Assembly: GCF_026248685.1 (NCBI RefSeq)
Contig: NZ_CP111036.1
Location: 2,108,001 to 2,172,000, forward strand
From: Haladaptatus caseinilyticus
Lineage (GTDB): Archaea; Halobacteriota; Halobacteria; Halobacteriales; Haladaptataceae
Length of the DNA stretch: 64,000 bases
Reading direction: 5' to 3'
A model generated the notes under the pieces. It did no database searches and was not told the origin of the DNA. It saw only the letters and a program-made list of their open reading frames with translations. The position numbers and the translations under genes are program-made. Position 1 is the stretch's first letter, and every line of letters starts with the position of its first letter. Shown in pieces: positions 1 through 64,000 of the stretch.

Positions 1-56
1 ACGAACTTCGCGAACGGGAGTGGGACGACGAGGACCGGATGGTCGGACAGGGATGA
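1..56 (+). CDS. 3' end of an unidentified CDS
   Basis: One frame is open from the window edge to a TGA at 54-56. It reads as a strongly acidic, charged tail ending in RMVGQG, which is typical of haloarchaeal coding sequence; the other two plus frames read Arg/Ser-rich. Only 17 codons are visible, so the protein cannot be named. It runs in the same direction as the transporter operon that starts 183 bases downstream, but that operon has its own promoter. Confidence 0.4.
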   Translation, partial: ELREREWDDEDRMVGQG

Positions 57-202
57 ATATGATCCGAAGAAAACAGGAACTGCTCTGCGTCGTGTAAGCG
101 GTGGCTCGCGAGAACGGCGATCCCGTAGACGGAGGCGGTTTTACTCACATTTAACTTCCGGAATGGAGACATTTTAATCAGTATATAGTGTAAAAAAGCA
201 TA

Positions 203-216
203 GAAACAATTAATAG
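203..216 (+). promoter_or_regulatory. Leaderless promoter of the LIV transporter operon
   Basis: A purine-rich BRE-like GAAACAA (203-209) is followed by TTAATAG (210-216), centred 26 bases before the ATG at 239. This is the spacing of leaderless haloarchaeal promoters. No Shine-Dalgarno sequence precedes the ATG, in contrast to the downstream genes. The region 57-202 is AT-rich and holds a second TATA-like stretch near 180 but no gene. Confidence 0.6.
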
Positions 217-238
217 TCCTAAATCTACATCTGGTGTC

Positions 239-1597
239 ATGGCAAATGATGGCACGGGTCAAACCCGTCGAGACGTGGTGAAGATGACCGGTGCGGCAGG
301 CGTTGCAGGTATCGCTGGACTCACTGGCTGTTTGAGTGACGGCGGCGGTGGCGGCGGCGGTGGTAACAACGGGGATTACCCAGCGCTCGGGAACTTCCCG
401 GTCCAAGGAGACAAGGTCACGTTCGGATTCAACGTACCCCAGTCGGGTCCCTACGCTTCAGAGGGAAAGGACGAACTTCGAGCGTACAAACTCGCGGTAA
501 AACATCTGAACAACGGCGGCGGCTGGGTCGACAACTGGGAAGACCTCTCTGGCGACGGCATCCTCGACAAACAAGTCGATTACGTGACCGGCGACACGGG
601 CACCGACTCGGACCAAGCCCGCAAGCAAGCGTCGCGGATGATAAGCCGTGACAACGTCATGATGATATCCGGCGGGTCGTCGAGTGCGGTGGCTATCGCC
701 GTCCAAGGGCTCTGTCAGCAGAAGAAGGTCATGTTCATGGCCTGTCTGACGCACTCCAACGATACGACGGGGAAAGACTGCGAACGATACGGCTTCCGTG
801 AGATGTTCAACGCCTACATGACGGGGCAGGCACTCGCACCCGTGGTGACGAAGGAGTACGGAAAGGATCTCAAGTTCTACCAACTGTACGCCGACTACAG
901 TTGGGGGAAAACACAGCAGGCATCGATGAAGCAGTTCTTCGAGAAGGAGGGGTGGACGCAGGTCAATAGCGTGGCCACGCCGCTGGGAACCAAGGATTAC
1001 AACTCGTATCTCTCGGAGGCGGCCAACTCCGGAGCCGACGCCCTGTTCTTGAACCACTACGGGCTCGACGGTGCGAACTCGCTCAAAGGGGCGATTCAAG
1101 CGGGGCTAGATCAGAATATGGAAATCGTGATGCCCCTCTACAACCGTCCGATGGCGCAGGCCGCGGGCGGCGCAATCGAGGGGATTTACGGCACCGTCGC
1201 GTGGGACTCACAGATCGACAACGAGCCCTCGAACTCGTTCACGAAGTTCTTCGGACAGGAGTACAACGGCCGGGTTCCATCGGGACCCGCCCAGCTCGCG
1301 TACGCCCAGACGCTCCAGTACGCGGCGGCGGCCGAGCGAGCCGGGACGTTCTATCCCCCGGAGGTCATCAAACAGCTCGAAGGTCACGAGTATAGCAACC
1401 TCGGGATGGAACAGGAGACGATGCGCAAGTGCGACCACCAAGCCCAACGCGCGGTACCGGTCGTGAAGGGACTGCCGAAATCCGAGCAAAAATCCGGCAA
1501 GTACTTCGAAATCGTCCAAATCACGTCCCGTGACAAACTCGGATACGAGTGTGGGCAGGGGCCAGCCGCGGAGTGTGACCTGGGTCCGTACAAATAA
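239..1597 (+). CDS. ABC transporter substrate-binding lipoprotein, LIV/amide type
   Basis: This is the extracellular ligand-binding protein of a branched-chain amino acid or amide type ABC importer. The N terminus has a twin-arginine motif (TRRDVV, residues 9-14), a hydrophobic stretch and a lipobox LTGC with Cys31, so it should be exported folded by Tat and anchored as a lipoprotein. A run of eight glycines (about 36-43) forms the linker typical of haloarchaeal lipoproteins. The rest fits a periplasmic-binding-protein type 1 fold of the Leu/Ile/Val receptor family (ANF receptor-like). Length 452 aa is normal. It is followed by genes for two permeases and two ATPases on the same strand. The true substrate (amino acid, urea, amide or short-chain organic acid) cannot be read from the sequence. 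Confidence 0.9.
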   Translation: MANDGTGQTRRDVVKMTGAAGVAGIAGLTGCLSDGGGGGGGGNNGDYPALGNFPVQGDKVTFGFNVPQSGPYASEGKDELRAYKLAVKHLNNGGGWVDNWEDLSGDGILDKQVDYVTGDTGTDSDQARKQASRMISRDNVMMISGGSSSAVAIAVQGLCQQKKVMFMACLTHSNDTTGKDCERYGFREMFNAYMTGQALAPVVTKEYGKDLKFYQLYADYSWGKTQQASMKQFFEKEGWTQVNSVATPLGTKDYNSYLSEAANSGADALFLNHYGLDGANSLKGAIQAGLDQNMEIVMPLYNRPMAQAAGGAIEGIYGTVAWDSQIDNEPSNSFTKFFGQEYNGRVPSGPAQLAYAQTLQYAAAAERAGTFYPPEVIKQLEGHEYSNLGMEQETMRKCDHQAQRAVPVVKGLPKSEQKSGKYFEIVQITSRDKLGYECGQGPAAECDLGPYK

Positions 1598-1713
1598 TCG
1601 GGTCGGTTACGATGCACGCCAACGCCTATGCTCGGTAGCACGTGACCACAGTGAGAGAGTATGACTACCATAGACGATACAAATTACAGACACATGATAT
1701 CTATACATCGCGG

Positions 1714-1718
1714 GGAGG
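1714..1718 (+). promoter_or_regulatory. Ribosome binding site deciding the livH start
   Basis: GGAGG lies 7 bases before the GTG at 1726. The frame is open to an upstream ATG at 1642, but that longer reading would add a basic, non-membrane leader of 28 residues and has no such site. The GTG start is therefore preferred. Confidence 0.65.
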
Positions 1719-1725
1719 GGAAGAC

Positions 1726-2688
1726 GTGAGCATCGTTTCACAACTAGCGACGATCCTGCTGAACGGCCTTCAGCAGGGGGCCATCTACGTGTTGGTCGCT
1801 ATTGGTCTGTCGATAATTCTCGGTACGCTGAAGTTCGTCAACTTCGCTCACGGGGCGTTGTATCTCATCGGGACGTATCTCGGGCTCCTCATTACGCTTA
1901 CCATTCGAGTTAGCGACGGGAAACTGGCCGAGTGGGGATTCGGGCAAGTCGGTCTCGGTTGGGGATTCCTCCCAGCACTCATCATCGTTCCGATAATCGT
2001 GTTTGGGGTCGGTCTTCTGATGGAACGGTTTGTCGCCAGACCGTTCTACGATCGCCCCGATACCGACCAAATCCTGCTCACGTTCGGCCTCGCTATCGTC
2101 GTGCAGGAAGCGTTCAAGATCCTGTTCGGCGGTCAGAGCTACAACTTCGCTCGACCCGCCCGGACCAGTTTGGGTCCGCTCGAACTCCAACTGAGCGGTC
2201 CGATCAGCCTCCCAGTGGTAGGTACTATCGGAATCTGGCGGCTCTACGTCATCGCTATCACTGCCGTTTTGGTCGCGCTCGTGTACCTCCTCATCGAATA
2301 CACGGATTTCGGCCTCGTCGTGCGTGCGGGGACACGCGACGCCGAGATGGTTCGGCTGCTCGGCGTGAAAATCACCCGACCGTATCTCATGGTGTTCGGA
2401 GTCGGTGCAGCACTCGCAGGTATCGCCGGCGTGGTCGGTGGGACGCTCTACGCGGTGAATCCGAACATCGGGATGGACGTTCTCGTTCCCTCCTTCCTCG
2501 TCGTCGTTATCGGCGGTGTGGGTAGCATTCGGGGCGCTGTCGTCGGCGGAATCCTCATCGGGCTTACCCTCTCGTCGCTCGTCGCAGTCGCGCCACAGTG
2601 GTCGCAGGTCGGCATCTACGTTCTCGCCGCGATCATCCTGCTAACGCGCCCACAAGGCCTGCTCGGGAGCGAGGAGGTAGCACCATGA
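1726..2688 (+). CDS. livH: Branched-chain amino acid ABC transporter permease LivH
   Basis: This is the first inner-membrane channel subunit of the LIV-type importer. The 320-residue protein is almost wholly hydrophobic with about eight predicted membrane helices. It starts with the family pattern LLNGLQQGAIYVLVAIGLS and has the conserved segment near the end (VVVIGGVGSIRGAVVGG) that forms the cytoplasmic coupling region in LivH/LivM permeases. The GTG at 1726 is chosen because of a GGAGG site and because the product then begins directly before the first helix. Its stop overlaps the livM start by four bases (ATGA), so the two are translationally coupled. Confidence 0.92.
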   Translation: MSIVSQLATILLNGLQQGAIYVLVAIGLSIILGTLKFVNFAHGALYLIGTYLGLLITLTIRVSDGKLAEWGFGQVGLGWGFLPALIIVPIIVFGVGLLMERFVARPFYDRPDTDQILLTFGLAIVVQEAFKILFGGQSYNFARPARTSLGPLELQLSGPISLPVVGTIGIWRLYVIAITAVLVALVYLLIEYTDFGLVVRAGTRDAEMVRLLGVKITRPYLMVFGVGAALAGIAGVVGGTLYAVNPNIGMDVLVPSFLVVVIGGVGSIRGAVVGGILIGLTLSSLVAVAPQWSQVGIYVLAAIILLTRPQGLLGSEEVAP

Positions 2689-3818
2689 ACGACGAGACTG
2701 CCGAACAACCGACCGGTGACGGTGGTTCGGTCGTCGAATCGGGACGCGTCTCGATGTGGGAACGAGTCGGCGATAGTGAGCGCTCGGTCGTCGCCCTCAC
2801 GGCAATCGTCGTCGCGATCTTCCCGTGGTTGTTCGTTCGTGCGCCCGTCATCAGCGACCTTCTTCAGGGCTATCAGTCGCTGGCGTCGCTCATACTCATC
2901 TGGGGAATCTTCGCGCTCGGGTTCAATTTGCTCCTCGGCTATACGGGGCTGTTGTCGTTCGGCCACGCCGCCTTCTGGGGCGGCGCGGCCTACGCTGCCG
3001 GCATTTTCAGCGCGAGCGTGAGCGGCAGTCCAATACTCATGGTGCTGTTCGGAACCCTGTTCGCCGTGCTGTTGGCGTGGATACTCGGCTTCGTCTCGCT
3101 CCGACGTGGCGGTATCTACTTCTCCATTCTGACGCTCGCGTTCGGCCAGATGGCCTACTATCTCGCGCTTTCCCCCCTTCAGGGGCTGACGAACGGGGAG
3201 AACGGTTTTACCGACGTGACGGTGGGGAATCTCTTCGGCTTCCTCGATGCGTTCGCCGCGTTCGAGTCGATTCCACTCAACACGCCGGTTCCACTGCTCG
3301 GCGATTGGCTCTACATTTTCGTCGGGGCCATCACCGTTCTCTGTGTGGCCGCCGTCGTTCGAATCCTTCATTCCCCCTACGGGTTGGTGTTCAAGGCGAT
3401 TCGGGAGAACGAACAACGCGCGTCGTTCGTCGGGCTGAACGTCTGGCGGTACAAGCTGATGGCGTTCATCCTCTCGGGGGCGTTCGCCGGTGTCGCCGGA
3501 AGCCTGTTCGTCGTCCACGGGTCATACGTCCCCGTCGAATCGCTGTACTGGACGACCAGCGGTGAAATCGTCATCATGACCGTCCTCGGCGGCGTCGGGT
3601 CGATGGTCGGCCCGATGGTCGGTGCCGGCGTCTACCTCTACGTCGAGAACGTCGTCAGCGCCAATTCCGCAATCCAACCGTACTGGCATCTCATCCTCGG
3701 TCTCGTCTTCGTCGCCGTCATCGCCCTCTTTCCGGAGGGAATCTGGGGAATCGTGGGTCGATTGCGTGATATGATTTCGACTCCATCACCCGATACCGAA
3801 CAGGAGGGTGATAACTGA
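2685..3818 (+). CDS. livM: Branched-chain amino acid ABC transporter permease LivM
   Basis: This is the second channel subunit of the LIV importer, 377 aa. A hydrophilic Glu/Asp-rich N-terminal stretch of about 35 residues precedes roughly ten membrane helices. The family signatures GFNLLLGYTGLLSFGHAAF and TVLGGVGSMVGPMVGA are visible. The ATG at 2685 follows GAGGAGGT at 2671-2678 and overlaps the livH stop; a longer frame from 2598 lies inside livH and is rejected. The gene ends in TGATG, with the last base of its stop being the first base of the livG start. The acidic tail of about 15 residues is usual for haloarchaeal membrane proteins. Confidence 0.92.
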   Translation: MNDETAEQPTGDGGSVVESGRVSMWERVGDSERSVVALTAIVVAIFPWLFVRAPVISDLLQGYQSLASLILIWGIFALGFNLLLGYTGLLSFGHAAFWGGAAYAAGIFSASVSGSPILMVLFGTLFAVLLAWILGFVSLRRGGIYFSILTLAFGQMAYYLALSPLQGLTNGENGFTDVTVGNLFGFLDAFAAFESIPLNTPVPLLGDWLYIFVGAITVLCVAAVVRILHSPYGLVFKAIRENEQRASFVGLNVWRYKLMAFILSGAFAGVAGSLFVVHGSYVPVESLYWTTSGEIVIMTVLGGVGSMVGPMVGAGVYLYVENVVSANSAIQPYWHLILGLVFVAVIALFPEGIWGIVGRLRDMISTPSPDTEQEGDN

Positions 3819-4576
3819 TGGCGCTCCTGAAAACCAACGGGCTCACCAAGGAGTTCGGCGGCCTCGTCGCGGTGGACGATGTAGACCTCGAAGTCCACGA
3901 GAACGAGAGCATCAGCGTCATCGGTCCGAACGGTGCCGGAAAGTCGACGCTTATCAACCTCATTACGCGAATGCTCGACCCGACCGAGGGGGATATCCGG
4001 TTCAAGGGCGAGTCGATAATCGGCCTCGAACCGCACGACGTCGTTCAATCCGGCATCAGCAAATCGTTCCAGACAGCATCCATCTTCCCTGACCTGACCG
4101 TCGAGGAAAATGCCCGAATCGCGGCGCTCGCCGCCGAACACGGATCGTTCAGGTTCAACTTCCTTCGGCATCAGCGACAGTATTCGGCGGTGGACACGCT
4201 GACCCGAGAGACGTTGGATTCGGTCGGATTGCTCGGTCAGCGTGAGGTTACGGCCGCCGACTTGCCGTACGGCGACAAACGCCGTCTCGAACTCGGTATC
4301 GCGCTGGCGAGCGAACCCGACCTACTGCTGATGGACGAACCTACGGCCGGGATGTCGCCCGAAGAGACGCATGCGACAGTTGACCTCATCGAACGGATCA
4401 AGGAGGAACTCGGCCTTACTATCCTGCTGGTCGAACACGACATGGAAATCGTGTTCAACGTCTCCGACCGCATCGTCGTGCTGAATCGTGGGCGCGTCAT
4501 CACTCAGGGAACTCCCGACGAGGTGCAGGGTCATCCGGAGGTTCAGGAGGCATATCTCGGAGGTGTCGAGTTATGA
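3818..4576 (+). CDS. livG: Branched-chain amino acid ABC transporter ATP-binding protein LivG
   Basis: This is one of two ATPases energising the LIV importer. Walker A is GPNGAGKST (about residues 36-44). The signature loop is LPYGDKRRLELGIAL, the LivG variant of LSGGQ, and Walker B with its glutamate is LLLMDEPTAG. The H-loop is in LLVEHDMEIV. The length of 252 aa and the C-terminal HPEVQEAYLGG segment are normal for LivG. A GGAGGG at 3803-3808 supports the ATG at 3818. Its stop overlaps the livF start (ATGA). Confidence 0.94.
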   Translation: MALLKTNGLTKEFGGLVAVDDVDLEVHENESISVIGPNGAGKSTLINLITRMLDPTEGDIRFKGESIIGLEPHDVVQSGISKSFQTASIFPDLTVEENARIAALAAEHGSFRFNFLRHQRQYSAVDTLTRETLDSVGLLGQREVTAADLPYGDKRRLELGIALASEPDLLLMDEPTAGMSPEETHATVDLIERIKEELGLTILLVEHDMEIVFNVSDRIVVLNRGRVITQGTPDEVQGHPEVQEAYLGGVEL

Positions 4577-5319
4577 GCCTTCTCAGCCTCGATAACGTGG
4601 ACGCATACTATGGTGAAAGCCACATCCTACGGGACGTGACGATGCGCGTCGAGGAAGGCGAGGTGTGCGCACTCCTGGGGCGCAACGGCGCGGGCAAGAC
4701 GACGACGCTCCGGAGCATCGCTGGCGCACGTCCGCCGGACGTTCGCGATGGGTCGGTTCGATTCAGGGATGAAGACATTACGACGATGGAACCGGAAGAC
4801 ATCTCCACTCGTGGAATCTCGCTCGTCCCCGAGGAACGGCGCGTCTTCCCCAACCTCACCGTCGAGGAAAACCTTCACCTCGCGGAGGTCGTTCACAACA
4901 AGTCGAACACGGTCGGACGCTCGATACCGCAGGTCGAACACGTCGGCATGACGACCGAGGACGTGTACGACGAATTCGAGCGCCTTCGGGAGCGACAGAC
5001 CCAGAGGGCCGGAACGCTGTCGGGCGGCGAACAACAGATGCTCGCCATCGCGAGAGCGTTGAAACAGAACACCGACCTACTGATGTTGGACGAACCGTAC
5101 GAGGGACTGGCTCCACAAATAATCGCCAACGTCGAGGACGCCATCCGCCGAATCAGCGAGACCGGAACGACCATTCTGCTGGTCGAGCAGAACGCAGCGG
5201 CCGCGATCAAACTCGCCGACAGGTGTTACGTCGTCGATCAGGGTGAAATCGTCTTCGACGGCACCGCGGACGAACTCCGTGACGACGAAGGCACGAGGGA
5301 GCGATACCTTGGCGTCTGA
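4573..5319 (+). CDS. livF: Branched-chain amino acid ABC transporter ATP-binding protein LivF
   Basis: This is the second ATPase of the LIV importer, 248 aa. Walker A is GRNGAGKTT, the signature is LSGGEQQMLAIARAL and Walker B is LLMLDEPYEGLAP; the H-loop follows in LLVEQNAAAA, where the His seen in LivG is replaced by Gln, as is common for LivF. A GGAGGTG at 4559-4565 sits 7 bases before ATG. The last codons overlap the start of the thioredoxin-like gene. Confidence 0.94.
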   Translation: MSLLSLDNVDAYYGESHILRDVTMRVEEGEVCALLGRNGAGKTTTLRSIAGARPPDVRDGSVRFRDEDITTMEPEDISTRGISLVPEERRVFPNLTVEENLHLAEVVHNKSNTVGRSIPQVEHVGMTTEDVYDEFERLRERQTQRAGTLSGGEQQMLAIARALKQNTDLLMLDEPYEGLAPQIIANVEDAIRRISETGTTILLVEQNAAAAIKLADRCYVVDQGEIVFDGTADELRDDEGTRERYLGV

Positions 5320-5968
5320 ACCCAACGACCCGGACGCGCTGTTCGACGCACTCGTCGCGGAGGACGTCGTCATCGAGAACGGCACCGTCTCGCTGGCGGA
5401 CGATTTCGAACATCGTTGGTCGATATACCTCGACACCTACGCGAGCATTACACCCGACGCGTTCGATGAAAGCGTCGCCGAAACGTTCGACATCTCGTGC
5501 GAGGAAGCTCGCGACAGCGACGTGACCCGGACCGGGTTCAGCTACTACCTCGCGCTCCGCGCACACGTAAACGGCGAGTATACGGTCGCGGAACTCGGAG
5601 TGATGGCCGAGATGGTCGCACGTATCGGTCCATCATCGCCGGTTCCCGACGGGATAGAAACGCTCACCGACGAAACCTACTCCGACTTTCTCGGGCGGCA
5701 CCCCGATTGCATCATTTCGGTGTGGAAACGCGACTGCGAACCGTGTGCGGCGATTGCGAACGAACTATCCGAAATCAGGGCGGGGATCCCCGAGAAGGTA
5801 GGGTTCGCTGGTGTGGATGGTGACGACGTCGTGGCGTTTCGACGTGAGTTCGACGTGACGGCGGCACCGTCGTTCCTCTGTTTTCGCGACGGCGAGTGCC
5901 GCGAGACGGTGACGGGAAGCGCGGAACCCGACGACCTTGTCGAGTCGGTTCGGTCGGTCTACATCTGA
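5309..5968 (+). CDS. Thioredoxin-fold protein with N-terminal helical domain, last gene of LIV operon
   Basis: The C-terminal part has a thioredoxin-like CxxC (CEPC, residues 143-146 counted from the TTG) in the context WKRDCEPCAA, followed by a cis-Pro-like segment AAPSFLCF and GECRETVTG, so a thiol reductase or thioredoxin-like role is likely. The N-terminal 110 residues are acidic, mostly helical and not recognised. No signal peptide is seen, so it should be cytoplasmic. The start is uncertain: TTG at 5309 has GAGGGAG at 5295-5301 with a 7-base spacer and overlaps livF by 11 bases; a GTG at 5279 is the alternative. The overlap argues for co-expression with the importer. Related proteins occur widely in haloarchaea (family knowledge), but the tie to transport is inference. 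Confidence 0.75.
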   Translation: MASEPNDPDALFDALVAEDVVIENGTVSLADDFEHRWSIYLDTYASITPDAFDESVAETFDISCEEARDSDVTRTGFSYYLALRAHVNGEYTVAELGVMAEMVARIGPSSPVPDGIETLTDETYSDFLGRHPDCIISVWKRDCEPCAAIANELSEIRAGIPEKVGFAGVDGDDVVAFRREFDVTAAPSFLCFRDGECRETVTGSAEPDDLVESVRSVYI

Positions 5969-6038
5969 AAAAGCGACATCGCTCTTCGATACAGCCACCG
6001 ACCCCATCGTTCCGCTGTTTTTCCGCGAGTTGCTGCTG

Positions 6039-6428
6039 TCACTCTCCCGCGACGAGGACGGGTCGCCTCGCGGTCAGGATGACGGACTGTGCGACGCTTC
6101 CGAACAGAGCCTTTCCGGCCGGTGAACGTTTTCGCCCGCCGACACAGATACAATCGACGTCGTGTTCCTCGGCCACGTCGAGGATGGTATCCGCCGGACT
6201 TCCACTCGTCTCGACGACGTCGGTTTCGATTCCCGCATCCTCCAAGGATTCCTGTGCTCGCCGAACGCCCGCTACCTGCATCGCGGTTGCGCCGCTGGGA
6301 TTGTCGGTAAAGGAGTGTAATAGTGTGGCGCGTACCGCCGTTGCCGACTCGGGAAGGTCGATAACCGCGGTTGCTTGCGCCAGTGCGCGCGATTCGGTTT
6401 CATCCACGGCAACCAGGACGTGGTACAT
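6039..6428 (-). CDS. Universal stress protein, UspA family
   Basis: This is a 129-residue single Usp domain. It opens with the strand MYHVLVAVDETESRA and ends in the ATP-binding-type motif VGGRKRSPAGKALFGSVAQ (G-x2-G-x9-G-S), followed by the last strand RPVLVAG. Such proteins are soluble, dimeric, often bind ATP and respond to stress. It lies 24 bases after the small membrane protein gene that ends at 6453 on the same strand, so the two are probably one transcript. It is slightly short compared with the usual 140-150 residues but all core elements are there. Confidence 0.9.
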   Translation of the reverse strand: MYHVLVAVDETESRALAQATAVIDLPESATAVRATLLHSFTDNPSGATAMQVAGVRRAQESLEDAGIETDVVETSGSPADTILDVAEEHDVDCICVGGRKRSPAGKALFGSVAQSVILTARRPVLVAGE

Positions 6429-6452
6429 GGTGACACATCGAAGTGGGTCGGC

Positions 6453-6758
6453 TTAGCCCTTCGGGTGAGCGTCGTCGTAGCGCTCCGAGACGAACATAAC
6501 CAGAAAGAGCAGCACGCCGAGAAACAGGCCGATGGTTGCCATGCCGAACGCCGCTAACCCGACCGGTGTCGGTTGGAGTTCGATAACGCCGAACAGTTGC
6601 ACGGGGCGCAAATTTTCCGGACCGAATAGACCGAGTAGAACGCCAACGAACCCGGCAAACGAGACGATGAGGGCGTATAAGCCGACGACGAGCGACCGTC
6701 CTTGTAGTCGGAATGGCACGAACGAACCTTGCGACAGGGCAAGGATTAGCCTTTTCAT
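6453..6758 (-). CDS. Small two- or three-helix membrane protein near cytochrome oxidase
   Basis: The product has 101 residues with two to three hydrophobic segments (about residues 23-45 and 66-92) and a short charged tail. No catalytic motif is seen. It resembles small conserved haloarchaeal membrane proteins found beside cox genes (DUF7520-like, by recollection). It precedes the UspA gene by 24 bases and is divergent from the 28-residue micro-ORF at 6781, with only 22 bases between starts. The function is unknown. Confidence 0.75.
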   Translation of the reverse strand: MKRLILALSQGSFVPFRLQGRSLVVGLYALIVSFAGFVGVLLGLFGPENLRPVQLFGVIELQPTPVGLAAFGMATIGLFLGVLLFLVMFVSERYDDAHPKG

Positions 6759-6780
6759 CCATTCGTCCCTAGTTCCGGTA

Positions 6781-6867
6781 TGTCCGAAAAAGAGCTGCTG
6801 TTGGTCATCCTCGGTGGGATAGCCGTACTCATGTTCGCGATGGGAATCATCCTCGCGACGACGTGAG
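6781..6867 (+). CDS. 28-residue single-helix membrane micropeptide
   Basis: ATG at 6781 opens a 28-codon frame whose product is MSEKE followed by about 22 hydrophobic residues ending in ILATT. It is a clean single membrane helix with a charged N terminus. It is divergent from the 101-aa membrane protein and convergent with coxA. Small single-helix subunits are common in haem-copper oxidases, so an accessory role is possible but not shown. Its position and hydrophobicity are seen; expression and conservation are not known. Confidence 0.5.
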
Positions 6868-7061
6868 AAGACGGCGTGCTATCGAGCGATGAACGAACGA
6901 GTACGTGAATTTGCGGATGTCACTGTATCGGTCCCGGTCTCGAAGCGACGCATTTTGACGCAGTGTTGATGACGATCTGATACCGGGTCCGGTCACGTTC
7001 ACTTCGCTCTCCATACCCGAACCTATCGACTCACAAAACGAGAAAACCAGAGGGGTTGTAC

Positions 7062-8810
7062 TTACTGCTCTTCTTCGCCGCCGTCCGTCAGCGCGGTCTC
7101 CTGCCTCTTTTCGAACCAGGTCCACTCTTTCGTGACCAAATCGTCCGCCTTGAGTTTCCACGGGTCGGCAGGGGCGTGTGGCCCTTCGAGCCACGACTGG
7201 ACGATGTTCCAGACGAAGATGAGCTGACCGATACCCATGATGAACGCACCGGCGGTGGCGAGCTGGTGCCACGTGGCGAACTGTGGGAGGTACGTCGCGT
7301 AGCGGCGCGGCATGCCGCCGTAGCCGAGGAACAGCATGGCGAAGAACGTGATGTTCGTCCCGATCATCGTGAGCCAGAAGTGCATGTGGGCGAGTTTCTT
7401 CTGGTACATTCGTCCGGTGTAGATGGGGAACCAGTAGTAGATACCGGCGAAGCCAGCGACGGCGATTGCTCCCATCACGATATAGTGGAAGTGACCCACG
7501 ACGTAGTAGGTGTCGTGGAGGACGAGGTCGACCGGGATGGCCGCGAGGAACACGCCGGTGACGCCGCCGATGATGAAGTTGGAGACGAATCCGATACAGA
7601 ACAGCATCGGCGCAGTCATCCGAAGCCGACCGTTCCACATCGTCGTAATCCAGTTGAACACCTTCACCGCACTCGGTATTGCGATCGCCATCGACACCGC
7701 CATGAAACTCGCACGGAGGCGTGGGTCGATTCCCGTCGCGAACATGTGGTGGGCCCAAACACCGAAGGAGAGCACACCGATTGCGAGCGTCGAGTAGACG
7801 ATGAATTTGAACCCGAACAGTTTCCGGCCCGCAAACCGTGGGAGGATGAGGCTAACCAATCCCATCGGCGGGAGGACGAGGATGTACACTTCGGGGTGGC
7901 CGAAGAACCAGAACAGGTGTTGCCACAGCAGTGGGCCGCCACCTTCGGCGGCGAAGAACGTCGTGGCGAAGTTCCGGTCGAGCAGGAGCATGATCAGCGC
8001 GCTCCCGAGCAGCGGGAACGCGAACAGGATGAGTCCCGACTGGGTCAGGATGGTCCACGAGAAGATGTCGAGGTCGGGCCATCCGACGTCGTCGCCACGC
8101 TCGGTGAAGATGGTGGCGATGAAGTTGATTGCACCCATCGTAGCACTGACACCGGAGAGGTGTAACCCGAGGAGCATGAAGTCCATCCCTGGATTCAGCA
8201 CCTCCGGGTTGGACGACAGCCCGCGCTCCGCGGAAATCGGCGTGTACATCGTCCAGCTGGACTGAGCGGGTTCGACGTTGAACCCGAGCATCGCGAGCGG
8301 GAAGCCGAGCCAGATGAGCATGGCCGCGGGTGGCAGGAGCCAGAACGCGATGGCGTTGATTCGCGGGAACGCCATGTCGTCCGCGCCGATGAGGAGCGGA
8401 ATGAAGTAGTTCGAGAACGCCGCGATGATGGGCGTCCCGAACAGGAACAGCATCGTGATCCCGTGCGTGGTCAAGAGACCGTTGTAGAGGTTCCCGCTCA
8501 TGAAGTCGAGTTCCGCACCGGCCAGCTCCGCGCGCATGAGAAGGACGGCAATGCCACCCCACGCGAACGCAATGATACCATACGTTCCGTATAGGAGGCC
8601 GATGTCCTTGTGGTCAACCGTGGTTAACCACCGAATGATTCCAGCAGGTTTTTCCTCGTGGGCCTGCCCGGTCGGTTCTGCATACCCGTAGCCTCCCCCA
8701 GTGAGAGGCGTGTAAGACCGCCAGTCCTCGATTCGGGCGAGGAACGTGGCGACCGCCAGCAAAAACACTCCCATAACTACGGTGAGAGCTATCTGCCCTG
8801 TAGCTGCCAT
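7062..8810 (-). CDS. coxA: Haem-copper terminal oxidase subunit I (cytochrome c/quinol oxidase type)
   Basis: This is the catalytic subunit that reduces oxygen to water and pumps protons. The 582-residue protein has an N-terminal extra helix (about residues 5-25), then the canonical twelve helices. Haem and copper ligands are visible: the low-spin haem His in TTHGITMLF, the CuB/Tyr motif GHPEVYIL, the two CuB His in WAHHMF, and the haem His pair in VGHFHYIVMG. The HPEVY glutamate and the DDMAFPR segment mark an A-type oxidase. No subunit II or III gene lies in the window, so partners must be encoded elsewhere. Small membrane protein genes lie on both sides. Confidence 0.96.
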   Translation of the reverse strand: MAATGQIALTVVMGVFLLAVATFLARIEDWRSYTPLTGGGYGYAEPTGQAHEEKPAGIIRWLTTVDHKDIGLLYGTYGIIAFAWGGIAVLLMRAELAGAELDFMSGNLYNGLLTTHGITMLFLFGTPIIAAFSNYFIPLLIGADDMAFPRINAIAFWLLPPAAMLIWLGFPLAMLGFNVEPAQSSWTMYTPISAERGLSSNPEVLNPGMDFMLLGLHLSGVSATMGAINFIATIFTERGDDVGWPDLDIFSWTILTQSGLILFAFPLLGSALIMLLLDRNFATTFFAAEGGGPLLWQHLFWFFGHPEVYILVLPPMGLVSLILPRFAGRKLFGFKFIVYSTLAIGVLSFGVWAHHMFATGIDPRLRASFMAVSMAIAIPSAVKVFNWITTMWNGRLRMTAPMLFCIGFVSNFIIGGVTGVFLAAIPVDLVLHDTYYVVGHFHYIVMGAIAVAGFAGIYYWFPIYTGRMYQKKLAHMHFWLTMIGTNITFFAMLFLGYGGMPRRYATYLPQFATWHQLATAGAFIMGIGQLIFVWNIVQSWLEGPHAPADPWKLKADDLVTKEWTWFEKRQETALTDGGEEEQ

Positions 8811-8861
8811 GCGAAAGGGTGAGGACTGCGGGGTAAAGAAAGGTTAGGTTACGACTTCGCG

Positions 8862-9074
8862 CTAGATTTCCCGTGCCGTGAGATACGTTAGCACTGCCAA
8901 TCCGACGAACGGGATGACGACCAGTGCCAAGCTGATGAGGCCGACCAGCGAACTACCGTCACTCCACGGGCTGAAGGCGAGGAAGACGGCGAAGAAGAAT
9001 GCCAATATCCCGAGTGGGACGACGTTGACCGTGATGTCGAGGAGCGTTTCCCGGTCGAAGACGCGTTCTGCCAT
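8862..9074 (-). CDS. Small two-helix membrane protein, DUF6684-like
   Basis: Starting at ATG 9074, the 70-residue product begins MAERVFDRETLLDITVN and has two membrane helices (about 18-38 and 47-66). A longer frame from 9104 adds ten residues but the internal ATG matches the family start. It lies 51 bases upstream of coxA on the same strand and is probably co-transcribed. I recognise it as a haloarchaeal conserved family seen beside cox genes; its role is unknown. Confidence 0.75.
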   Translation of the reverse strand: MAERVFDRETLLDITVNVVPLGILAFFFAVFLAFSPWSDGSSLVGLISLALVVIPFVGLAVLTYLTAREI

Positions 9075-9175
9075 AGTAGGTAACGATAGCAATGGGGGCA
9101 TCAAATAGGTTAATGATTCGTGGTAGCTGAAAATCGTCCCCGTATCGGATCATTCGTCGCTGATTCCGACTCGTT

Positions 9176-9541
9176 TCAGACCGATTCCGGTTGCCAAAGC
9201 GACCCCGCGATACCGCCGACGAGCAGGATGGCACCGCCGATGAGGATAGCAGTGCCGCGAAGCCTGACCGATCCAGTCGTCAGCGTCCAGATAACGCCCC
9301 CGACGACGAACGCCAGTCCCGCCGACGCGATGAGGCCTTTCCACGGACTGTTGATATATTCCGATTCGCGGAGGATACCGACGCAGCTACCGACGAACAT
9401 CAGCATGCCACCGACGGCAACGGGAAAGAGGTATTCGGCCATCACGATACCGGTCTCGAACAGGGCCAACCCGAACGCGACGAACAGCGGCCACGGACTG
9501 GATTTTCGGTATTGGTCGGAGAGCCCCGGTTGTTCGTCCAT
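9176..9541 (-). CDS. Four-helix membrane protein, DUF7541-like
   Basis: From ATG 9541 the product has 121 residues: a polar N terminus with a QYRKSSPWPLFVA segment, then four hydrophobic helices ending in GGIAGSLWQPESV. A longer reading from 9664 would add a basic, non-conserved leader and is rejected. The gene order 9541 to 8862 to coxA on one strand suggests an oxidase-associated assembly or accessory function, as for similar haloarchaeal clusters. This is inference from neighbourhood. Confidence 0.7.
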   Translation of the reverse strand: MDEQPGLSDQYRKSSPWPLFVAFGLALFETGIVMAEYLFPVAVGGMLMFVGSCVGILRESEYINSPWKGLIASAGLAFVVGGVIWTLTTGSVRLRGTAILIGGAILLVGGIAGSLWQPESV

Positions 9542-9769
9542 GGTCGCGCTTGGGGCTTCAGTGGTTTCACGGTTGCGTCTTCGACTAGCGAGATCGCAAT
9601 GCGGTTCCGGTTCCGGTGATGAGGACGGGTGACAGCGAAGATGGGTCGTCCCGTTCACACCCACCGTAGCACATCACGGGCACACCGGGAACCGACCGTC
9701 GTGGAAGCCTTCGTTCCGATCCGTCACTACCATTTCAAGTCGGGAGCAACCGACTCGTCCCGAATTTCA

Positions 9770-11074
9770 CTAATCTCCACTGACGGCATCGACTTGTTCG
9801 CCGGGCGCAGGTTCGGCACTGTACAGCATCGCGAACACGATGGACGAGACGACGATGAACGCCGATGCGGTCCAGAAGGCGACGAGGACGCTGGTGGCGT
9901 CCCAAATAGCCCCCACGAAAACCGGACCACCGACCTGCCCGACTTTCCACGCGATGGAGCGAAGAGAGAGGCTGGAGGCCACGGCATCGAACTGCTCGCC
10001 CTCGCCGACGAACAGGGCCATGCTTGCGGGCAGGCGGAGGCTGTCGCCGATTCCGAGCACCGCGTACGCCGCGAAGAGGACGAAGAAGGCGCCGGGGAGT
10101 GCCATCTCCTCGCCGAAGGCGTTGACGATCATATCCGGAATGTAGACGTGAGCGAACCCGGCCAGGGGGATGAGCGCGGTTCCAACTGCATAGACCAACG
10201 CGCCCGCGAGGATAAATCGGTGGGTATGTTCCACGCGGTCGGTCCAGTCGCCGACTTTACCCTGCGTGATGGATTTGGTCAGCTTTCCGCCCGCCATGAT
10301 GCCGCCGACGATGAACGGGTTGATGCCGAACTCCGTAACGGCGTAGATGGGAAGGAAGGTGATGACGGCCATCTTCCCGACGCTGAACGAGAGACGGAAG
10401 AAGACGAGGGCTTTGATGGCCGATCGCCCGAGAAGCATCTCGATGGTCTCGCGACCGCTGGACTCCTCGGGGTCCTTTCTCCCGCCGGGGTTGTCCCGGA
10501 GGAACAGGAGAACCGAGATGAACGCCAGAACGGTCACGACGCTCAGCGCGATATAGGTCTCCTGAAACCCGTACAGATACAGCAGGAGACCGCCGAAGAT
10601 GTCACCGATGAGGCTCGATAGCGCGCCGACCTGATTGTACGTCCCGATCCACAGTCCACGCGAACTCTCCTCGCTGATTTCGCCGACGACGGTCATCCCG
10701 GTCAGCCAGAGGATACTCGCGGCAGTTCCCTGTAGGACGCGGACCAAAATGACCTGCGTGACGTTTTCGACGAACATGAAGCCGATGAAGACGACCACGT
10801 TGAGCAGGAGTCCGAACAGCAGGATTCGCTTCGAGTTTCGCGTGTCGATGTATCGACCCAGCGGGAGGACGATGAACAACTGGACGATCGCGAACGCCGT
10901 GCCGAACAGTCCCTCCATGGTGCTCGTCGTCTGGAAGATGTCGGCGTACAACGCGAGTGCGATGAGAATAGTCGAGTACGCTTGACTGCGCGCGAACGCG
11001 GTGCTGGCGACTGCGATGAACTCGCGGTTTTTGAAGAGGCGGAGCGAACTCCCGCCGCTCGTCTCACCGGACAC
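9770..11074 (-). CDS. Major facilitator superfamily transporter
   Basis: The 434-residue protein has twelve predicted membrane helices in two halves separated by a charged loop (GGRKDPEESSGRETIE). The first half has the MFS-type loop PLGRYIDTRNSKR between helices 2 and 3, and the second half repeats it as QGKVGDWTDRVEHTHR. It starts with GTG at 11074. The substrate is not evident. The gene stands alone: 105 bases separate it from the longest frame downstream and 89 bases from the Gly-rich gene upstream. Confidence 0.88.
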   Translation of the reverse strand: MSGETSGGSSLRLFKNREFIAVASTAFARSQAYSTILIALALYADIFQTTSTMEGLFGTAFAIVQLFIVLPLGRYIDTRNSKRILLFGLLLNVVVFIGFMFVENVTQVILVRVLQGTAASILWLTGMTVVGEISEESSRGLWIGTYNQVGALSSLIGDIFGGLLLYLYGFQETYIALSVVTVLAFISVLLFLRDNPGGRKDPEESSGRETIEMLLGRSAIKALVFFRLSFSVGKMAVITFLPIYAVTEFGINPFIVGGIMAGGKLTKSITQGKVGDWTDRVEHTHRFILAGALVYAVGTALIPLAGFAHVYIPDMIVNAFGEEMALPGAFFVLFAAYAVLGIGDSLRLPASMALFVGEGEQFDAVASSLSLRSIAWKVGQVGGPVFVGAIWDATSVLVAFWTASAFIVVSSIVFAMLYSAEPAPGEQVDAVSGD

Positions 11075-11163
11075 TGTTACGAACCGAAACAGGTGTGCGA
11101 GCTATAAGAATCCCCGTTTTTAGTCCGTGAATTGCCGAAAGATAGGTGACAGGTTGTGACCGT

Positions 11164-11547
11164 TTAGTCGTCTTCGAGCGCGTCAGCGATGCGTTGAAGC
11201 TGTCGCGTTACGTCTCGGACTTCGTCTCGAAGCTGTCGAACTTCCCGGGTGAGTTCCTCGTTTCCTGCGGATTCACCGCGACCACTCGGGCCGCCCGGTC
11301 CGCCACCCATGCCGCCGGGGCCGCCGGGGCCGCCGCCCATCATACCACCCATCATCTGTGCGAACGGGTTACCGCCCATGCCGCCGGGGCCGCCGCCCTC
11401 GCCACCGAGTGCCTCTTTCAGGCGCTCTTCACGGTCTTCGTCGCCCTCCTCGGCGCGCTTTTCGCGGATTTCCTCGACACGCTCTCGGAACGATTTCTCT
11501 TCGCTGTCGGTTCCATTTTCGTCTTCGTTGGCTTCCTCATCTGCCAT
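11164..11547 (-). CDS. Gly/Met-rich low-complexity protein with flanking coiled coils
   Basis: The 127-residue product has an acidic, Glu/Arg-rich helical N terminus (about 1-45), a low-complexity centre made of repeated [14 protein letters not shown] and similar units (about 50-88), and a helical C terminus with heptad-like Leu/Val spacing (LTREVRQLRDEVRDVTRQLQ). It is soluble and has no known domain that I recognise. The same GGMGG composition is found in the tails of DnaK, DnaJ and the rhomboid protein in this window. The function is unknown. Confidence 0.7.
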   Translation of the reverse strand: MADEEANEDENGTDSEEKSFRERVEEIREKRAEEGDEDREERLKEALGGEGGGPGGMGGNPFAQMMGGMMGGGPGGPGGMGGGPGGPSGRGESAGNEELTREVRQLRDEVRDVTRQLQRIADALEDD

Positions 11548-11858
11548 ACTCGTCCGTTCTAGCGCACGCCCGAAAAGGGTTGTGTCCCATGCTGGCAGAG
11601 TTAGCTACCGAATCCCGATGCGACCATACGGTACGGCGGAATACCTCCGGATGGCAGCGGTCGAACGGTGGCTTAGCGACCTGAAGCGGTCGTTACCAGC
11701 GAATCACCGGGGGCGAAACAGTCACATCCGAATTCGTAGTTCGGAACACTCGGAGAGGACCGTCGTTGCTCCGGCATCGCCCCACGTTACGAACACTGAA
11801 CGATGGAAACGGTTGACAGGGTTAAAATTCGCCGATAGCGTTACTGGAAAGGACTTCA
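11548..11858. other. Gene-free stretch, divergent promoters
   Basis: This 311-base stretch lies between the divergent Gly-rich gene and the HTH gene. Only short unconvincing frames are present. A TTAAAATT at about 11821-11828 is a possible TATA box for the HTH gene, 31-38 bases before its ATG. No repeat or RNA gene was seen. Confidence 0.5.
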
Positions 11859-12212
11859 ATGGCTCGCGGGTCCGTCGGCTCAGTGGTTATCAGCCTGGGA
11901 GAGCGCCGCAACCGGTACGTGTTGTACTCGCTCTATCAGCATTCCAAAACTGCACCGATGGGGGTGGAAGTGCTCTCCAGGGAAGTCGCCGGATGGGAAA
12001 ACGGCGTTCCACCTGAATCGGTCCCCGACGAGACGTTCGAGGCAGTGCTCGACGACCTCTCTCGAAACTGTCTTCCCTCCCTCTCCTATCGTGGATTAGT
12101 CGAATACGATCCTCTCAGTGGACTCGTTGGACGGCCGCGGTACTCGCTTTTGGCGGACCGCCTCGTTTCCCTTTTAATTCGTATCGAACTCGCTCCGTTT
12201 CTGAACCCTTAA
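11859..12212 (+). CDS. Winged-helix DNA-binding protein, DUF7344-like
   Basis: The product has 117 residues. It has the pattern of a haloarchaeal winged-helix domain: SLGERRNRYVLYSLYQHS, then VEVLSREVAGWENG, then a recognition-helix region ending in LVEYDPLSGLV and a hydrophobic C-terminal helix. Such proteins are probable transcription regulators. It lies 25 bases upstream of grpE on the same strand, although grpE has its own TATA box. A role in chaperone control is possible but unproven. Confidence 0.75.
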   Translation: MARGSVGSVVISLGERRNRYVLYSLYQHSKTAPMGVEVLSREVAGWENGVPPESVPDETFEAVLDDLSRNCLPSLSYRGLVEYDPLSGLVGRPRYSLLADRLVSLLIRIELAPFLNP

Positions 12213-12214
12213 AC
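12208..12214 (+). promoter_or_regulatory. TATA box of grpE (leaderless)
   Basis: CTTAAAC, which overlaps the end of the HTH gene, is centred about 26-27 bases before the grpE ATG at 12238. This fits a leaderless transcript starting at the ATG. Confidence 0.5.
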
Positions 12215-12237
12215 GCACGGAAGGGCTTTCGGTATGT

Positions 12238-12885
12238 ATGACCGAGGAGCCTGCTCAGACGGGAGCAGATGAGCAAGTCGAAGACATGGATGGAGAACCA
12301 TCGGACGAAAAAGCACCGGACGAAGACGTTCTCGACCAACAGGAAACCGACCTCGTCGAACGGATCGCCGACGACGACGAGACCCTCGCCCAAGATGTAG
12401 AAGATCACTTCGTCGCGATCGAATCCGAACGACAGGAGCTGGAGGCCGAAGTGGACGACCTCCGAACACGTCTGAAGCGAAAACAGGCCGACTTCCAGAA
12501 CTACAAGAAACGCGCGAAAAAGCGACAGGAACAACTCGAAAAGCGAGCGACGGAGGACGTCGTCCATCGACTCATCGACGTGCGTGATAACCTGAAACGC
12601 GCCGTCGAAGAGGAGCACGAAGACGTCGAAAGTCTCCGTAGCGGCGTCGAACTCACGCTGAAAGAACTCGACCGCGTGTTCGAGGAGGAGAACGTCGCCG
12701 AAATCGACCCCCACCCCGGCGCGGACGTCGACCCCCAGCGCCACGAGGTGATGCTCCGTGTCGAAAGCGAGCATCCCGAAGACACCATCGCTGACGTGTT
12801 CCAACCGGGCTACGAAATGGCGGATAAAGTTCTGCAGGCCGCACAGGTTACGGTCAGCGACGGAAGCGGCGAGACCGAAGAATAA
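12238..12885 (+). CDS. grpE: GrpE nucleotide exchange factor
   Basis: This is the co-chaperone that releases ADP from DnaK. The 215-residue product has a very acidic N-terminal 50 residues, a long coiled coil (LEAEVDDLRTRLKRKQADFQNYKKRAKKR is its core region, about 65-95), then the GrpE head with ENVAEIDPHPGADVDPQRHE and a final strand-rich part containing VFQPGYEMADKVLQAAQVTV. Length is normal. The dnaK gene follows after 231 bases and dnaJ after that, giving a complete Hsp70 set. Confidence 0.95.
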   Translation: MTEEPAQTGADEQVEDMDGEPSDEKAPDEDVLDQQETDLVERIADDDETLAQDVEDHFVAIESERQELEAEVDDLRTRLKRKQADFQNYKKRAKKRQEQLEKRATEDVVHRLIDVRDNLKRAVEEEHEDVESLRSGVELTLKELDRVFEEENVAEIDPHPGADVDPQRHEVMLRVESEHPEDTIADVFQPGYEMADKVLQAAQVTVSDGSGETEE

Positions 12886-13080
12886 CACGAAACTCCCGCT
12901 GTTTTCCGCGGTTCGTTCTTCCTCCCAAATCGGGCAAGTGCGGGAAAAAACCGATCCACGATGAGTCGGGAGGTTGTGTACCGGTTCGATATAAATGTCC
13001 CGGAGCGAAGAGCCGTGAAAAATTAAAACCGTGTGACTGCGACGGGGTGACGTTTCCACCGTCCTCACCACATCTAGTAA

Positions 13081-13088
13081 CCTTTAAC
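13081..13088 (+). promoter_or_regulatory. TATA box of dnaK
   Basis: CCTTTAAC lies 29-36 bases before the ATG at 13117, giving a predicted leader of only a few bases. The intergenic region 12886-13080 also has AT-rich runs (GAAAAATTAAAAC near 13017) that might carry heat-shock control elements. Confidence 0.5.
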
Positions 13089-13116
13089 CGGCGCAAACGG
13101 GTAGGGTAATCCAACA

Positions 13117-15024
13117 ATGGCGAGTAACAAGATTCTCGGTATCGACCTCGGTACCACGAACAGCGCGTTCGCGGTCATGGAAGGTGGCGACCCAGAAATC
13201 ATCGTCAACGGGGAAGGTGACCGAACCACACCATCGATCGTCGCGTTCTCCGACGACGGTGAGCGTCTCGTCGGGAAACCGGCCAAAAATCAGGCCGTCC
13301 AGAACCCCGAAAAGACGATCCAGTCCATCAAGCGACACATGGGCGACGAGGATTACACCGTCGAAATCGAGGACGAGGAGTACACGCCGGAGCAGATTTC
13401 GGCGATGATCCTCCAGAAGATCAAACGCGACGCCGAGGAGTATCTCGGCGACGACGTGGAGAAGGCAGTCATCACGGTGCCCGCATACTTCAACGACAAA
13501 CAGCGACAGGCGACGAAGAACGCGGGCGAAATCGCTGGCTTCGACGTGGAGCGCATCGTCAACGAGCCGACCGCCGCATCGATGGCCTACGGGTTGGACG
13601 ACGAATCCGACCAGACGGTTCTCGTCTACGACCTCGGTGGCGGAACGTTCGACGTTTCCATCCTCGACCTCGGTGGCGGCGTCTACGAGGTCGTCGCCAC
13701 GAACGGTGACAACGACCTCGGTGGCGACGACTGGGACCACGCTATCATCGACTACCTCGCCGAGGAGTTCGAGTCGGAACACGGTATCGACCTCCGCGAC
13801 GACCGGCAGGCGCTCCAGCGACTCAAGGACGCCGCCGAGGAGGCGAAAATCGAACTCTCCTCGCGCAAGGAGGCGGACATCAACCTTCCGTTCATCACGG
13901 CAACGGACGACGGCCCTGTTCACCTGGAAAACAGCCTCACCCGTGCGAAGTTCGAATCGCTGACGAGCGACCTCATCGAGCGCACCGTCGAACCGACGGA
14001 ACAGGCGCTTTCGGACGCAGGCTACGAGAAGAGCGACATCGACGAGGTCATCCTCGTCGGCGGTTCGACCCGTATGCCACAGGTCGCAGAGCAAGTCGAA
14101 GAGCTGACCGGACAGGAACCGAAAAAGAACGTCAATCCCGACGAAGCCGTCGCACTTGGTGCGGCGATTCAGGGTGGCGTCCTCTCCGGCGACGTGGACG
14201 ACATCGTGCTGCTCGACGTGACGCCGCTCTCGCTCGGTATCGAGGTGAAAGGCGGGCTGTTCGAGCGACTCATCGACAAGAACACGACCATCCCGACCGA
14301 GGAGTCGAAGATATTCACGACCGCCGCTGCCAACCAGACCTCGGTGCAGGTTCGCGTTTTCCAAGGTGAGCGGGAGATGGCGGCCGACAACGAACTACTC
14401 GGCGAGTTCCATCTCGCAGGCATTCCACCCGCACCAGCCGGAACGCCTCAGATCGAAGTCGCATTCAACATCGACGAAAACGGCATTGTCAACGTCTCCG
14501 CCGAAGATCATGGCTCCGGTAACAGCGAGGAGATCACCATCGAAGGTGGTGCCGGTCTCTCGGACGAGGAGGTCGAGCGGATGCAGGAGGAAGCCGAACA
14601 GCACGCGGAAGAGGACAAGGAGCGCCGAGAACTCATCGAAGCGCGCAACGCCGCCGAAGGCTCGATCCAGCGCGCAGAAACGCTCCTCGAAGAGAACGAG
14701 GAGAACATCGACGACGACCTCGAAGCTGACATCCGCGACGCGATCGAGGACGTTCAGGAGGCGCTCGAAGACGAGGACGCGACGAAGGAGGACCTCGAAT
14801 CCGCGACCGAAGACCTGAGCAAGGCGCTCCAGGAGATCGGGAAACAGATGTACCAGCAACAGGAGCAAGCCCAGCAAGCCGGTGCCGCAGGCCCCGGCGG
14901 AATGGGTGGTGGCGCCGGTCCCGGCGGCATGGGCGGCGGTCCAGGTGCGGGCGCGGGCCCCGACGGACAGGACGCGGACGAGTACGTCGATGCCGACTTC
15001 GAAGACGTGGACGACGACGAATAG
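13117..15024 (+). CDS. dnaK: Molecular chaperone DnaK (Hsp70)
   Basis: This is the ATP-dependent cytoplasmic chaperone. The ATPase domain (about 1-360) shows phosphate-1 [12 protein letters not shown], phosphate-2 [14 protein letters not shown] and adenosine motif [12 protein letters not shown]. The substrate-binding domain begins after [10 protein letters not shown] and a helical lid follows. The C terminus (about 590-620) is a Gly/Met/Pro-rich stretch with GPGGMGG units followed by an acidic [14 protein letters not shown] end, the usual haloarchaeal replacement for the EEVD-like tail. Length 635 aa is normal. It sits between grpE and dnaJ. Confidence 0.98.
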
Positions 15025-15066
15025 ACGGGCGATTCAAGTATTCCCCTACTTTAGAGAGGATAACTG

Positions 15067-16212
15067 ATGAGTGAGGACTTCTACGACGTGCTCGGTGTGA
15101 GTCGGGACGCCGACGAGAGCGATATCAAGAGCGCATACCGAAAGAAAGCGGCCGAGTACCACCCAGACGTGAGCGATGACCCGGACGCGGAAGAGAAGTT
15201 CAAGCAGGTCAAGAAGGCAAAGGAAGTGCTCTCGGACGACGAGAAGCGCAGAGCCTATGACCAGATGGGTCACGACCGGTTCGAACAGGCCGAAAAACGC
15301 GGCGGTTTCGACGGTAACGGAGCCGGCGCCGGTGGTGGCAACCCGTTCGGTGGCGGTGGCGGCATGGGTGGCATGGGCGACATCTTCGAGCAGTTCTTCG
15401 GTGGCGGTGGCGGCCGGAACCCGAACCGACCACAGCAGGGACAGAACCTGCGGACCGGGCTAGAGATCGACCTCCAAGAGGCCTTCGAGGGCGCGAAAAA
15501 ACAAGTGACGGTTCGCCGGCCGGAGCGCTGTGGTTCCTGCGACGGGAAGGGTCATCCGAAAGGGGCCGACGTACAAACCTGTCCGGAATGTCAAGGCCAA
15601 GGGCAGGTTACGCAGGTACAGCAGACGCCGTTCGGTCGTGTCCAGCAGTCCCGTACCTGTGGGCGCTGTAACGGCGAAGGGGAACTGTACGAGGAGACGT
15701 GTGACGACTGTGGCGGCGACGGCGTCGTCCACCGACGAGCGAAGCTCCAGGTGGATATTCCTGCGGGTATCGCCGACGGTCAGACGCTTCAGATGGAACG
15801 CGAGGGTGCGCCGGGCGAAAACGGCGGACCGAACGGCGACCTTCTCATCGAGATCCGAGTTCGCGACCATCCGGACTTCGAACGGGAAGGGGCCGACCTC
15901 GTCCATCGCAAGCCGATTTCGTTCCCGCAGGCCGTGTTCGGCGACGAGCTAGAAATCACGACACTCGACGGCTCCGTCGAGATGGACGTTCCGTCGGGAA
16001 CACAGAGCGGCGAGACGTTCCGCCTGCAGGGGAAGGGAATGCCTCACCTGCGACGGCGGGGGCACGGTGACCTCTACGTGAAGGTGCAAGTCGTCACGCC
16101 GGATTCGCTCAATGACGAGCAGAAGGAAGCGTTGGAGGCGTTCGCGGAGGCAGGTGGCGAGAACGTGAACGTGGGCAAGGGCTTTTTCGAGCGAATCAAA
16201 AACAGCTTCTAA
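15067..16212 (+). CDS. dnaJ: Chaperone DnaJ (Hsp40)
   Basis: This is the co-chaperone that stimulates DnaK ATPase. The J domain (1-70) contains the HPD triad in AEYHPDVSDD. A Gly/Phe-rich linker with GGGGMGGMGD follows (about 80-115). Four zinc-finger repeats are complete: CGSCDGKG, CPECQGQG, CGRCNGEG and CDDCGGDG. The C-terminal substrate-binding domains are intact and the length of 381 aa is normal for type I DnaJ. It lies 42 bases after dnaK with AGAGAGGA upstream of the ATG as a ribosome binding site. Confidence 0.97.
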   Translation: MSEDFYDVLGVSRDADESDIKSAYRKKAAEYHPDVSDDPDAEEKFKQVKKAKEVLSDDEKRRAYDQMGHDRFEQAEKRGGFDGNGAGAGGGNPFGGGGGMGGMGDIFEQFFGGGGGRNPNRPQQGQNLRTGLEIDLQEAFEGAKKQVTVRRPERCGSCDGKGHPKGADVQTCPECQGQGQVTQVQQTPFGRVQQSRTCGRCNGEGELYEETCDDCGGDGVVHRRAKLQVDIPAGIADGQTLQMEREGAPGENGGPNGDLLIEIRVRDHPDFEREGADLVHRKPISFPQAVFGDELEITTLDGSVEMDVPSGTQSGETFRLQGKGMPHLRRRGHGDLYVKVQVVTPDSLNDEQKEALEAFAEAGGENVNVGKGFFERIKNSF

Positions 16213-16295
16213 TCCACTCCGTCCCGGTCTAATCTCTATTTCTAGCCGAATGAGCTAAGCATATGCACGTCCAGAGATAGGTCGTATACGCTCGA

Positions 16296-16934
16296 ATGTC
16301 TCACGTTGAGTTTTCCCGCAGACAGTTCGTACAGACGATGGCCGGAGTGACCGCGTTCGTCGGGTTCACACGAGGGCAAGCCGCGACGTTCGAACTCGGC
16401 GGCCAGTTGTCAGGTTGGATCGGCCGGTCCCCCGAACCGATCGCCGACAAGACGAACCCGACGATACAGATGCAAGCCGGGAAAACGTACGTCATTGCGT
16501 GGGAGAACGTCGATGGAAATCCGCATAACATCGCCATCGCGGACGGTCAAGGGAACGTGATGGAAGAAACCGAAGTCATGAGCACGAAGGGACAGGTACA
16601 AACGCTCGAATTCACCGCGAAACCGGCCATGGCGACCTACTTTTCGCAAGTCGATGAGGAGACGATGCGAGGAGAAATCGTCGTGGAGCAACCGACGACC
16701 ACCGCGACGATCAACGGGACGAACAACACGACGGCGACGACTACCGTCGGGAGTGTAACTCCCACGACGACGAGTTCGGCGACCACGACGCAGTCGTCCA
16801 CGACGACATCGATGGAAGCGACGAGTACGACTGCCGGGGGGACGACGGACGGCGGCAGTCTGCCGGGATTCGGGTTCCTCGCCGCACTCGGCAGTATCGC
16901 GGGAGTGGGATATCTGCTCCGGCGAAACGACTGA
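16296..16934 (+). CDS. Cupredoxin-like surface protein with PGF-CTERM anchor, copper ligands apparently lost
   Basis: The 212-residue product has a Tat motif (SRRQFV, residues 7-12), a cupredoxin-like beta domain (about 35-130), a Thr/Ser stalk (about 132-185) and a PGF-CTERM sorting tail: PGFGF, a hydrophobic helix and RR near the end. It should be exported, glycosylated on the Thr stalk and lipid-anchored after archaeosortase A cleavage (family knowledge). The first copper-ligand His is present in NPHNIAI, but the C-terminal loop reads YFSQVDEETMRGE, with Ser and Asp where the Cys and His of blue copper proteins should be. It may therefore not be an electron carrier. It has no close co-directional neighbours. 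Confidence 0.75.
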   Translation: MSHVEFSRRQFVQTMAGVTAFVGFTRGQAATFELGGQLSGWIGRSPEPIADKTNPTIQMQAGKTYVIAWENVDGNPHNIAIADGQGNVMEETEVMSTKGQVQTLEFTAKPAMATYFSQVDEETMRGEIVVEQPTTTATINGTNNTTATTTVGSVTPTTTSSATTTQSSTTTSMEATSTTAGGTTDGGSLPGFGFLAALGSIAGVGYLLRRND

Positions 16935-17255
16935 TTCGGCGAGTCACGACGGAGAGTGCGCGGTTGGCAAGTGACACGACCGACGAGAGTCGGCGGAAAA
17001 CCACCCGACAGGTTCGTGAATTTTCACCGGCACCAGAAATCTGCAATCGACACAACCGCCAGAGGACTAGTACACTCACCGCGAACGAGGAATGAAATAA
17101 CGAGCGAGTCGGCGACAGAACGGAGCCGGGAACCTCGCGGAGCGAGTAGTCCCGGCAAATGAAAGCGGAGTGCGTTGTCGAGCTTTTACGGGGGGCCGTC
17201 GGAAGGGGAGGTAACCGTCGCTCTACTCTGGTCGCGACCGTCGTGAAGGGTCGCG
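16935..17255. other. Gene-free stretch between convergent genes
   Basis: These 321 bases separate the ends of the cupredoxin gene and the atoE gene. No coding frame is convincing. The main structure is a nested hairpin at 17125-17156, which could serve as a terminator for one or both genes. The rest shows no repeat or RNA gene that I recognise. Confidence 0.5.
17125..17156 (+). terminator. Nested hairpin, candidate terminator/processing element
   Basis: An outer perfect 7-base stem GCCGGGA (17125-17131) pairs with TCCCGGC (17150-17156). Inside it a 5-base stem CTCGC (17134-17138) and GCGAG (17142-17146) closes a GGA triloop. It lies between two convergent genes. No T-run follows closely, so a standard archaeal terminator is not proven. 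Confidence 0.4.
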
Positions 17256-18695
17256 TTACATCGGCAGGACGGTTATTCCGACCGCGATGATGATACCGCT
17301 CCCGAGCAGGACGAGCACGCAGTAGCCCATGATGTCACGAACCGAGAGACCGCTGATTGCGAGCAGCGGAATGGCCCAGAACGGTTGAATCATGTTCGTC
17401 CACGCATCGCCCCACGCGGCGGCCATGGCGACACGAGGGACGCTGGTTCCGCTGGCCTGAGCGGCCGTCACGAGCGTTTCGCCGACGACTGCCCACTCGC
17501 CGCCACCGCTCGGGACGAAGAAGTTGACGACACCCGCGGTGAGAAACGCCACGGCGGGGAGCGTTCCCTCGGGCGACACCTGTACCATTCCCTGTGCGAT
17601 TTGCGTCGCGAGACTGGTCGAACCCTCCGGCGCGTAGCCCATGATTCCCATGATACCTGCGTAGAACGGGAACTGAAGGATGATCCCCCAAACGTTCTCG
17701 ACTGCTTCTTTCATCGCACCGATGTAAGCCGCGGGCGTCCTGTGGAGTACCAGTCCGAGAAAGAGGAACGTGAAGTTGACGATGTCGAGGTTGAGATTGT
17801 TCCACGGCATCGTTCCATCCGCGACCCCACGTCCGAAGTAACCGAAAACGGCCAGCAAGCCACCGAACCCGATGACCCACGCGACGGCGCGCGAGTGTTC
17901 GATTCGGTCCGCGAACGTCGTCGTTCCCACGGCGACGGTGGTCGCCTTGGCCCCCGTCTCACCGCCGTCAGTAGCAGTTTCGAGGGTAGCAGGGTCGATT
18001 GGCCGCTTTTTATCGTCGCTCTCCGGGTACATCAACACGAAAAGTGCCGGGAGGAAGACGAGGCCGACGACGACGAACAGGACGAGGTTGGCCGTCGTGA
18101 AGATTGTTTGACTGGTTCCGATCGTCGCGGTGAGGATGCCATCCGCGAGCAGGAAGTTCCCCGCTTCCCCGCTCGAATTCAGGTTCAACGGGATCGAAGC
18201 GGCGAGGCCGCCGTGCCACACGATGAACCCGGCGTACGCTCCGGCGACGACGATCGGAAAGTCGATGGTCCGGATTTCTTCTGCCACCTTTCGGGCGAAG
18301 ATCCCCCCGACGACGAGGCCGAGACCCCAGTGGACGAACGACGCTAACGCGGCGACGACGGGGACGAGTGCGACGGCGCCCCGTTCACTCGATGGGATGG
18401 CCGCCGCGCGCGTCAAAAGACCATCCACGAAGTCCGTCTTCGCGAGTCCGTAGCCGGTCATCAGGATGAGCGTCATCTGCATCGCGAACGTGAGTAGTCC
18501 CCAAAACCCACCGTACCAACCGGTGACGAGGAGGTTCTCCGCATGTTCGAGGGGGCCCGATTGCGAGGCAACCGCGACGAATGCTAGTCCGTATGCGACG
18601 AGGGTGAGGATGATTGCGAACAGGAATGCGTCCGGAAGGTAGCGCTCGACGACCCGAGAACTTCCTTCCGCCATCTTTCGAATTACGTTTGCCAT
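17256..18695 (-). CDS. atoE: Short-chain fatty acid transporter, AtoE family
   Basis: The 479-residue protein has 10-12 membrane helices. It matches the AtoE/short-chain fatty acid permease pattern with MTGYGLA, SFVHWGLGLVVGGIFARKVA, AGFIVWHGGLAASIPL and a late FFVPSGGGEWAVVGE segment. It should take up short-chain fatty acids such as acetoacetate or butyrate. A hydrophilic insert rich in Thr/Ala (about 240-265) divides the protein. It begins at ATG 18695. It is divergent from the truncated adenylate-forming gene; CoA-ligase genes nearby fit a role in acid use, by inference. Confidence 0.88.
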   Translation of the reverse strand: MANVIRKMAEGSSRVVERYLPDAFLFAIILTLVAYGLAFVAVASQSGPLEHAENLLVTGWYGGFWGLLTFAMQMTLILMTGYGLAKTDFVDGLLTRAAAIPSSERGAVALVPVVAALASFVHWGLGLVVGGIFARKVAEEIRTIDFPIVVAGAYAGFIVWHGGLAASIPLNLNSSGEAGNFLLADGILTATIGTSQTIFTTANLVLFVVVGLVFLPALFVLMYPESDDKKRPIDPATLETATDGGETGAKATTVAVGTTTFADRIEHSRAVAWVIGFGGLLAVFGYFGRGVADGTMPWNNLNLDIVNFTFLFLGLVLHRTPAAYIGAMKEAVENVWGIILQFPFYAGIMGIMGYAPEGSTSLATQIAQGMVQVSPEGTLPAVAFLTAGVVNFFVPSGGGEWAVVGETLVTAAQASGTSVPRVAMAAAWGDAWTNMIQPFWAIPLLAISGLSVRDIMGYCVLVLLGSGIIIAVGITVLPM

Positions 18696-18723
18696 AGTCC
18701 CGCCAGAGTGTGTCTAGCAATGC

Positions 18724-18732
18724 GATATAAAC
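18724..18732 (-). promoter_or_regulatory. TATA box of atoE
   Basis: On the minus strand the sequence reads GTTTATATC, about 29-37 bases upstream of the ATG at 18695. This gives a very short leader. Confidence 0.45.
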
Positions 18733-18834
18733 GTTGCCAGATGGCTCAGTAGTGAACCGTTCGTCCGTGTTGCGATTCCCGTTTACGATCAAACGAACCG
18801 TCGTGTTTTTGCGCACACCGAAACGAAAACCGAC

Positions 18835-19542
18835 ATGAATGCACTCGGTGACCTCGTTGCCCGCGAACGACGGAGCGACGACCCGGCGCTTTCGATTCCT
18901 CACTCGGGGGGATACGACTACCATCGCCTTTGTACGACCGCGTGGAAGACCGGGAACTTCCTCCGTCATCTCGGCGTTCGAGAAGGCGTCTCGGTCGGTA
19001 TCGTCACGTCTCCCTCCGCTCAACCTGTCCTCGGCTTTCTCGGGGCGATGTTACTCGGCTCTACCGTGCGATTCGACCCACCGAACGAATTCGACGCTCG
19101 GGTACTTCTCGCACCGACCGAGGGCGTCGGCGACTACGAACTCCCGCCGGGTGGCCAGTACGTCGCGTATGGGAAATCACCCACCGACCCGAACGTTTCG
19201 CATTTCGAAACCGACGTGTGGAGCGAAAATCCGACCTTTCCTGAGACGCCAATCCCGCCCGAAACGACCGCATTGACCGGTGAAACGGACGTCTCTCACG
19301 AAGAACTGATCGGCGCAGGAAGGCGAATCGCGGACCAATGGAACCTCAAACCCGGCAATGCGGTCGTCGTCCGCGCACCACTCGCCGATCCGAGAGCGGT
19401 CGGTGGCGGGATCGTCGCACCACTCATCGCCGGTGCCGAAATCGTACTCGATACCGACCGAATCGGTGAATTCGCCATCGCTTGCGATGGCGACGACGTT
19501 CCGGACGGTTCGGTTCTCACCGCGGGCGACGTTTCCGTGTGA
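18835..19542 (+). CDS. Truncated adenylate-forming (acyl-CoA synthetase-like) protein
   Basis: The 235-residue product looks like the N-terminal subdomain of an acyl-CoA synthetase: DYHRLCTTAWKTGNFL, VREGVSVGIV and a GFLGAMLLG helix, followed by a compressed region TTALTGETDVSHEELIGAG and NAVVVRAPLADPRAVGGGI. The P-loop-like TSGTTGxPKG motif, the A5 Tyr/Glu motif and the C-terminal catalytic Lys domain are all absent, so CoA-ligase activity is very unlikely. The frame is intact and codon use is normal, so it looks maintained rather than decayed. Similar short forms exist in other haloarchaea (recollection). It runs in the same direction as the aldo/keto reductase 48 bases later. Confidence 0.7.
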   Translation: MNALGDLVARERRSDDPALSIPHSGGYDYHRLCTTAWKTGNFLRHLGVREGVSVGIVTSPSAQPVLGFLGAMLLGSTVRFDPPNEFDARVLLAPTEGVGDYELPPGGQYVAYGKSPTDPNVSHFETDVWSENPTFPETPIPPETTALTGETDVSHEELIGAGRRIADQWNLKPGNAVVVRAPLADPRAVGGGIVAPLIAGAEIVLDTDRIGEFAIACDGDDVPDGSVLTAGDVSV

Positions 19543-19590
19543 AGGTGCGGAACCACATCGATTACGTTCGCGCCCCGTGAATCCATCCCT

Positions 19591-20358
19591 ATGTCAACCA
19601 CCACGTTTCCCGAAATCGGCCTCGGGACGATGGGAATCGACGACCCAGAACGAATCGCCAGCGCGATCGAAATGGGCTATCGCCACCTCGACACCGCTCA
19701 GATCTACGAGAACGAAGCGGTCGTCGGGCGGGGGATCGAACTCGCGGACGTACCGCGGGAGGATCTGTTCGTCGCGACGAAGGTGTGGGCTGACAGTCTC
19801 GCACCCGACGACGTGATCGCGAGCACGGAAGCCAGCCTCTCGAAACTCGGCGTCGAGTACGTCGATTTGCTCTACGTTCATCGCCCGATCGACGCCTACG
19901 AGCCCGAAGAAACGCTTCCCGCGTTCGACGCGTTGCTCGAACAGGGACGAATCAAACACGTCGGCGTGAGCAACTTCACCCCCGACCAACTCGATTGTGC
20001 ACGTGACGTTCTCGACGCGCCGATTTTCGCACACCAGGTCGAAATGCATCCACTCTTTCACGGACCGGACCTCCTCACTCACGCTCGTCGGCACGATACC
20101 CAACTCGTCGCCTACTCTCCGATCGCGCAGGGAGAAGTGTTCGACCTCCCCGAACTGACCCTCCTCGCGGAAAAACACGATGCCACGGAAGCACAGATCG
20201 CACTCGCGTGGCTCGTGGAGCGAGGTGCGGTACCCATCCCGCGCTCGAAGAGCGACTGCCACCTCCGCGAGAATTTAACGGCGACGGATATCGAACTCTC
20301 GTCCGAAGACGTGGCGCGAATCGACGACATCGACCATGAAAAGCAGTTGTTCGAGTAG
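19591..20358 (+). CDS. Aldo/keto reductase
   Basis: This 255-residue NADPH-dependent oxidoreductase has the AKR TIM barrel. The catalytic tetrad is visible: Asp and Tyr in LDTAQIYENE, Lys in VATKVWA and His in LLYVHRP. The cofactor segment IPRSKSDCHLREN near the C terminus is normal for the family. The length is a little short (usual 260-280) but complete. The substrate is not predictable. Convergent with the acetyl-CoA synthetase-like gene downstream. Confidence 0.92.
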   Translation: MSTTTFPEIGLGTMGIDDPERIASAIEMGYRHLDTAQIYENEAVVGRGIELADVPREDLFVATKVWADSLAPDDVIASTEASLSKLGVEYVDLLYVHRPIDAYEPEETLPAFDALLEQGRIKHVGVSNFTPDQLDCARDVLDAPIFAHQVEMHPLFHGPDLLTHARRHDTQLVAYSPIAQGEVFDLPELTLLAEKHDATEAQIALAWLVERGAVPIPRSKSDCHLRENLTATDIELSSEDVARIDDIDHEKQLFE

Positions 20359-20412
20359 ATTTCGGTCGTGGCATCTGATTCAGTCGCGGTCGGCGACTGA
20401 ATCACGAGTCGG

Positions 20413-22383
20413 TTAGTTCGCCTCTTCGAGTTTGTCGAGGGATTCGGGGTTCTCGATACTGCTCATATCGCCCAACTCCTCGCCCGTGTAGGCCGCCTCG
20501 ATGGCTCGTCGAATGATTTTACCGGACTGCGTTTTCGGGAATTCGTTCACGAATAGGATTTCGCGAGGACGGAACGGTTTGCCGAGGTCGTCGCCGACCT
20601 GTTCGCGCAGTTCCGCCCGGAGGTCGTCACTGACCGTCACGTTCGGTTCGAGGATGACGTACGTGACGACGGCCTGCCCGGTCGTATCGTCCGGGACGCC
20701 GACTGCGGCGGCCTGATTGACCGCCTCGTGGTCCATGAGTGCTCCCTCGACTTCTGCAGGGCCGACCTTTCGTCCAGCCACGTTGATGGCATCGTCGGAG
20801 CGTCCGTGTAGGAACCAGAAGCCGTCCTCGTCCTTTTGCGCCCAGTCACCGTGGTTCCACATGTCCTCGAAGGTAGACCAGTACGTTTCGAGGTAGCGCT
20901 CGTCACCCGACCAGAGCGATTTGGTCATGCTCGGACAGGAATCGCGTGCGACAAGATAGCCGCGTTCGTGCGTGTTCACGATGGACTCGCCCTGTGCGTT
21001 CACGATGTCGATATCCATACCGAGTCCCGGCCCACCGAGAGTGCATGGTTTGAGCGGCTGAATCGGCATCGGCATGAGGAAACAGCCACAGATTTCGGTC
21101 CCGCCCGAGATGTTGATGATGGGTGCCTCGCCGCCCCCGACGTTCTCGTAGAACCACTGCCAGGACTCGGGGTCCCACGGTTCGCCCGTCGAACCGAGCA
21201 GACGAAGCGACGAAAGGTCGTGCCCGTCGAGCCATTCATCGCCGTACTGCCGAAGCGCTCGAATCGCGGTCGGGGATATCCCGAACGTCGTTAGACCGTG
21301 ACGGTCTATCATCTCCCAGAACCGGTCCGGTTCCGGGTAGTCCGGAGCACCCTCGTACATGAAGACGGTGCCGCCGAAAGCGTGATTCCCGATGAGTGTC
21401 CACGGCCCCATCATCCATCCGATGTCGGAGACCCAGAAGAAGCGGTCTGCGTCCTTGTGGTCGAAGCCGAAATAGATCTCCTTCGCACACTGCAGCAACT
21501 GTCCGGCGTGCGTGTGGACGATGCCCTTCGGTTTGCCCGTCGTCCCGGACGAGTACAACAGCATCGACTCGTCGCTCGCGTCGAGTTCCTTCGTTTCGTA
21601 CTCGTCGTCCTGCGTCAGGACGGCCTTGTCCCATCGTTCGTCCCGTTCGTCGTTCCACGGAATATCCGCATCCGACCCCAACCGGTCATAGACGATGGTG
21701 TGTTCGACGTGACCGACCGCTTCGATCGCCTCGTCAGCCGTGTTCTTCAGGACGATGTCGCTCCCACGGCGATAGAAACCATCGCCGGTGAACAGCACCG
21801 AGCATTCCGAGTCGTCGATTCGTGTCGCGGTCGCATCGGTGCCGAATCCGGAGAAGATGGGTACCGCAACGGCGCCGACCTTGAAAATACCGTACAGAAT
21901 CGAGTTGACCTCCGGAACCATCGGCATGTAGAGACCGACGGTGTCGCCCGTCCCGATACCGCGCTCCTCCAGCGCGTTTGCGACCTTGTTCGACTCACGA
22001 TGGAGTTCGTGGTACGTAACCTCCCGAACGTCGCCCGGTTCGCCCTCCCAGATGCAGGCCACTTTGTTCCGGTTCGAACTGTCGGTCCGCGCGTGACGGT
22101 CGAGCGTGTTGTGCGCGATATTGATTTTCCCGCCGGGGTACCAATCGGAGAACTGTGGTCCCTCCGTATCGTCCCGAACGGCATCGTATCCCTCGTAGAA
22201 CTCGATGCCGAGATAGTCGACCAGTTCGTCCCAGAACCAATCGACCTCGCCACACGTTTTCTCGATGAGTTCGTCGTAATCCGCGATGTCGTGGTCCTGC
22301 ATGAACTGCCAGACGTTCGTGGACTCCACGAACTCCTCCGTCGGTTCGTGGACGATTTCGTCTACGTCCGCAAGTGTATCCAT
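20413..22383 (-). CDS. AMP-forming acyl/acetyl-CoA synthetase
   Basis: The 656-residue enzyme should activate acetate or another short acid to its CoA ester through an acyl-adenylate. It has an ACS-like N-terminal domain (WFWDELVDYLG, about 35-60), the P-loop LLYSSGTTGKPKGIVHTH (about 270-287), the A5 motif NISGGTEICGCF, the hinge WFLHGRSDDAINVAGRKVGP and the acetylatable Lys motif TQSGKIIRR near the C terminus. The ATG at 22383 is preferred to one nine codons upstream because it starts the conserved acidic helix. It may work with the AtoE carrier and the FACL gene elsewhere in the window. Exact chain-length specificity is unknown. Confidence 0.93.
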   Translation of the reverse strand: MDTLADVDEIVHEPTEEFVESTNVWQFMQDHDIADYDELIEKTCGEVDWFWDELVDYLGIEFYEGYDAVRDDTEGPQFSDWYPGGKINIAHNTLDRHARTDSSNRNKVACIWEGEPGDVREVTYHELHRESNKVANALEERGIGTGDTVGLYMPMVPEVNSILYGIFKVGAVAVPIFSGFGTDATATRIDDSECSVLFTGDGFYRRGSDIVLKNTADEAIEAVGHVEHTIVYDRLGSDADIPWNDERDERWDKAVLTQDDEYETKELDASDESMLLYSSGTTGKPKGIVHTHAGQLLQCAKEIYFGFDHKDADRFFWVSDIGWMMGPWTLIGNHAFGGTVFMYEGAPDYPEPDRFWEMIDRHGLTTFGISPTAIRALRQYGDEWLDGHDLSSLRLLGSTGEPWDPESWQWFYENVGGGEAPIINISGGTEICGCFLMPMPIQPLKPCTLGGPGLGMDIDIVNAQGESIVNTHERGYLVARDSCPSMTKSLWSGDERYLETYWSTFEDMWNHGDWAQKDEDGFWFLHGRSDDAINVAGRKVGPAEVEGALMDHEAVNQAAAVGVPDDTTGQAVVTYVILEPNVTVSDDLRAELREQVGDDLGKPFRPREILFVNEFPKTQSGKIIRRAIEAAYTGEELGDMSSIENPESLDKLEEAN

Positions 22384-22429
22384 ATGGAAACGATTGCGCA
22401 CCCGCCTCAAAATAGTTTACTTCGTTCGT

Positions 22430-22741
22430 TCAGGGCAGTTCGGTACCCTTGATTTCGTCGATTCGTTCGATCACCTGCTGGAGATTCGCGGATTTCTCGA
22501 TTTCGTCGCGGATCCGTTCCCGTGTCCGAACGTCGCTCGAGTCGGCGTCGTACGCGCGGACGTACTCGGCGCGTGAGTGCTCTTCGAAGGCATGTCGGAT
22601 GGCGAAGTAGCCGTCCGGCACGACCGTGCCACATACCTTGCACTCCCTGCGCTCGTGCTCCGTCGTCTGATGGACGATAGCGTTCTCGACGCTGTCGAAC
22701 CGGTCTCCACAGCCATCGATATCACATTCCCAGGCAGGCAT
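22430..22741 (-). CDS. Small C2H2-type zinc finger protein, DUF7565-like
   Basis: The 103-residue product has a C2H2-like finger at its start (CDIDGCGDRF with HQTTEHE), a second CKVCG pair with HAFEEH, and a charged helical C terminus (about 70-100). It could bind nucleic acid or protein. It lies 46 bases upstream of the CoA-synthetase gene on the same strand. No closer function is evident. Confidence 0.75.
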   Translation of the reverse strand: MPAWECDIDGCGDRFDSVENAIVHQTTEHERRECKVCGTVVPDGYFAIRHAFEEHSRAEYVRAYDADSSDVRTRERIRDEIEKSANLQQVIERIDEIKGTELP

Positions 22742-22915
22742 TCGTGTGTTGACTCTGTAATCCCGATGATAAAACCTTTTCCTGCTCGCTGGGCCGGAAG
22801 CACATCCCGTTCGAGGTCGAAATACAGAGTTGTCATCAGGGTTAACTTTCCCTCGCTGCTACTTCTAGGTCTTGAAACCAGAACCACTATCGTCCGACCC
22901 TGGTAAGAATACGGC

Positions 22916-23680
22916 GTGACCGACTGCGACGAATTTCGTGTCGATATGCATGTAAAAGTGCTGGACGAGAACGTCGTTCAACGGGCCAAAGATCGTGGCC
23001 TCGATGCGCTGGTGTATGCACCGCATTTCGTCCGCCTTCCGGAGATACGTCGTCGGGCAGAACGATTTTCCGACGACGAGTTGCTCGTCGTCCCCGCACG
23101 CGAGGTGTTCACCGGATCGTGGCGCAATCGTAAACACGTCCTCGCGGTGGGGTTGACTGAACCGGTTCCGGACTTCATCTCGCTGACCGGCGCCATGCGT
23201 GAGTTCGACCGCCAAAATGCGGCTATCCTGATACCACATCCGGAGTTCCTGAACGTGGGGGTATCCGAGGCGGACATTCGTGTCCACGGTGACGTCGTTC
23301 ACGCCGTCGAAACCTACAACCCGAAACAGCTCGGGCGACACAACCGTCGAGCGAAAGAGATCGCTGAAGAGACCGAAAAACCTGCGTTCGGGTCGTCGTA
23401 CGCCCATATTCGCCAAAGTGTCGGCGAGGCCTGGACGACCCTCGATACGCACGTCAAAACCGCCACGGAACTGGTCGAACGAATCCGGAAGGGAGGCGTC
23501 TCCAGTGTCGTCCATCGAACCGGTCGCTCCCACGAACTTCGGCGACGAGCGGAGTTCGCGCATCTCGGGTGGGAGAACACGTGGGGAAAGTTCAACCGGT
23601 TAGTGCTTTCGGGAATGGAAGCAACGCATCCGAATCGCGAGGAATACGGCGGCCGGTTCGACGACGTGAGCGTTTACTGA
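22916..23680 (+). CDS. PHP-domain protein with incomplete metal motif
   Basis: The 254-residue product, starting at GTG 22916, resembles PHP-fold phosphoesterases: motif I DMHVK, then PAREVFTG, IPHPEF, HAVETYNP and a late SSYAHIRQSVGEAW. In classic PHP enzymes motif I is DxHxH and the late motif is SDAH; here the second His is Lys and the Asp is Tyr, so the metal site is changed. Haloarchaeal genomes carry such PHP-associated proteins (family knowledge). It may be a specialised hydrolase or an inactive paralogue. Confidence 0.75.
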   Translation: MTDCDEFRVDMHVKVLDENVVQRAKDRGLDALVYAPHFVRLPEIRRRAERFSDDELLVVPAREVFTGSWRNRKHVLAVGLTEPVPDFISLTGAMREFDRQNAAILIPHPEFLNVGVSEADIRVHGDVVHAVETYNPKQLGRHNRRAKEIAEETEKPAFGSSYAHIRQSVGEAWTTLDTHVKTATELVERIRKGGVSSVVHRTGRSHELRRRAEFAHLGWENTWGKFNRLVLSGMEATHPNREEYGGRFDDVSVY

Positions 23681-23696
23681 ACGACCCCTCCCGTGG

Positions 23697-24176
23697 TCAG
23701 CGAATTCCAACAGCAGTGAGACCGACATCGACGACTAGTTGGCGGTGAACGAACAGGCCAGCGACGACGAGTTCGAATCCGGTGACGAGGAGCGTCACCA
23801 CACTTGCGTGCTTACTACTCACGGAGACGCCGAACGGTGCACCGAACTCCTTCTCGTACGGATAGAACCATGCGAGACCACGCTTGCTTCCGAGCATATC
23901 CAGTGCGTAGTGAGTCAATACCCCGATCCAGACGAATTCGAGGTTCCCGAACACGATCGGAAACACGTAGAACAGTCCAAGAACCGGGAGGTTGTGGAGG
24001 GTCTTTCTGTGTTTGCCGAAGGCCGTATCCACGTCGGGAAAGAGCGCTCCGAGAACGACTGGCACCCCGACTTCGATGATCGTATAGAACGTCGTCGTAT
24101 CGCCAGCGGGGTGCAGAACATATCCGAGACCGATACTCAAGAGTGCGGCGTTCAGGACGTGTTCTTTCCGATTCAT
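23697..24176 (-). CDS. Membrane-bound metal-dependent hydrolase-like protein (YdjM/DUF457 type)
   Basis: The 159-residue product starts at ATG 24176 with MNRKEHVLNAALLSIGLGY and has about four helices. The family pattern is visible: a His in an early helix, then LGALFPDVDTAFGKHRKTLHNL, and VLTHYALDML. A longer frame from 24338 adds 54 basic residues within pncC and is rejected. It lies 41 bases after pncC on the same strand. Proteins of this family are linked to membrane phospholipid or LexA-type stress responses in bacteria, but the function here is unknown. Confidence 0.82.
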   Translation of the reverse strand: MNRKEHVLNAALLSIGLGYVLHPAGDTTTFYTIIEVGVPVVLGALFPDVDTAFGKHRKTLHNLPVLGLFYVFPIVFGNLEFVWIGVLTHYALDMLGSKRGLAWFYPYEKEFGAPFGVSVSSKHASVVTLLVTGFELVVAGLFVHRQLVVDVGLTAVGIR

Positions 24177-24217
24177 TCGGTTGCACGTCCCGCCCTGCGA
24201 TATCAAGGTTTTCCTTT

Positions 24218-24715
24218 TTAGTCCAGTTCGGCGAGAACGTCGGTGAGCGCTTGCTGAGCGATCCGTGTTTTGATCTCCTCCCGTGTTCCGTCGAACTCGT
24301 GGCGTTCGACGGTCGAGCAGCTGTCTCCACTCTCCCATTCACCGGCGTACGCAACGCCGATGAAGACGGTTCCGACCGGCTTTTCAGGTGATCCGCCGGT
24401 CGGTCCCGCGATCCCCGTCGTCGCAACGCCCCACGTGGTGCCAGCGACGTCACGTGCGCCTCGGGCCATCTGTCGGGCAACTGGTTCGCTTACTGCTCCG
24501 TGTTCGTCCAGTATCTCGCGGGTGACGCCGAGATGTTTCAATTTCGCGTCGTACGAGTATGTGATGAACCCACGGTCGAAGTAGTCGCTCGACCCGGGAA
24601 CGTCAGTCAGCAGCGACCCGATGAGACCGCCCGTACACGATTCAGCAGTTGCGATCGTCGTCCCGGAATCCCGGAGGGCAGTACCGAGCTGGCGTTCGAT
24701 CGAAGAGGCACTCAT
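24218..24715 (-). CDS. pncC: Nicotinamide-nucleotide amidohydrolase, CinA C-terminal family
   Basis: The 165-residue protein matches the stand-alone PncC/CinA-C domain: TAESCTGGLIGSLLTDVPGSS with the catalytic Ser, the YSYDAK segment, GAVSEPVARQMARGAR, and TTGIAGPTGGSPEKPVGTV. The enzyme deamidates NMN to NaMN in the pyridine nucleotide salvage cycle. The length is normal for the stand-alone form. It starts at ATG 24715 and is followed by the YdjM-like gene on the same strand. Confidence 0.93.
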   Translation of the reverse strand: MSASSIERQLGTALRDSGTTIATAESCTGGLIGSLLTDVPGSSDYFDRGFITYSYDAKLKHLGVTREILDEHGAVSEPVARQMARGARDVAGTTWGVATTGIAGPTGGSPEKPVGTVFIGVAYAGEWESGDSCSTVERHEFDGTREEIKTRIAQQALTDVLAELD

Positions 24716-24788
24716 AGAAGGGAGAACGTCTCGAACCGGAAAGAAAGTGCGGGTCGGAAGCCAGCGTGATGAGACCGATTCGCGGTCG

Positions 24789-25148
24789 TCAGACCGTATC
24801 GCGGTCGGTGTAGGTCGTTCGCTCGGTTATCTTTCCGTTTTCGTCGAACTGGTGGAAATCCGAAAACCCGAATGAGACGCGTTCACCGTCTTGTTCCCCA
24901 CTGAATCGCCCACGGACGGCGACGGTATCGTCGCCGATGACCATCTGTTCGACAACGTGTTCACCGTCTTCGAGTGGTCGGCTTTCGAGATAGAACTCGC
25001 GAAATTCGGCCATTCCGTCCAACGGCGGTTGTCCGGGACGCTCGTAGACGATATCCTCGGCGAACAGGGCGAACACGTCATCGTACGCTTCGGCGTCGAT
25101 ATAGTCGTAGTACGACCGAACGACATCCGAACTGACAGCTGCATCCAT
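24789..25148 (-). CDS. SnoaL/NTF2-like protein
   Basis: The 119-residue protein has the NTF2 cone fold pattern: an N-terminal helix SSDVVRSYYDYIDAEAYDDVFALFA, then EDIVYERPG, GMAEFREFY and three late strands ending in ITERTTYTD. Family members are ketosteroid-isomerase-like enzymes or ligand-binding proteins. No clear catalytic pair can be assigned. It lies 73 bases upstream of pncC and may share its transcript. It is complete, unlike the NTF2-like remnant at 60601. Confidence 0.82.
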   Translation of the reverse strand: MDAAVSSDVVRSYYDYIDAEAYDDVFALFAEDIVYERPGQPPLDGMAEFREFYLESRPLEDGEHVVEQMVIGDDTVAVRGRFSGEQDGERVSFGFSDFHQFDENGKITERTTYTDRDTV

Positions 25149-25222
25149 ACTTCGATCGTGATTTTCCGACGGCTAATCGTTTCGGGCGAAAGAAACACTT
25201 GCCAGTACTGCGACCCCTCGGT

Positions 25223-26323
25223 ATGGACTACGACACGCCGTTGTTCTTCCACGTGATGTCGTACGCGATGGAGGCAGAGCGCGACGTTATCGACATGGTC
25301 AGCGGGAACCCCGACTGGGGGTCACCGCCGGGAATTGCGGACGGTTTGCACGAGTACGCCGACCTCGGTGGCGCGGATTTCCAGTACCCGCCGAGCGAGG
25401 GCCTGCTCGAACTGCGCCAGGAAATCGCCGCCCGACGCGACGTTGACCTCTCACAAGTGATCGTCACGTGCGGCGGTGGCGAAGCGAACTATCTGGCGAT
25501 GGCTCGCGCGATGGAGCGCGAATCCGGCGACGAGTTCGTGTTGACCGATCCAGTGTATCCCTACTATCCGGGAAAGACGAAGATGCTCGGTGCGACGGCT
25601 CGGTTCGTTGCCACCGATACGGATGGCACCCTCGACCCGGATGCGGTTCGTGAGCAGGTCAGCGAGGATACCGCGGGAATCCTCGTCAACTCGCCGAACA
25701 ATCCGACCGGGACCGTCTACGACGAAGAAACGATGCGCGAACTGGTAGCTATCGCGGAAGAGCACGACGCGCTCCTCATCAGCGACGAGGTGTACGACCA
25801 CTTCGACTTTTCCGGAAAGTTCACGAGCGCCCTCTCGCTCGACTCCGACCACCGAGTCGTGACGAATTCGTTTTCGAAATCCCTCGCAATCACCGGTTTC
25901 CGCGTCGGTTATGCGATCTTCCCCCCGGAATTGGTAGACGTGGCCAAGACGCGCCACATGCTGACGAACGTAGCGACGAGTCGTCCCGCGCAGTACGCGG
26001 TGTTGCACGCACTTCGCGAAACGGGCGTGGACTATTACGAGGAAAACCGAAGATTGCTCGAATCACGGGTGGAGACGTTTACCACGGCACTGGATGCCGC
26101 AGGTGCGGACTACTCGGACCCCGACGGCGCGTTCTACGTCATGGCGCGCTTTCCGGAGTTCCCGGGCACGCTCTCGAACGTCAAGAAGCTCATCGACGAA
26201 GCGGGCGTGGCTGGGATGCCCGGTGAAACCTTCGGCTCGTCGCGCGACGACTGGATACGGTTCGCACTCGTCACTCCGGAGGTAGAGGTGGCTGCAGAGC
26301 GACTCGCCGACTACTTCGGGTAG
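25223..26323 (+). CDS. PLP-dependent aminotransferase, class I/II
   Basis: The 366-residue enzyme has the fold-type I pattern: SGNPDWGSPPGI, the Gly-rich CGGGEANYLAM, the Asn/Pro motif VNSPNNPTGTVY, the Asp/Tyr DEVYDHF, and the Schiff-base Lys in TNSFSKSLAITGFRVGY. The Arg that binds the substrate carboxylate is in DDWIRFALV. Length is normal for aspartate/aromatic aminotransferases. The ATG at 25223 is preferred over the alternative at 25199, which would add eight non-conserved residues. The amino donor is not predictable. It is divergent from the NTF2-like gene. Confidence 0.93.
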   Translation: MDYDTPLFFHVMSYAMEAERDVIDMVSGNPDWGSPPGIADGLHEYADLGGADFQYPPSEGLLELRQEIAARRDVDLSQVIVTCGGGEANYLAMARAMERESGDEFVLTDPVYPYYPGKTKMLGATARFVATDTDGTLDPDAVREQVSEDTAGILVNSPNNPTGTVYDEETMRELVAIAEEHDALLISDEVYDHFDFSGKFTSALSLDSDHRVVTNSFSKSLAITGFRVGYAIFPPELVDVAKTRHMLTNVATSRPAQYAVLHALRETGVDYYEENRRLLESRVETFTTALDAAGADYSDPDGAFYVMARFPEFPGTLSNVKKLIDEAGVAGMPGETFGSSRDDWIRFALVTPEVEVAAERLADYFG

Positions 26324-26772
26324 GTTCGGGGTCTGCGGGATTTCGTTCGGTTGTCGTCACTCCGTGAACCGGTGTGCTTTTTGAGTTCGACACGATGGGG
26401 TCGGGGGACGACCGGTCCGAGACGCGTTTTGTGGTAGTTCTGCGTTCGTCGATCGGAAACGTCCACCGTGTTTGGCTTCGGCTTCGTAGTTGAACTCTCG
26501 TGCCACAGCGGGTTCACAGGACTCACAAGTACGACGAACGAAGCGAGGCGCGAATGTGCTCCCGCGCTGGCGCGGAAGAATGGGGCGACTGCGGAGGCGG
26601 TGTTTGTTGCTGTGAGTTGCGAACGACGTCCCCTTGGAGATCGCCATTCACGAAAACGGTTCGTCATGGATGGGGGTATCGGTGAAATCGACATCACGAC
26701 ACGTCACCCTCACACGACTTCAACGACGAGCGATACAGAAGCTACACAAACCTCCACCGGATAGCCCCACTC
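26324..26772. other. 449-base gene-free stretch, possible decayed coding remnant
   Basis: No intact gene is present. On the minus strand a 96-codon frame (26357-26647) contains charged, protein-like text (for example EFNYEAEAKHGGRF) between Arg/Pro-rich parts, which hints at a decayed or partial gene, perhaps the 3' end of an old mobile element; I cannot identify it. A small stem CCGCG (26562-26566) with CGCGG (26571-26575) and a GAACGAAGCGAG segment near 26535-26546, similar to the hairpin repeats elsewhere, are also present. Confidence 0.4.
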
Positions 26773-27810
26773 ATGGCCGAAATCGACGTGGAGGCCGTCG
26801 AGCGAATCGACGAGGGGGACGTTCCAGCGGGTATCGAAGCTCCGGAGTACGTACTGTACGGCGGCAAAGGTGGCGTCGGGAAGACGACCTGTGCTGCAGC
26901 CACGGGCCTCGCGAGCGCCCGCGACGGAACCCGAACGCTGGTCGTTTCGACCGACCCGGCACATTCGCTCTCGGACACTTTCGAGTGTGATATCCCGGCG
27001 GAAGCGACCCGAATTCGGGACGAAATCCCGCTGTACGCCGCGGAAATCGACCCGGACGCGGCGCTGGAAGAGCAAGCCGGAATGCTCGGGACCGACAACC
27101 CACTCGGCGGCATGCTCGGTGACGAGGAGGATGGACCGATGGCGTCCCTTCTCGGCGGTGCGATGCCCGGAGCCGACGAAGCCGCTGCGATGCAGAAACT
27201 CATCGAATTTCTCGACGACGACCGGTTCGACCGTGTCGTGGTCGATACCGCTCCGACCGGACACACGCTTCGACTGCTCGAGTTGCCCGAAGTCATGGAC
27301 ACGATGGTCGGTCGAATGGTGTCGGTTCGCCAGCGATTGCAGGGAATGATGGACGGCGTGAAAGGGATGTTCGGCGGTGGGGACGACCCCGAAGAGGGAA
27401 TCGACGACCTCGAAGCGCTCAAAACGCGTATCGAGCGACTTCGGACGACCCTGCGCAACCCGTCGAAAACTGACTTTCGCGTCGTGATGATCCCCGAGGA
27501 GATGAGCGTCTTCGAATCCAAGCGACTGCTCACGCAGTTGGACGTGTTCGATATTCCCGTCGGGACCGTCGTCGTCAATCGCGTAATGGAAAACTTGGCG
27601 GACGTGACACCGGCAGTGGATTCGAGTCAGTTCGTCACGCCGAACCTCGACAGCTGTGAGTTCTGCCAGCAGCGATGGGACGTCCAGCAAGGGGCGCTCC
27701 GGGAGGCACAGGACGTGTTCCGCGGACACGATATCAAACGGGTTCCGCTGTTTGCGGACGAGGTACGGGGCGAGGAGATGCTCCGAGTCGTCGCTGCATG
27801 TCTGGAGTAA
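26773..27810 (+). CDS. ArsA/Get3 family ATPase
   Basis: The 345-residue protein has the deviant Walker A KGGVGKTTCAAATG (about 33-46), switch I VSTDPAHSLSDTF, switch II VVDTAPTGHTLRLLELP and the Get3-type CxxC in LDSCEFCQQRW near the C terminus. It is a single ATPase unit, so it should form a homodimer bridged by zinc. Known family roles are delivery of tail-anchored membrane proteins (Get3) or arsenite efflux energising (ArsA); the CxxC and single-domain layout favour Get3. No arsenic genes lie nearby. The Met/Gly-rich region (about 110-140) is where Get3 forms its client-binding groove. Confidence 0.93.
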   Translation: MAEIDVEAVERIDEGDVPAGIEAPEYVLYGGKGGVGKTTCAAATGLASARDGTRTLVVSTDPAHSLSDTFECDIPAEATRIRDEIPLYAAEIDPDAALEEQAGMLGTDNPLGGMLGDEEDGPMASLLGGAMPGADEAAAMQKLIEFLDDDRFDRVVVDTAPTGHTLRLLELPEVMDTMVGRMVSVRQRLQGMMDGVKGMFGGGDDPEEGIDDLEALKTRIERLRTTLRNPSKTDFRVVMIPEEMSVFESKRLLTQLDVFDIPVGTVVVNRVMENLADVTPAVDSSQFVTPNLDSCEFCQQRWDVQQGALREAQDVFRGHDIKRVPLFADEVRGEEMLRVVAACLE

Positions 27811-27881
27811 GCGGTAAACGCCAGCATACCGAATCGTAACGTCACATTAAAGCGCGGCCGAGGACGAATTCGGATGGTCGG

Positions 27882-29207
27882 CTACTCGACGACGAGAATC
27901 CGGAGGTCGTTGACGTTCGTTCCGGTCGCTCCGGTTTCGACGAGTGCGTCGACGGATTTCAGAAACCGGTAGGAATCGTTTTTGCGGAGTGCTTTCGCGC
28001 CGTCTCCAGTTCTCGTTCCAGCATCGACGAGCGCACCTGCCGCGTCGGTACTCCCGTCTTTTCCGTCAGTATCGACGCTAGCGACCGTGACTTCGCCGCC
28101 GAGAGTGAGAAGCGAGCCGAGAGCGAACTCCAGATTTGGGCCGCCGGTTCCATCGCCTCGAACTGAAACCGTCGTCTCGCCGCCGGATAGCAGCACCGCG
28201 GGAGGACTCAGTGGATTTTCGGTTGCCAGTATCTCCTCGGCGATGCCGACGTGCGTTTTCGCGGACTCCCGCGCCTCGCCACGAATACGAGATGACAGAA
28301 TCATCGCATCGTAGTCTCGGTCTTCGGCAGCCTCGCGTGCCGCACGAAGGGCGGTCAGGTTGGTGGCTAAGACGTGGTTCGTGACGCGCTCGAAAATCGA
28401 ATCGTCCGGACCGGGCGTTTCGGTAACGTCCCCATCGTCGCCGCGTTCCAACCGTGTTCGGATCGGCGATCCTTCGTCGGATTCGAGGCCGTATCGGTCG
28501 ATGACTGACAGGGCGTCGGCGAAACTCGTTTCGTCCGGCGCGGTCGGTCCGCTTCCGATGGTGCTCGGGTCGTCGCCAACGACATCGCTGAATAGCAAGC
28601 CGACGACCGTTGCGGGGGATGCCTTTTGTACGAACCGTCCGCCCTTCAGCGTCGAGCAGTGTTTCCTGACCGCGTTGATGTCGTCGATGTCCGCACCCGA
28701 ATCGAGCAGGGTGCGGGTGACTGACTGCACGTCGCCCAGCGGGATACCCTCCGCGGGCGCTGGAAGAAGCGCGCTTGCACCGCCCGTGACGACTGCGAGG
28801 ATGAGCGTGTTCTCGCCAGCCTCCTCCGCGAGCTCGAGCACCCGTCGGGTGCTCTCGACGCCTCGTTCGCTCGGAACGGGGTGGTCGCCGGACAGCACGT
28901 CGATTCGCGCCGTTTCCTCCGGGTCGTTGGTGACGACCGCTCCGCGGTCGATCCGCTCGCCGAGGAGTGATTCGAGCGCGACAGCGACTTGTGCGGCGGC
29001 TTTTCCGCCACCGACGGCGACGATTTCCTCGTACTCCGAGAGGTCGTAAGTCGTCCCTTCGATTTCGAGTGTGTCGTCATCCTCGTGCAGTGCCATCCGT
29101 TCGTGGATGACGGTTTTCGGATGAGCGGCTTCGATCCCTGCTTCGAGACAGGCTAATGCGGTTTCGCGAGCGGGTGTCTTCGCGAGCACCTCCCGATTCG
29201 AAATCAT
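27882..29207 (-). CDS. Glycerate 2-kinase (GckA/MOFRL family)
   Basis: The 441-residue protein matches the DUF4147/MOFRL glycerate kinases: EEIVAVGGGKAAAQVAVAL, VTGGASALLPAPAEGI, LLFSDVVGDDPSTIGSGPTAPD, LLSGGETTVSVRGDGTGGPNLEFAL and the C-terminal DTDGKDGSTDAAGALVD. In haloarchaea it converts glycerate to 2-phosphoglycerate, feeding the semi-phosphorylative pathways. The ATG at 29207 overlaps the stop of the upstream SDR gene by four bases (ATGA); a longer frame from 29276 lies inside that gene. It is the last gene of the rhomboid-EndoV-SDR-kinase unit. Confidence 0.93.
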   Translation of the reverse strand: MISNREVLAKTPARETALACLEAGIEAAHPKTVIHERMALHEDDDTLEIEGTTYDLSEYEEIVAVGGGKAAAQVAVALESLLGERIDRGAVVTNDPEETARIDVLSGDHPVPSERGVESTRRVLELAEEAGENTLILAVVTGGASALLPAPAEGIPLGDVQSVTRTLLDSGADIDDINAVRKHCSTLKGGRFVQKASPATVVGLLFSDVVGDDPSTIGSGPTAPDETSFADALSVIDRYGLESDEGSPIRTRLERGDDGDVTETPGPDDSIFERVTNHVLATNLTALRAAREAAEDRDYDAMILSSRIRGEARESAKTHVGIAEEILATENPLSPPAVLLSGGETTVSVRGDGTGGPNLEFALGSLLTLGGEVTVASVDTDGKDGSTDAAGALVDAGTRTGDGAKALRKNDSYRFLKSVDALVETGATGTNVNDLRILVVE

Positions 29208-30055
29208 CCGAGGAGTTTCTTGGCCCAGTCGCTGGACGTGAGGTTCGAAACCGTTCCGTATATATTGTCCAACCACTCGGCCGGAAGGATTCGGGCGTAG
29301 TCGGTGAGTTCCGCTACGGTTCCGACCGGATACCGAGCGTTCGGATGTTGGACGTTTGCCGAATCGAGGATCGTATCGGCGACTTCCTTCGGATGAACTG
29401 CGCCGGGCATGCCGCCGTCGATCGACTGCCGGTCGGCGTACATCTCGTAGTATCGCTCGTACGCACCGGAGCGCTCGACGCCATCTATTTCACCGTTTGC
29501 TCGCTCGTAAAACTCCGTATCGACCGGACCCGGCTCGACCAGCACCACTTCGACATCGTACTCGTCCACTTCCGAACGCAGCGCGTCGGAGATCCCCTCC
29601 AGTGCGAACTTCGACCCGCTGTAGATTCCCATCCCGGGAACCGAAATACGCCCGACGGCACTGGAGACGTTGACGATGGTTCCCTTACCGCGTTTCCGCA
29701 TGTGCGGAAGCGCTTCCCGAACGAGACGAAGCGGACCGTAGACGTTCACGTCGAACTGGGCGTGTACCGCTTCTACCGGAACGTCCTCGATGGGGCCGGG
29801 CTGTGCGTAGCCCGCGTTGTTGACGAGGCAGTCGATGTGACCGTGTTCGTCCACGATTTCGGAGACGACGCGCTCGATGTCGTCGTCCTCGGTCACGTCG
29901 AGCGTCGCGATGTTGCATCCTTTCTCCCCCAGCGTTTCGATGTCGGCGGGGTTGCGAGCGGTCGCGTACACTTCCCATCCGTCCGCGAGGAAGGAGAGGG
30001 CGGTCTCCCGACCGATTCCCGACGAGCAACCCGTAATCAACACAGTCTCAGTCAT
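29204..30055 (-). CDS. Short-chain dehydrogenase/reductase
   Basis: The 283-residue NAD(P)-dependent oxidoreductase has the Rossmann TGCSSGIGRE near the N terminus, DVTEDDD, LVNNAGYAQPGP, and the catalytic Ser/Tyr/Lys set (NVSSAVGRI and YSGSKFALEG). The long C-terminal part with EPGPVDTEFYERA resembles classical SDRs that act on lipophilic or sterol-like substrates. ATG 30055 is chosen over 30091. The gene lies 25 bases after the endonuclease V gene and is coupled to the glycerate kinase gene. Confidence 0.92.
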   Translation of the reverse strand: MTETVLITGCSSGIGRETALSFLADGWEVYATARNPADIETLGEKGCNIATLDVTEDDDIERVVSEIVDEHGHIDCLVNNAGYAQPGPIEDVPVEAVHAQFDVNVYGPLRLVREALPHMRKRGKGTIVNVSSAVGRISVPGMGIYSGSKFALEGISDALRSEVDEYDVEVVLVEPGPVDTEFYERANGEIDGVERSGAYERYYEMYADRQSIDGGMPGAVHPKEVADTILDSANVQHPNARYPVGTVAELTDYARILPAEWLDNIYGTVSNLTSSDWAKKLLG

Positions 30056-30080
30056 TGGCCCCTCTTTCGAACGGGGGTGG

Positions 30081-30881
30081 CTAAGAACCAACGGTTTCCT
30101 TCACCTCGTCCGCGTAGGCGTCCGCCCGCCGCGTGGGTTCGGGAAGTTTGTAACCAGCACACAATCGCCAGACGAGTTCCGCGGTCGTTTCGGCACCGAT
30201 ACGATGACCCGGACTGACGTACAGCGGGTTGACGTGGCGCTTCTCGGGGTTGTCGTACTGTCGCGACTGCAGTGCGTAGCCGATAATCGTCCCATCGGCC
30301 GCGCTGACGCGCTCGTTTGCGAGCACTGGAACCCGTTCCCCCTCGCGCATGTGGCCCTGTGGTGGATCGCGCAGTTTTCCACAGAGTAAGTTCTTCGCGA
30401 CGCCGATTGTAGGACGGTCGAGCATGACGCCGATATGCGTGGCGATGCCGGCTTCACGGTAATGGATTCGCCCGCTCCCGTCCACGATTGCGAGGTCGGG
30501 GTCGACTGACAACTGCTCGAACGCCTTCAGAATCGCACTCCCCTCGCGGAACGAGAGGAGGCCGGGGATGTACGGGATTTCGGTTTCGACGACGGCATGT
30601 GTTCGCTCGATGACTTCCCCGTCGCGTGCCGCGACGATGGCGCTGACCGCCTGCTCACCGACGAAGGCCTGGTCCACGCCGACGACGATCGGTGCGTTCG
30701 TGGTATCTGCGGTCGGGAGTCGGGATTGAGCGTCATCGGAGGGGCCGGCGCGAACGCTGTCGGGGTCGAAATCGAACTCGTCCTCGAACACCGCCGTCTC
30801 GGCGACTTCGTACTGGAGCGCCTCCATCTCCTCCCGCGAGAGGGAGGCGTCGGGTGCGAATTCGGGATGAACCACGCGCAT
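30081..30881 (-). CDS. nfi: Endonuclease V (deoxyinosine-specific)
   Basis: The 266-residue protein should nick DNA near deoxyinosine, repairing adenine deamination. Family motifs are visible: GVDQAFVG with the first catalytic Asp, the Tyr wedge YIPGLLSFREG, VDGSGRIHYREAGIATHIGV with the second Asp, and TIGVAKNLLCG. An acidic N-terminal region of about 50 residues precedes the core and is longer than in bacterial Nfi. Its ATG at 30881 overlaps the stop of the rhomboid gene by one base (TAATG), so translation is coupled. A longer frame from 31094 lies inside the rhomboid gene. Confidence 0.92.
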   Translation of the reverse strand: MRVVHPEFAPDASLSREEMEALQYEVAETAVFEDEFDFDPDSVRAGPSDDAQSRLPTADTTNAPIVVGVDQAFVGEQAVSAIVAARDGEVIERTHAVVETEIPYIPGLLSFREGSAILKAFEQLSVDPDLAIVDGSGRIHYREAGIATHIGVMLDRPTIGVAKNLLCGKLRDPPQGHMREGERVPVLANERVSAADGTIIGYALQSRQYDNPEKRHVNPLYVSPGHRIGAETTAELVWRLCAGYKLPEPTRRADAYADEVKETVGS

Positions 30882-31786
30882 TAGAACCGTCGACCGCCCA
30901 TGCCGCCGCGCCCGCCGCCACCGAACTCGAGCTGTTTCGGGGCGCGCTCGCCTTCCTTCTTGAGCTTCGCACCGTACAGCAGTCCCAGACCGAGTCCCGT
31001 CAGGTGGGCGAGTTGTGCGACGCCGCCCGCGCCGATGCCACCGAGGACGCTCGTGAACGCCGAATAGACGGCGAATCCGAGCGTCGCCAGCCACAGCGGC
31101 ATCGGGATGATGAAGTAGAGGTAGATACGAAGGTTCGGGTTCAACACCGTCAGTACGCCCATGATCGCCGCAATCGCACCGCTCGCCCCGAGGACGGGAA
31201 CGAAGACGCCCGGTTCGGTGAGGATGGTCGCCCAGACCTGTGCGAGACCGGAAACTGCGCCGGTTATCAGGAACAGGATCGTGAACTTCTCGCTCCCGAT
31301 ACGACGCTCGACGACGGGACCGAAGAAGTACAGCACGAGGCTGTTGATGGCGATATGACCGAAGCTACCGTGCGCGAAAACCGACGTGAACCACGTCCAA
31401 ACGTAGAACGGATGGGCCGTGTTCAGCGTGAAGATGTTCAACCATTCGGCCGACCCGGACGGAATTCCGAACAGAATCGGAACGATAGCGTACTGGAACA
31501 GAAACGTCAACCACATCAAGCCGAGGAAGACGAACGTCATGTTTCCACGGAAGTACGCGAGTGGCCCGCCCGTGCCGGTGTTCACGCCAAAACTTCGACC
31601 GCGGCTTTGGCCGTTCACGCTATCGTCGAAGCCGCTGTCGAAGACGCCTTTCGGGTCGTTCCACTGGTTTAGCCCCGGACACGAATGGTTTTCCGGCAGG
31701 CGGTGGTCGGCACAGAACGTGTTGCCGCACATCCGACACTGATACGGCATGTTCTCGTGTTCCCCACACTCGTCGCATTGCGCCAT
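30881..31786 (-). CDS. AN1-type zinc finger plus rhomboid intramembrane protease
   Basis: The 301-residue protein starts with an AN1-like zinc finger (CDECGEHENMPYQCRMCG with CADHRLPENHSC, residues 4-36), a polar linker, then a rhomboid domain of about six helices. The catalytic Ser is in GASGAIAAIMG and the catalytic His in LAHLTGLGLG. The tail is Gly-rich (GGGGRGGMGG). It should cut membrane protein helices in the lipid bilayer; the zinc finger probably faces the cytoplasm. AN1-rhomboid fusions are known in haloarchaea. It heads the four-gene operon. Confidence 0.92.
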   Translation of the reverse strand: MAQCDECGEHENMPYQCRMCGNTFCADHRLPENHSCPGLNQWNDPKGVFDSGFDDSVNGQSRGRSFGVNTGTGGPLAYFRGNMTFVFLGLMWLTFLFQYAIVPILFGIPSGSAEWLNIFTLNTAHPFYVWTWFTSVFAHGSFGHIAINSLVLYFFGPVVERRIGSEKFTILFLITGAVSGLAQVWATILTEPGVFVPVLGASGAIAAIMGVLTVLNPNLRIYLYFIIPMPLWLATLGFAVYSAFTSVLGGIGAGGVAQLAHLTGLGLGLLYGAKLKKEGERAPKQLEFGGGGRGGMGGRRF

Positions 31787-31844
31787 TGTTCCGACTTTTG
31801 AACCGATAGGTCAAATGGGTTTGGGTGACGTGTGGCGTCGCCGG

Positions 31845-32285
31845 TTACGTTCGAGTCCGACTCCGATGGACGAACGTCGGAAATCCCCGTCCAAGTAGAT
31901 ACGCGAACGTTCCGAACATCGTTCCCGAGAAAAGACAGAGTCCGAATAGTTTCGGGGCGAGGAGTCGGAAACCGGACAGTCGGAGGCCGTCAATGGCCGC
32001 GAGGAAGAGTCCAATCAACGGAGCGGTACTAAGGGTCCAACAGTCCCCCACCGAACCGCCGCGAGACGCGTACGCGACGGAAACCGCGAAGCCGACCAAT
32101 GCGAGAACGGTCGTGGAGGCGTTCACCTGCGACCCGAGAACACCGACACCACCTTCGACGACGGGTGACGGGGCAACGCCTCGCGTTAGCAGCGCAAGCC
32201 CCGACGCGAACAGCAAAACGCTGCTCGTCTCCGCTCGGAGCGTCGGAAAGACGGTTACCGTGGAATCGGACGTGCGCGAACCCAT
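31845..32285 (-). CDS. Four-helix membrane protein, unknown
   Basis: The 146-residue product has four hydrophobic segments (about 22-36, 55-72, 85-100 and 110-130) with short loops and a basic tail. No motif is recognised. It is 58 bases upstream of the rhomboid gene on the same strand and could be part of its transcript. It begins with an ATG at 32285. Confidence 0.65.
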   Translation of the reverse strand: MGSRTSDSTVTVFPTLRAETSSVLLFASGLALLTRGVAPSPVVEGGVGVLGSQVNASTTVLALVGFAVSVAYASRGGSVGDCWTLSTAPLIGLFLAAIDGLRLSGFRLLAPKLFGLCLFSGTMFGTFAYLLGRGFPTFVHRSRTRT

Positions 32286-32355
32286 ACTATTTGTGTCTAG
32301 TTCGCGGGTTTAGCTCAAAGTGATTTACGGCCGTTCAAACGGGTCGGGGGGGGGG

Positions 32356-33045
32356 CTATTCCGGCTTCCGTCCGCCGTAAACGGCGAAGTTGTAGTACTG
32401 CCAGAGCGAGGTGACGGCGTCGAATTCCGCCTCGCGGAGCCACACCAGTTGGTTGGTCAACGTGTCGGGGTCGTCGTAGTCGTCGCTGGCTTGCCAGCGG
32501 TTCATGAACTCCTCTTCTTCCCATCCCTTCGAACGAACCCAGTTTTTGATCATCGCATCCGAGAGGGTTTCCAGGTGCGGTGCGTCGAACCGCACCACGT
32601 CGCCATTGACGAACCAACCGCCGGGAACGAGCGCTTCGTGAATCGCGTCGAACAATGTCCGTTTTTCGTCGGACGAGAGGTGGTGAACGGCAAGCGAGGA
32701 GATGACGAGGTCGAACGCCTCGGTTGCGTCGGGATGGTCGTCCGGAAACGCCCCCTGCTCGATTTGGACGCGGTCGTCGAACGTCTCCAGTTTCCGTTCC
32801 GCTTCCGAGAGCATCCGTTCACTGTGGTCCACCGCGAGGACGGTGCTCTCGGGGAAGCGAGTGAGGAGTTTCGCCGTGAGTTCACCAGTTCCTGCACCGA
32901 GTTCGAGAACGCGAACCGCGTCGTCGCGTTCCTGTGGTGGTGCGTTCAAAATCGTGTCGTGAAGTTCGTCATACCGCGGAACGATAGCCTCGATACCGGG
33001 GTCGTAGACGCGGGAGTCCTCGAAGACCTCTCCGGGTTTCTTCAT
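32356..33045 (-). CDS. Class I SAM-dependent methyltransferase
   Basis: The 229-residue protein has the Rossmann methyltransferase motif I VLELGAGTGELTAKLL (about 46-61), motif II with VLAVDHSERML, then FDLVISSLAVHHL and a later VPGGWFVNGDVV. These bind S-adenosylmethionine. The ATG at 33045 starts KKPGEVFEDSRVYD, a conserved opening of this group; a frame 15 codons longer is rejected. The substrate is unknown. It is divergent from the DUF5788 gene. Confidence 0.9.
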   Translation of the reverse strand: MKKPGEVFEDSRVYDPGIEAIVPRYDELHDTILNAPPQERDDAVRVLELGAGTGELTAKLLTRFPESTVLAVDHSERMLSEAERKLETFDDRVQIEQGAFPDDHPDATEAFDLVISSLAVHHLSSDEKRTLFDAIHEALVPGGWFVNGDVVRFDAPHLETLSDAMIKNWVRSKGWEEEEFMNRWQASDDYDDPDTLTNQLVWLREAEFDAVTSLWQYYNFAVYGGRKPE

Positions 33046-33162
33046 GCCCCCTGTTGTAGTGCGAGCGATTAATGCTTTTTCAAGCCTCATCCCGTCGATG
33101 AGATTTATTCGCCGAGCGCATAGGGCAGGAAGCTTTTGCTTCCCCGACGACGAGTATTGGGT

Positions 33163-33600
33163 GTGAAAGAGTACGAGCGCAAAGGATTGCTGGAGCGCGT
33201 CGAGCGCGAGGGGGCGACCATTGGCGCCTCGATCCCTGCGGAAATCACGGTCCAGGGGAAAGACATCGATCTGCGCGAGTTCGTCTTCGAAATAAAGCGC
33301 AGGGAGACGATTCCGCCGGGCGAACGCGAGAAAGTGGAACGGGCCAAAACGAACCTTCGGCGGGAGCGACTCCAGCGAAAGCAGCGACTCGAAGAGGATG
33401 ACATCTCCCGCGAAGCAGGCGAACGACTGGTCGAGAGCATCATCGGTATCGACCGAGCGCTGAACGCACTGGAGAGCCTCGGCCCGACGAACCTCGAAGC
33501 CGAAGAGCGAGCGAACGACGCGGCCGACAAGAAACGGTGGATGTCGTTTCTCCAGAAAGCATTGGGTAACAGAGACGCAAGCAAACGCTCACGACTATGA
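33163..33600 (+). CDS. Conserved coiled-coil protein, DUF5788-like
   Basis: Starting from GTG 33163 (VKEYERKGLLERV), the 145-residue product is very charged. It has a short N-terminal part with GASIPAEITVQGKDIDLREF, then long helices rich in Arg/Glu (REKVERAKTNLRRERLQRK). I recognise it as a haloarchaeal family. Its stop overlaps the polX start (ATGA), so it is coupled to DNA repair polymerase X and may assist it, but no function is known. Confidence 0.8.
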   Translation: MKEYERKGLLERVEREGATIGASIPAEITVQGKDIDLREFVFEIKRRETIPPGEREKVERAKTNLRRERLQRKQRLEEDDISREAGERLVESIIGIDRALNALESLGPTNLEAEERANDAADKKRWMSFLQKALGNRDASKRSRL

Positions 33601-35336
33601 CCCGAAACGCCGAAATCGCGGACCTGTTCGACGAGTACGCGGACCTCCTCGAGGCACAGGACGTACAGTACAAACCCCAGTCGTACCGACGGGCCGCGGA
33701 CAATATCCGCGACCATCCGGCGGATATCGAGGCGTTGGCCGAGGATGGACCGGACGCCGTCAGCGAGATTCCACAGGTGGGCGAATCCATCGCGGCAAAG
33801 GTCGTCGAATACTTCGAGACGGGCGAAATCGAGGCACTGGAAGCGGAGCGCGCGAACCTTCCCGTTCAGATGGAGGAGTTAACTCGTGTCGAGGGTGTTG
33901 GCCCGAAAACCGTCGGAATCCTGTACGAGGAACTCGGCGTCGAGACCCTGGACGACTTGGAGGAGGCCGCCCGTGCCGAGAAAATTCGGGAGATCAAGGG
34001 TTTCGGCCCGAAGACGGAGCAAAACATCGTCGATGGCATCGAATTCGCCCGCACGGTCCGAGGGCGTGAACTCCTCGGGAACGCTCGGCCAGTCGGTGAA
34101 CAGGTACTCGCGTATTTTGCCGGCGTGCAATCGGTCGGACGCTGTGAACTCGCCGGTTCGCTTCGGCGCTGGCGAGAGACTATCGGTGACGTGGACGTGC
34201 TGGCCGAAAGCGACGACAAGCAAGCCGTCATCGAGGCGTTCACCGACTGGGAACGTGCGACGGAAGTCATCGAAGCGGGGACGGACAAGGCGGCGGTTCG
34301 TGTCTCGGACGTGCGAATCGACCTTCGCGTCGTCGTTCCGGAGGAGTTTGGGAGCGCACTCCAGTACTTTACCGGAAGCAAAAACCACAACATCACGCTT
34401 CGAAACCACGCCATCGAGCGCGATTTGAAAGTGAACGAGTACGGCGTGTTCGACGTCTCCGACGTGGACGACCCCGACGCGGGACAACGCGTCGGCGAGA
34501 AAGTCGCGGGCGAAACCGAGGAGAGCATGTACGAAGCCCTCGACCTGCCGTGGATTGCCCCCGAAATGCGCGAGGACAACGGGGAAATCGACGCTGCGCT
34601 CGCCGGGGAACTGCCGGACCTTCTCGAGGAGGGCGACGTTCGAGGCGACCTTCACCTTCACACGAACTGGTCGGACGGGAACGACACCATCGAGGAGATG
34701 GTCGAAGGTGCCGTCGAGTTCGGGCACGAATACGTCTCTATCTCCGACCACGCAACGGGACCGGGAATGGGCGGCGGCGTCGGATTGGACGACGACGAAC
34801 TCCGCGAGCAGATTGCTGACATTCGAAGCGTCGGGGAGGATGCCGCTATCGACGTGTTCGCGGGCGTCGAGGCAAACATCGACACGGAGGGTGAAATCAG
34901 CGTGGCAGACGACGTGCTGGCCGAATTGGACATCGTCGTCGCATCGCCACACAGCGGTCTCGATGGCGACGCCACCGAGCGCCTGATTCGGGCTATCGAG
35001 CATCCAAGCGTGGATATTCTGGGCCATCCGAGCGGTCGGCTCATCAATCAACGCCCCGGACTCGATTTCGACGTACGCGAGGTTGCGACCGCCGCTGCGG
35101 AACATAACGTAGCACTCGAGATCAACAGCAACCCGCACCGACTCGATCTGTGGGGTGGTGCGGTACAGGTCGCCATCGAAGCAGGCGCAACCATCGCGAT
35201 CGACACGGACGCTCACAGCCCCGGGGAGTATCAGAACATTCGATACGGTGTCCATACCGCCCGACGGGGATGGACGGAAGCGGCGGACGTGCTGAATACG
35301 TGGGACGTCTCGGACGTTCGTGATTTCATTCACTGA
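33597..35336 (+). CDS. polX: DNA polymerase/3'-5' exonuclease PolX
   Basis: The 579-residue enzyme is a gap-filling family X polymerase with an intrinsic exonuclease. Helix-hairpin-helix segments (VEGVGPKTVGILYE and IKGFGPKTEQNI, about 97-150) bind DNA. The nucleotidyltransferase core has the catalytic Gly-Ser and Asp pair in GSLRRWRETIGDVDVLAE. The C-terminal PHP domain (about 340-575) starts with DLHLHTNWSDG and carries the usual metal residues, including HVEGHAN-equivalent and DAHSPGE segments. Length is normal. The ATG overlaps the upstream stop and the gene ends in TGATG shared with the Mut7-C gene. Confidence 0.95.
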   Translation: MTRNAEIADLFDEYADLLEAQDVQYKPQSYRRAADNIRDHPADIEALAEDGPDAVSEIPQVGESIAAKVVEYFETGEIEALEAERANLPVQMEELTRVEGVGPKTVGILYEELGVETLDDLEEAARAEKIREIKGFGPKTEQNIVDGIEFARTVRGRELLGNARPVGEQVLAYFAGVQSVGRCELAGSLRRWRETIGDVDVLAESDDKQAVIEAFTDWERATEVIEAGTDKAAVRVSDVRIDLRVVVPEEFGSALQYFTGSKNHNITLRNHAIERDLKVNEYGVFDVSDVDDPDAGQRVGEKVAGETEESMYEALDLPWIAPEMREDNGEIDAALAGELPDLLEEGDVRGDLHLHTNWSDGNDTIEEMVEGAVEFGHEYVSISDHATGPGMGGGVGLDDDELREQIADIRSVGEDAAIDVFAGVEANIDTEGEISVADDVLAELDIVVASPHSGLDGDATERLIRAIEHPSVDILGHPSGRLINQRPGLDFDVREVATAAAEHNVALEINSNPHRLDLWGGAVQVAIEAGATIAIDTDAHSPGEYQNIRYGVHTARRGWTEAADVLNTWDVSDVRDFIH

Positions 35337-35791
35337 TGCCGACCGACTCGTCACGTCCCACACACCCGGCGCTCTTTCTCGACGTGATGCTGGGGAAGCT
35401 GACGACCTACCTCCGAATGTGTGGTTACGATACCGCGTACGCGCTCGATAGCGGTATCGAGGACGACGACGAAATCCTCGAACTCGCGAGGAACGAGGGT
35501 CGAACCCTCGTGACACGGGACGTGCGACTTTCGGAACGTGCGGAGGATGCGATCCTATTGGAATCGCTCGCCGTGACTGACCAACTGCGAGAACTCACGG
35601 AGTGGGGATTCGACCTGTCGCTGACGGTACCCGTCCGATGTTCTTCGTGCAATGGTCGATTGATTCGAGATGACGACTCGCCCGAACATGCACCGGATGG
35701 GAAACGGATGTGGCGGTGTGTGGATTGTGGAAAACAGTTTTGGAGAGGAAGCCACTGGGCGTCGGTCGAGCGAACGCTCGCCGACCTGTAA
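35336..35791 (+). CDS. Mut7-C RNase domain protein with zinc ribbon
   Basis: The 151-residue protein has the Mut7-C PIN-like fold: LFLDVMLGKLTTYLRMCGYDT, the acidic DDDEILELARNEGRTLVTRD and a C-terminal zinc ribbon with CSSC and CVDCGKQFWRGSHW. Such proteins are predicted RNases or nucleic-acid processing factors. Start ATG shares its A with the polX stop (TGATG). Codon use and acidity match the neighbours. Confidence 0.9.
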   Translation: MPTDSSRPTHPALFLDVMLGKLTTYLRMCGYDTAYALDSGIEDDDEILELARNEGRTLVTRDVRLSERAEDAILLESLAVTDQLRELTEWGFDLSLTVPVRCSSCNGRLIRDDDSPEHAPDGKRMWRCVDCGKQFWRGSHWASVERTLADL

Positions 35792-35802
35792 AAAGGGAAC
35801 GA

Positions 35803-36612
35803 TCAGAGATTGGACCGCCACTCGTCACAGGCATTCATGTCGGTCATTCGCTGCTGGTGGAGGCCACAGTAGGGCGTCATTCCGTCGTCGGTGCGGGCGT
35901 AATCGAAGTGAGCGCAGTTGCCACAGTAGGTGTCGGTCGGATGGTCGGGATCCGTGGGTGCCGTCGTCACTCGTGCGGGTTTCGAATCCGCGGGCGACGC
36001 GATACCGTTCGTCGTCGCGCCGCCGTCGCTCACGGTATCCATGCTTCCCCCCGTTTGGTCGCCGAAGACGCCGATACTGCCGAACCCACGCTGGCGCTCG
36101 ACCTCCACGATTTTCATCTCACCTTTGCGTGTCACTTCCATCGTGACGGTTCCGCCGGGGTCGTTACGCGTTTTGAAGTTCACGATGGCGACGAACAGAC
36201 AACAAAACGTCGTGATGAGGCCGACGAAGTACACCGCGACGACCGGAAGGGTGAGTCGGTCACCGTATTCCAGCCAGTGGCGGGGATACGCGTACGAGAA
36301 CATTGCGACGCCGAGAACGGAGATGCTCGAACCGATGGCGACTGCCGCACGGATGCGGTTGCTGGTCGCCTGGAGGACGGTGAAAATGCCGACGAATACC
36401 GCCGGAACGCCCAATCCGGCGGTGATTCCAGCGAGTTTTCGGGAACCCCATTTGTCGAGTCCGACCGACGCGAAAAGGTCGGTCGTCGCCGCGAGAATCC
36501 CGACGACAACGAGCAGTGACCCGGCGAGGAAGAGGCCGACGCCGAGGGAGAGGCGTCGCGGGCGCTTTTTGACACCGTCACGCCCTTGGTATGTTTCCCC
36601 GAGGATTGTCAT
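35803..36612 (-). CDS. Four-helix membrane protein with C-terminal Cys/His domain, DUF7139-like
   Basis: The 269-residue product has an N-terminal basic stretch, four membrane helices (about 24-46, 60-80, 90-108 and 123-145), a linker with a FGDQTGG-like segment, and a soluble C-terminal Cys-rich unit: CGNCAHFDYAR, YCGLHQQRM and NACDEW, which probably binds zinc. It is a conserved haloarchaeal family as far as I can recall. The function is unknown. It is convergent with the Mut7-C gene with an 11-base gap. Confidence 0.75.
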   Translation of the reverse strand: MTILGETYQGRDGVKKRPRRLSLGVGLFLAGSLLVVVGILAATTDLFASVGLDKWGSRKLAGITAGLGVPAVFVGIFTVLQATSNRIRAAVAIGSSISVLGVAMFSYAYPRHWLEYGDRLTLPVVAVYFVGLITTFCCLFVAIVNFKTRNDPGGTVTMEVTRKGEMKIVEVERQRGFGSIGVFGDQTGGSMDTVSDGGATTNGIASPADSKPARVTTAPTDPDHPTDTYCGNCAHFDYARTDDGMTPYCGLHQQRMTDMNACDEWRSNL

Positions 36613-37074
36613 ATGTCCGTCATTGGACCCCTCCTACAAAACTACTGCGTCAGACGAGTATCATCTGTATGATCGTTTTGGACGAAATATGGTGAAAATG
36701 GGGTGAGAGGGTCAGGATGCTATTTGTCACTGTTCTATTTTTTCGATAGATCGGCGACCACCAACGGTGAAGAAGCATGCCGAACGATGACCGGTTCTCT
36801 TATTTTTAACATTTTCTGGATGCTCGCAGTCCACCGCGAGCGACGACGGAGGAGCGGGCCGACGACCGAGCGTCGCGTAGTTCTCGTGAACGAAGTGAAC
36901 GAGAGCAGGGAAGTGCTTGCCCCTCCCGTGTGAGTAGGACCGTCTTCCGGTGTCTTCGGTCGAACTTTGCCAGGGTGGCGAACGCGACAGCGTGATTCGC
37001 GCTGACACTACCGCTCGACCGTCGCAAAAGGTCGTGTCGAAAAGCATAATCCCCACGCTGCCAAACGCCCCGGT
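36613..37074. other. 462-base gene-free stretch between divergent genes
   Basis: This stretch lies between the divergent membrane protein and DUF5789 genes. It is AT-rich near 36640-36830, with a T-run (ATTTTTTCG at 36739-36747) and a TTATTTTTAACATTTT segment, and then becomes GC-rich. It includes the hairpin repeat at 36880-36905. Frames on either strand are short or Arg/Ser-rich and unconvincing. Confidence 0.5.
36880..36905 (+). repeat. CTCG...CGAG hairpin repeat, copy A
   Basis: Left arm CTCGTGAAC (36883-36891), triloop GAA (36892-36894) and right arm GTGAACGAG (36895-36903) form a hairpin with seven Watson-Crick pairs and a symmetric tandem G-A/A-G mismatch. A 26-base segment is 22/26 identical to copy B at 53966-53991. 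It lies in a gene-free stretch. Confidence 0.55.
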
Positions 37075-37365
37075 ATGGCTGACGACAACGAGGACGAAAG
37101 TCCCGCCGTCGAACTCGGTGACCGTGATCCGGTCGAGGGTGTTCCGGTCGCACGCATCTCTTCCCGACTATACTGGCCCGTTCAGAAGAGCGAAATCGTT
37201 CGAAAGGAAGGCGACGAAACGATTCGAACCCCCGACGGCCCACGGACGCTCGCAGACGTCCTCGCGGACGTGGACGAGACGTACTTCCAGTCCGAACACG
37301 AATTTATGGCAAACGTCCGAGAAACCATCGGCACCGGCCCGGTTCCAACCGCGAACGATTCGTGA
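37075..37365 (+). CDS. Small acidic protein, DUF5789-like
   Basis: The 96-residue product has a very acidic start, then the conserved core VEGVPVARISSRLYWP, a VRKEGDETIRTPDGPRTL segment and a final LADVDETYFQSEHEFMANVR. I recognise this as a conserved haloarchaeal family; its function is not known. It overlaps the next gene by four bases (GTGA). Confidence 0.8.
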   Translation: MADDNEDESPAVELGDRDPVEGVPVARISSRLYWPVQKSEIVRKEGDETIRTPDGPRTLADVLADVDETYFQSEHEFMANVRETIGTGPVPTANDS

Positions 37366-38048
37366 GCGTTACTCGGTCGATCGAGGAGCGGACGTTCGGA
37401 TTGACGTGGGTACAGCTATCGCTTTTGGTCGGTGCACTGTTGACGGTCGCGTGGTCGTGGTGGACGGTTCCGGCCGAGGATCTAAACGCACGACTCGTAC
37501 GAGACGTAACGCTGTACATCGCCATTCCTGGCCTGTTGGCGGTCACCCACGGACGGCATCTCGGCTATCGAGTGGACCGTCACGCGATTCGAAACAGCCT
37601 CATTTTGGCCGCATTCGTGATTCCATTCTACGTCGTCGGGTCGTCGCTTCCTTCCATTCGCACGTACTATCCGATGTGGAGTACGTCGCCCGCACTCGGG
37701 AGCTTTCTGCCGCACGCGATAAAGCAGTTCATCGTGGTGCTTGCCGCCGAAACGTACTACCGAGGATTACTCTGTGTCGGCGTTCGAAAGATCGGCTTCA
37801 AAAGCGTGTTCATCAGTCCGATTATCTATGCGTTCCACCACCTCGGAAAACCACCGATAGAACTCATGCTTTCGGGACCGACCGACGTGCTGTTTGGTGC
37901 GGCGGATTACGACTGTAACTCGCTTCTCCCATCGGTCGTCGCGCACGGACTTGGACTCATCATGCTCGACTGGTTGGTGCTCCACGGCCCACTGATTCGA
38001 CCGGAGACGGTACTCAACTGGCTATCGTGGCTTCCGATTCCGCTGTAA
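37362..38048 (+). CDS. CPBP-like membrane protein with altered protease motif
   Basis: The 228-residue protein starts with GTG 37362 and has about six to seven helices. It resembles the CPBP/Abi intramembrane endopeptidase family: motif 1 reads AAETYYRGLL, where the usual EExxxR is AExxxR; motif 2 is in YAFHHLG; motif 3 His in VVAHGLG lacks the Asn/Asp four residues on. If these alignments are right, the protein may be inactive or use a single Glu. It is translationally coupled to DUF5789. Confidence 0.7.
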   Translation: MSVTRSIEERTFGLTWVQLSLLVGALLTVAWSWWTVPAEDLNARLVRDVTLYIAIPGLLAVTHGRHLGYRVDRHAIRNSLILAAFVIPFYVVGSSLPSIRTYYPMWSTSPALGSFLPHAIKQFIVVLAAETYYRGLLCVGVRKIGFKSVFISPIIYAFHHLGKPPIELMLSGPTDVLFGAADYDCNSLLPSVVAHGLGLIMLDWLVLHGPLIRPETVLNWLSWLPIPL

Positions 38049-38119
38049 CGGCGGTCGAGCGGGAACCCCTGCTCACCCGGAAGTTTAAATCGGATGCCGG
38101 AACCAGTATCCGATGAACG

Positions 38120-39097
38120 ATGTTCCAGATGGTCGAGTGGGTCGAGGACGACGTGCCCCCGATGGCCGCGCTCGCCATCGCTATCGTCGCCGTGAGCACG
38201 AGTGCGATTCTCATCGAACTGAGTAGCGCGCCGAGCATCATCAAGGCGTTCTACCGGGTACTTTTCACGACGCTCCTGCTCGCTCCGCTCGCCGTCACGC
38301 GCTATCGGGACGACCTCAACACCTTCTCGCGGCGCGATTTTTTCGTCGCCATTATCACTGGCGGTGCACTCGCGGCCCACTTCGTCGCGTGGTTCGAAAG
38401 CTTGGAGTGGACGACCGTGGCCGCCTCGGTGACGCTCGTACAGTCACAACCTCTGTTCGTCGCGTTCGGGGCGTGGGCACTGCTCGACGAGCGCGTCACT
38501 CGGCGAACCGTGATCGGGATTTTCATCGCACTGGTAGGAATGATTGCGATGTCGTTTGGCGGCCTCCTCTCCGGAAACGTCGTTGCCGGACAGCGACCCC
38601 TCTACGGAAATGGATTGGCCGTCATCGGAGCAATCGCTGCCGCTGGTTACGTGCTTGCTGGGCGGTCTCTTCGCCAACGCGTTTCGCTAGTCCCGTACGT
38701 GACCGTCGTGTACGGTGTCTGTACCGCCGTCCTGTTCGTCATTGCCCTAACGAGTGACGCAACCATCGCGCTGACCGCCTATCAGCCGACCGAGTGGCTG
38801 CTGTTCCTCGGGATGGCTGTGGGACCGGGGATCTTCGGTCATACGGTCATCAACTGGGTGTTGAAATACGTCGAATCGAGCGTCGTCAGCGTCTCACTCC
38901 TCGGCGAACCCGTCGGAAGTACCTTACTCGCGCTTTTTTTACTCGCCGAAATCCCGGGCATTGCGACAGTTCTGGGTGGGCTCGTCGTCCTCGGCGGCAT
39001 CTACGTGACATCGACCGCGAACGGATCGACGACTGACGAGACTGACAAATCCGAACCGGTGGAGCAGTCGAAGCAGTCGGAGCACTCCGGTCAGTAG
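38120..39097 (+). CDS. EamA/DMT family transporter
   Basis: The 325-residue protein has ten membrane helices in two EamA repeats (about 17-145 and 165-300). Motif-like segments are SSAPSIIKAFYRVL in the first half and YVESSVVSVSLLGEPVGSTLLA in the second. Family members export metabolites or amino acids. The tail is rich in Ser/Glu/Gln. The start could also be ATG 38129 or the Met before the first helix. Its end overlaps the end of queC by seven bases. Confidence 0.88.
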   Translation: MFQMVEWVEDDVPPMAALAIAIVAVSTSAILIELSSAPSIIKAFYRVLFTTLLLAPLAVTRYRDDLNTFSRRDFFVAIITGGALAAHFVAWFESLEWTTVAASVTLVQSQPLFVAFGAWALLDERVTRRTVIGIFIALVGMIAMSFGGLLSGNVVAGQRPLYGNGLAVIGAIAAAGYVLAGRSLRQRVSLVPYVTVVYGVCTAVLFVIALTSDATIALTAYQPTEWLLFLGMAVGPGIFGHTVINWVLKYVESSVVSVSLLGEPVGSTLLALFLLAEIPGIATVLGGLVVLGGIYVTSTANGSTTDETDKSEPVEQSKQSEHSGQ

Positions 39098-39816
39098 TCG
39101 GGGCGCTCTTCGTAATCGATGGGGTCACGGACATCGATATTGTGGAACGCCTGTAAGCGATAGGCACAGGCATCACAGGTTCCGCAGGCCGGTTCTTCCT
39201 CCCGATAGCAACTCCACGTGTGTTCGTAGGGAACGTCGAGTTTGACTCCCCGTTCGGCGATATCGGTCTTACTCCATTCGACGAACGGCGCGACGAGTTC
39301 GATATCCGTCTCGTCCTTCGTTCCCACATCTACGACCCGCTGAAATGCCTCGAAAAACGCCGGTCTGCAGTCGGGATAGCCGGAGAAATCCTCGCTGTGA
39401 GCGCCGATAAAGACGGCAGCACAGTCGTTCGCCTCCGCACAGGAGACTGCCATCGAGAGAAGGTTCGCGTTCCGAAACGGGACGTAGGTGTCCGGTACGT
39501 CATCGCTTTCCAAATCCGCGTCCTCCACGCTCATCCCGTCATCTGTCAGACTCGACCCGCCGATCGTCGCGAGGTGGCTCGTTTCGACGTGAAGGAATTC
39601 GGCCCCGAGTTCGTCCGCCTGCTGTTTTGCACAGTCGTACTCTTTGCCTTCGGTTCGCTGGCCGTAGGAGGTGTGCATGAAGTATGGCTCGAACCCTCGG
39701 TCGCGGGCTTCGTAGGCCGCGGTTGCGCTGTCCATCCCGCCGGAGGCAAGAATGACGGCCCGTTTCGTGGTCGATGCGCTGGTACTGGTTTCCGTGTCTG
39801 TCGTATTTCGTGTCAT
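39091..39816 (-). CDS. queC: 7-cyano-7-deazaguanine synthase QueC
   Basis: The 241-residue enzyme makes preQ0 from CDG, using ATP and ammonia; in archaea preQ0 is put into tRNA and becomes archaeosine. The PP-loop is LASGGMDS (about 23-30) and the zinc-binding Cys set near the C terminus is CYREEEPACGTCDAC. The ATG at 39816 is preferred to a GTG two codons upstream. It lies 19 bases after queE and is the last gene of the queDEC unit. A Thr/Ser-rich N-terminal tail of about 15 residues is typical of haloarchaea. Confidence 0.95.
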   Translation of the reverse strand: MTRNTTDTETSTSASTTKRAVILASGGMDSATAAYEARDRGFEPYFMHTSYGQRTEGKEYDCAKQQADELGAEFLHVETSHLATIGGSSLTDDGMSVEDADLESDDVPDTYVPFRNANLLSMAVSCAEANDCAAVFIGAHSEDFSGYPDCRPAFFEAFQRVVDVGTKDETDIELVAPFVEWSKTDIAERGVKLDVPYEHTWSCYREEEPACGTCDACAYRLQAFHNIDVRDPIDYEERPDY

Positions 39817-39835
39817 AGTCACTTCGTCTGAAAAC

Positions 39836-40624
39836 TCACGTCCCCGGTGCGTCGTTCCACAAATCGACGTGCAGTCGCGGGGTATACCGGTAACCGGACT
39901 TCATCGCGAGTTCCGCGACTCGTTCGCGTGTTTCGTCCAATCCATCACGGGTTGCCCCTTCTGGCATGAGGAGCACGTCGGTGTCGTGAATGGGGACTTC
40001 GGCGGCGTCACGAACGTCCGCGACGAGCGTTTTGATCTCCTTCATGTCGGACTCGTCCGTGACGACGAACTTCAGTTGCGTCTCGTAGTTGTTTACGAAC
40101 GTCGCCAGTGTATCGATATCGATTCGTCGTTCTTCGTGACGCTCCGCCCATTCACCCTCACCTTTCGGGTCGCGTTCGGCGGTCGGCGTCGAGGAAGCGA
40201 GCTTCGGGCTGATACTCGCCAGATCGATGGCCGTGTCGGTGAAAATCGTCCCGTTCGTTTCGACAGTCGTGTGATATCCGGCGTTCGAGAGGCGTTCGAG
40301 CAGGTGGCTCACGTCGTCGTGAACCAACGGCTCCCCGCCCGTGACGACGACGTGATTCGCGTCGGAGGATTCTACCTCGTCGATGATTTCCGAGAGCGTC
40401 ATCCCGGCGTGCGTCGGCTCCCACGAGGTATGATAGGAGTCGCAGAACCAACACCGGAGGTTACAGCCACTCGTTCGAATGAACACGCTCGGCGTCCCGG
40501 CGAGCTTGCCCTCCCCCTGAAGCGAGTAGAACAACTCGTTGATGGGAAGCGTACGTGCGTCGGTGTTCGTGTCTTCCTCCATGTTAGCGCTCGTCTCCGT
40601 CTTTGCGTCGGCGTTCACCGGCAT
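39836..40624 (-). CDS. queE: 7-carboxy-7-deazaguanine synthase QueE
   Basis: The 262-residue radical SAM enzyme forms CDG from carboxytetrahydropterin. The [4Fe-4S] motif is CNLRCWFCDS (C-x3-C-x2-C), preceded by YSLQGEGKLAGTPSVFIR, the family opening. A GGEP motif (VTGGEPLVH) for SAM binding follows. A start at ATG 40582 would remove 14 non-conserved residues and is an alternative; the longer one lies two bases from the queD stop. It is between queD and queC. Confidence 0.95.
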   Translation of the reverse strand: MPVNADAKTETSANMEEDTNTDARTLPINELFYSLQGEGKLAGTPSVFIRTSGCNLRCWFCDSYHTSWEPTHAGMTLSEIIDEVESSDANHVVVTGGEPLVHDDVSHLLERLSNAGYHTTVETNGTIFTDTAIDLASISPKLASSTPTAERDPKGEGEWAERHEERRIDIDTLATFVNNYETQLKFVVTDESDMKEIKTLVADVRDAAEVPIHDTDVLLMPEGATRDGLDETRERVAELAMKSGYRYTPRLHVDLWNDAPGT

Positions 40625-40626
40625 GC

Positions 40627-41064
40627 TTACACCGGACCGCCGCAGAGTTCGGCGGTTTCGCTAACTGCAACCGAAATATCGGAGACGGTGTCCGGAAGTT
40701 CCTCGCTGAGACGGCGTTCGAGAACGAGGCTCATGACTTCCGCCGTCGGCGGGGAGTCGAACACGACGACGGCATCCGAATCGCCGCTCGTCTCGAAGGC
40801 GTCGATGAGCGGGTCGCCGCCCTCCAGGAGGAACCGATGATCCCACTCGGATATTACCGCAGTAACCTCCCCCTTGTCCACGACCCATCCTTCCTCGGTG
40901 AGTTCGCCGACGAGCGTCACCTCGATTTCGTAGTTGTGGCCGTGCGGCCGGCTACATTTCCCATCGTGATGGAGCAGTCGATGGCCGGTGCTGATACGAA
41001 TCGGTCGGTCACGCCCGATGTGGAGGGTTCGCTTCGGAGATGATTCCGATACAGACTCAGGCAT
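40627..41064 (-). CDS. queD: 6-carboxytetrahydropterin synthase QueD
   Basis: The 145-residue enzyme of the PTPS family starts the archaeosine/queuosine pathway from dihydroneopterin triphosphate. Zinc ligands are visible in STGHRLLHHDGKCSRPHGHNYEI with the catalytic Cys in the same region. The WDHRFLLEG and PPTAEVMSLVL segments are family features. It starts the queDEC operon, with a leaderless promoter just upstream. Confidence 0.95.
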   Translation of the reverse strand: MPESVSESSPKRTLHIGRDRPIRISTGHRLLHHDGKCSRPHGHNYEIEVTLVGELTEEGWVVDKGEVTAVISEWDHRFLLEGGDPLIDAFETSGDSDAVVVFDSPPTAEVMSLVLERRLSEELPDTVSDISVAVSETAELCGGPV

Positions 41065-41083
41065 ATTCGAAGATTATCGAGAG

Positions 41084-41092
41084 AATACTTAA
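41084..41092 (-). promoter_or_regulatory. TATA box of the queDEC operon
   Basis: On the minus strand the sequence reads TTAAGTATT, centred about 24 bases before the queD ATG (41064). This fits a leaderless start and shows that queD does not depend on transcription from the tRNA gene upstream. Confidence 0.55.
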
Positions 41093-41119
41093 GCTGTGTC
41101 ACTCCGCGCCGGTCGATGG

Positions 41120-41224
41120 CTACAGCAGCCGGCGCAAGAGTCGCAGCGGGAGGGTAATGATTGCGATCACGACGTTGATGATCGAGCGCAGTACGGAACG
41201 GATGGGTGTGAGTATCGACAGCAT
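41120..41224 (-). CDS. 34-residue Arg-rich membrane micropeptide upstream of queD
   Basis: An ATG at 41224 opens a 34-codon frame beginning MLSILTPIRSVLRS and followed by a 10-residue Ile/Val-rich core and a PLRLLRRLL end. It is strongly hydrophobic with five well spaced arginines, as in small membrane-associated peptides, and ends 55 bases before queD. It lies between the tRNA-Glu gene and queD on the same strand. There is no proof of expression; the coherent composition argues against chance. Confidence 0.4.
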   Translation of the reverse strand: MLSILTPIRSVLRSIINVVIAIITLPLRLLRRLL

Positions 41225-41319
41225 GGCTTCGAATTTAGGTGGGAGAAAGCTGTTCGTTATGGTTGCACATGCAAGCTTGGCTGGAACACCATCGCTTTCG
41301 AAATCGCGTTCGTGAGACG

Positions 41320-41341
41320 TACTCCGTCAGGGATTCGAACC
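41320..41341 (-). repeat. Partial copy of the tRNA-Glu 3' end (attachment-site-like)
   Basis: On the minus strand this 22-base segment, from GGTTCGAATCCC to GACGGAGTA, matches the 3' end of the tRNA-Glu gene (41431-41452) at 20 of 22 positions in the same orientation, 111 bases away. Similarity starts inside the T arm: the partner strand of the T stem does not match, so this is not a decayed whole tRNA. Such a partial duplicate is what a tRNA-targeting integrative element leaves behind. Confidence 0.55.
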
Positions 41342-41356
41342 ACCTGAAGACGCTTC

Positions 41357-41371
41357 CTCGCCTTCGGCGAG
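41357..41371 (-). repeat. Perfect GAA-triloop hairpin in the tRNA-downstream region
   Basis: On the minus strand CTCGCC, GAA and GGCGAG form a perfect 6-pair stem closing a GAA triloop. It lies between the tRNA gene and the duplicated 3' end and resembles the other CTCG...CGAG hairpins in the window. It could terminate or process the tRNA transcript. Confidence 0.45.
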
Positions 41372-41430
41372 ACTGCCTCTTTCGTACTTCAAATCCCAGA
41401 GCGTCCGCTTTTCCGAATGAAATGAGGAAA

Positions 41431-41505
41431 TGCTCCGTCAGGGATTTGAACCCTGGTCCTTGCCGTGAGAGGGCAAGATGATTGGCCGGACTACACCAAC
41501 GGAGC
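41431..41505 (-). tRNA. tRNA-Glu (anticodon CTC)
   Basis: On the minus strand the 75-base sequence folds as a complete tRNA. The acceptor stem is GCTCCGT with ACGGAGC and a discriminator A; the anticodon stem TTGCC/GGCAA closes the loop CTCTCAC with anticodon CTC; the T stem CAGGG/CCCTG closes TTCAAAT. CCA is not encoded. No intron is present. It is 367 bases upstream of queD. Confidence 0.95.
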
Positions 41506-41633
41506 GCATTCTTGAGTAATCGCACGGACCGTTTAACAGTTGTGTTTTGGGGACGCTGTGGCCCGGTGTGGCACATTCAGCAGTGCGAACACGCGCGGCT
41601 CACGAGCGCGATCATTCGTGGAAAAAGCGACAG

Positions 41634-42809
41634 TTATCGGTCGAGCGGCGACCCGGCGGCGTCCGGTTCGTGGCCGTCCAAACTGATGATGTTCTCGCGG
41701 CCGACTCGGAGTTTGCTGATCTCTCCCTCGTCTTCCATTTCTGAGAGGAGCATACTTACCTTGGATTTCGACCAACCGGTTTCCTCGACGATGTTTACCT
41801 GTTTCATCCGGCCGCCGTTCTCGCGGAGAAGCTTCTTCACGCGTGCTTCGTCGGTGAGCAGTTCCTCGTCACTCACGGCCGGCTTGGATGCGCCGGCGCT
41901 TGGTTCGGCCGGTGGCGAGCCACCCCCGCCACCACCGCTCGGCGTGCTTTGCCCGGACGTGAACGAGTCGAAGTTGCCCTGTCGCCACGCGAACACCGCG
42001 GCCAAGCCGATCAGCAGTACGACTGCCGCGATGAACAGCATCATCGGTGACTCGGCGTTCGGTTGTTGGCTACCGTCACCCGGAGGGTTACCACCGGCGC
42101 CCGTCGTCGGTGCGGCAGTCGGCGAACTGTGATTCGCCGGCAGGTGGAACGTAACCATCGGCTGTTGGTCGCTGAATTCGCGCTCTCCTTTCCACGAGAC
42201 CGAATCGCTCGTTGCGAGTTTTTCCCCCGAAACGATCCGTCCTTTGGTCGGTTTCGCGGATTTGAATCGCATTCCATCCGCCGGCTCGATGACGATGGAC
42301 TGTTGTTGTCCCAAATACAGACCTCCTTCGAACGTATCACCGATGGTCAAGGTGTTTCCTTTCCCGTACGCGAAACCGTCCCACCGGAACGACATCTCCA
42401 CGACACCACGCTGTGTATCGTCGGTGAGGCCGCCCCCACCGATGTACGCGCGCCGTGAGAAGTTCTCCGCACCCATCGCTCGCTTCGTTCTGTTGTTCGC
42501 CGTCGAGGTTAGCTCGACCGCGTTGTTTCTGAAATCCCGATACAGTTCGGTGTCAGAACTGTTGAACTGTTTTGCGAACTGCTCGAACTGCTGTCGTTCT
42601 TGTTTGGTTTCCAGTGACTTTTCGTAGTGAAACGTCCAGCGCGCAGATGCGTTATCGTAGACGAGAATGTGAAATTCGACATCATCAAACTCCTGGGAAG
42701 TGGTGATCGTTTGCGGAGTCGTCGGGGCATCGCTCTGAGTCATCCCGAGCGTCGGGAGTGACGCGATGAGCAACACCGTGATGAGGCCGACAGCCAGGAG
42801 CCGTCTCAT
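41634..42809 (-). CDS. Membrane-anchored winged-helix regulator with extracellular domain (DUF7345/DUF7343 type)
   Basis: The 391-residue protein has a signal peptide (about 1-24), an extracellular beta-rich domain (about 28-225), a low-complexity linker with Pro/Gly, a membrane helix (about 256-275), another Gly/Ser/Pro linker and a C-terminal winged-helix domain (about 317-375; VKKLLRENGGRMKQVNIVEETGWSKSKV region). This arrangement suggests a one-component sensor that passes an external cue to DNA or to a partner. It is a known haloarchaeal architecture, with no target known. ATG 42809 is preferred over 42815 because of the TATA box. Confidence 0.85.
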   Translation of the reverse strand: MRRLLAVGLITVLLIASLPTLGMTQSDAPTTPQTITTSQEFDDVEFHILVYDNASARWTFHYEKSLETKQERQQFEQFAKQFNSSDTELYRDFRNNAVELTSTANNRTKRAMGAENFSRRAYIGGGGLTDDTQRGVVEMSFRWDGFAYGKGNTLTIGDTFEGGLYLGQQQSIVIEPADGMRFKSAKPTKGRIVSGEKLATSDSVSWKGEREFSDQQPMVTFHLPANHSSPTAAPTTGAGGNPPGDGSQQPNAESPMMLFIAAVVLLIGLAAVFAWRQGNFDSFTSGQSTPSGGGGGGSPPAEPSAGASKPAVSDEELLTDEARVKKLLRENGGRMKQVNIVEETGWSKSKVSMLLSEMEDEGEISKLRVGRENIISLDGHEPDAAGSPLDR

Positions 42810-42830
42810 GTACATTATTCGTCCATGCCC

Positions 42831-42841
42831 GGATATAAAAG
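42831..42841 (-). promoter_or_regulatory. TATA box of the membrane HTH regulator (leaderless)
   Basis: The minus strand reads TCTTTTATATCC, centred 27 bases before ATG 42809. This places the transcript start at the ATG and supports that start codon. Confidence 0.6.
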
Positions 42842-42860
42842 ACCTTGTGACGTGCGCGCG

Positions 42861-44012
42861 TCAGCGAGCAATGTTGCCATGTGACACGACATGCGTTGGC
42901 GATTGCCATATAGTTACGTCATCACGCGGGTCGGCGTCGAGGACGACGAGGTCCGCCCCGTACCCTTCCTCGACCAACCCGACGTCGGTACGCCCGAGCA
43001 GGTCGGCGGCGTTGACAGTCGCGGCCTCCAGCGCTTCTTCTGGGGTTAGACCATATTCGACCATCAACGCCAGTTCTTCGGGGATGTCACCATGGAAGTT
43101 GAACGGCGTCCCGGCATCGGTCCCCATCGCTATCTTCACGCCCGCGTCGATTGCGTACTCGAAGGCGTCGTCCATCGCCTCCGCTGCTTCCGCTCCTTTT
43201 TCGACCGCGTACTTGGGAATACCTGCTCCGACGCCTTCGGTCAGAATCCCGTGTGACGCTTTGACAGTCGGTACCCAGTACGTTCCTCGTTCGGCCATGA
43301 GTTCCGCCGCTTCACGATCCATGAAGGTCCCATGTTCGATGCTCGAAATCCCGGCGCGAACAGCGTTTTTGATGCCAGCAGCCCCGTGCGCGTGAGCCGC
43401 GGTCGGGACGCCTTTCGCGCTCGCAGCTTCGACGAGTGCGGTGAGTTCATCCTCGTCCAGTTCGGGCGCACCGGTAATCGCACCTTCCGTGAGAACGCCA
43501 CCGGTGGCCATGCATTTGATGACGTCCGCACCGCGTTTCAACTGCTCTCTGACTGCCTTCGTGATCTCTGCAGGGCCATCCGCCTCACGGCCGAACCAGT
43601 GGCCGTGTCCCCCCGTCATCACGACGTTCTCGCCACAGGCAACCACGCGCGGGCCGTCGATAACTCCGTCCTCCACTGCGTCCCGCGCGTCGATAGCGAG
43701 CGACGTAGGCGCGCCGAGGTCACGAACGGTCGTCACCCCGGAGTTCAGTGCCGCCGCGAGGTTTGCGACTGCGCGGTAGGCAAGCATGGTCTCGTTCTCG
43801 TCTACGACGTCGGTGACATCCGGTCGACCGTCCATCATTACGTGAACGTGTGCGTCGATGAGACCCGGTGCGACGAACTTCCCGCTCGCATCGATTTCTT
43901 CGTCGCCGTCGGGAACGTCCCCGATGGCCACTATTTTGCCGTCTTCGACCGCAACGTCCGCTTCCCTGATACCGGTTGCGTCCACCACATCCCCACCGCG
44001 AAGTACGAGCAT
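42861..44012 (-). CDS. Metal-dependent amidohydrolase (imidazolonepropionase-like)
   Basis: The 383-residue enzyme has the amidohydrolase fold. Metal ligands are visible in LIDAHVHVMMDG (HxH), the Lys in ADVIKCMATGG, His in PTAAHAHGAAGI and SIEHGTFMD, and Asp in MGTDAGTPFNFHGD. Family members hydrolyse cyclic amides, peptides or related compounds. The ATG at 44012 is preferred over 44036, whose extra residues are hydrophobic and not conserved. The substrate is unknown. The next upstream gene on this strand is 307 bases away. Confidence 0.92.
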   Translation of the reverse strand: MLVLRGGDVVDATGIREADVAVEDGKIVAIGDVPDGDEEIDASGKFVAPGLIDAHVHVMMDGRPDVTDVVDENETMLAYRAVANLAAALNSGVTTVRDLGAPTSLAIDARDAVEDGVIDGPRVVACGENVVMTGGHGHWFGREADGPAEITKAVREQLKRGADVIKCMATGGVLTEGAITGAPELDEDELTALVEAASAKGVPTAAHAHGAAGIKNAVRAGISSIEHGTFMDREAAELMAERGTYWVPTVKASHGILTEGVGAGIPKYAVEKGAEAAEAMDDAFEYAIDAGVKIAMGTDAGTPFNFHGDIPEELALMVEYGLTPEEALEAATVNAADLLGRTDVGLVEEGYGADLVVLDADPRDDVTIWQSPTHVVSHGNIAR

Positions 44013-44319
44013 TACCAGCACGAGAATGGCTACCAAGAAATACCTCTGGGTCGCGGCAGGGAGGGCGAATCCGAAGCACGGCGACGTTTGGATTTCACGG
44101 GGAACGAACGATCACGGTGAAAACAAACGGGATGTGAAAACCCATCATTTTCGGGAACGGGCACGCCGCTATCGAGTGCCGGTTCGGGGTGACGGACGAC
44201 GACGTAACCGACCCCGAAGAAGTCGCGGACATCACCCTCACGGCGCGCATGGAAAGCTCGACCGTCAGTGAACTCGACGTGTGCCGCCGTGACGAGTTCG
44301 CTGACTTCTCGTTCGGTCC
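44013..44319. other. 307-base stretch without a recognised gene
   Basis: Between the amidohydrolase start and the end of the flavoprotein gene, both on the minus strand, only unconvincing frames are present. A minus-strand frame crossing 44030-44300 has some protein-like text but no start signal or family match. No repeat or RNA gene is seen. Confidence 0.4.
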
Positions 44320-45360
44320 TTATCCGTACCCTTCGTATTGGATATGCTCGTCCGGAACACCGAGCTTTCGTGCCATTCCGGCGAGACGGGACACCATCGC
44401 ATTGACACCGCATGCGTACACCTCCAGATTCTCGGGGTCGATTCGTGCGTCGATATCGTAGGCCGGGTCGCCCCCCGCCCGTTGTGCCGCGTCCGGAAGC
44501 GGGACGTTCTCGTCGAGATACTTCGTAAGCGTTTGTTGGACGTATGCCGTCTCACCGTCCCAGTCGGTGAGATACTCCTCGCGCGAACAGGTTGGCACGA
44601 AGTGGAAATTTTCGTGTTCGTCGGCCAGTTCGTGGAACTCCTGGCGGTACGGCAGGTCGTCCTTCCATGCCGCACCGAGGAAGAGCCAGAGGTCGCGTTG
44701 GGTTCCATCGTGTTCGTCTCGGCACTCCTCCAGGGTATAACGAATCATGCTCCGAAGCGGGGCCACACCGGTTCCGGTGGCGAGAAATGCTATATCCCGT
44801 CCGGAAGGTTCTTCGAGCACGAAGTCGCCGTTCGGCCCACGAACCGTCACCTCGTCGCCCTCGGAGAGGTTTTCGAACAGTTTCGACGTAAGTCGCCCGT
44901 CCGGAACCCGTCGCATGCAAAATTCGATAACATCCTCGTTCGGCGAACTGGCGACGGAATACGGCCGTGGCGTGTCCTCGTATCGGACGGTGATGTACTG
45001 GCCAGGCGAGAACCCGATGTTCTCTTCGGGATCGACTCGCACTCGGAGCAACGCGGGGTACGGACGATTGTATCGCGATTTCAGGGACAAAAGAACGGTC
45101 GATAGCTGTTCGTGACTCCCCCCTTCGTCTGCCAGCAACGATTCCACCTCATCCCAATCGATGTCGTTCGACGGCGGTTGTTCGACACGCCCTACCCACT
45201 CGTCACGACCGGTTCCTCGAAACAGTTCGGTGACGCGTTCGATCACATCCTCGGTACGGTTGTGGCCCATCCTCCCGACCGCGGCTACGGTCGCCGAATC
45301 AGTTACCAGGGGTAACTCCTCGGCTCGTTCGTGCTGTGTATGTTGCGATGGGACCGTCAT
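44320..45360 (-). CDS. FAD/NAD(P)-dependent ferredoxin-reductase-like oxidoreductase
   Basis: The 346-residue protein has an N-terminal helical extension of about 85 residues, then a FNR-type FAD domain with YITVRYEDTPRPYSVASSP (the RxYS FAD motif) and GEDEVTVRGPNGDF-like phosphate binding, then the NAD(P) domain with ATGTGVAPLRSMIRY and a C-terminal YACGVNAMVSRLAGMARKLG. It transfers electrons between NAD(P)H and a ferredoxin, flavodoxin or oxygenase component. No oxygenase gene lies next to it. ATG 45360 is used; a longer frame begins at 45396. Confidence 0.9.
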   Translation of the reverse strand: MTVPSQHTQHERAEELPLVTDSATVAAVGRMGHNRTEDVIERVTELFRGTGRDEWVGRVEQPPSNDIDWDEVESLLADEGGSHEQLSTVLLSLKSRYNRPYPALLRVRVDPEENIGFSPGQYITVRYEDTPRPYSVASSPNEDVIEFCMRRVPDGRLTSKLFENLSEGDEVTVRGPNGDFVLEEPSGRDIAFLATGTGVAPLRSMIRYTLEECRDEHDGTQRDLWLFLGAAWKDDLPYRQEFHELADEHENFHFVPTCSREEYLTDWDGETAYVQQTLTKYLDENVPLPDAAQRAGGDPAYDIDARIDPENLEVYACGVNAMVSRLAGMARKLGVPDEHIQYEGYG

Positions 45361-45411
45361 CACTGAGCTAGTTGTAGCGAAACGGACGAGCGTCAAAACG
45401 TTTCTTGCCGT

Positions 45412-48400
45412 TTACGAAAGCGCGTCCGCGACTTTCTCGATGGGATGTGGTGGTTCGTCCCCTTGCCAGTCGCCGAGTTGTGTCCGACAGGATGCGCCCG
45501 GTGCGACGGTTTCGGTTCCGTCGCTCGCCTCGACTTGCTCGAACAAAATCGAGCCGACCGCTTTGCTCATCGAATAATGTTCGGCCTCGTAACCGAAGCT
45601 CCCCGCCATGCCACAACAACCGGAATCGAGTGCGTCCACTTCGTACCCAGCAGTGCGGAGAACGTTCACCGCGTGGCCGTCCTTTTTCGTCGCTTTCTGA
45701 TGACAGTGGCCGTGGTAAGTCAGCGACCCGGTTCCGTCGAACGGGAGGTCGAAGTCGAATGCGTCGAGATATTCACAGATGCCGTAGGCGTTGGCGGCCA
45801 ATCGCTCGGCCTCAGTTCGGAGCCCCCCCGCTTCCGGGTCGGCGGAGCGCGGTTCGGTGTACTGACCGCTCGACGGGCCTGATTCCTCGCTCGCGGGGAG
45901 GAGATCGAGATAGTCGGACTGGAACATCACGGCGTCGGAAGGTTCGACGACGACGACATCCCAGCCATCGCGGACGAACGGTGCGAGCGCCGAGACGTTC
46001 GTCTCGGCCTGCTCGCGTGCCCTGTCGAGGAACCCTTTCGAGTGAGCAGGTCGCCCGCTTGCCGTTACATCGTTCGGAATTCGAACGTGAACTCCGGCCG
46101 CTTCGAGCACTCGGACTGCGGCCATCCCGGCCTCGGGATGGTTGTAGTTCGTGTAGGTGTCCGGGAAGAGCAGGACGCGCCGGGTCGCGTCCTGCTCGGG
46201 GATTCGTGGCCCACGGGCTTCGAACCAGTCTTCGAGGCTTTCGGCGTGGAATTTTGGAAGGCGACGCTCGCTGGCGATGCCGACCGTCTTCTCCGCGAGA
46301 AATCGCGAACCGGGGAGTTTCGTCGCCCAGTTCGAAATCGGGGCGAGTGTGCTTCCGAGCGCGGACAGACGATCGATGTTCGCGAAGAGTCGGTCGCGGA
46401 GGCTCGCACCGTGTCGTCGATGATGTTCGTGTTCGACTTCCGCTTTGAGCTTCGCCATATCGACGCCCGAAGGGCAGTCCCGTGCACAACCCTTACAGCC
46501 GATACAGAGGTCCATCACTTCGTGCATGAACTCCACGTCGAACGCCTCGTCCTCGGGAAGTGATCCGCTCATGGCCTGTCGGAGCATATTCGCCCGGCCT
46601 CGCGTGCTCGTGATTTCCTCGTCCGCCGCGCGGTAGGTCGGGCACATCACGCCGCCGGTCGTCTCCTGTCCGCCGCGGCAACCACCACAGCCGTGACAGA
46701 GTTCGGCCATCCCCTGAAACCCGTTCTCGTTGTCCCAGTCGAGTACGGGATCGAACCCGGAATCGAACCCGTATCCGGGGTCGAATCGGAGGTTCTCGGT
46801 CATATCCACGTCGCCACAGACCTGTCCGGGGTTGAGGAGCCAATCCGGGTCGAACGCCGTCTTCAGGCCACGAAACACACCCCAGACGTGATCGCCGTAC
46901 AGCTTTCGATTCCACTGGGTCCGGGCGCGTCCGTCACCATGTTCGCCGGATACGCTCCCGCCATATTCGACGACGAGGTCGGTCACGGCGTCCGCGATGG
47001 CTTCCATCTGATTCACGCCGGTCGGGCTTTTCGTGTCGACGAGTGGCCGAATGTGCAGACACCCAGGTCCGGCGTGCGCGTAAAAACTGGCGAAGGTGTC
47101 GTTGTCCTCCAACACTTGCTGGAAGTCCTCGACGTACTCCGGCAGGTTTTCGGGCGGCACCGCGGCGTCCTCGATGAACGAGATGTGTTTCGCGTCGGAT
47201 GTTCGCGAAAGTAGGATCGGAAGTCCGGATTTCCGGAGTTTCCAGAACCGAGCGCGGTCGGCCTCGTCGTGGGCCTCCATCGCCGAGAGTGCGGATTTTC
47301 CCTCGCGGTCATCCCGCAGTTTGGCGACCTTCTCCCGGCCGTCCTCGTCGTCCTTCGCGTAGAACTCCACGAGCAGAACCGAATCGGTTCCCTCGGGCAA
47401 CATCTCCACCACGTCGTGGAACTCCTCCGTGTCGCGAGCGAGCGAGATGAGCACGTCGTCGAGCACTTCGACCGCGGACGGATCGTGGTCCAAAATCGGT
47501 GCAACGTCCGCCATCGCGTCGATGAGGCTGTCGTAGGTCAGAAGCGCAATCGACTTCGTTTCCGGAATCGGTTCGAGGCGTACGGTAGCTTCCGTGATGA
47601 TCGCAAGCGTACCCTCGCTTCCGGCGAGGAGACGGGCGAGGTTGACCGTTCCTTCTTCACCCTCTCGTACCAGACGATCCAGATTGTATCCCGACACGTT
47701 GCGCTTCAACTGCGGGAACACGTCCCGAATCGCGTCGGATTCCTCCTCGATGATTCGGAGCACCTCGGCGTAGATTCGAGCTTCGAGGTCGCGTTCGTCC
47801 GTCGAACCCCCTTCGTCCGCCCGTTTCCGAAGTTCGTCCATCGTGATCTCCCCGAATCGCGTCACGGTTCCGTCCGCCAACACGACTTCGCACTCCTCGA
47901 TGTATGCCTCGGTTTTCCCGTATTTCAGTGAATGGGAACCGGTCGAGTTGTTTCCGATCGCGCCGCCGAGCGCGCTTTTGTCCCCCCACGCAGGGTCGGG
48001 GGCGAACTTCAAATCGTGGTCCGCGAGCGCGCGGTTCAGTTCGCCGAGAACGATACCGGGTTGTGCACGAGCGGTTCGGTTCTCGGGGGAAAAGTCGAGG
48101 AGGCCGTCCATATGTCGGGTGAAATCCAGGACAACGGCTTCGTTGACGGATTGCCCGGCCAAACTCGTTCCACCGCCCCGTGGGAGGACCGGAATTCCGC
48201 GCTCGGCACAGTAGGTCGTCACCGCCGAAACGTCGTCAGTGGACGTCGGGAAGACGACACCGATAGGAGTGACTTCGTAGGCGCTGGCATCCGTCGCGTA
48301 AAGCTGCCGGGAGTACTCGTCGAATCGAACGTCGCCTGTTACTCGACTCCGGAGGTCCGCGACGAGTCCTGGGCGTGCTACATCGTCGTCTTGATAATCG

Positions 48401-48459
48401 TAGTTCGCCCGGTCGTCGCGGGCGGGGTCTGTCGCGTCGCCCGCGTCACGTGTTGCCAT
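45412..48459 (-). CDS. FAD-linked oxidase fused to Fe-S/CCG domains, D-lactate dehydrogenase type
   Basis: The 1015-residue protein joins a GlcD-like flavin domain to a GlpC-like electron-transfer domain. The FAD-binding segment has VLPRGGGTSLAGQSV and GNNSTGSHSLKYGKT (about 95-190). FAD-oxidase C follows. Two [4Fe-4S] motifs are present: CHGCGGCRGG...MCP (about 585-605) and CIGCKGCARDCP (about 650). Two CCG-like segments are GHCHQK (about 917) and GCCGMAGSFG (about 949). It should oxidise D-lactate or a similar 2-hydroxyacid at the membrane and pass electrons to quinone. It stands alone, 51 bases from the flavoprotein gene. Confidence 0.93.
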   Translation of the reverse strand: MATRDAGDATDPARDDRANYDYQDDDVARPGLVADLRSRVTGDVRFDEYSRQLYATDASAYEVTPIGVVFPTSTDDVSAVTTYCAERGIPVLPRGGGTSLAGQSVNEAVVLDFTRHMDGLLDFSPENRTARAQPGIVLGELNRALADHDLKFAPDPAWGDKSALGGAIGNNSTGSHSLKYGKTEAYIEECEVVLADGTVTRFGEITMDELRKRADEGGSTDERDLEARIYAEVLRIIEEESDAIRDVFPQLKRNVSGYNLDRLVREGEEGTVNLARLLAGSEGTLAIITEATVRLEPIPETKSIALLTYDSLIDAMADVAPILDHDPSAVEVLDDVLISLARDTEEFHDVVEMLPEGTDSVLLVEFYAKDDEDGREKVAKLRDDREGKSALSAMEAHDEADRARFWKLRKSGLPILLSRTSDAKHISFIEDAAVPPENLPEYVEDFQQVLEDNDTFASFYAHAGPGCLHIRPLVDTKSPTGVNQMEAIADAVTDLVVEYGGSVSGEHGDGRARTQWNRKLYGDHVWGVFRGLKTAFDPDWLLNPGQVCGDVDMTENLRFDPGYGFDSGFDPVLDWDNENGFQGMAELCHGCGGCRGGQETTGGVMCPTYRAADEEITSTRGRANMLRQAMSGSLPEDEAFDVEFMHEVMDLCIGCKGCARDCPSGVDMAKLKAEVEHEHHRRHGASLRDRLFANIDRLSALGSTLAPISNWATKLPGSRFLAEKTVGIASERRLPKFHAESLEDWFEARGPRIPEQDATRRVLLFPDTYTNYNHPEAGMAAVRVLEAAGVHVRIPNDVTASGRPAHSKGFLDRAREQAETNVSALAPFVRDGWDVVVVEPSDAVMFQSDYLDLLPASEESGPSSGQYTEPRSADPEAGGLRTEAERLAANAYGICEYLDAFDFDLPFDGTGSLTYHGHCHQKATKKDGHAVNVLRTAGYEVDALDSGCCGMAGSFGYEAEHYSMSKAVGSILFEQVEASDGTETVAPGASCRTQLGDWQGDEPPHPIEKVADALS

Positions 48460-48500
48460 AGATGTGCGTAGGGCAAGGGGGGCGAAAAGTGATGGGGGAG

Positions 48501-49445
48501 TTATGCCCGTCTAGCGGTCGGCGAAAGCGAACGAACGACCGCGAACAGTGCGTCTCGCTTCAGCAAAGCGAACCCGGCGAAGATGGCCCCGAAACCGACG
48601 AGCGTCGTCGTCGCAACCAGTTCGCCAAGCAGTGCCCAACTGAGGAGTGTCGCAACCACGGGTTCGAGGTACGCGACCAGGTTGAGTTCGGTCGGGCCGA
48701 TTTCGTCGAGTAGGTGGAAGTAGAGCAGGAACGCGACTACCCCGGAGATGAGCACCAAGTAGAGGAGCGAGACGACGGCGGGAATCGACCAGTTGATCGT
48801 GGTGTGAGATTCACCTCGCGCCGTGCTGAGGGCGTGGAGGAGTGCGGACCCGACAATCATCGCCCACCCCTGAAGCGCGGGAAGCGAGAGTTCGGAATCG
48901 AGCGGTTGGGTGAGCACCGAACCGAGCGCGAACGAGACTCCGCCGAGGAAGACGAGGGAGATTCCGACGACGCCGACCGAAAGGAGGTTCTCCGGGTTGG
49001 GGTCGGCGACGATGGCGACACCTGCGACACCGAACGCGAATCCGAGAATGCCGAGTGGCGTGATGTGTTCGTCGGCAAACATCGCGCTGGCGAAAACGGC
49101 GGTCAGGACCGGTGAGAGACTAATGATGACCGCCGCAAGCGCGCCGGGCACGTGCTGTTGGCCGAGATACAGGAATCCGTGGTGGCCCGCGATGATGAAC
49201 ACGCCGATAGCCAGAATCGCCAGTACGTCCGCCCTGCTTTTCGGCTTCCAGCGGTCGGTCGTGACGATCGCGTAGCCGAGGATGGCCAACCCAGCCATGT
49301 CGTATCGGAGGGCCGCAAACAGGATCGGCGGAAAGTGGTGCAGGCCGACGTCGATGCCGACGAAGGATGCGCCCCAAAATCCGGCGAGCAGTACGAATAA
49401 TACCTCAGTCCGTGGTAGTAATCTACCGACTTTAGTCGATATCAT
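48501..49445 (-). CDS. EamA/DMT family transporter
   Basis: The 314-residue protein has ten helices in two EamA repeats, with GFWGASFVGIDVGLHHFPPI at the first helix and HLLDEIGPTELNLVAYLEPVVA in the second half. It is a different paralogue from those at 38120 and 63352. It is divergent from the Lrp-type regulator gene 207 bases away, which may control it, as Lrp proteins often control neighbouring exporters. Substrate unknown. Confidence 0.9.
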   Translation of the reverse strand: MISTKVGRLLPRTEVLFVLLAGFWGASFVGIDVGLHHFPPILFAALRYDMAGLAILGYAIVTTDRWKPKSRADVLAILAIGVFIIAGHHGFLYLGQQHVPGALAAVIISLSPVLTAVFASAMFADEHITPLGILGFAFGVAGVAIVADPNPENLLSVGVVGISLVFLGGVSFALGSVLTQPLDSELSLPALQGWAMIVGSALLHALSTARGESHTTINWSIPAVVSLLYLVLISGVVAFLLYFHLLDEIGPTELNLVAYLEPVVATLLSWALLGELVATTTLVGFGAIFAGFALLKRDALFAVVRSLSPTARRA

Positions 49446-49620
49446 AGATTTCTATCCAAGCCTTATTCCTACGCCTTGTTAAATGCTTCTACAACATTAT
49501 CGTTCGATACTGAATCACAGACAATATTTGCCCATCAGATGGCTCTTGTATCTCTTTGTTCGATAATTAATAGCACAGTCTTCGAGAGAGTGTGTCACTC
49601 TCACTCGTCCAAACTCCAGA

Positions 49621-49628
49621 GATTAAGT
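49621..49628 (+). promoter_or_regulatory. TATA-like box for the Lrp gene
   Basis: GATTAAGT lies 25-32 bases before the ATG at 49653. This supports a leaderless start there and not at the upstream ATG 49629, which falls on the box itself. The stretch 49446-49620 is AT-rich and carries the divergent promoter of the EamA gene. Confidence 0.5.
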
Positions 49629-49652
49629 ATGGGTACCGTACAAGTTAGACCA

Positions 49653-50138
49653 ATGGACGAACGCGACGTCACCCTGCTCAAGGCGATTTCGGACCTGGAG
49701 ACCGGAAGTCCCGAAAAACTCCACGAGGAAACCGGCATCCCGGTTTCGACCATCCACTACCGATTGAACAACCTCCGGGATGCGGGTGTCATCGAAAACG
49801 ACCTTTACGACATCGATTTGGAGGAGTTCGGTCTCGGCGTCACAGTTGTCGTGGAAGTGTTCGCCGATTACACGGGGTCGTACGCGGATTTCGGCGAGAA
49901 AATCCTCGAGATCGAGGGCGTCACGCAGGCGTATTTCACGATGGGTGAGACGGACTTCATCGTCGTCGCCCATCTTACCGGCCGCGAGATGGTCGAACGA
50001 CTCATTAGCGATTTCGAGAGCATCGAAGAAGTGGACCGGACGAACTCGACGTTCGTTATCTCGACACTCCGTGATTCCCACCGCGTTCTTCAGAGCTACA
50101 GTCTCGAAACGTTGGTGGCGGAACTCGCGGAAGACTGA
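49653..50138 (+). CDS. Lrp/AsnC family transcription regulator
   Basis: The 161-residue protein has an N-terminal HTH (MDERDVTLLKAISDLETG to STIHYRLNNLRDAGVI, about 1-45) and a C-terminal AsnC-type ligand-binding domain (about 60-145). The recognition helix STIHYRLNNL is clear. It should bind DNA as a dimer or octamer and respond to amino acids. It is divergent from the EamA exporter gene. The chosen ATG 49653 gives the family-typical start and fits the TATA box; ATG 49629 is the alternative. Confidence 0.9.
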   Translation: MDERDVTLLKAISDLETGSPEKLHEETGIPVSTIHYRLNNLRDAGVIENDLYDIDLEEFGLGVTVVVEVFADYTGSYADFGEKILEIEGVTQAYFTMGETDFIVVAHLTGREMVERLISDFESIEEVDRTNSTFVISTLRDSHRVLQSYSLETLVAELAED

Positions 50139-50197
50139 GGGAAGTCAGTCCCACCGCGAACGAAAGCCGGAAAACTCCCCTCGTCGTACGTCGAACC

Positions 50198-50776
50198 ATG
50201 ATTCGAAATATCGCGACGGGCGTCCAGTCGTTCACCAGCAACGCGTTTCTCGTTGCTGGCGACCAACGCGTGCTCGTCGATACGGGCGCGAACTTCGACG
50301 CAGTCGGCGAAATCAGGACCCACGTGGACGACTTGGACGCGGTCGTCCTCACGCACACACATCCGGACCACGTCGGAAACCTCGAAAGCGTAAAGGACGC
50401 CTTCGACGTGCAATCGTTCGGCTTCGACACTGACCACCCCGGCGTCGATGTCGGGATCGAAGACGAGGAAACGGTCGCTCTCGGCGACGACGACTACCTC
50501 GCGCTCCACACGCCGGGACACAAAAACGACCATCTCTGCTTTTATTCGAAATCGGCGGGTATCCTCTTCGCTGGCGACCTCATCTTCCAGAACGGCAGTT
50601 TCGGCAGAACCGATCTCGAAGAGGGTGACAGGGAAACCCTCATCGAAAGTATCGACCGCGTGGGCGCTACCGTTGACGAGGACCTACTGGAAATGCACAC
50701 CGGCCACGGACCGAGCGTAACGACGAACCCGTATCACGACATCGAACTCGCTGGAAAGGCGGCGAGAATGTACTGA
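50198..50776 (+). CDS. Metallo-beta-lactamase-fold hydrolase
   Basis: The 192-residue protein has the MBL signature: LTHTHPDHVGNL (HxHxDH), LHTPGHKNDH, the Asp in LFAGDLIFQ and the last His in MHTGHGPSV. It is a short form close to glyoxalase II-like hydrolases. Metal ligands are complete. It begins 59 bases after the Lrp gene and may be co-transcribed. Substrate unknown. Confidence 0.92.
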   Translation: MIRNIATGVQSFTSNAFLVAGDQRVLVDTGANFDAVGEIRTHVDDLDAVVLTHTHPDHVGNLESVKDAFDVQSFGFDTDHPGVDVGIEDEETVALGDDDYLALHTPGHKNDHLCFYSKSAGILFAGDLIFQNGSFGRTDLEEGDRETLIESIDRVGATVDEDLLEMHTGHGPSVTTNPYHDIELAGKAARMY

Positions 50777-50795
50777 TCTAACCGCTTCGGCATGT

Positions 50796-51584
50796 CTACA
50801 GAAGCGCTTCGTACGCGCATTCGTACACCGTCTCGATTTTTGTGGGGTCGTTCCGTTCCGCCTTCGTCAGGGGTTCGAGCGTGTGTGTATCCCGCTCGTC
50901 GAGCAGATTCACGACGCTTTCCACCCGCTTTTCGAGTGATCCATCGCGAGCACTGCTGTCGGCGACTTCACAGGCTTTCGCGTAGCGTGCCCCGTCGTAC
51001 ACCCGAAGCCTTCGTGGTTCGACCACGGCGACGGTGTCGAACTCGATTCCCTGAATTGGGCGGGCGATATCGCTGTAAGACTCGACGACAGCACGGTCTT
51101 CGGTTCGGATTCGTTCCGCCAGTGCACGAAAATGTGGAAGATAGCGTCGCTCCGTCTGGTCGTTCAATTCGGGGAGGGATTCGATGGTAACCGAATCGGA
51201 GAGGGGGAGATTCTCGCGGACCGCTGTTGGAAGGTCCGCCGACCCGTTCACCACGAACCCCTCGCCGACACGGTCCACGAGGAACTCACGATGGGTTTGG
51301 CCGAGCAGTCCCTGTCCCTTTCCCGGTGCGGGCCACCAGAGTCGATGAACCGGATTGACCGCTTCCGGGGAGTGGTCGCCTGCGCTTGCCGCCGCGAGTC
51401 GTGCCGCGTCCTTGCCGTAGAGTCGTCCCTCGGAGATGGCCGTCATTGCATCGTCGTGGTCGAACCAGAAGTCGTTGCCCGCACGGGGCTTGAATCCCAC
51501 GCCGTTCAGGTACGAGAGCAGTCCGACCGTGAACGTCGTCTTCCCCGCATCGACCCGGTCGCTTCCCGCGACGAGAAGCGTCAT
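50796..51584 (-). CDS. P-loop ATPase, dethiobiotin-synthetase-like
   Basis: The 262-residue protein starts with a P-loop-like GSDRVDAGKTTFTVGLLSYL that recalls the dethiobiotin synthetase (GTDTxxGKT) and related SIMIBI NTPases. Later it has AVVESYSDIARPI and FDTVAVVEPRRLRVYDG. No biotin genes lie nearby. It may be a haloarchaeal ATPase family of unknown role. Its ATG at 51584 overlaps the stop of the upstream gene by four bases (ATGA), so it is coupled to the DUF5827-like protein. Confidence 0.75.
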   Translation of the reverse strand: MTLLVAGSDRVDAGKTTFTVGLLSYLNGVGFKPRAGNDFWFDHDDAMTAISEGRLYGKDAARLAAASAGDHSPEAVNPVHRLWWPAPGKGQGLLGQTHREFLVDRVGEGFVVNGSADLPTAVRENLPLSDSVTIESLPELNDQTERRYLPHFRALAERIRTEDRAVVESYSDIARPIQGIEFDTVAVVEPRRLRVYDGARYAKACEVADSSARDGSLEKRVESVVNLLDERDTHTLEPLTKAERNDPTKIETVYECAYEALL

Positions 51585-51847
51585 GTCTTCAACCCGTAGT
51601 AGCCGGGTTCCTCGTCGCTCGGCGGTTCCGCGACGACGAGGTCGTCCGCGTTACGCATGATCCACGGAATCGCCCAATCGAGCAGAATGGTTTCCGTCTC
51701 CACGTCGATTTCGGCGTCCGGGTCGAGCCCCTGCAAGAGGCGAGCGATTTCGTACACGCTGTACATCGAGTCGTCGTCGAGCAGCTCGTCCGGTTCGTAG
51801 AAATCGCAGGGATACAACTGCTCGAAGTCGTCTTTCGGTCTCGGCAT
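51581..51847 (-). CDS. Small acidic protein, DUF5827-like
   Basis: The 88-residue protein starts at ATG 51847 with MPRPKDDFEQLYPCDFYEP and has the segments YSVYEIARLLQGLDPDAE and LDWAIPWIMRNADDL, ending GYYGLKT. I recognise this as a haloarchaeal conserved family. It is coupled to the downstream ATPase by the overlapping stop and start. A longer frame from 52039 runs over the intergenic promoter region and is rejected. The function is unknown. Confidence 0.8.
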   Translation of the reverse strand: MPRPKDDFEQLYPCDFYEPDELLDDDSMYSVYEIARLLQGLDPDAEIDVETETILLDWAIPWIMRNADDLVVAEPPSDEEPGYYGLKT

Positions 51848-51956
51848 ATCGGTGGATATGCGCGTCTCGGCGTAAAACCTCACGAATCGAGTCGCGATCG
51901 GAGAAACTATTTCCGACGGTCGAATCCAATTGTAACAGACCATATTCATAACCGAA

Positions 51957-51967
51957 TTTTTATAATG
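51957..51967 (+). promoter_or_regulatory. TATA box of the DUF7522-like gene
   Basis: The stretch ATTTTTATAAT is the strongest TATA match in this intergenic region and is centred about 29 bases before the ATG at 51991. It supports that start over the ATG at 51973, which is only 6 bases from the box. Confidence 0.55.
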
Positions 51968-51990
51968 TATCAATGAAGATAGAGAATGAC

Positions 51991-52425
51991 ATGTGCGAGG
52001 AACAGGGGAGTGAGGCAAAAGAGGCGTTAGTGTCGGCATTTGCCGAGTTCGGCGGCGAACATCTCCGTGACATCTGGCTGTTCGACCAATCCGATTTCGA
52101 AATGCTGTATCTGCGGGACGACATCGCGGAGAAACTCGAAGGGATAAACGTCTCGAAGTTCGTCGATAACGAGCGGTTCGGTTTCGTCACCCGGGATACG
52201 TACGACCAGTTGTACTACGCGTCCTACCAGTATACGGTGCGTGGGTTCGACGATTTCGAACAGTTTCGGATGTTCTTCGCGGACGACGAGCGAAACGTCG
52301 GAGTGTTCGCCAGCCTCGACCTGCAATCCGGCGGTCACGATTACGAATCGCTCTTCCAGCACGTGACCGACATCGCGTCCGGCTACGACGTTCCGGCGAT
52401 TTCATCGGCGGAAGCCGAGGAGTGA
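51991..52425 (+). CDS. Conserved haloarchaeal protein, DUF7522-like
   Basis: The 144-residue acidic product contains LRDIWLFDQSDFEMLYLRDDIAEKL-type text, then FVTRDTYDQLYYASYQYTVRG and FFADDERNVGVFASLDL. These are conserved features of a haloarchaeal family of unknown function, probably a small alpha/beta protein that acts in the cytoplasm. The start is chosen from the TATA spacing. It is divergent from the DUF5827-like gene and convergent with the superoxide dismutase genes. Confidence 0.75.
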   Translation: MCEEQGSEAKEALVSAFAEFGGEHLRDIWLFDQSDFEMLYLRDDIAEKLEGINVSKFVDNERFGFVTRDTYDQLYYASYQYTVRGFDDFEQFRMFFADDERNVGVFASLDLQSGGHDYESLFQHVTDIASGYDVPAISSAEAEE

Positions 52426-52495
52426 CGAGAACGATAGAACGATATCGCAGTCGCTTTCCACGTTTCGACGCGAAAAATATCGGTTGGTTTAGCCC

Positions 52496-53107
52496 TTATT
52501 CGAACCGCGGCGCGACGTTTTCGAACTGGTCTGCAACTTCGTCCCAGTCAACAACTTCGAAGAAGTTGCTGATGAAGTCGCCACGGTCGGGACCGTAGTC
52601 GTAGTAGTAGGAGTGTTCCCACACGTCGAGTGCGAGAATCGGGTGACTACCCCAGAGTGCGCCCTGGTCGTGCTTGTCGACCTTGACGTTGCGAAGCTGT
52701 TTTGCGACCGGGTCGTACACGAGAAGTGCCCAGCCACCTGCGGCGCTGGCGGCGGCCTCGAACTCGCCCTTCCAGCCCTCGTAGGAGCCGAAATCCTCCT
52801 CGATGCGGTCTGCAAGCTCGCCTTCGGGCTCGCCGCCGCCGTTCGGGTCCATGTTCTCCCAGAACAGGGTGTGGAGGTAATGTCCACAGCCGTTGTGGGT
52901 GACGTTGCCCAGTGCGCCCGCCGTGCTGGAGTAGTCGCCGGACTCACGGTTCTCCGAGAGGGTTTCCTCGGCACTGTTGAGGCCGTTTACGTAGCCCTGA
53001 TGGTGCGTATCGTGGTGCCATTCGAGCACCTGTTCGGAGATGTGGGGTTCCAGCGCGTCGTAGTCGTACGGAAGCGGTGGCAGTTCCGCGTTCGATTGTT
53101 CTGGCAT
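52496..53107 (-). CDS. sod: Fe/Mn superoxide dismutase, second tandem copy
   Basis: The 203-residue enzyme removes superoxide. Metal ligands are in VLEWHHDTHHQGY, NGCGHYLHTLFW and LDVWEHSYY (Asp and His). The family WGSHPILALDVWEHSYYYDY segment is present. The ATG at 53107 follows a GGAGG (minus strand, 53121-53117) with a 9-base spacer; an upstream frame to 53140 adds a basic leader and is rejected. It differs clearly from the neighbouring copy (for example GCGHYLH versus SGHVNH). It lies 107 bases after the other sod gene and has its own TATA-like box. Confidence 0.95.
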   Translation of the reverse strand: MPEQSNAELPPLPYDYDALEPHISEQVLEWHHDTHHQGYVNGLNSAEETLSENRESGDYSSTAGALGNVTHNGCGHYLHTLFWENMDPNGGGEPEGELADRIEEDFGSYEGWKGEFEAAASAAGGWALLVYDPVAKQLRNVKVDKHDQGALWGSHPILALDVWEHSYYYDYGPDRGDFISNFFEVVDWDEVADQFENVAPRFE

Positions 53108-53116
53108 AAATGTATA

Positions 53117-53121
53117 CCTCC
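53117..53121 (-). promoter_or_regulatory. Ribosome binding site of the second sod gene
   Basis: GGAGG on the minus strand, 9 bases before the ATG at 53107, decides the start. A TATA-like TTTAAC lies upstream at 53146-53151, giving a leader of roughly 15 bases. This gene is thus leadered, unlike most single genes here. Confidence 0.55.
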
Positions 53122-53214
53122 GTGGAATACATCTCACCACTCGCTGTTAAACCTTGAGGAGTAGTTTGCTAACACACGACAAGATATCCCGGCAAAATAA
53201 ACCCCTTCGAGGAG

Positions 53215-53817
53215 TTACATACTTCCTGCCGCGTCGAATCGCTCGGCCACGTCGTCCCAGTTTACGACATCCCAGAAGTTGTCCACGTAGTCGCCCCGTT
53301 TGTTCTCGTATTGGAGATAGTAGGCGTGTTCCCACACGTCCAGCACGAGCAACGGCGTCGTTCCTTGCGGCGATTGATTCTGGTGGTTCTCGGCCATGCT
53401 GATAATCGGTTTGTCGGCGACGTGGTCGTAGAGCAACATCCCCCAACCGGAGCCTTCAACGCCTTTGGCGGCGGCCGAGAACTGGCTTTTGAACTGGTCG
53501 AATCCGCCGAAGTGTTCGTCCATCGCGTCCGCGAGGTCACCGCCGGGTTCGCCGCCACCGTCCGGTGACATGTTTTCCCAGAAGACGGAGTGGTTGACGT
53601 GACCCGAAAGGTTGAACGCGAGGTTACGCTCGACGCCTTTTACGTCGCCCCATTCGTCGCTGTTCCGCATTTCTTCCAATTTGTCGAGCGCCGAGTTTGC
53701 ACCATCGACGTAGCCTTGATGGTGGATGTCGTGGTGTAGTTCCATGATTCGCGCGTCGATCGTCGGTTCCAGTGCATCGTAGTCGTACGGTAAGTCCGGT
53801 AGTTCGTAGGTTGCCAT
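53215..53817 (-). CDS. sod: Fe/Mn superoxide dismutase, first tandem copy
   Basis: The 200-residue enzyme has the full family pattern: LPYDYDALEPTIDARIMELHHDIHHQGY, NLSGHVNHSVFWENM, SGWGMLLYD and LDVWEHAYYLQYENKRGDYV. Metal ligands are His, His, Asp, His as normal. It starts at ATG 53817. It is about as far from the neighbouring copy as paralogues from an old duplication. The pair may divide constitutive and stress-induced roles, by analogy with the two sod genes known in other haloarchaea. Confidence 0.95.
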   Translation of the reverse strand: MATYELPDLPYDYDALEPTIDARIMELHHDIHHQGYVDGANSALDKLEEMRNSDEWGDVKGVERNLAFNLSGHVNHSVFWENMSPDGGGEPGGDLADAMDEHFGGFDQFKSQFSAAAKGVEGSGWGMLLYDHVADKPIISMAENHQNQSPQGTTPLLVLDVWEHAYYLQYENKRGDYVDNFWDVVNWDDVAERFDAAGSM

Positions 53818-54222
53818 TGCTAACCCCCGTCAACTCTGGTCAACGGTGGTGGTGTTAAGTGTTGAGGCAAACGTCGGAGGGAAATTTGAGACGCCTTGCA
53901 AACACGTTTGCCGCTTGATTTTCCCGGTCATGGGCCGTCCTGGCGAACGAGGGGCGACGACCGGCGTTCTCGTGAGCAAAGCGAGCGAGAGTGCGGATGA
54001 GCGAACTCCTCCGGTGAGAGAGAAACCCCTTTGGACCGACAACGCTCGGCAGTTTCGGCCGCTGCTCCGGTAAATGAAAACCCTGCGCCCGCAACGGACG
54101 CGTGGCGCAAACGGCGCCCTCAGCCCGTTCCTGTCTGTCGCTCGTCCTTCCTTTGTTCTGTCGGCAGTTCGTCCGAGAAAATCCCGCGATGACGCCGTTC
54201 AGTAGCATCCCCGGTCCCCCGA
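53818..54222. other. 405-base gene-free stretch upstream of the sod genes
   Basis: This stretch holds the sod promoter (TTAA-type box near 53855-53858) and a long GC-rich part up to the photolyase gene end. The hairpin repeat at 53966-53991 lies here, followed by more short inverted segments. No coding frame is convincing on either strand. Confidence 0.5.
53966..53991 (+). repeat. CTCG...CGAG hairpin repeat, copy B
   Basis: Left arm CTCGTGAGC (53969-53977), triloop AAA and right arm GCGAGCGAG (53981-53989). It is 22/26 identical to copy A at 36880-36905, with the A-T pair of copy A replaced by G-C (a compensatory change) and the tandem G-A mismatch kept. It sits in a gene-free stretch, like copy A. 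Confidence 0.55.
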
Positions 54223-55620
54223 CTATCCTTTCGCGTTTTCGAACATCGTGATCGCCATTTCTCGGCGCTCCGAATGGTCAACGATCGGCCCGGGATAGTC
54301 CGGAGCGAGGCTTTCGCGGTCGTCGTCGCCCAGTTCGTTCCATTTGTGAATTTTCTTCGGCGGAACGTCTTCCAGTTCCGGGACGAATCGTTTGATGTAC
54401 TCGGCGTCGGAATCGAATCGCTCGCCCTGCGTCATCGGGTTGAAAATGCGGAAATACGGTTGTGCGTCGGTGCCGGTCGAACCGGCCCATTGCCACCCAC
54501 CGTTGTCGTTTGCAGTATCGTGGTCCACGAGTTTCTGACGATACCAGTCGTAGCCCTCGCGCCAATCCACGAGTAGGTCCTTCGTCAGAAACGAGGCGAC
54601 TATCATCCGAACGCGATTGTGAACCCACGCCTCCTCTCGCAGCTGGCGCATTCCGGCGTCAACGATCGGGTATCCAGTTTCGCCGTCCTTCCACGCCTGC
54701 ACACCCTCCGGGTCGTCGTGCCACGCGATTTCGTACTGGTAGTCCTTGTAGTTCTCCACGACCACTTCGGGCCGATCGTCGAGAACGTGCGCGTAGAAGT
54801 CACGCCACGCGAGTTGTTGTTGAAACCCATCGACGGAATCGGCGTCCTCCGCGCTCTCGGCGTCGTTTTTTGCCTGTTCCGTCGCCTCCCAAACCTTCCG
54901 AATTCCGATGGTGCCGTACTTGAGATGTGGGGAGAGACGTGAAGTGTGTTCCCGAGCAGGGTAGTCTCGCTCCTCGTCGTAGGAGTACACGTCGTCCTCG
55001 CAAAACGAGGAGAGGAGGTCACGGGCCGGTTCCGTGCCCGCTCGCGGAATCTCGGCTTCCGGTTCGTCGAAACCGAGGTCGGTGAGCGTCGGTAGTTCAC
55101 CCGGTTCTATATCGTCGATTTCAGCGACATCGATCACGTTTTCGGGTGCATCGAACGAGTCGTGCTTTTCCCGGTCACGCCATTTTTTCCAAAAATAGGT
55201 GAACACGGAGTAGTACTCGCCTTGATTCGTGGTGATACTACCAGGTGTGTGGAGTAGCGCATCGTGGAAGCTTTGGTGAACGATTTCGGAGTCGTCCAAC
55301 GCGTCCCGTACCGCTGAATCGCGACGTATAGCCAGCCCCGAGTAATCCCGGTTCCAGACGACTTGCTCGGCGCCGGTTTCCTCCGCGATTCGCGGCAGTT
55401 CCTCACGTGGGTCACCGTGGACGACTACCAAGTCGCTGTCTCGCTCACGGTACGATTCGCGCAGCGATTCGAGCGCCGAGAGCATGAACGAGACACGGGG
55501 TGGGGCCGCGTGGGAGAGCACATCGCGGTCGAGGACGAACACAGGAACGACGGGGTCCCCCGAAGCGAGTGCTCGGTTGTCCGTGACCCGGAGGTCGCGG
55601 CGGTGCCAATGGAGTTTCAT
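54223..55620 (-). CDS. phr: Deoxyribodipyrimidine photolyase (class I cryptochrome/photolyase)
   Basis: The 465-residue flavoenzyme repairs UV pyrimidine dimers using light. The N-terminal antenna domain starts LHWHRRDLRVTDNRAL, and the FAD-binding helical domain has HTSRLSPHLKYGTI, FQQLAWRDFYAHVLD, the DAGMRQLREEAWVHNRVRM core and DYDWYRQKLVDHDTANDNGGWQW-type text with the conserved Asn and Trp residues. Length is typical of CPD photolyases. It is preceded by a gene-free stretch and divergent from the FACL gene. It fits high-light hypersaline habitats. Confidence 0.95.
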   Translation of the reverse strand: MKLHWHRRDLRVTDNRALASGDPVVPVFVLDRDVLSHAAPPRVSFMLSALESLRESYRERDSDLVVVHGDPREELPRIAEETGAEQVVWNRDYSGLAIRRDSAVRDALDDSEIVHQSFHDALLHTPGSITTNQGEYYSVFTYFWKKWRDREKHDSFDAPENVIDVAEIDDIEPGELPTLTDLGFDEPEAEIPRAGTEPARDLLSSFCEDDVYSYDEERDYPAREHTSRLSPHLKYGTIGIRKVWEATEQAKNDAESAEDADSVDGFQQQLAWRDFYAHVLDDRPEVVVENYKDYQYEIAWHDDPEGVQAWKDGETGYPIVDAGMRQLREEAWVHNRVRMIVASFLTKDLLVDWREGYDWYRQKLVDHDTANDNGGWQWAGSTGTDAQPYFRIFNPMTQGERFDSDAEYIKRFVPELEDVPPKKIHKWNELGDDDRESLAPDYPGPIVDHSERREMAITMFENAKG

Positions 55621-55724
55621 ACCGGAGGGACGACGGGCAATCGCTTAAGCGTCGAACCCATTCTGTATGGCTTTCGATACGCCACCGCGGTTTCGACGGC
55701 GGTTCTCCGCACGATTTTCAATGA

Positions 55725-55733
55725 TGTTTTATG
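55725..55733 (+). promoter_or_regulatory. TATA box of the acyl-CoA ligase gene
   Basis: GTTTTATGA is centred about 30 bases before the ATG at 55759. It fits a leaderless or near-leaderless start. Confidence 0.45.
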
Positions 55734-55758
55734 ACGGCGGGGCTCGTTACAAACCAAC

Positions 55759-57312
55759 ATGGTAAACCTTACCACATCCGTGGAGAACACGGTCTCCGAG
55801 TATCCGGACGAACCGGCCATCGTGGCCCCGGACCAAACGCTAACGTACGGGGAACTGTGGACGCAAATCAGCGGATTTGCGGGCGGGCTCACGGAACGCG
55901 GTGTTGGCGAGGACGACCGGGTTGCGATCTATCTTCCGAACGTCCCCCAGTTCGTCATCGCGTTCCACGGAACGCTCATGACTGGCGGCGTCGTCGTTCC
56001 GATGAATCCCCAGTATCGAGCGCGTGAAATCAGTCACCTGCTCGCGGACAGCGGTGCGAAAGTCGTCGTCACCATACCCGACCTCGTCCCCTTCGTGGAG
56101 GAGGTCCGTGACGAGACCGATGTCGAACACGTCGTCACCCTCGGGGAGGAAGGCGACATCTTCTTCGGCGATTTCCTCGCCGAGCGCGACGGCGAAGTCG
56201 TGGACAGGGCGAGCGACGACCTCGCGGTCCAACCGTACACAAGCGGGACGACCGGCACTCCGAAAGGCGTGGAACTAACGCACGAAAACCTCGCCTCGAA
56301 CGCCGAGGCCGCGGCGGAACTCGTTCCAGGAGGGATCGACCCGAACGACTCCCAGTTGGGTGTGCTTCCGTTGTTCCACATTTACGGGATGACGGTCTGT
56401 ATGAACGCGACGCTATTCCGAGGTGGAGCGTTTTATCCGCTCCCGACGTGGGACGCACAGCAAGCCCTTTCTCTGGTTCAAGATGCGGAACTGACGATGA
56501 TGCACGGTGTGCCTGCGATGTACAACGACGTGATAAACCAGCCGAATGCGGCTGAGTTCGACCTCTCCTCAGTGAGACTCGCGGGTGTCGGCGGCGGCGG
56601 CATCCCCATCGAAGTGCTCCGTCGGTTCGAGGAGCTGTACGACGCGAAAATCTACGAAGGCTATGGCTTGACCGAGACGAGTCCGGTGACTCATTTCAAT
56701 ACGCCCGACAACGGCCGACGCGTCGGTAGTATCGGGACCACCATCCAGGAAGTCAGCGCCCGCATCGTGAACGGGGACTTCGAAGAACAGCCACCAGTTT
56801 CGAAGGGGCCGCTCGCGGAAGACGACGGGGAGTTGGACGACGTGACTGGTGAAATCATCGTTGCGGGCCCGAACGTCATGCGAGGCTACGCCGGGCTGAC
56901 AGGCGCGACGGCAGAAGCGTTTACGGAGTCGGATGGAAAACGCTGGTTCCACACGGGTGATATCGGGTACTGGGACGAGGACGGCTTTTTCTACGTGGTC
57001 GACCGCAAGAAACACATGATAAACACCGCGGGGTACAACGTCTACCCGCGCGAAGTCGAGGAACTTCTCTTCGAACACGAAGCCGTGGCTGACGCAGCAG
57101 TCGTCGGAATTCCGGACAATAGACGGAACGAAACGGTGAAAGCGTTCATCGTTCCCGTTCCGGACACGGACGTGACTGGCGAGGAGATCCAGGAGTTTTG
57201 CCTGAACAACCTCGCAGCCTACAAACATCCTCGAGAGGTCGCGTTCGTGGAGGAATTACCCAGAACGACGACCGGAAAGGTACAGAAGTTCGAATTGATA
57301 CAACAGGGATAA
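55759..57312 (+). CDS. Long-chain fatty-acid-CoA ligase
   Basis: The 517-residue AMP-forming enzyme activates fatty acids. The P-loop motif is QPYTSGTTGTPKGVELTH (about 153-170), A5 is YEGYGLTETSPVTHFN, the hinge is HTGDIGYWDEDGFFYVVDRKKHMI and the catalytic Lys is in TTTGKVQKFEL at the C terminus. All essential parts are present, unlike the truncated protein at 18835. It stands divergent from photolyase. Confidence 0.94.
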   Translation: MVNLTTSVENTVSEYPDEPAIVAPDQTLTYGELWTQISGFAGGLTERGVGEDDRVAIYLPNVPQFVIAFHGTLMTGGVVVPMNPQYRAREISHLLADSGAKVVVTIPDLVPFVEEVRDETDVEHVVTLGEEGDIFFGDFLAERDGEVVDRASDDLAVQPYTSGTTGTPKGVELTHENLASNAEAAAELVPGGIDPNDSQLGVLPLFHIYGMTVCMNATLFRGGAFYPLPTWDAQQALSLVQDAELTMMHGVPAMYNDVINQPNAAEFDLSSVRLAGVGGGGIPIEVLRRFEELYDAKIYEGYGLTETSPVTHFNTPDNGRRVGSIGTTIQEVSARIVNGDFEEQPPVSKGPLAEDDGELDDVTGEIIVAGPNVMRGYAGLTGATAEAFTESDGKRWFHTGDIGYWDEDGFFYVVDRKKHMINTAGYNVYPREVEELLFEHEAVADAAVVGIPDNRRNETVKAFIVPVPDTDVTGEEIQEFCLNNLAAYKHPREVAFVEELPRTTTGKVQKFELIQQG

Positions 57313-57328
57313 TCGAACGACGACGGGA

Positions 57329-58405
57329 TCACTGCTGATTACCGACTGATCCCTTATTCTCACCACTCGAGGATGTCCCCCAACGAAGCGTCACGGACCA
57401 TTCCTCACCGTCGCCGGTAGACACCGACCGCTCGACCACTTCGACCTCTCCGGTTGGTTGGGGTAGTCTCTCGGCATCGTCGCTTATCGGGCGCATTCCC
57501 TCATAACGGCCCGTGAGTTCCTCACGAAGGCTCCGCAGATATTTCGCGAACTCCTTCCCACTCAACGACGTTTCACGCTGGACATTCCCGCTCGCTGCAT
57601 CCTGTCCGGCGGTTCCGCTGACGGTCGGGGAGTACTCACCGACAACCGAGTTGATGACCGCGCCGAGCAGGAGCACGAGGCCCGAAAAGTAGAGCCAGGT
57701 GATGACGACCACGACGCTGCCGAAGAAACTGGCCGAGCCACCGCCTTTGAACGTCAGGTACACCTGAAAAAGCGCCTGAAGCACGGCCCACCCGACCGCC
57801 GCGAAGACGGTTCCTGGAACGGCCTGTCTCCAGTCGAGATCCGCATCCGGAAACACGTAGTACATCGGGAAAAACGCGAGAATCAACCCGGCGACGAGCA
57901 CGAGTGGGGTGACGAACCCGAGGAAGGGAACCGTATCCGAAAACGCGCTAAACACGGCGCTGACTCCGACCGTCGCTACGATAGCGACCGTGAGGCCAAC
58001 GAGGACGACGAGGCCGTCCCTTACTTGATCGGTAAAGGAGTTCGCCCCTTCGGTATCGTATATCTCGGAGAACGCGGTGTCCAATCCACGAAAGATCTTC
58101 AACGATCCCCAGAGGAGGACGACGAACCCGATGAAGGAAGCGCCGGTGGCGGCCGACTCCCCTCGAAAAACCTGCTCGATGACGTTTGCAATCGGCCCCG
58201 GGAGTGACCCCTCCGCGACGGCCAAGAGTCGATCCTCGAGACCACCGCCGACGACGGTCACGACGAGAAGCAACAACAACAGTATCGGTACGAGTGAAAT
58301 GAACGCGTTGTAGGCGATCCCCGCCGCCATGAGCGTGACGTTCTTTTCTGAAAAATCCGACACGACCTGTTTTCCGGTCGCAGTCGCGTCCGCGAAGGTG
58401 ACCAT
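57329..58405 (-). CDS. YihY/BrkB family membrane protein
   Basis: The 358-residue protein has six helices with family text: NVTLMAAGIAYNAFISLVPILLLLLLVV, GLDTAFSEIYDTEGANSFTDQVRDGL and PDADLDWRQAVPGTVFAAVGW. Helix pairs are followed by a cytoplasmic acidic tail of about 90 residues. It is an inner membrane protein of unknown function. It is convergent with the FACL gene, 16 bases apart. Confidence 0.9.
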   Translation of the reverse strand: MVTFADATATGKQVVSDFSEKNVTLMAAGIAYNAFISLVPILLLLLLVVTVVGGGLEDRLLAVAEGSLPGPIANVIEQVFRGESAATGASFIGFVVLLWGSLKIFRGLDTAFSEIYDTEGANSFTDQVRDGLVVLVGLTVAIVATVGVSAVFSAFSDTVPFLGFVTPLVLVAGLILAFFPMYYVFPDADLDWRQAVPGTVFAAVGWAVLQALFQVYLTFKGGGSASFFGSVVVVITWLYFSGLVLLLGAVINSVVGEYSPTVSGTAGQDAASGNVQRETSLSGKEFAKYLRSLREELTGRYEGMRPISDDAERLPQPTGEVEVVERSVSTGDGEEWSVTLRWGTSSSGENKGSVGNQQ

Positions 58406-58469
58406 GGGCTATGGTTGACGACGAACCTAAAGAGGGATGTGGCCAGCAGAATCGACATCCATGCGGCGA

Positions 58470-59429
58470 CTACCACCCCAGCCGAATCTGTCCTTCGTAG
58501 TACTCCCGTGCCCGTCGAATTTTCCGAAACAGATATCCGCCGACGAGGCCGGAGAAAACGAGCACGTAAACGAGCAGCCAGAACAGTGCGCTCCCGCCCG
58601 CAATCGACGCCATCGTCTCGGTGACGAACCCGGCGGTCGAATTGTAAAATCCGTGAAGGAGCGCAGGGATGGCGATTCCCTTGACGATTATCGGCCCGCG
58701 GTTCGACGACACGATTTTCGCCAATCCGAGATAGTACCCCGAAATTGCGGCCCAGAGGACGTGGTTCGGCCCGACGATTGCCCGGGTAACAGCGACTCCG
58801 GAAACCGTGACCGCGGTGCCGACCCCGGCGCTCATATCCACCGACCCGACCACGTAGGTGAGGTTTTCGATGGTCGCAAAACCCAATCCGGCCATGGCGC
58901 CGTACACCGCGCCATCGACTGCCGTCTGAAAGTGTGGTGTCCGATAGGCGTGAAATCGCACTGCAAGCCACTTTACTGTCTCTTCGACCGGTCCGACGAC
59001 GAGGAAGAAAAACGGGACGATAGCAAGGACGCCGATGCCGAGCCCCGACAGCACGAACGCACCGACGGTGTTGATTATCGCGGCGAACGCGGCGAACATC
59101 ACGCCGAGAAGGAACGTGATGACGAGTGTCGGGAGAGGTTCCTGTTCGGTCGGGTCCACCCGCCAGATGTAGGCCGCGAGGAGAAGTGCCGGAATCACGG
59201 ACAGGAACGAAAATACCCCAAGAAGGGGTCGTTCGACTACCGTCGCGCCCACCAGCGCGAGTTCGACGAGGACGAAAGTGAGTGCGATAATCAGCGTCAG
59301 TCCCCGAGTCGCATCGGTGAGAAAACCATACAGTCGGAGCGAGAGCCGGTCGGCCAGCGTCCGTGGCTCCCACGATTCGATATCGTAGGAATCCTCTTCC
59401 GCGTCCATCCTGTTCTCCTGTCCGTCCAT
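58470..59429 (-). CDS. PrsW family intramembrane metalloprotease
   Basis: The 319-residue protein has about eight helices. The family motifs are visible: GPVEETVKWLAVR (EExxK), AVYGAMAGLGFATIENLTYVVG, the His in GPNHVLWAAISGYYLG and LLHGFYNST. These Glu/His residues form the predicted zinc site. In bacteria PrsW cuts anti-sigma factors; no sigma factor exists here, so another target is likely. ATG 59429 is used; ATG 59408 is possible. It lies 64 bases upstream of the BrkB gene on the same strand. Confidence 0.9.
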   Translation of the reverse strand: MDGQENRMDAEEDSYDIESWEPRTLADRLSLRLYGFLTDATRGLTLIIALTFVLVELALVGATVVERPLLGVFSFLSVIPALLLAAYIWRVDPTEQEPLPTLVITFLLGVMFAAFAAIINTVGAFVLSGLGIGVLAIVPFFFLVVGPVEETVKWLAVRFHAYRTPHFQTAVDGAVYGAMAGLGFATIENLTYVVGSVDMSAGVGTAVTVSGVAVTRAIVGPNHVLWAAISGYYLGLAKIVSSNRGPIIVKGIAIPALLHGFYNSTAGFVTETMASIAGGSALFWLLVYVLVFSGLVGGYLFRKIRRAREYYEGQIRLGW

Positions 59430-59660
59430 TACCGATGCTACGTGCGCCAGATGCAAATCGGTTACCCGGTCATCGTTCGGTCCTCTCGTCCACCGCACAC
59501 CGATCCACGGTCGAAACGGTTCGTGACCGGACAGCGCGAGCGTCAACGAGAGGTCGGCACGTATCCTACCGACTGACGTTTTCCGCTACCGCACCTGACC
59601 GAACGGGTCTGAGGGTGTCCATGCAGGGCGTCTCCTCTTTTCGATTGGAATTTTGCCGAT

Positions 59661-59670
59661 ATTTTTATAC
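59661..59670 (+). promoter_or_regulatory. Leaderless promoter of the SDR gene
   Basis: ATTTTTATAC is centred 27 bases before ATG 59692. It is a strong TATA match and supports that start over the frame's earlier ATG at 59653, which overlaps the box. Confidence 0.6.
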
Positions 59671-59691
59671 GAAGCCGACGCAGTTCGAACC

Positions 59692-60471
59692 ATGCCACTC
59701 GACCAGTTCTCCGTCGCAGGGAAGACAGTCATCATCACCGGTTCTTCCAGCGGAATCGGCAGGGTCGTCGCCGAACGATTCGCGGAGGACGGGGCGAACG
59801 TCGTAGTTTGTTCGCGCGAGCACGCAAACGTCGCCCCCGTGGCCGAGGAAATAGAAGCTAGCGACGGTCCCGGACATGCGCTGGCGGTCGAATGTGACGT
59901 CACCGACCGTGAGGCAGTAGCGGCGTTGGTCACGGCAACCGTCGAGGAGTTCGGGAGCCTCGACGTGCTGGTAAACAACGCCGGAGCGAGTTTCATGGCG
60001 GGGTTCGACGACATCAGCTCGAACGGATGGCAGAAGATCGTGGATATCAACCTCGCCGGGACGTATCACTGCACTCAATCGGCGAGCGAGGCGTTGAAGC
60101 GGGATTCGGGCGGAGCGGTCATCAACATCGCCAGTGTCGCAGGTCAGCAGGGGTCGCCGTATATGAGTCATTACGGGGCCGCAAAAGCCGGAGTCATCAA
60201 TCTCACACGGTCGTTGGCGTTCGAATGGGCAGGGTCGGGGGTCCGGGTGAACTGTGTCGCGCCGGGATTTGTCGCCACCGAGGGCCTCGAATCTCAGATG
60301 GGGATTAGCGCAAACGACGTCGAACGCGAGAGCGTCGAGCGCCGGGTCGGCCTCAGCGAGGAAATCGCCGACGTGGTGCAGTTTCTCGCCAGTCCAGCGT
60401 CGTCGTACGTCGTCGGCGAGACGATTACCGCGGCCGGCGTGCCCGACATCATGGAATCCCCGGACATGTGA
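59692..60471 (+). CDS. Short-chain dehydrogenase/reductase
   Basis: The 259-residue protein has VIITGSSSGIGRVVAERF, DVTDREAV, LVNNAGASFMAGF, NIASVAGQQGSPYMSHYGAAKAGV (Ser/Tyr/Lys) and the C-terminal ITAAGVPDI. This is the classical SDR pattern of 3-ketoacyl-ACP reductase-like enzymes. The start follows a leaderless promoter. The substrate is unknown. The remnant at 60601 follows in the same direction. Confidence 0.93.
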   Translation: MPLDQFSVAGKTVIITGSSSGIGRVVAERFAEDGANVVVCSREHANVAPVAEEIEASDGPGHALAVECDVTDREAVAALVTATVEEFGSLDVLVNNAGASFMAGFDDISSNGWQKIVDINLAGTYHCTQSASEALKRDSGGAVINIASVAGQQGSPYMSHYGAAKAGVINLTRSLAFEWAGSGVRVNCVAPGFVATEGLESQMGISANDVERESVERRVGLSEEIADVVQFLASPASSYVVGETITAAGVPDIMESPDM

Positions 60472-60600
60472 CCCAAATCGTCGACTAGCGGATTTCTGTC
60501 GATTAAAATTGGATTATGTATCGATGCTACTGGGACAACAGTCACGGTTAATTCGTCCGACGGCGTCACAACAGTGCTCTACGGGGGGAGGGGATACACA

Positions 60601-60786
60601 ATGGATACGGAGGATAACAAGCAGTTCGTACGGGAGTTCATGAACATCGACCCGACGAACGTGGAGACTGCCGTTCCGGGAATCGGTATCATGCGTGTCG
60701 AAGACGAACGCGTGGTCGAAGCGTGGTACAACTACGACATGCTCGGGCTGCTGGAGCAAGTCGGTGCCGTCTCACCGCCGAACTGA
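60601..60786 (+). pseudogene. Ester cyclase/SnoaL-like gene with internal in-frame deletion
   Basis: The 61-residue frame has an ester-cyclase-like start (MDTEDNKQFVREFM) joined after a few residues to a typical C-terminal end (GIGIMRVEDERVVEAWYNYDMLGLLEQ). A normal ester cyclase has about 130-150 residues; the middle of the NTF2-like fold, with its ligand pocket, is missing, while the reading frame stays open. This looks like an internal deletion of about 80 codons, not a new gene. A longer start at 60574 has no support. Confidence 0.6.
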
Positions 60787-60942
60787 TTCACGCGTTCATC
60801 GAGTTGTCACGATGCAGTTCGGCTATTTTTCGCAAGCCGATCGCGATAGGGCGATGAAACACGAACGATAATCGACGGCGAGCGACGTGCGTACAGACAC
60901 CGACACTGATAGGTTCCCACATACACGATCAGCAGACACACT

Positions 60943-61944
60943 ATGCCCGCAGAGCGAACGGTTCACCTCCCAGTCGCGGCACAGCCGAGCGTCGAAACGC
61001 TCGTTGACATGACCCAACAGGCCGAAACGTTGGGATACGAACGAGCGTGGCTTCCCGAAACGTGGGGCCGGGACGCGGTGACCAGCCTGACCGCGATGGC
61101 TATCGGAACCGAGACGATCGGACTCGGACCGTCGATTCTGAACGTCTATTCGCGAACTCCTTCGCTCATCGGCCAGACCGCGGCCACGTTACAGGAAGTT
61201 TCGGACGGTCGCATGCGCATCGGTCTGGGACCGAGTGGACCGGTCGTCATTCAGGGCTGGCACGGTGCGGAGTTCGCCCGCCCGCTTCGACGAACCCGCG
61301 AAACGATCGATATTGTTCGGAAGGTACTGGCGGGTGAGACCGTAAATTACGACGGCGACTGCTTCACGTTGGCGGGATTTCGCCTCCGCTGTGACCCGCC
61401 TGAAACCCCGCCACCGATCGACGCTGCCGGGATGGGGCCGAAATCCGTGGAGTTAGCCGGTCGGTTCGCGGATGGCTGGCATGCGACCGTCTTTACGCCG
61501 GACGGAATGCGCGACCGACTCGAAGACTTGCGTCGCGGGGTCGAACTCGGTAATCGCGATTCGGACGACGTTCGAGTTACACTTTCGCTGACCTGCTGTG
61601 CGTTGGAAGACGGCGAACGTGCCCGGAAACTCGCTCGCCAGCACTCGGCGTTCTATATCGGCGGGATGGGCACCTACTACCGCGATTCGCTTGCACGACA
61701 GGGCTACGAGGAACTCGCCAACGACATCTCGTCGGCGTGGGGGAGTGGGGACAAGGAACGAGCGACGGAACTCGTCGGTGACGAGCTGTTGGATGACCTC
61801 TGTGCGGCAGGGACGCCGGAACGCGCTCGCGAGGAGTTCCAGAAGTTCGCGGACATCGACGGCGTCGATGCGGTCGCGGTTGGTTTTCCCCGTGGCGCAA
61901 CCGTCGAGGACGCCCGCGAGACGATGGCTGCGTTGTCTCCCTGA
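60943..61944 (+). CDS. LLM-class F420-dependent oxidoreductase, TIGR04024-like
   Basis: The 333-residue protein has the luciferase-like TIM barrel: LGYERAWLPETWGRDAVTSL, IGLGPSILNVYSRTP, GRMRIGLGPSGP and IDAAGMGPKSVELAGRFADGWHATVFTP. F420 is the likely cofactor for such archaeal enzymes (family knowledge). Length is normal. It is complete, with its own upstream gap of 156 bases after the remnant. The substrate is unknown. Confidence 0.92.
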   Translation: MPAERTVHLPVAAQPSVETLVDMTQQAETLGYERAWLPETWGRDAVTSLTAMAIGTETIGLGPSILNVYSRTPSLIGQTAATLQEVSDGRMRIGLGPSGPVVIQGWHGAEFARPLRRTRETIDIVRKVLAGETVNYDGDCFTLAGFRLRCDPPETPPPIDAAGMGPKSVELAGRFADGWHATVFTPDGMRDRLEDLRRGVELGNRDSDDVRVTLSLTCCALEDGERARKLARQHSAFYIGGMGTYYRDSLARQGYEELANDISSAWGSGDKERATELVGDELLDDLCAAGTPERAREEFQKFADIDGVDAVAVGFPRGATVEDARETMAALSP

Positions 61945-62167
61945 CGAGTTGGACCCTGAAATCATTTTTTCTACGTCCGTATCGAGAGTTGGGAGTGAAC
62001 GGGACATTCCCCTTCGTACCCGCTCGGACACGGCTACTGCCACGGTGACGACTGCCAAGGGGTGGTTTTCGAGCGGGACTTCCCTCCTCTGATTTCGCAC
62101 CGAGCTTCGACCGCTGTTTTGCGTCGGTGCGGAAAGATCGAAGTCGATCGGGGGCATCTAGCATGGT

Positions 62168-62485
62168 ATGCCAACCGTCCGATTTCGTGGAAGGGAAATA
62201 GATTGTGACGAAGGTGCAGTGCTCCGGAACGTGCTCCTCGACGCGGGCGAGACGCCGCATAACGGCACTGCAGCATATCTGAACTGCCGCGGCAACGCGG
62301 TCTGTGGAACGTGCGCCGTCGAACTGGACGGGGATGTGAGCGAGATGCGGACGATAGAGAAAAACCGTCTCTCGAAACCGCCGCACGATCTCGAATCCGT
62401 GCTTCGACTCGCGTGTCAGACCCGTGTCCTCGGTGATGTGGACGTGAAAAAACACGACGGGTTTTGGGGGCAGAAAGTGGACTGA
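62168..62485 (+). CDS. [2Fe-2S] ferredoxin
   Basis: The 105-residue protein has the plant-type ferredoxin fold with iron ligands in LNCRGNAVCGTCAVEL (C-x5-C-x2-C) and a fourth Cys in LACQTRVLG. The C-x5-C spacing is one residue longer than plant ferredoxins but is a known haloarchaeal variant, as far as I recall. It carries electrons in the cytoplasm. Its stop overlaps the next gene (TGATG). A lysine-rich C-terminal end KKHDGFWGQK is unusual in this acidic proteome. Confidence 0.88.
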   Translation: MPTVRFRGREIDCDEGAVLRNVLLDAGETPHNGTAAYLNCRGNAVCGTCAVELDGDVSEMRTIEKNRLSKPPHDLESVLRLACQTRVLGDVDVKKHDGFWGQKVD

Positions 62486-62892
62486 TGACCGAGGCAGTCG
62501 ATCGAATCGTCGCGGAAGCGTCGAACTGGGATGGTATCGAGGCGGGGGAGCACCGATTCGGCGGCACCGAGTTCCGTCTCGGCCCGCGGGAAGTCGGTCA
62601 CGTCCATCAGTGGGGGATTCTCGATATCGCGTTCCCACGGCGGGTGCGCGACCAGTTGGTAAGCGAAGGAAAAACCGGGCCGCATCATATCTATCCGGAG
62701 TCGGGGTGGACGACGTTTCGAATCGAGGCGTCAGATGACGTGGACGATGCGCTCTGGCTGCTCCGGCTCTCGTATCTGAGTCACGCAAAATCCCTGCAAC
62801 AATCGGGTGTCGGGGGCGCGCTATCGGATCTCGACGTGGACCGCGAACTCGCCGACCTCGAACCGGGTGCGGAACTGCAGGCGGTTCTGTAG
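62485..62892 (+). CDS. Luciferase-domain family protein (DUF5519)
   Basis: The 135-residue protein starts with MTEAVDRIVAEASNW and has the segments FRLGPREVGHVHQWGILDIAFP, HHIYPESGWTTFRI and DDALWLLRLSYLSH. These are features of the family often named luciferase domain; it is not related to LLM oxidoreductases. It is coupled to the ferredoxin gene by TGATG. Function is not established. Confidence 0.85.
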   Translation: MTEAVDRIVAEASNWDGIEAGEHRFGGTEFRLGPREVGHVHQWGILDIAFPRRVRDQLVSEGKTGPHHIYPESGWTTFRIEASDDVDDALWLLRLSYLSHAKSLQQSGVGGALSDLDVDRELADLEPGAELQAVL

Positions 62893-62895
62893 CGG

Positions 62896-63126
62896 TTAGC
62901 TCTCCGCCCAATCCGTCGCCTTCTCGACGGCGTCCGCCCTCGAATCGGTTTCCGCGACGGTTTCCCACTCGTCGGACGCCACGTCGTAGGAGTATACCGC
63001 GTACCCTTCGTTACGGTAGGTCAGGTTCTCGACGTACAGTTCCTCGCTGCCGTCGTCGGTGAGCCAGATTCGAATCTGTTTCCCCCCCTCCAAATCCTCC
63101 CGGCGTCGCCACCCTGCAATCGACAT
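62896..63126 (-). CDS. Small acidic protein, unknown
   Basis: The 76-residue product from ATG 63126 begins MSIAGWRRREDLEGGKQIRIW and continues as a beta-rich acidic sequence with YVENLTYRNEGYAVYSYD and a final helix. No family is recognised. A longer frame to 63183 exists. It is convergent with the DUF5519 gene (3-base gap). Its acidic, balanced composition and codon use look genuine. Confidence 0.6.
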   Translation of the reverse strand: MSIAGWRRREDLEGGKQIRIWLTDDGSEELYVENLTYRNEGYAVYSYDVASDEWETVAETDSRADAVEKATDWAES

Positions 63127-63351
63127 TACGACGACCCCCGGTCGGTGACAGCCGACGGACGAAACGGACAGATGGTCATGCAATCCGTGACGACGCTGTC
63201 CGACTTGTACGTTGGGGTGGGGAAATCGTTCCTAAAATCATCACGAGTTTGACCACTCTCGTCGTGAACCGTCCCCGGTTCGGGTGGTTCGATCGAGCCG
63301 GTACTAAAAGCCAACTCGTGGTAGATGACGTGGACGGCGAAAGCAGCAGGT

Positions 63352-64000
63352 TCAGTGCCGATAATAGACGTTGCCCGAGACGACTACCGTTTCCGGGGAC
63401 GACCCACCCGGAAGCGTGCGCGATGGCCGACGGGCAGCGACGACGCCGCGTTTCAGCGTCGCCCACTTCAGCAGGACGAACCCGGCGACGATGACGAGGA
63501 AGCCGAGTATCGTGCTCTCGGTGATCGGTTCGCCGAGTAGCAGCCAGCCGAACAGGGTGGCGACGACCGGAACGACGTAGTTCACGAGATTTGCCTCGCT
63601 CGCACCGATTCGTTCCAACAGGTCGAAGTAGACGAAGTAGCCTGCGATGCTTGCGACGAGGGCGAGATATGCGAGCGAAGCGAGCGCGGACGGTGATGGC
63701 GACACGCTCGGAACGCCGCGGATCGCGGCGCTCGTCACGTGGAGGAAGAGAGCGCCGACGACCATCATCCACGTTTGTTGTGTTATCGTCGGGAGCGTCG
63801 TTCGGATCTTTTGGGTCAGCACCGATGCGATGGCGAAGACCAGTGCGGCGACGAACAGCAACCCGACGCCGACGGTTCCGCCGCCGAGAGAGGTCGGGTT
63901 TGCGACGACGATGACGCCGACCAACGCGATCAGTACGCCCCCGATTTGAAGGGGGCCGAATCGTTCGTTCGGCAACAGCGTAACCGCGAACAGCGGTGTG
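63352..64000 (-). CDS. EamA/DMT family transporter, 5' end beyond window
   Basis: The visible part has about 216 residues and is open to the window edge; its start lies further right. It has EamA helices such as GPLQIGGVLIALVGVIVVANP and YFVYFDLLERIGASEANLVNYVVPVVA, which is the repeat seen in the EamA gene at 48501 (HLLDEIGPTELNLVAYLEPVVA). It is a different paralogue from the others. The C terminus is basic and Pro/Ser-rich. Confidence 0.85.
   Translation of the reverse strand, partial: TPLFAVTLLPNERFGPLQIGGVLIALVGVIVVANPTSLGGGTVGVGLLFVAALVFAIASVLTQKIRTTLPTITQQTWMMVVGALFLHVTSAAIRGVPSVSPSPSALASLAYLALVASIAGYFVYFDLLERIGASEANLVNYVVPVVATLFGWLLLGEPITESTILGFLVIVAGFVLLKWATLKRGVVAARRPSRTLPGGSSPETVVVSGNVYYRH

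Follow-up and report, generated by a model that had tools for sequence, protein, structure and literature searches.

The intergenic spacers of Halobacteria contain a dispersed repeat composed of two adjoining hairpins, designated HP1 and HP2. This twin-hairpin repeat is class-wide in Halobacteria and, within the phylum sample analysed, restricted to this class. As an overall explanation, it is suggested with moderate confidence that the module is a REP-like dispersed DNA repeat, probably active as single-stranded DNA. Two copies of the repeat, A and B, are located in the window, i.e., the whole analysed stretch of 64,000 nucleotides (C1:2108001-2172000 of the 4.8 Mb genome of Haladaptatus caseinilyticus, the home genome), and comprise the following features:

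36875..36932, + strand: twin-hairpin unit, copy A (covariance model R1 with filters off, 64.1 bits; among the model's 30 building sequences)
36880..36906, + strand: HP1 of copy A; stem 36880-36887 with 36899-36906, tandem G-A mismatches 36888-36889 with 36897-36898, pairs 36890-36891 with 36895-36896, GAA loop 36892-36894 (sequence and RNA fold)
36908..36927, + strand: HP2 of copy A, degenerate, GGGAAG...CCTCCC, 5/6 pairs (sequence, hairpin finder)
53961..54018, + strand: twin-hairpin unit, copy B (covariance model R1 with filters off, 59.2 bits; among the model's 30 building sequences)
53966..53991, + strand: HP1 of copy B; G-C for A-T, T.G for T-A, AAA loop (sequence, RNA fold)
53994..54013, + strand: HP2 of copy B, CGGATGAG-CGAA-CTCCTCCG, 7/8 pairs (sequence, hairpin finder on locus L003)

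The first-pass annotation had drawn attention to the hairpins at 36880-36905 and 53966-53991, and the sequences confirm that these sites are identical at 22 of 26 bases. The fold claimed for both of them (a stem, tandem G-A mismatches, two pairs and a GAA or AAA loop) is reproduced by the sequence and by the RNA minimum free energy (MFE) structures, with an MFE of -10.9 kcal/mol on the + strand (z -3.71) and -6.0 on the - strand for HP1 of copy A, and -10.8 and -5.8 kcal/mol, respectively, for HP1 of copy B. The reported change of an A-T pair in copy A to G-C in copy B is present, and copy B also has T.G in place of T-A at another pair. The adjoining second hairpin had been overlooked, and the hairpins cited represent half of a larger unit. 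For the degenerate HP2 of copy A, the assignment is based on the alignment of loci L002 and L046 (86% over 100 bp); in L046, a Haladaptatus litoreus copy, the hairpin finder revealed a clean 8-bp stem at the corresponding position. Copy A lies in a divergent spacer between the genes of a DUF7139/DUF7140 protein and a DUF5789 protein. The genes on the two sides of copy B encode a photolyase and a superoxide dismutase and are both on the - strand, so the G-A strand of copy B is antisense to both neighbours. The HP1 core has two matches in the window versus 0.07 expected from shuffles, and, with up to three mismatches, 36 matches in the whole home genome versus 13 for the reversed pattern.

In general, the HP1 stem leads into a symmetric tandem G-A/A-G, which is topped by two pairs and a loop of three bases; the onset of HP2, as located by the hairpin finder, is mostly 4 or 5 bases past the core. 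Among the matches listed, a downstream HP2 was present at 66/103 haloarchaeal sites, compared with 8/103 in the upstream mirror and 35/515 shuffled segments at the same score. This count is the unselected test of HP2, since the pairing of HP2 is a selected feature in alignment A1 (n = 30), which includes both window copies and 28 of 34 non-redundant candidates, from 117 sites, chosen for a clean HP2. The stems of HP2 are highly variable in sequence, with the pairing kept. Both alignments used for the covariation analysis are biased towards the structure: the 30 chosen sequences contain both-sided changes at 12/19 pairs (covariation score 0.40 versus 0.15 when shuffled), and the 126 model hits contain them at 18/19 pairs (0.435 versus 0.162), with 93.3% of cells paired versus 30-55% when the partners were slid. 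The flank pair -1/+21, which is free of the search pattern, points in the same direction, being C-G in 58 and T-A in 49 of 120 sites (among the matches listed; this set, used for the tip pairs as well, includes 17 non-haloarchaeal sites). HP1 stems other than CTCG were also found with matching arms, and conserved tips sit on variable stems. Without the two outermost pairs, HP1 has 23 G.T versus 4 A.C, a count that rests on model-selected hits and on a model leaning towards G.U, and the T.G pair at the base of the stem is kept in 81/110 sequences. Kink-turns and kink-loops are characterised by a 3-nt bulge beside tandem G.A; HP1 is symmetric and contains no bulge, and this assignment was rejected.

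A scan of species-level genomes with the exact 21-base HP1 pattern gave at least 120 matching stretches; 104 of the 120 matches listed are haloarchaeal, and 16 belong to Omnitrophota, Peregrinibacteria/Peribacteria and scattered others. With up to one mismatch, the core was found in 82/145 Halobacteria genomes, and the reversed-pattern control gave 4 hits in 4 genomes. The covariance model of HP1 and HP2 has matches in 137/145 Halobacteria genomes, with 13 copies in the home genome and a maximum of 37 elsewhere. A phylum draw of 148 genomes yielded model matches in 22/24 Halobacteria and in 0/124 others; of the latter, 18 have a documented kinship, and the remainder were assigned from the genome numbering. 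An HP2-like downstream hairpin is present at only 1/17 non-haloarchaeal sites (among the matches listed, a viral contig included), and therefore these HP1 sites look convergent. Thus, the pattern and covariance-model searches found the element much more often than expected by chance, in the genome as well as in the class, and the covariation persists with more copies, which supports the part of the earlier proposal that described a dispersed element with compensatory change; the RNA level, which the same proposal had preferred to a DNA palindrome, was not established. Rfam searches found only tRNA at the gathering score, both in the window and at 11 loci searched at E<=1, where the other row was SorX (24 of 46.6 bits, E 0.084). 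No description of the repeat appeared in the search listings of the open-licence literature on haloarchaeal repeats, REP, MITE, PATE and terminators, and a 2025 survey covering bacterial and archaeal REPs contains no word that starts with 'halo' (PMC12306157).

The tip of HP1 follows a clear rule. Among the matches listed, 51 of the 86 one-mismatch variants differ at the middle base of the loop (G 30, C 13, T 8), which makes G-N-A the rule for most of the loops, and the tandem G-A is changed in 3/86. The stem base beside the mismatch is changed in 13/86 variants of the same listing, and 12 of these changes are T to C, with G opposite in all 12. In the home genome, the tip pattern alone has 64 matches versus 28 for the reversed form. 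A GNA or GNNA loop with at least two G-C pairs has been described as an extraordinarily stable DNA mini-hairpin, with GCGAAGC melting at 78 °C (PMC4686876), and a sheared G-A pair has been reported as typical of GNA loops (PMC6479982). The main HP1 tip has the same sequence as the GNA-triloop mini-hairpin d(GCGAAGC) and the same freedom at N, but in the repeat it adjoins the tandem G-A and stands on a longer stem. A flanking tandem G-A with this type of sequence is also stable in DNA; to our knowledge, GNA mini-hairpins are known as a physical structure and not as a genomic repeat family. The variable tip pair is G-C in 95 of the 120 sites (among the matches listed), and this main form fits the two-G-C sequence rule. 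The A-T form, that of copy A, is found in 19/120 of the matches listed and violates the rule, and the inner tip pairs of copy A are not formed under the ViennaRNA DNA parameters. In addition, the tip has lost one pair in 7/13 of the compared copies of genome G042, which breaks the GNA mini-hairpin rule.

Core sites are intergenic in 94/100 cases, as indicated by a custom gene finder, with about 18% of positions being intergenic. The model-hit set contains 97 of the 104 haloarchaeal loci and omits L033, L036, L039, L083, L042, L078 and L146; since the last three have sites in coding regions, the core count, not the model-hit set, provides the fair intergenic figure. No significant difference was found between core sites and spacers at large in the proportions of tandem, divergent and convergent arrangements (p = 0.17). 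Between tandem genes, 20 exact cores are on the strand of the genes and 34 on the opposite one, the model hits being divided 28 to 32 (p = 0.70); divergent spacers contain 31/126 model hits and 22/94 intergenic core sites. For the model hits, the median distance to the nearest gene edge is 166 bp, no promoter-like AT peak precedes HP1 (the AT fraction is flat, 0.34-0.38) and no T run follows HP2 (0.34-0.41). The strand neutrality, the distance from gene edges and the level AT content argue against an mRNA-borne function and against termination, and leave independent transcripts or DNA. The targeting of tRNA genes was also considered and rejected; the initial count (26/126 within 400 bp) included artefacts, as long introns were allowed, and stricter settings gave 16/101 sites versus 56/548 control positions within 300 bp (p = 0.12).

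Comparisons with relatives indicate a turnover of the spacers concerned. The HP1 core, with up to three mismatches, was found at 0/14 other loci for copy A and 0/19 for copy B, these sets including some distant or paralogous loci. Among the same-family loci of copy A, 7/9 retain both flanks in the expected order; of the other two, one shows a rearrangement and the other only the left flank; for copy B, both flanks are kept in 5/12 loci, and the others have mainly the dismutase-side flank. The middle of the spacer differs between relatives at both loci, but the spacers L184 and L199 of relatives contain tips of the HP1 type, so it is not strictly true that the element was replaced by unrelated sequence. 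The two C5 copies of the home genome (L004 and L006) have 82% identity over 109 bp on the same strand, and the inner HP1 tip is reversed within this same-strand alignment, which is an in-place inversion of the tip, seen in one pair from the own genome. Tandem repetition of the core was seen in some genomes; in G059, the repeated unit also includes an apparent 3' end of the neighbouring gene (loci L216 and L217, with HP1-type hairpins in the tandem repeat and cores 104 bp apart in L216).

Larger units were observed in two genomes. Thirteen stretches of G042 (of 24 model hits; chosen for scores in equal sets) are alike at 67-95% in segments of 48-522 bp. The similarity extends no further than ~350 bp to the left or right of the module, and inspection by eye of nine aligned copies showed inverted ends. 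Inverted arms enclosing the module are present in 3/3 copies of G138 (81-85 of 107-113 bases, with the right arm directly after HP2) and in 7/13 copies of G042 versus 8/78 swapped pairs reaching this score; with a higher score required, the test of both genomes gave 7/16 versus 0/78 swapped pairs. The minimum-energy folds, calculated with no shuffled control, agree with the enclosing arms. In G138 and in part of the G042 copies, the module is located inside a longer, itself repeated foldback. As a general rule, enclosure by a long foldback was rejected: in other haloarchaea, among the 116 hits (of 126) whose flanks were sufficiently long, it was found in 12/116 versus 9/232 swapped pairs (p = 0.03), and it is a minority feature. 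In one orthologous spacer of the G042 genus, inspected by eye, 5/7 genomes have versions of the element differing in inner hairpins, one has a remnant and one lacks the element. No clean target-site duplication was found at the copies. The signal from within-site direct repeats is small, with a mean of 3.94 versus 3.50 bases, 0/500 shuffles as high and near-duplicate copies included. Spanning direct repeats of at least 26 matched bases (one of six thresholds) occur at 12/99 sites versus 10/292 control positions, taken from the first 300 of 548 (p = 0.004), and this enrichment fits replication slippage or template switching.

The Y1 transposase family (Y1_Tnp, PF01797) is present in 99/145 Halobacteria genomes and absent from the home genome (G000; 6 cores) and from its congener G123 (7 cores), and no transposase, recombinase or binding protein was found for the module. 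The absence of Y1 at home, together with the enrichment of spanning repeats, favours a REP-like DNA repeat with an active single-stranded tip. According to this explanation, the module of HP1, a few bases and HP2 in the spacers of Halobacteria would work like a REP, BIME or small-mobile-repeat element. Its active form would be a single strand with the GNA/GA tip, exposed in replication, repair or recombination; the exposed strand would fold to a very stable mini-hairpin, which may prime template switching and/or be recognised by a candidate protein. Hairpin modules would consequently be copied, inverted, duplicated and re-inserted within spacers. As judged from the sequences, the GNA loop rule, the in-place inversion of the tip and the turnover of whole spacers between relatives would speak for DNA. 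The G.T excess and the conserved T.G appear to fit a strand-specific single-stranded fold and would suit RNA or single-stranded DNA alike, but the T.G conserved at the stem base (81/110) is a counter-point to the DNA reading, as RNA explains it more easily.

The conserved T.G also belongs to the arguments for a multi-copy structured non-coding RNA or RNA module, an explanation that we consider possible, if somewhat doubtful; such an RNA would be transcribed from promoters of its own, and a protein would bind to it via the GNA/tandem-GA tip. The strand-specific pairing of HP1 (G.T 23 versus A.C 4, with a selection leaning towards G.U), the RNA fold that gives the exact structure and the conserved tips on variable stems are consistent with it, but the hits have no link to the gene strand (28 same, 32 opposite), 31/126 of them lie in divergent spacers, the upstream AT-rich peak is absent, Rfam gives no match at the gathering score save tRNA (window and 11 loci), and the own copies are absent at the relatives' loci retrieved (0/14 and 0/19). 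The placement data make an intrinsic transcription terminator or 3' UTR hairpin extremely improbable; tandem hairpins between genes and an Omnitrophota HP1 copy with an adjoining A/T run resemble such signals, yet 22/94 intergenic core sites are divergent, both strands are equally used, no T run follows HP2 (AT 0.34-0.41) and the median distance to a gene edge is 166 bp.

Two further explanations concern DNA. The repeats might be functionless, self-perpetuating quasi-palindromes, which template switching would make, correct and invert with no dedicated enzyme, the stable tip surviving. The in-place inversion, the spanning direct repeats (12/99 versus 10/292, p = 0.004), the apparent gene ends tandemly duplicated with the hairpin and the variable spacers could be understood in this way, but template correction should erase the tandem G-A, which is changed in just 3/86 variants among the matches listed, and HP1 with a one-sided HP2 is kept class-wide and was not found beyond the class in the phylum draw; we regard this explanation as unlikely. 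Still less credible, and on the whole very improbable, is a near-terminal palindrome of an IS200/IS605 element or a PATE relic. PATEs and IS605-type ends are described as haloarchaeal palindromes (PMC3119063), but Y1_Tnp, present in 99/145 genomes, is absent from the core-bearing home genome and G123, and the similarity of the G042 copies ends within ~350 bp of the module.

Among described elements, those closest to the proposed REP-like repeat are the REPs of bacteria and, in Haloquadratum, the SMRs and PATEs. Bacterial REP/BIME/REPIN sequences are likewise short imperfect hairpins that are dispersed between genes, frequently in arrays, and have a conserved sequence specific to one strand, and the haloarchaeal repeat is a dispersed intergenic imperfect palindrome as well. 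REPs are usually reported in more than 100 copies per genome (PMC2817692), whereas the haloarchaeal repeat has at most 37 model hits per genome, a fixed HP1-HP2 pair and a class-wide conservation of sequence. Bacterial REPs are tied to a Y1-type transposase; the home genome has no Y1, and a cognate Y1 transposase is missing there. REPs associated with TnpA-REP possess a conserved 5' tetranucleotide guide beside the hairpin, and the HP1 flank, inspected for a guide of this type, has only a partial CG..GT preference. The SMRs of Haloquadratum walsbyi have been described as haloarchaeal, non-coding and transposase-free, with an unexplained mobilisation (PMC3119063), and the twin-hairpin repeat is also haloarchaeal and non-coding, with no transposase found for it. 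Compared by description only, SMRs differ in having ~80-110 bp and terminal inverted repeats, the A type mostly targeting PATEs as well as elements of the IS605 type. PATEs are also haloarchaeal, non-coding, palindrome-bearing and dispersed; they are described as related to IS605-type ends (PMC3119063), and the Y1 search revealed no such link for the twin-hairpin repeat.

A stronger version of the DNA explanation can be offered tentatively: the repeats may be haloarchaea-wide, transposase-free mobile foldback elements, where the signal would be a single-stranded DNA GNA triloop over tandem sheared G-A, and a putative, probably ancient haloarchaeal machinery would recognise this signal and copy, invert and re-insert the modules. 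If this is true, such elements would have shaped intergenic spacers across the class. The repeat could partly explain why haloarchaeal spacers are so variable and could be useful for annotation, and it raises the question of which protein or process, if any, reads the tip of the DNA mini-hairpin type. Mini-hairpins may be especially stable in the molar salt of haloarchaeal cells.

Several HP1 cores are found in other surroundings. In two Halogeometricum species and Halegenticoccus (L042, L078 and L146), the exact core lies within a predicted coding region, which, from an inspection of the reading frame by eye, probably encodes a biotin ligase. Four Omnitrophota contigs (L071, L099, L122 and L136) contain an exact HP1 in an A+T-rich context, behind strings like CCTTTAAGTTTCACCCAGTAAAATC and without HP2; this hairpin is possibly an unrelated regulatory hairpin or terminator. 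In Peribacteria (L085 and L148), the core is located 11 bp past the 3' end of tRNA-Glu, and in Peregrinibacteria (L080), it is located 11 bp past tRNA-Ser.

The window also contains two hairpins that had been listed as simpler relatives, CTCGC-GGA-GCGAG at 17134-17146 and CTCGCC-GAA-GGCGAG at 41357-41371 on the - strand. Both exist and are intergenic, but they have no tandem G-A, do not appear among the 4 model matches obtained at E<=1 with filters off, and they were excluded from the family; CTCG...CGAG frames are frequent in the window. The hairpin at 41357-41371 sits between a tRNA-Glu gene (41431-41505, - strand) and a sequence that repeats part of the 3' end of this tRNA (approximately 41321-41340, 18/20 bases alike by eye), and the region 41321-41505 resembles either what is left of an integrated element or the product of a local duplication. 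The other hairpin belongs to the spacer 17040-17200, which contains a ACACAACCGCC string and a hairpin GCCGGGA...TCCCGGC around CTCGC-GGA-GCGAG. Strings of the ACAACCGCC type recur in the spacers L183, L185 and L188 of the same genus and may be the mark of another repeat family.
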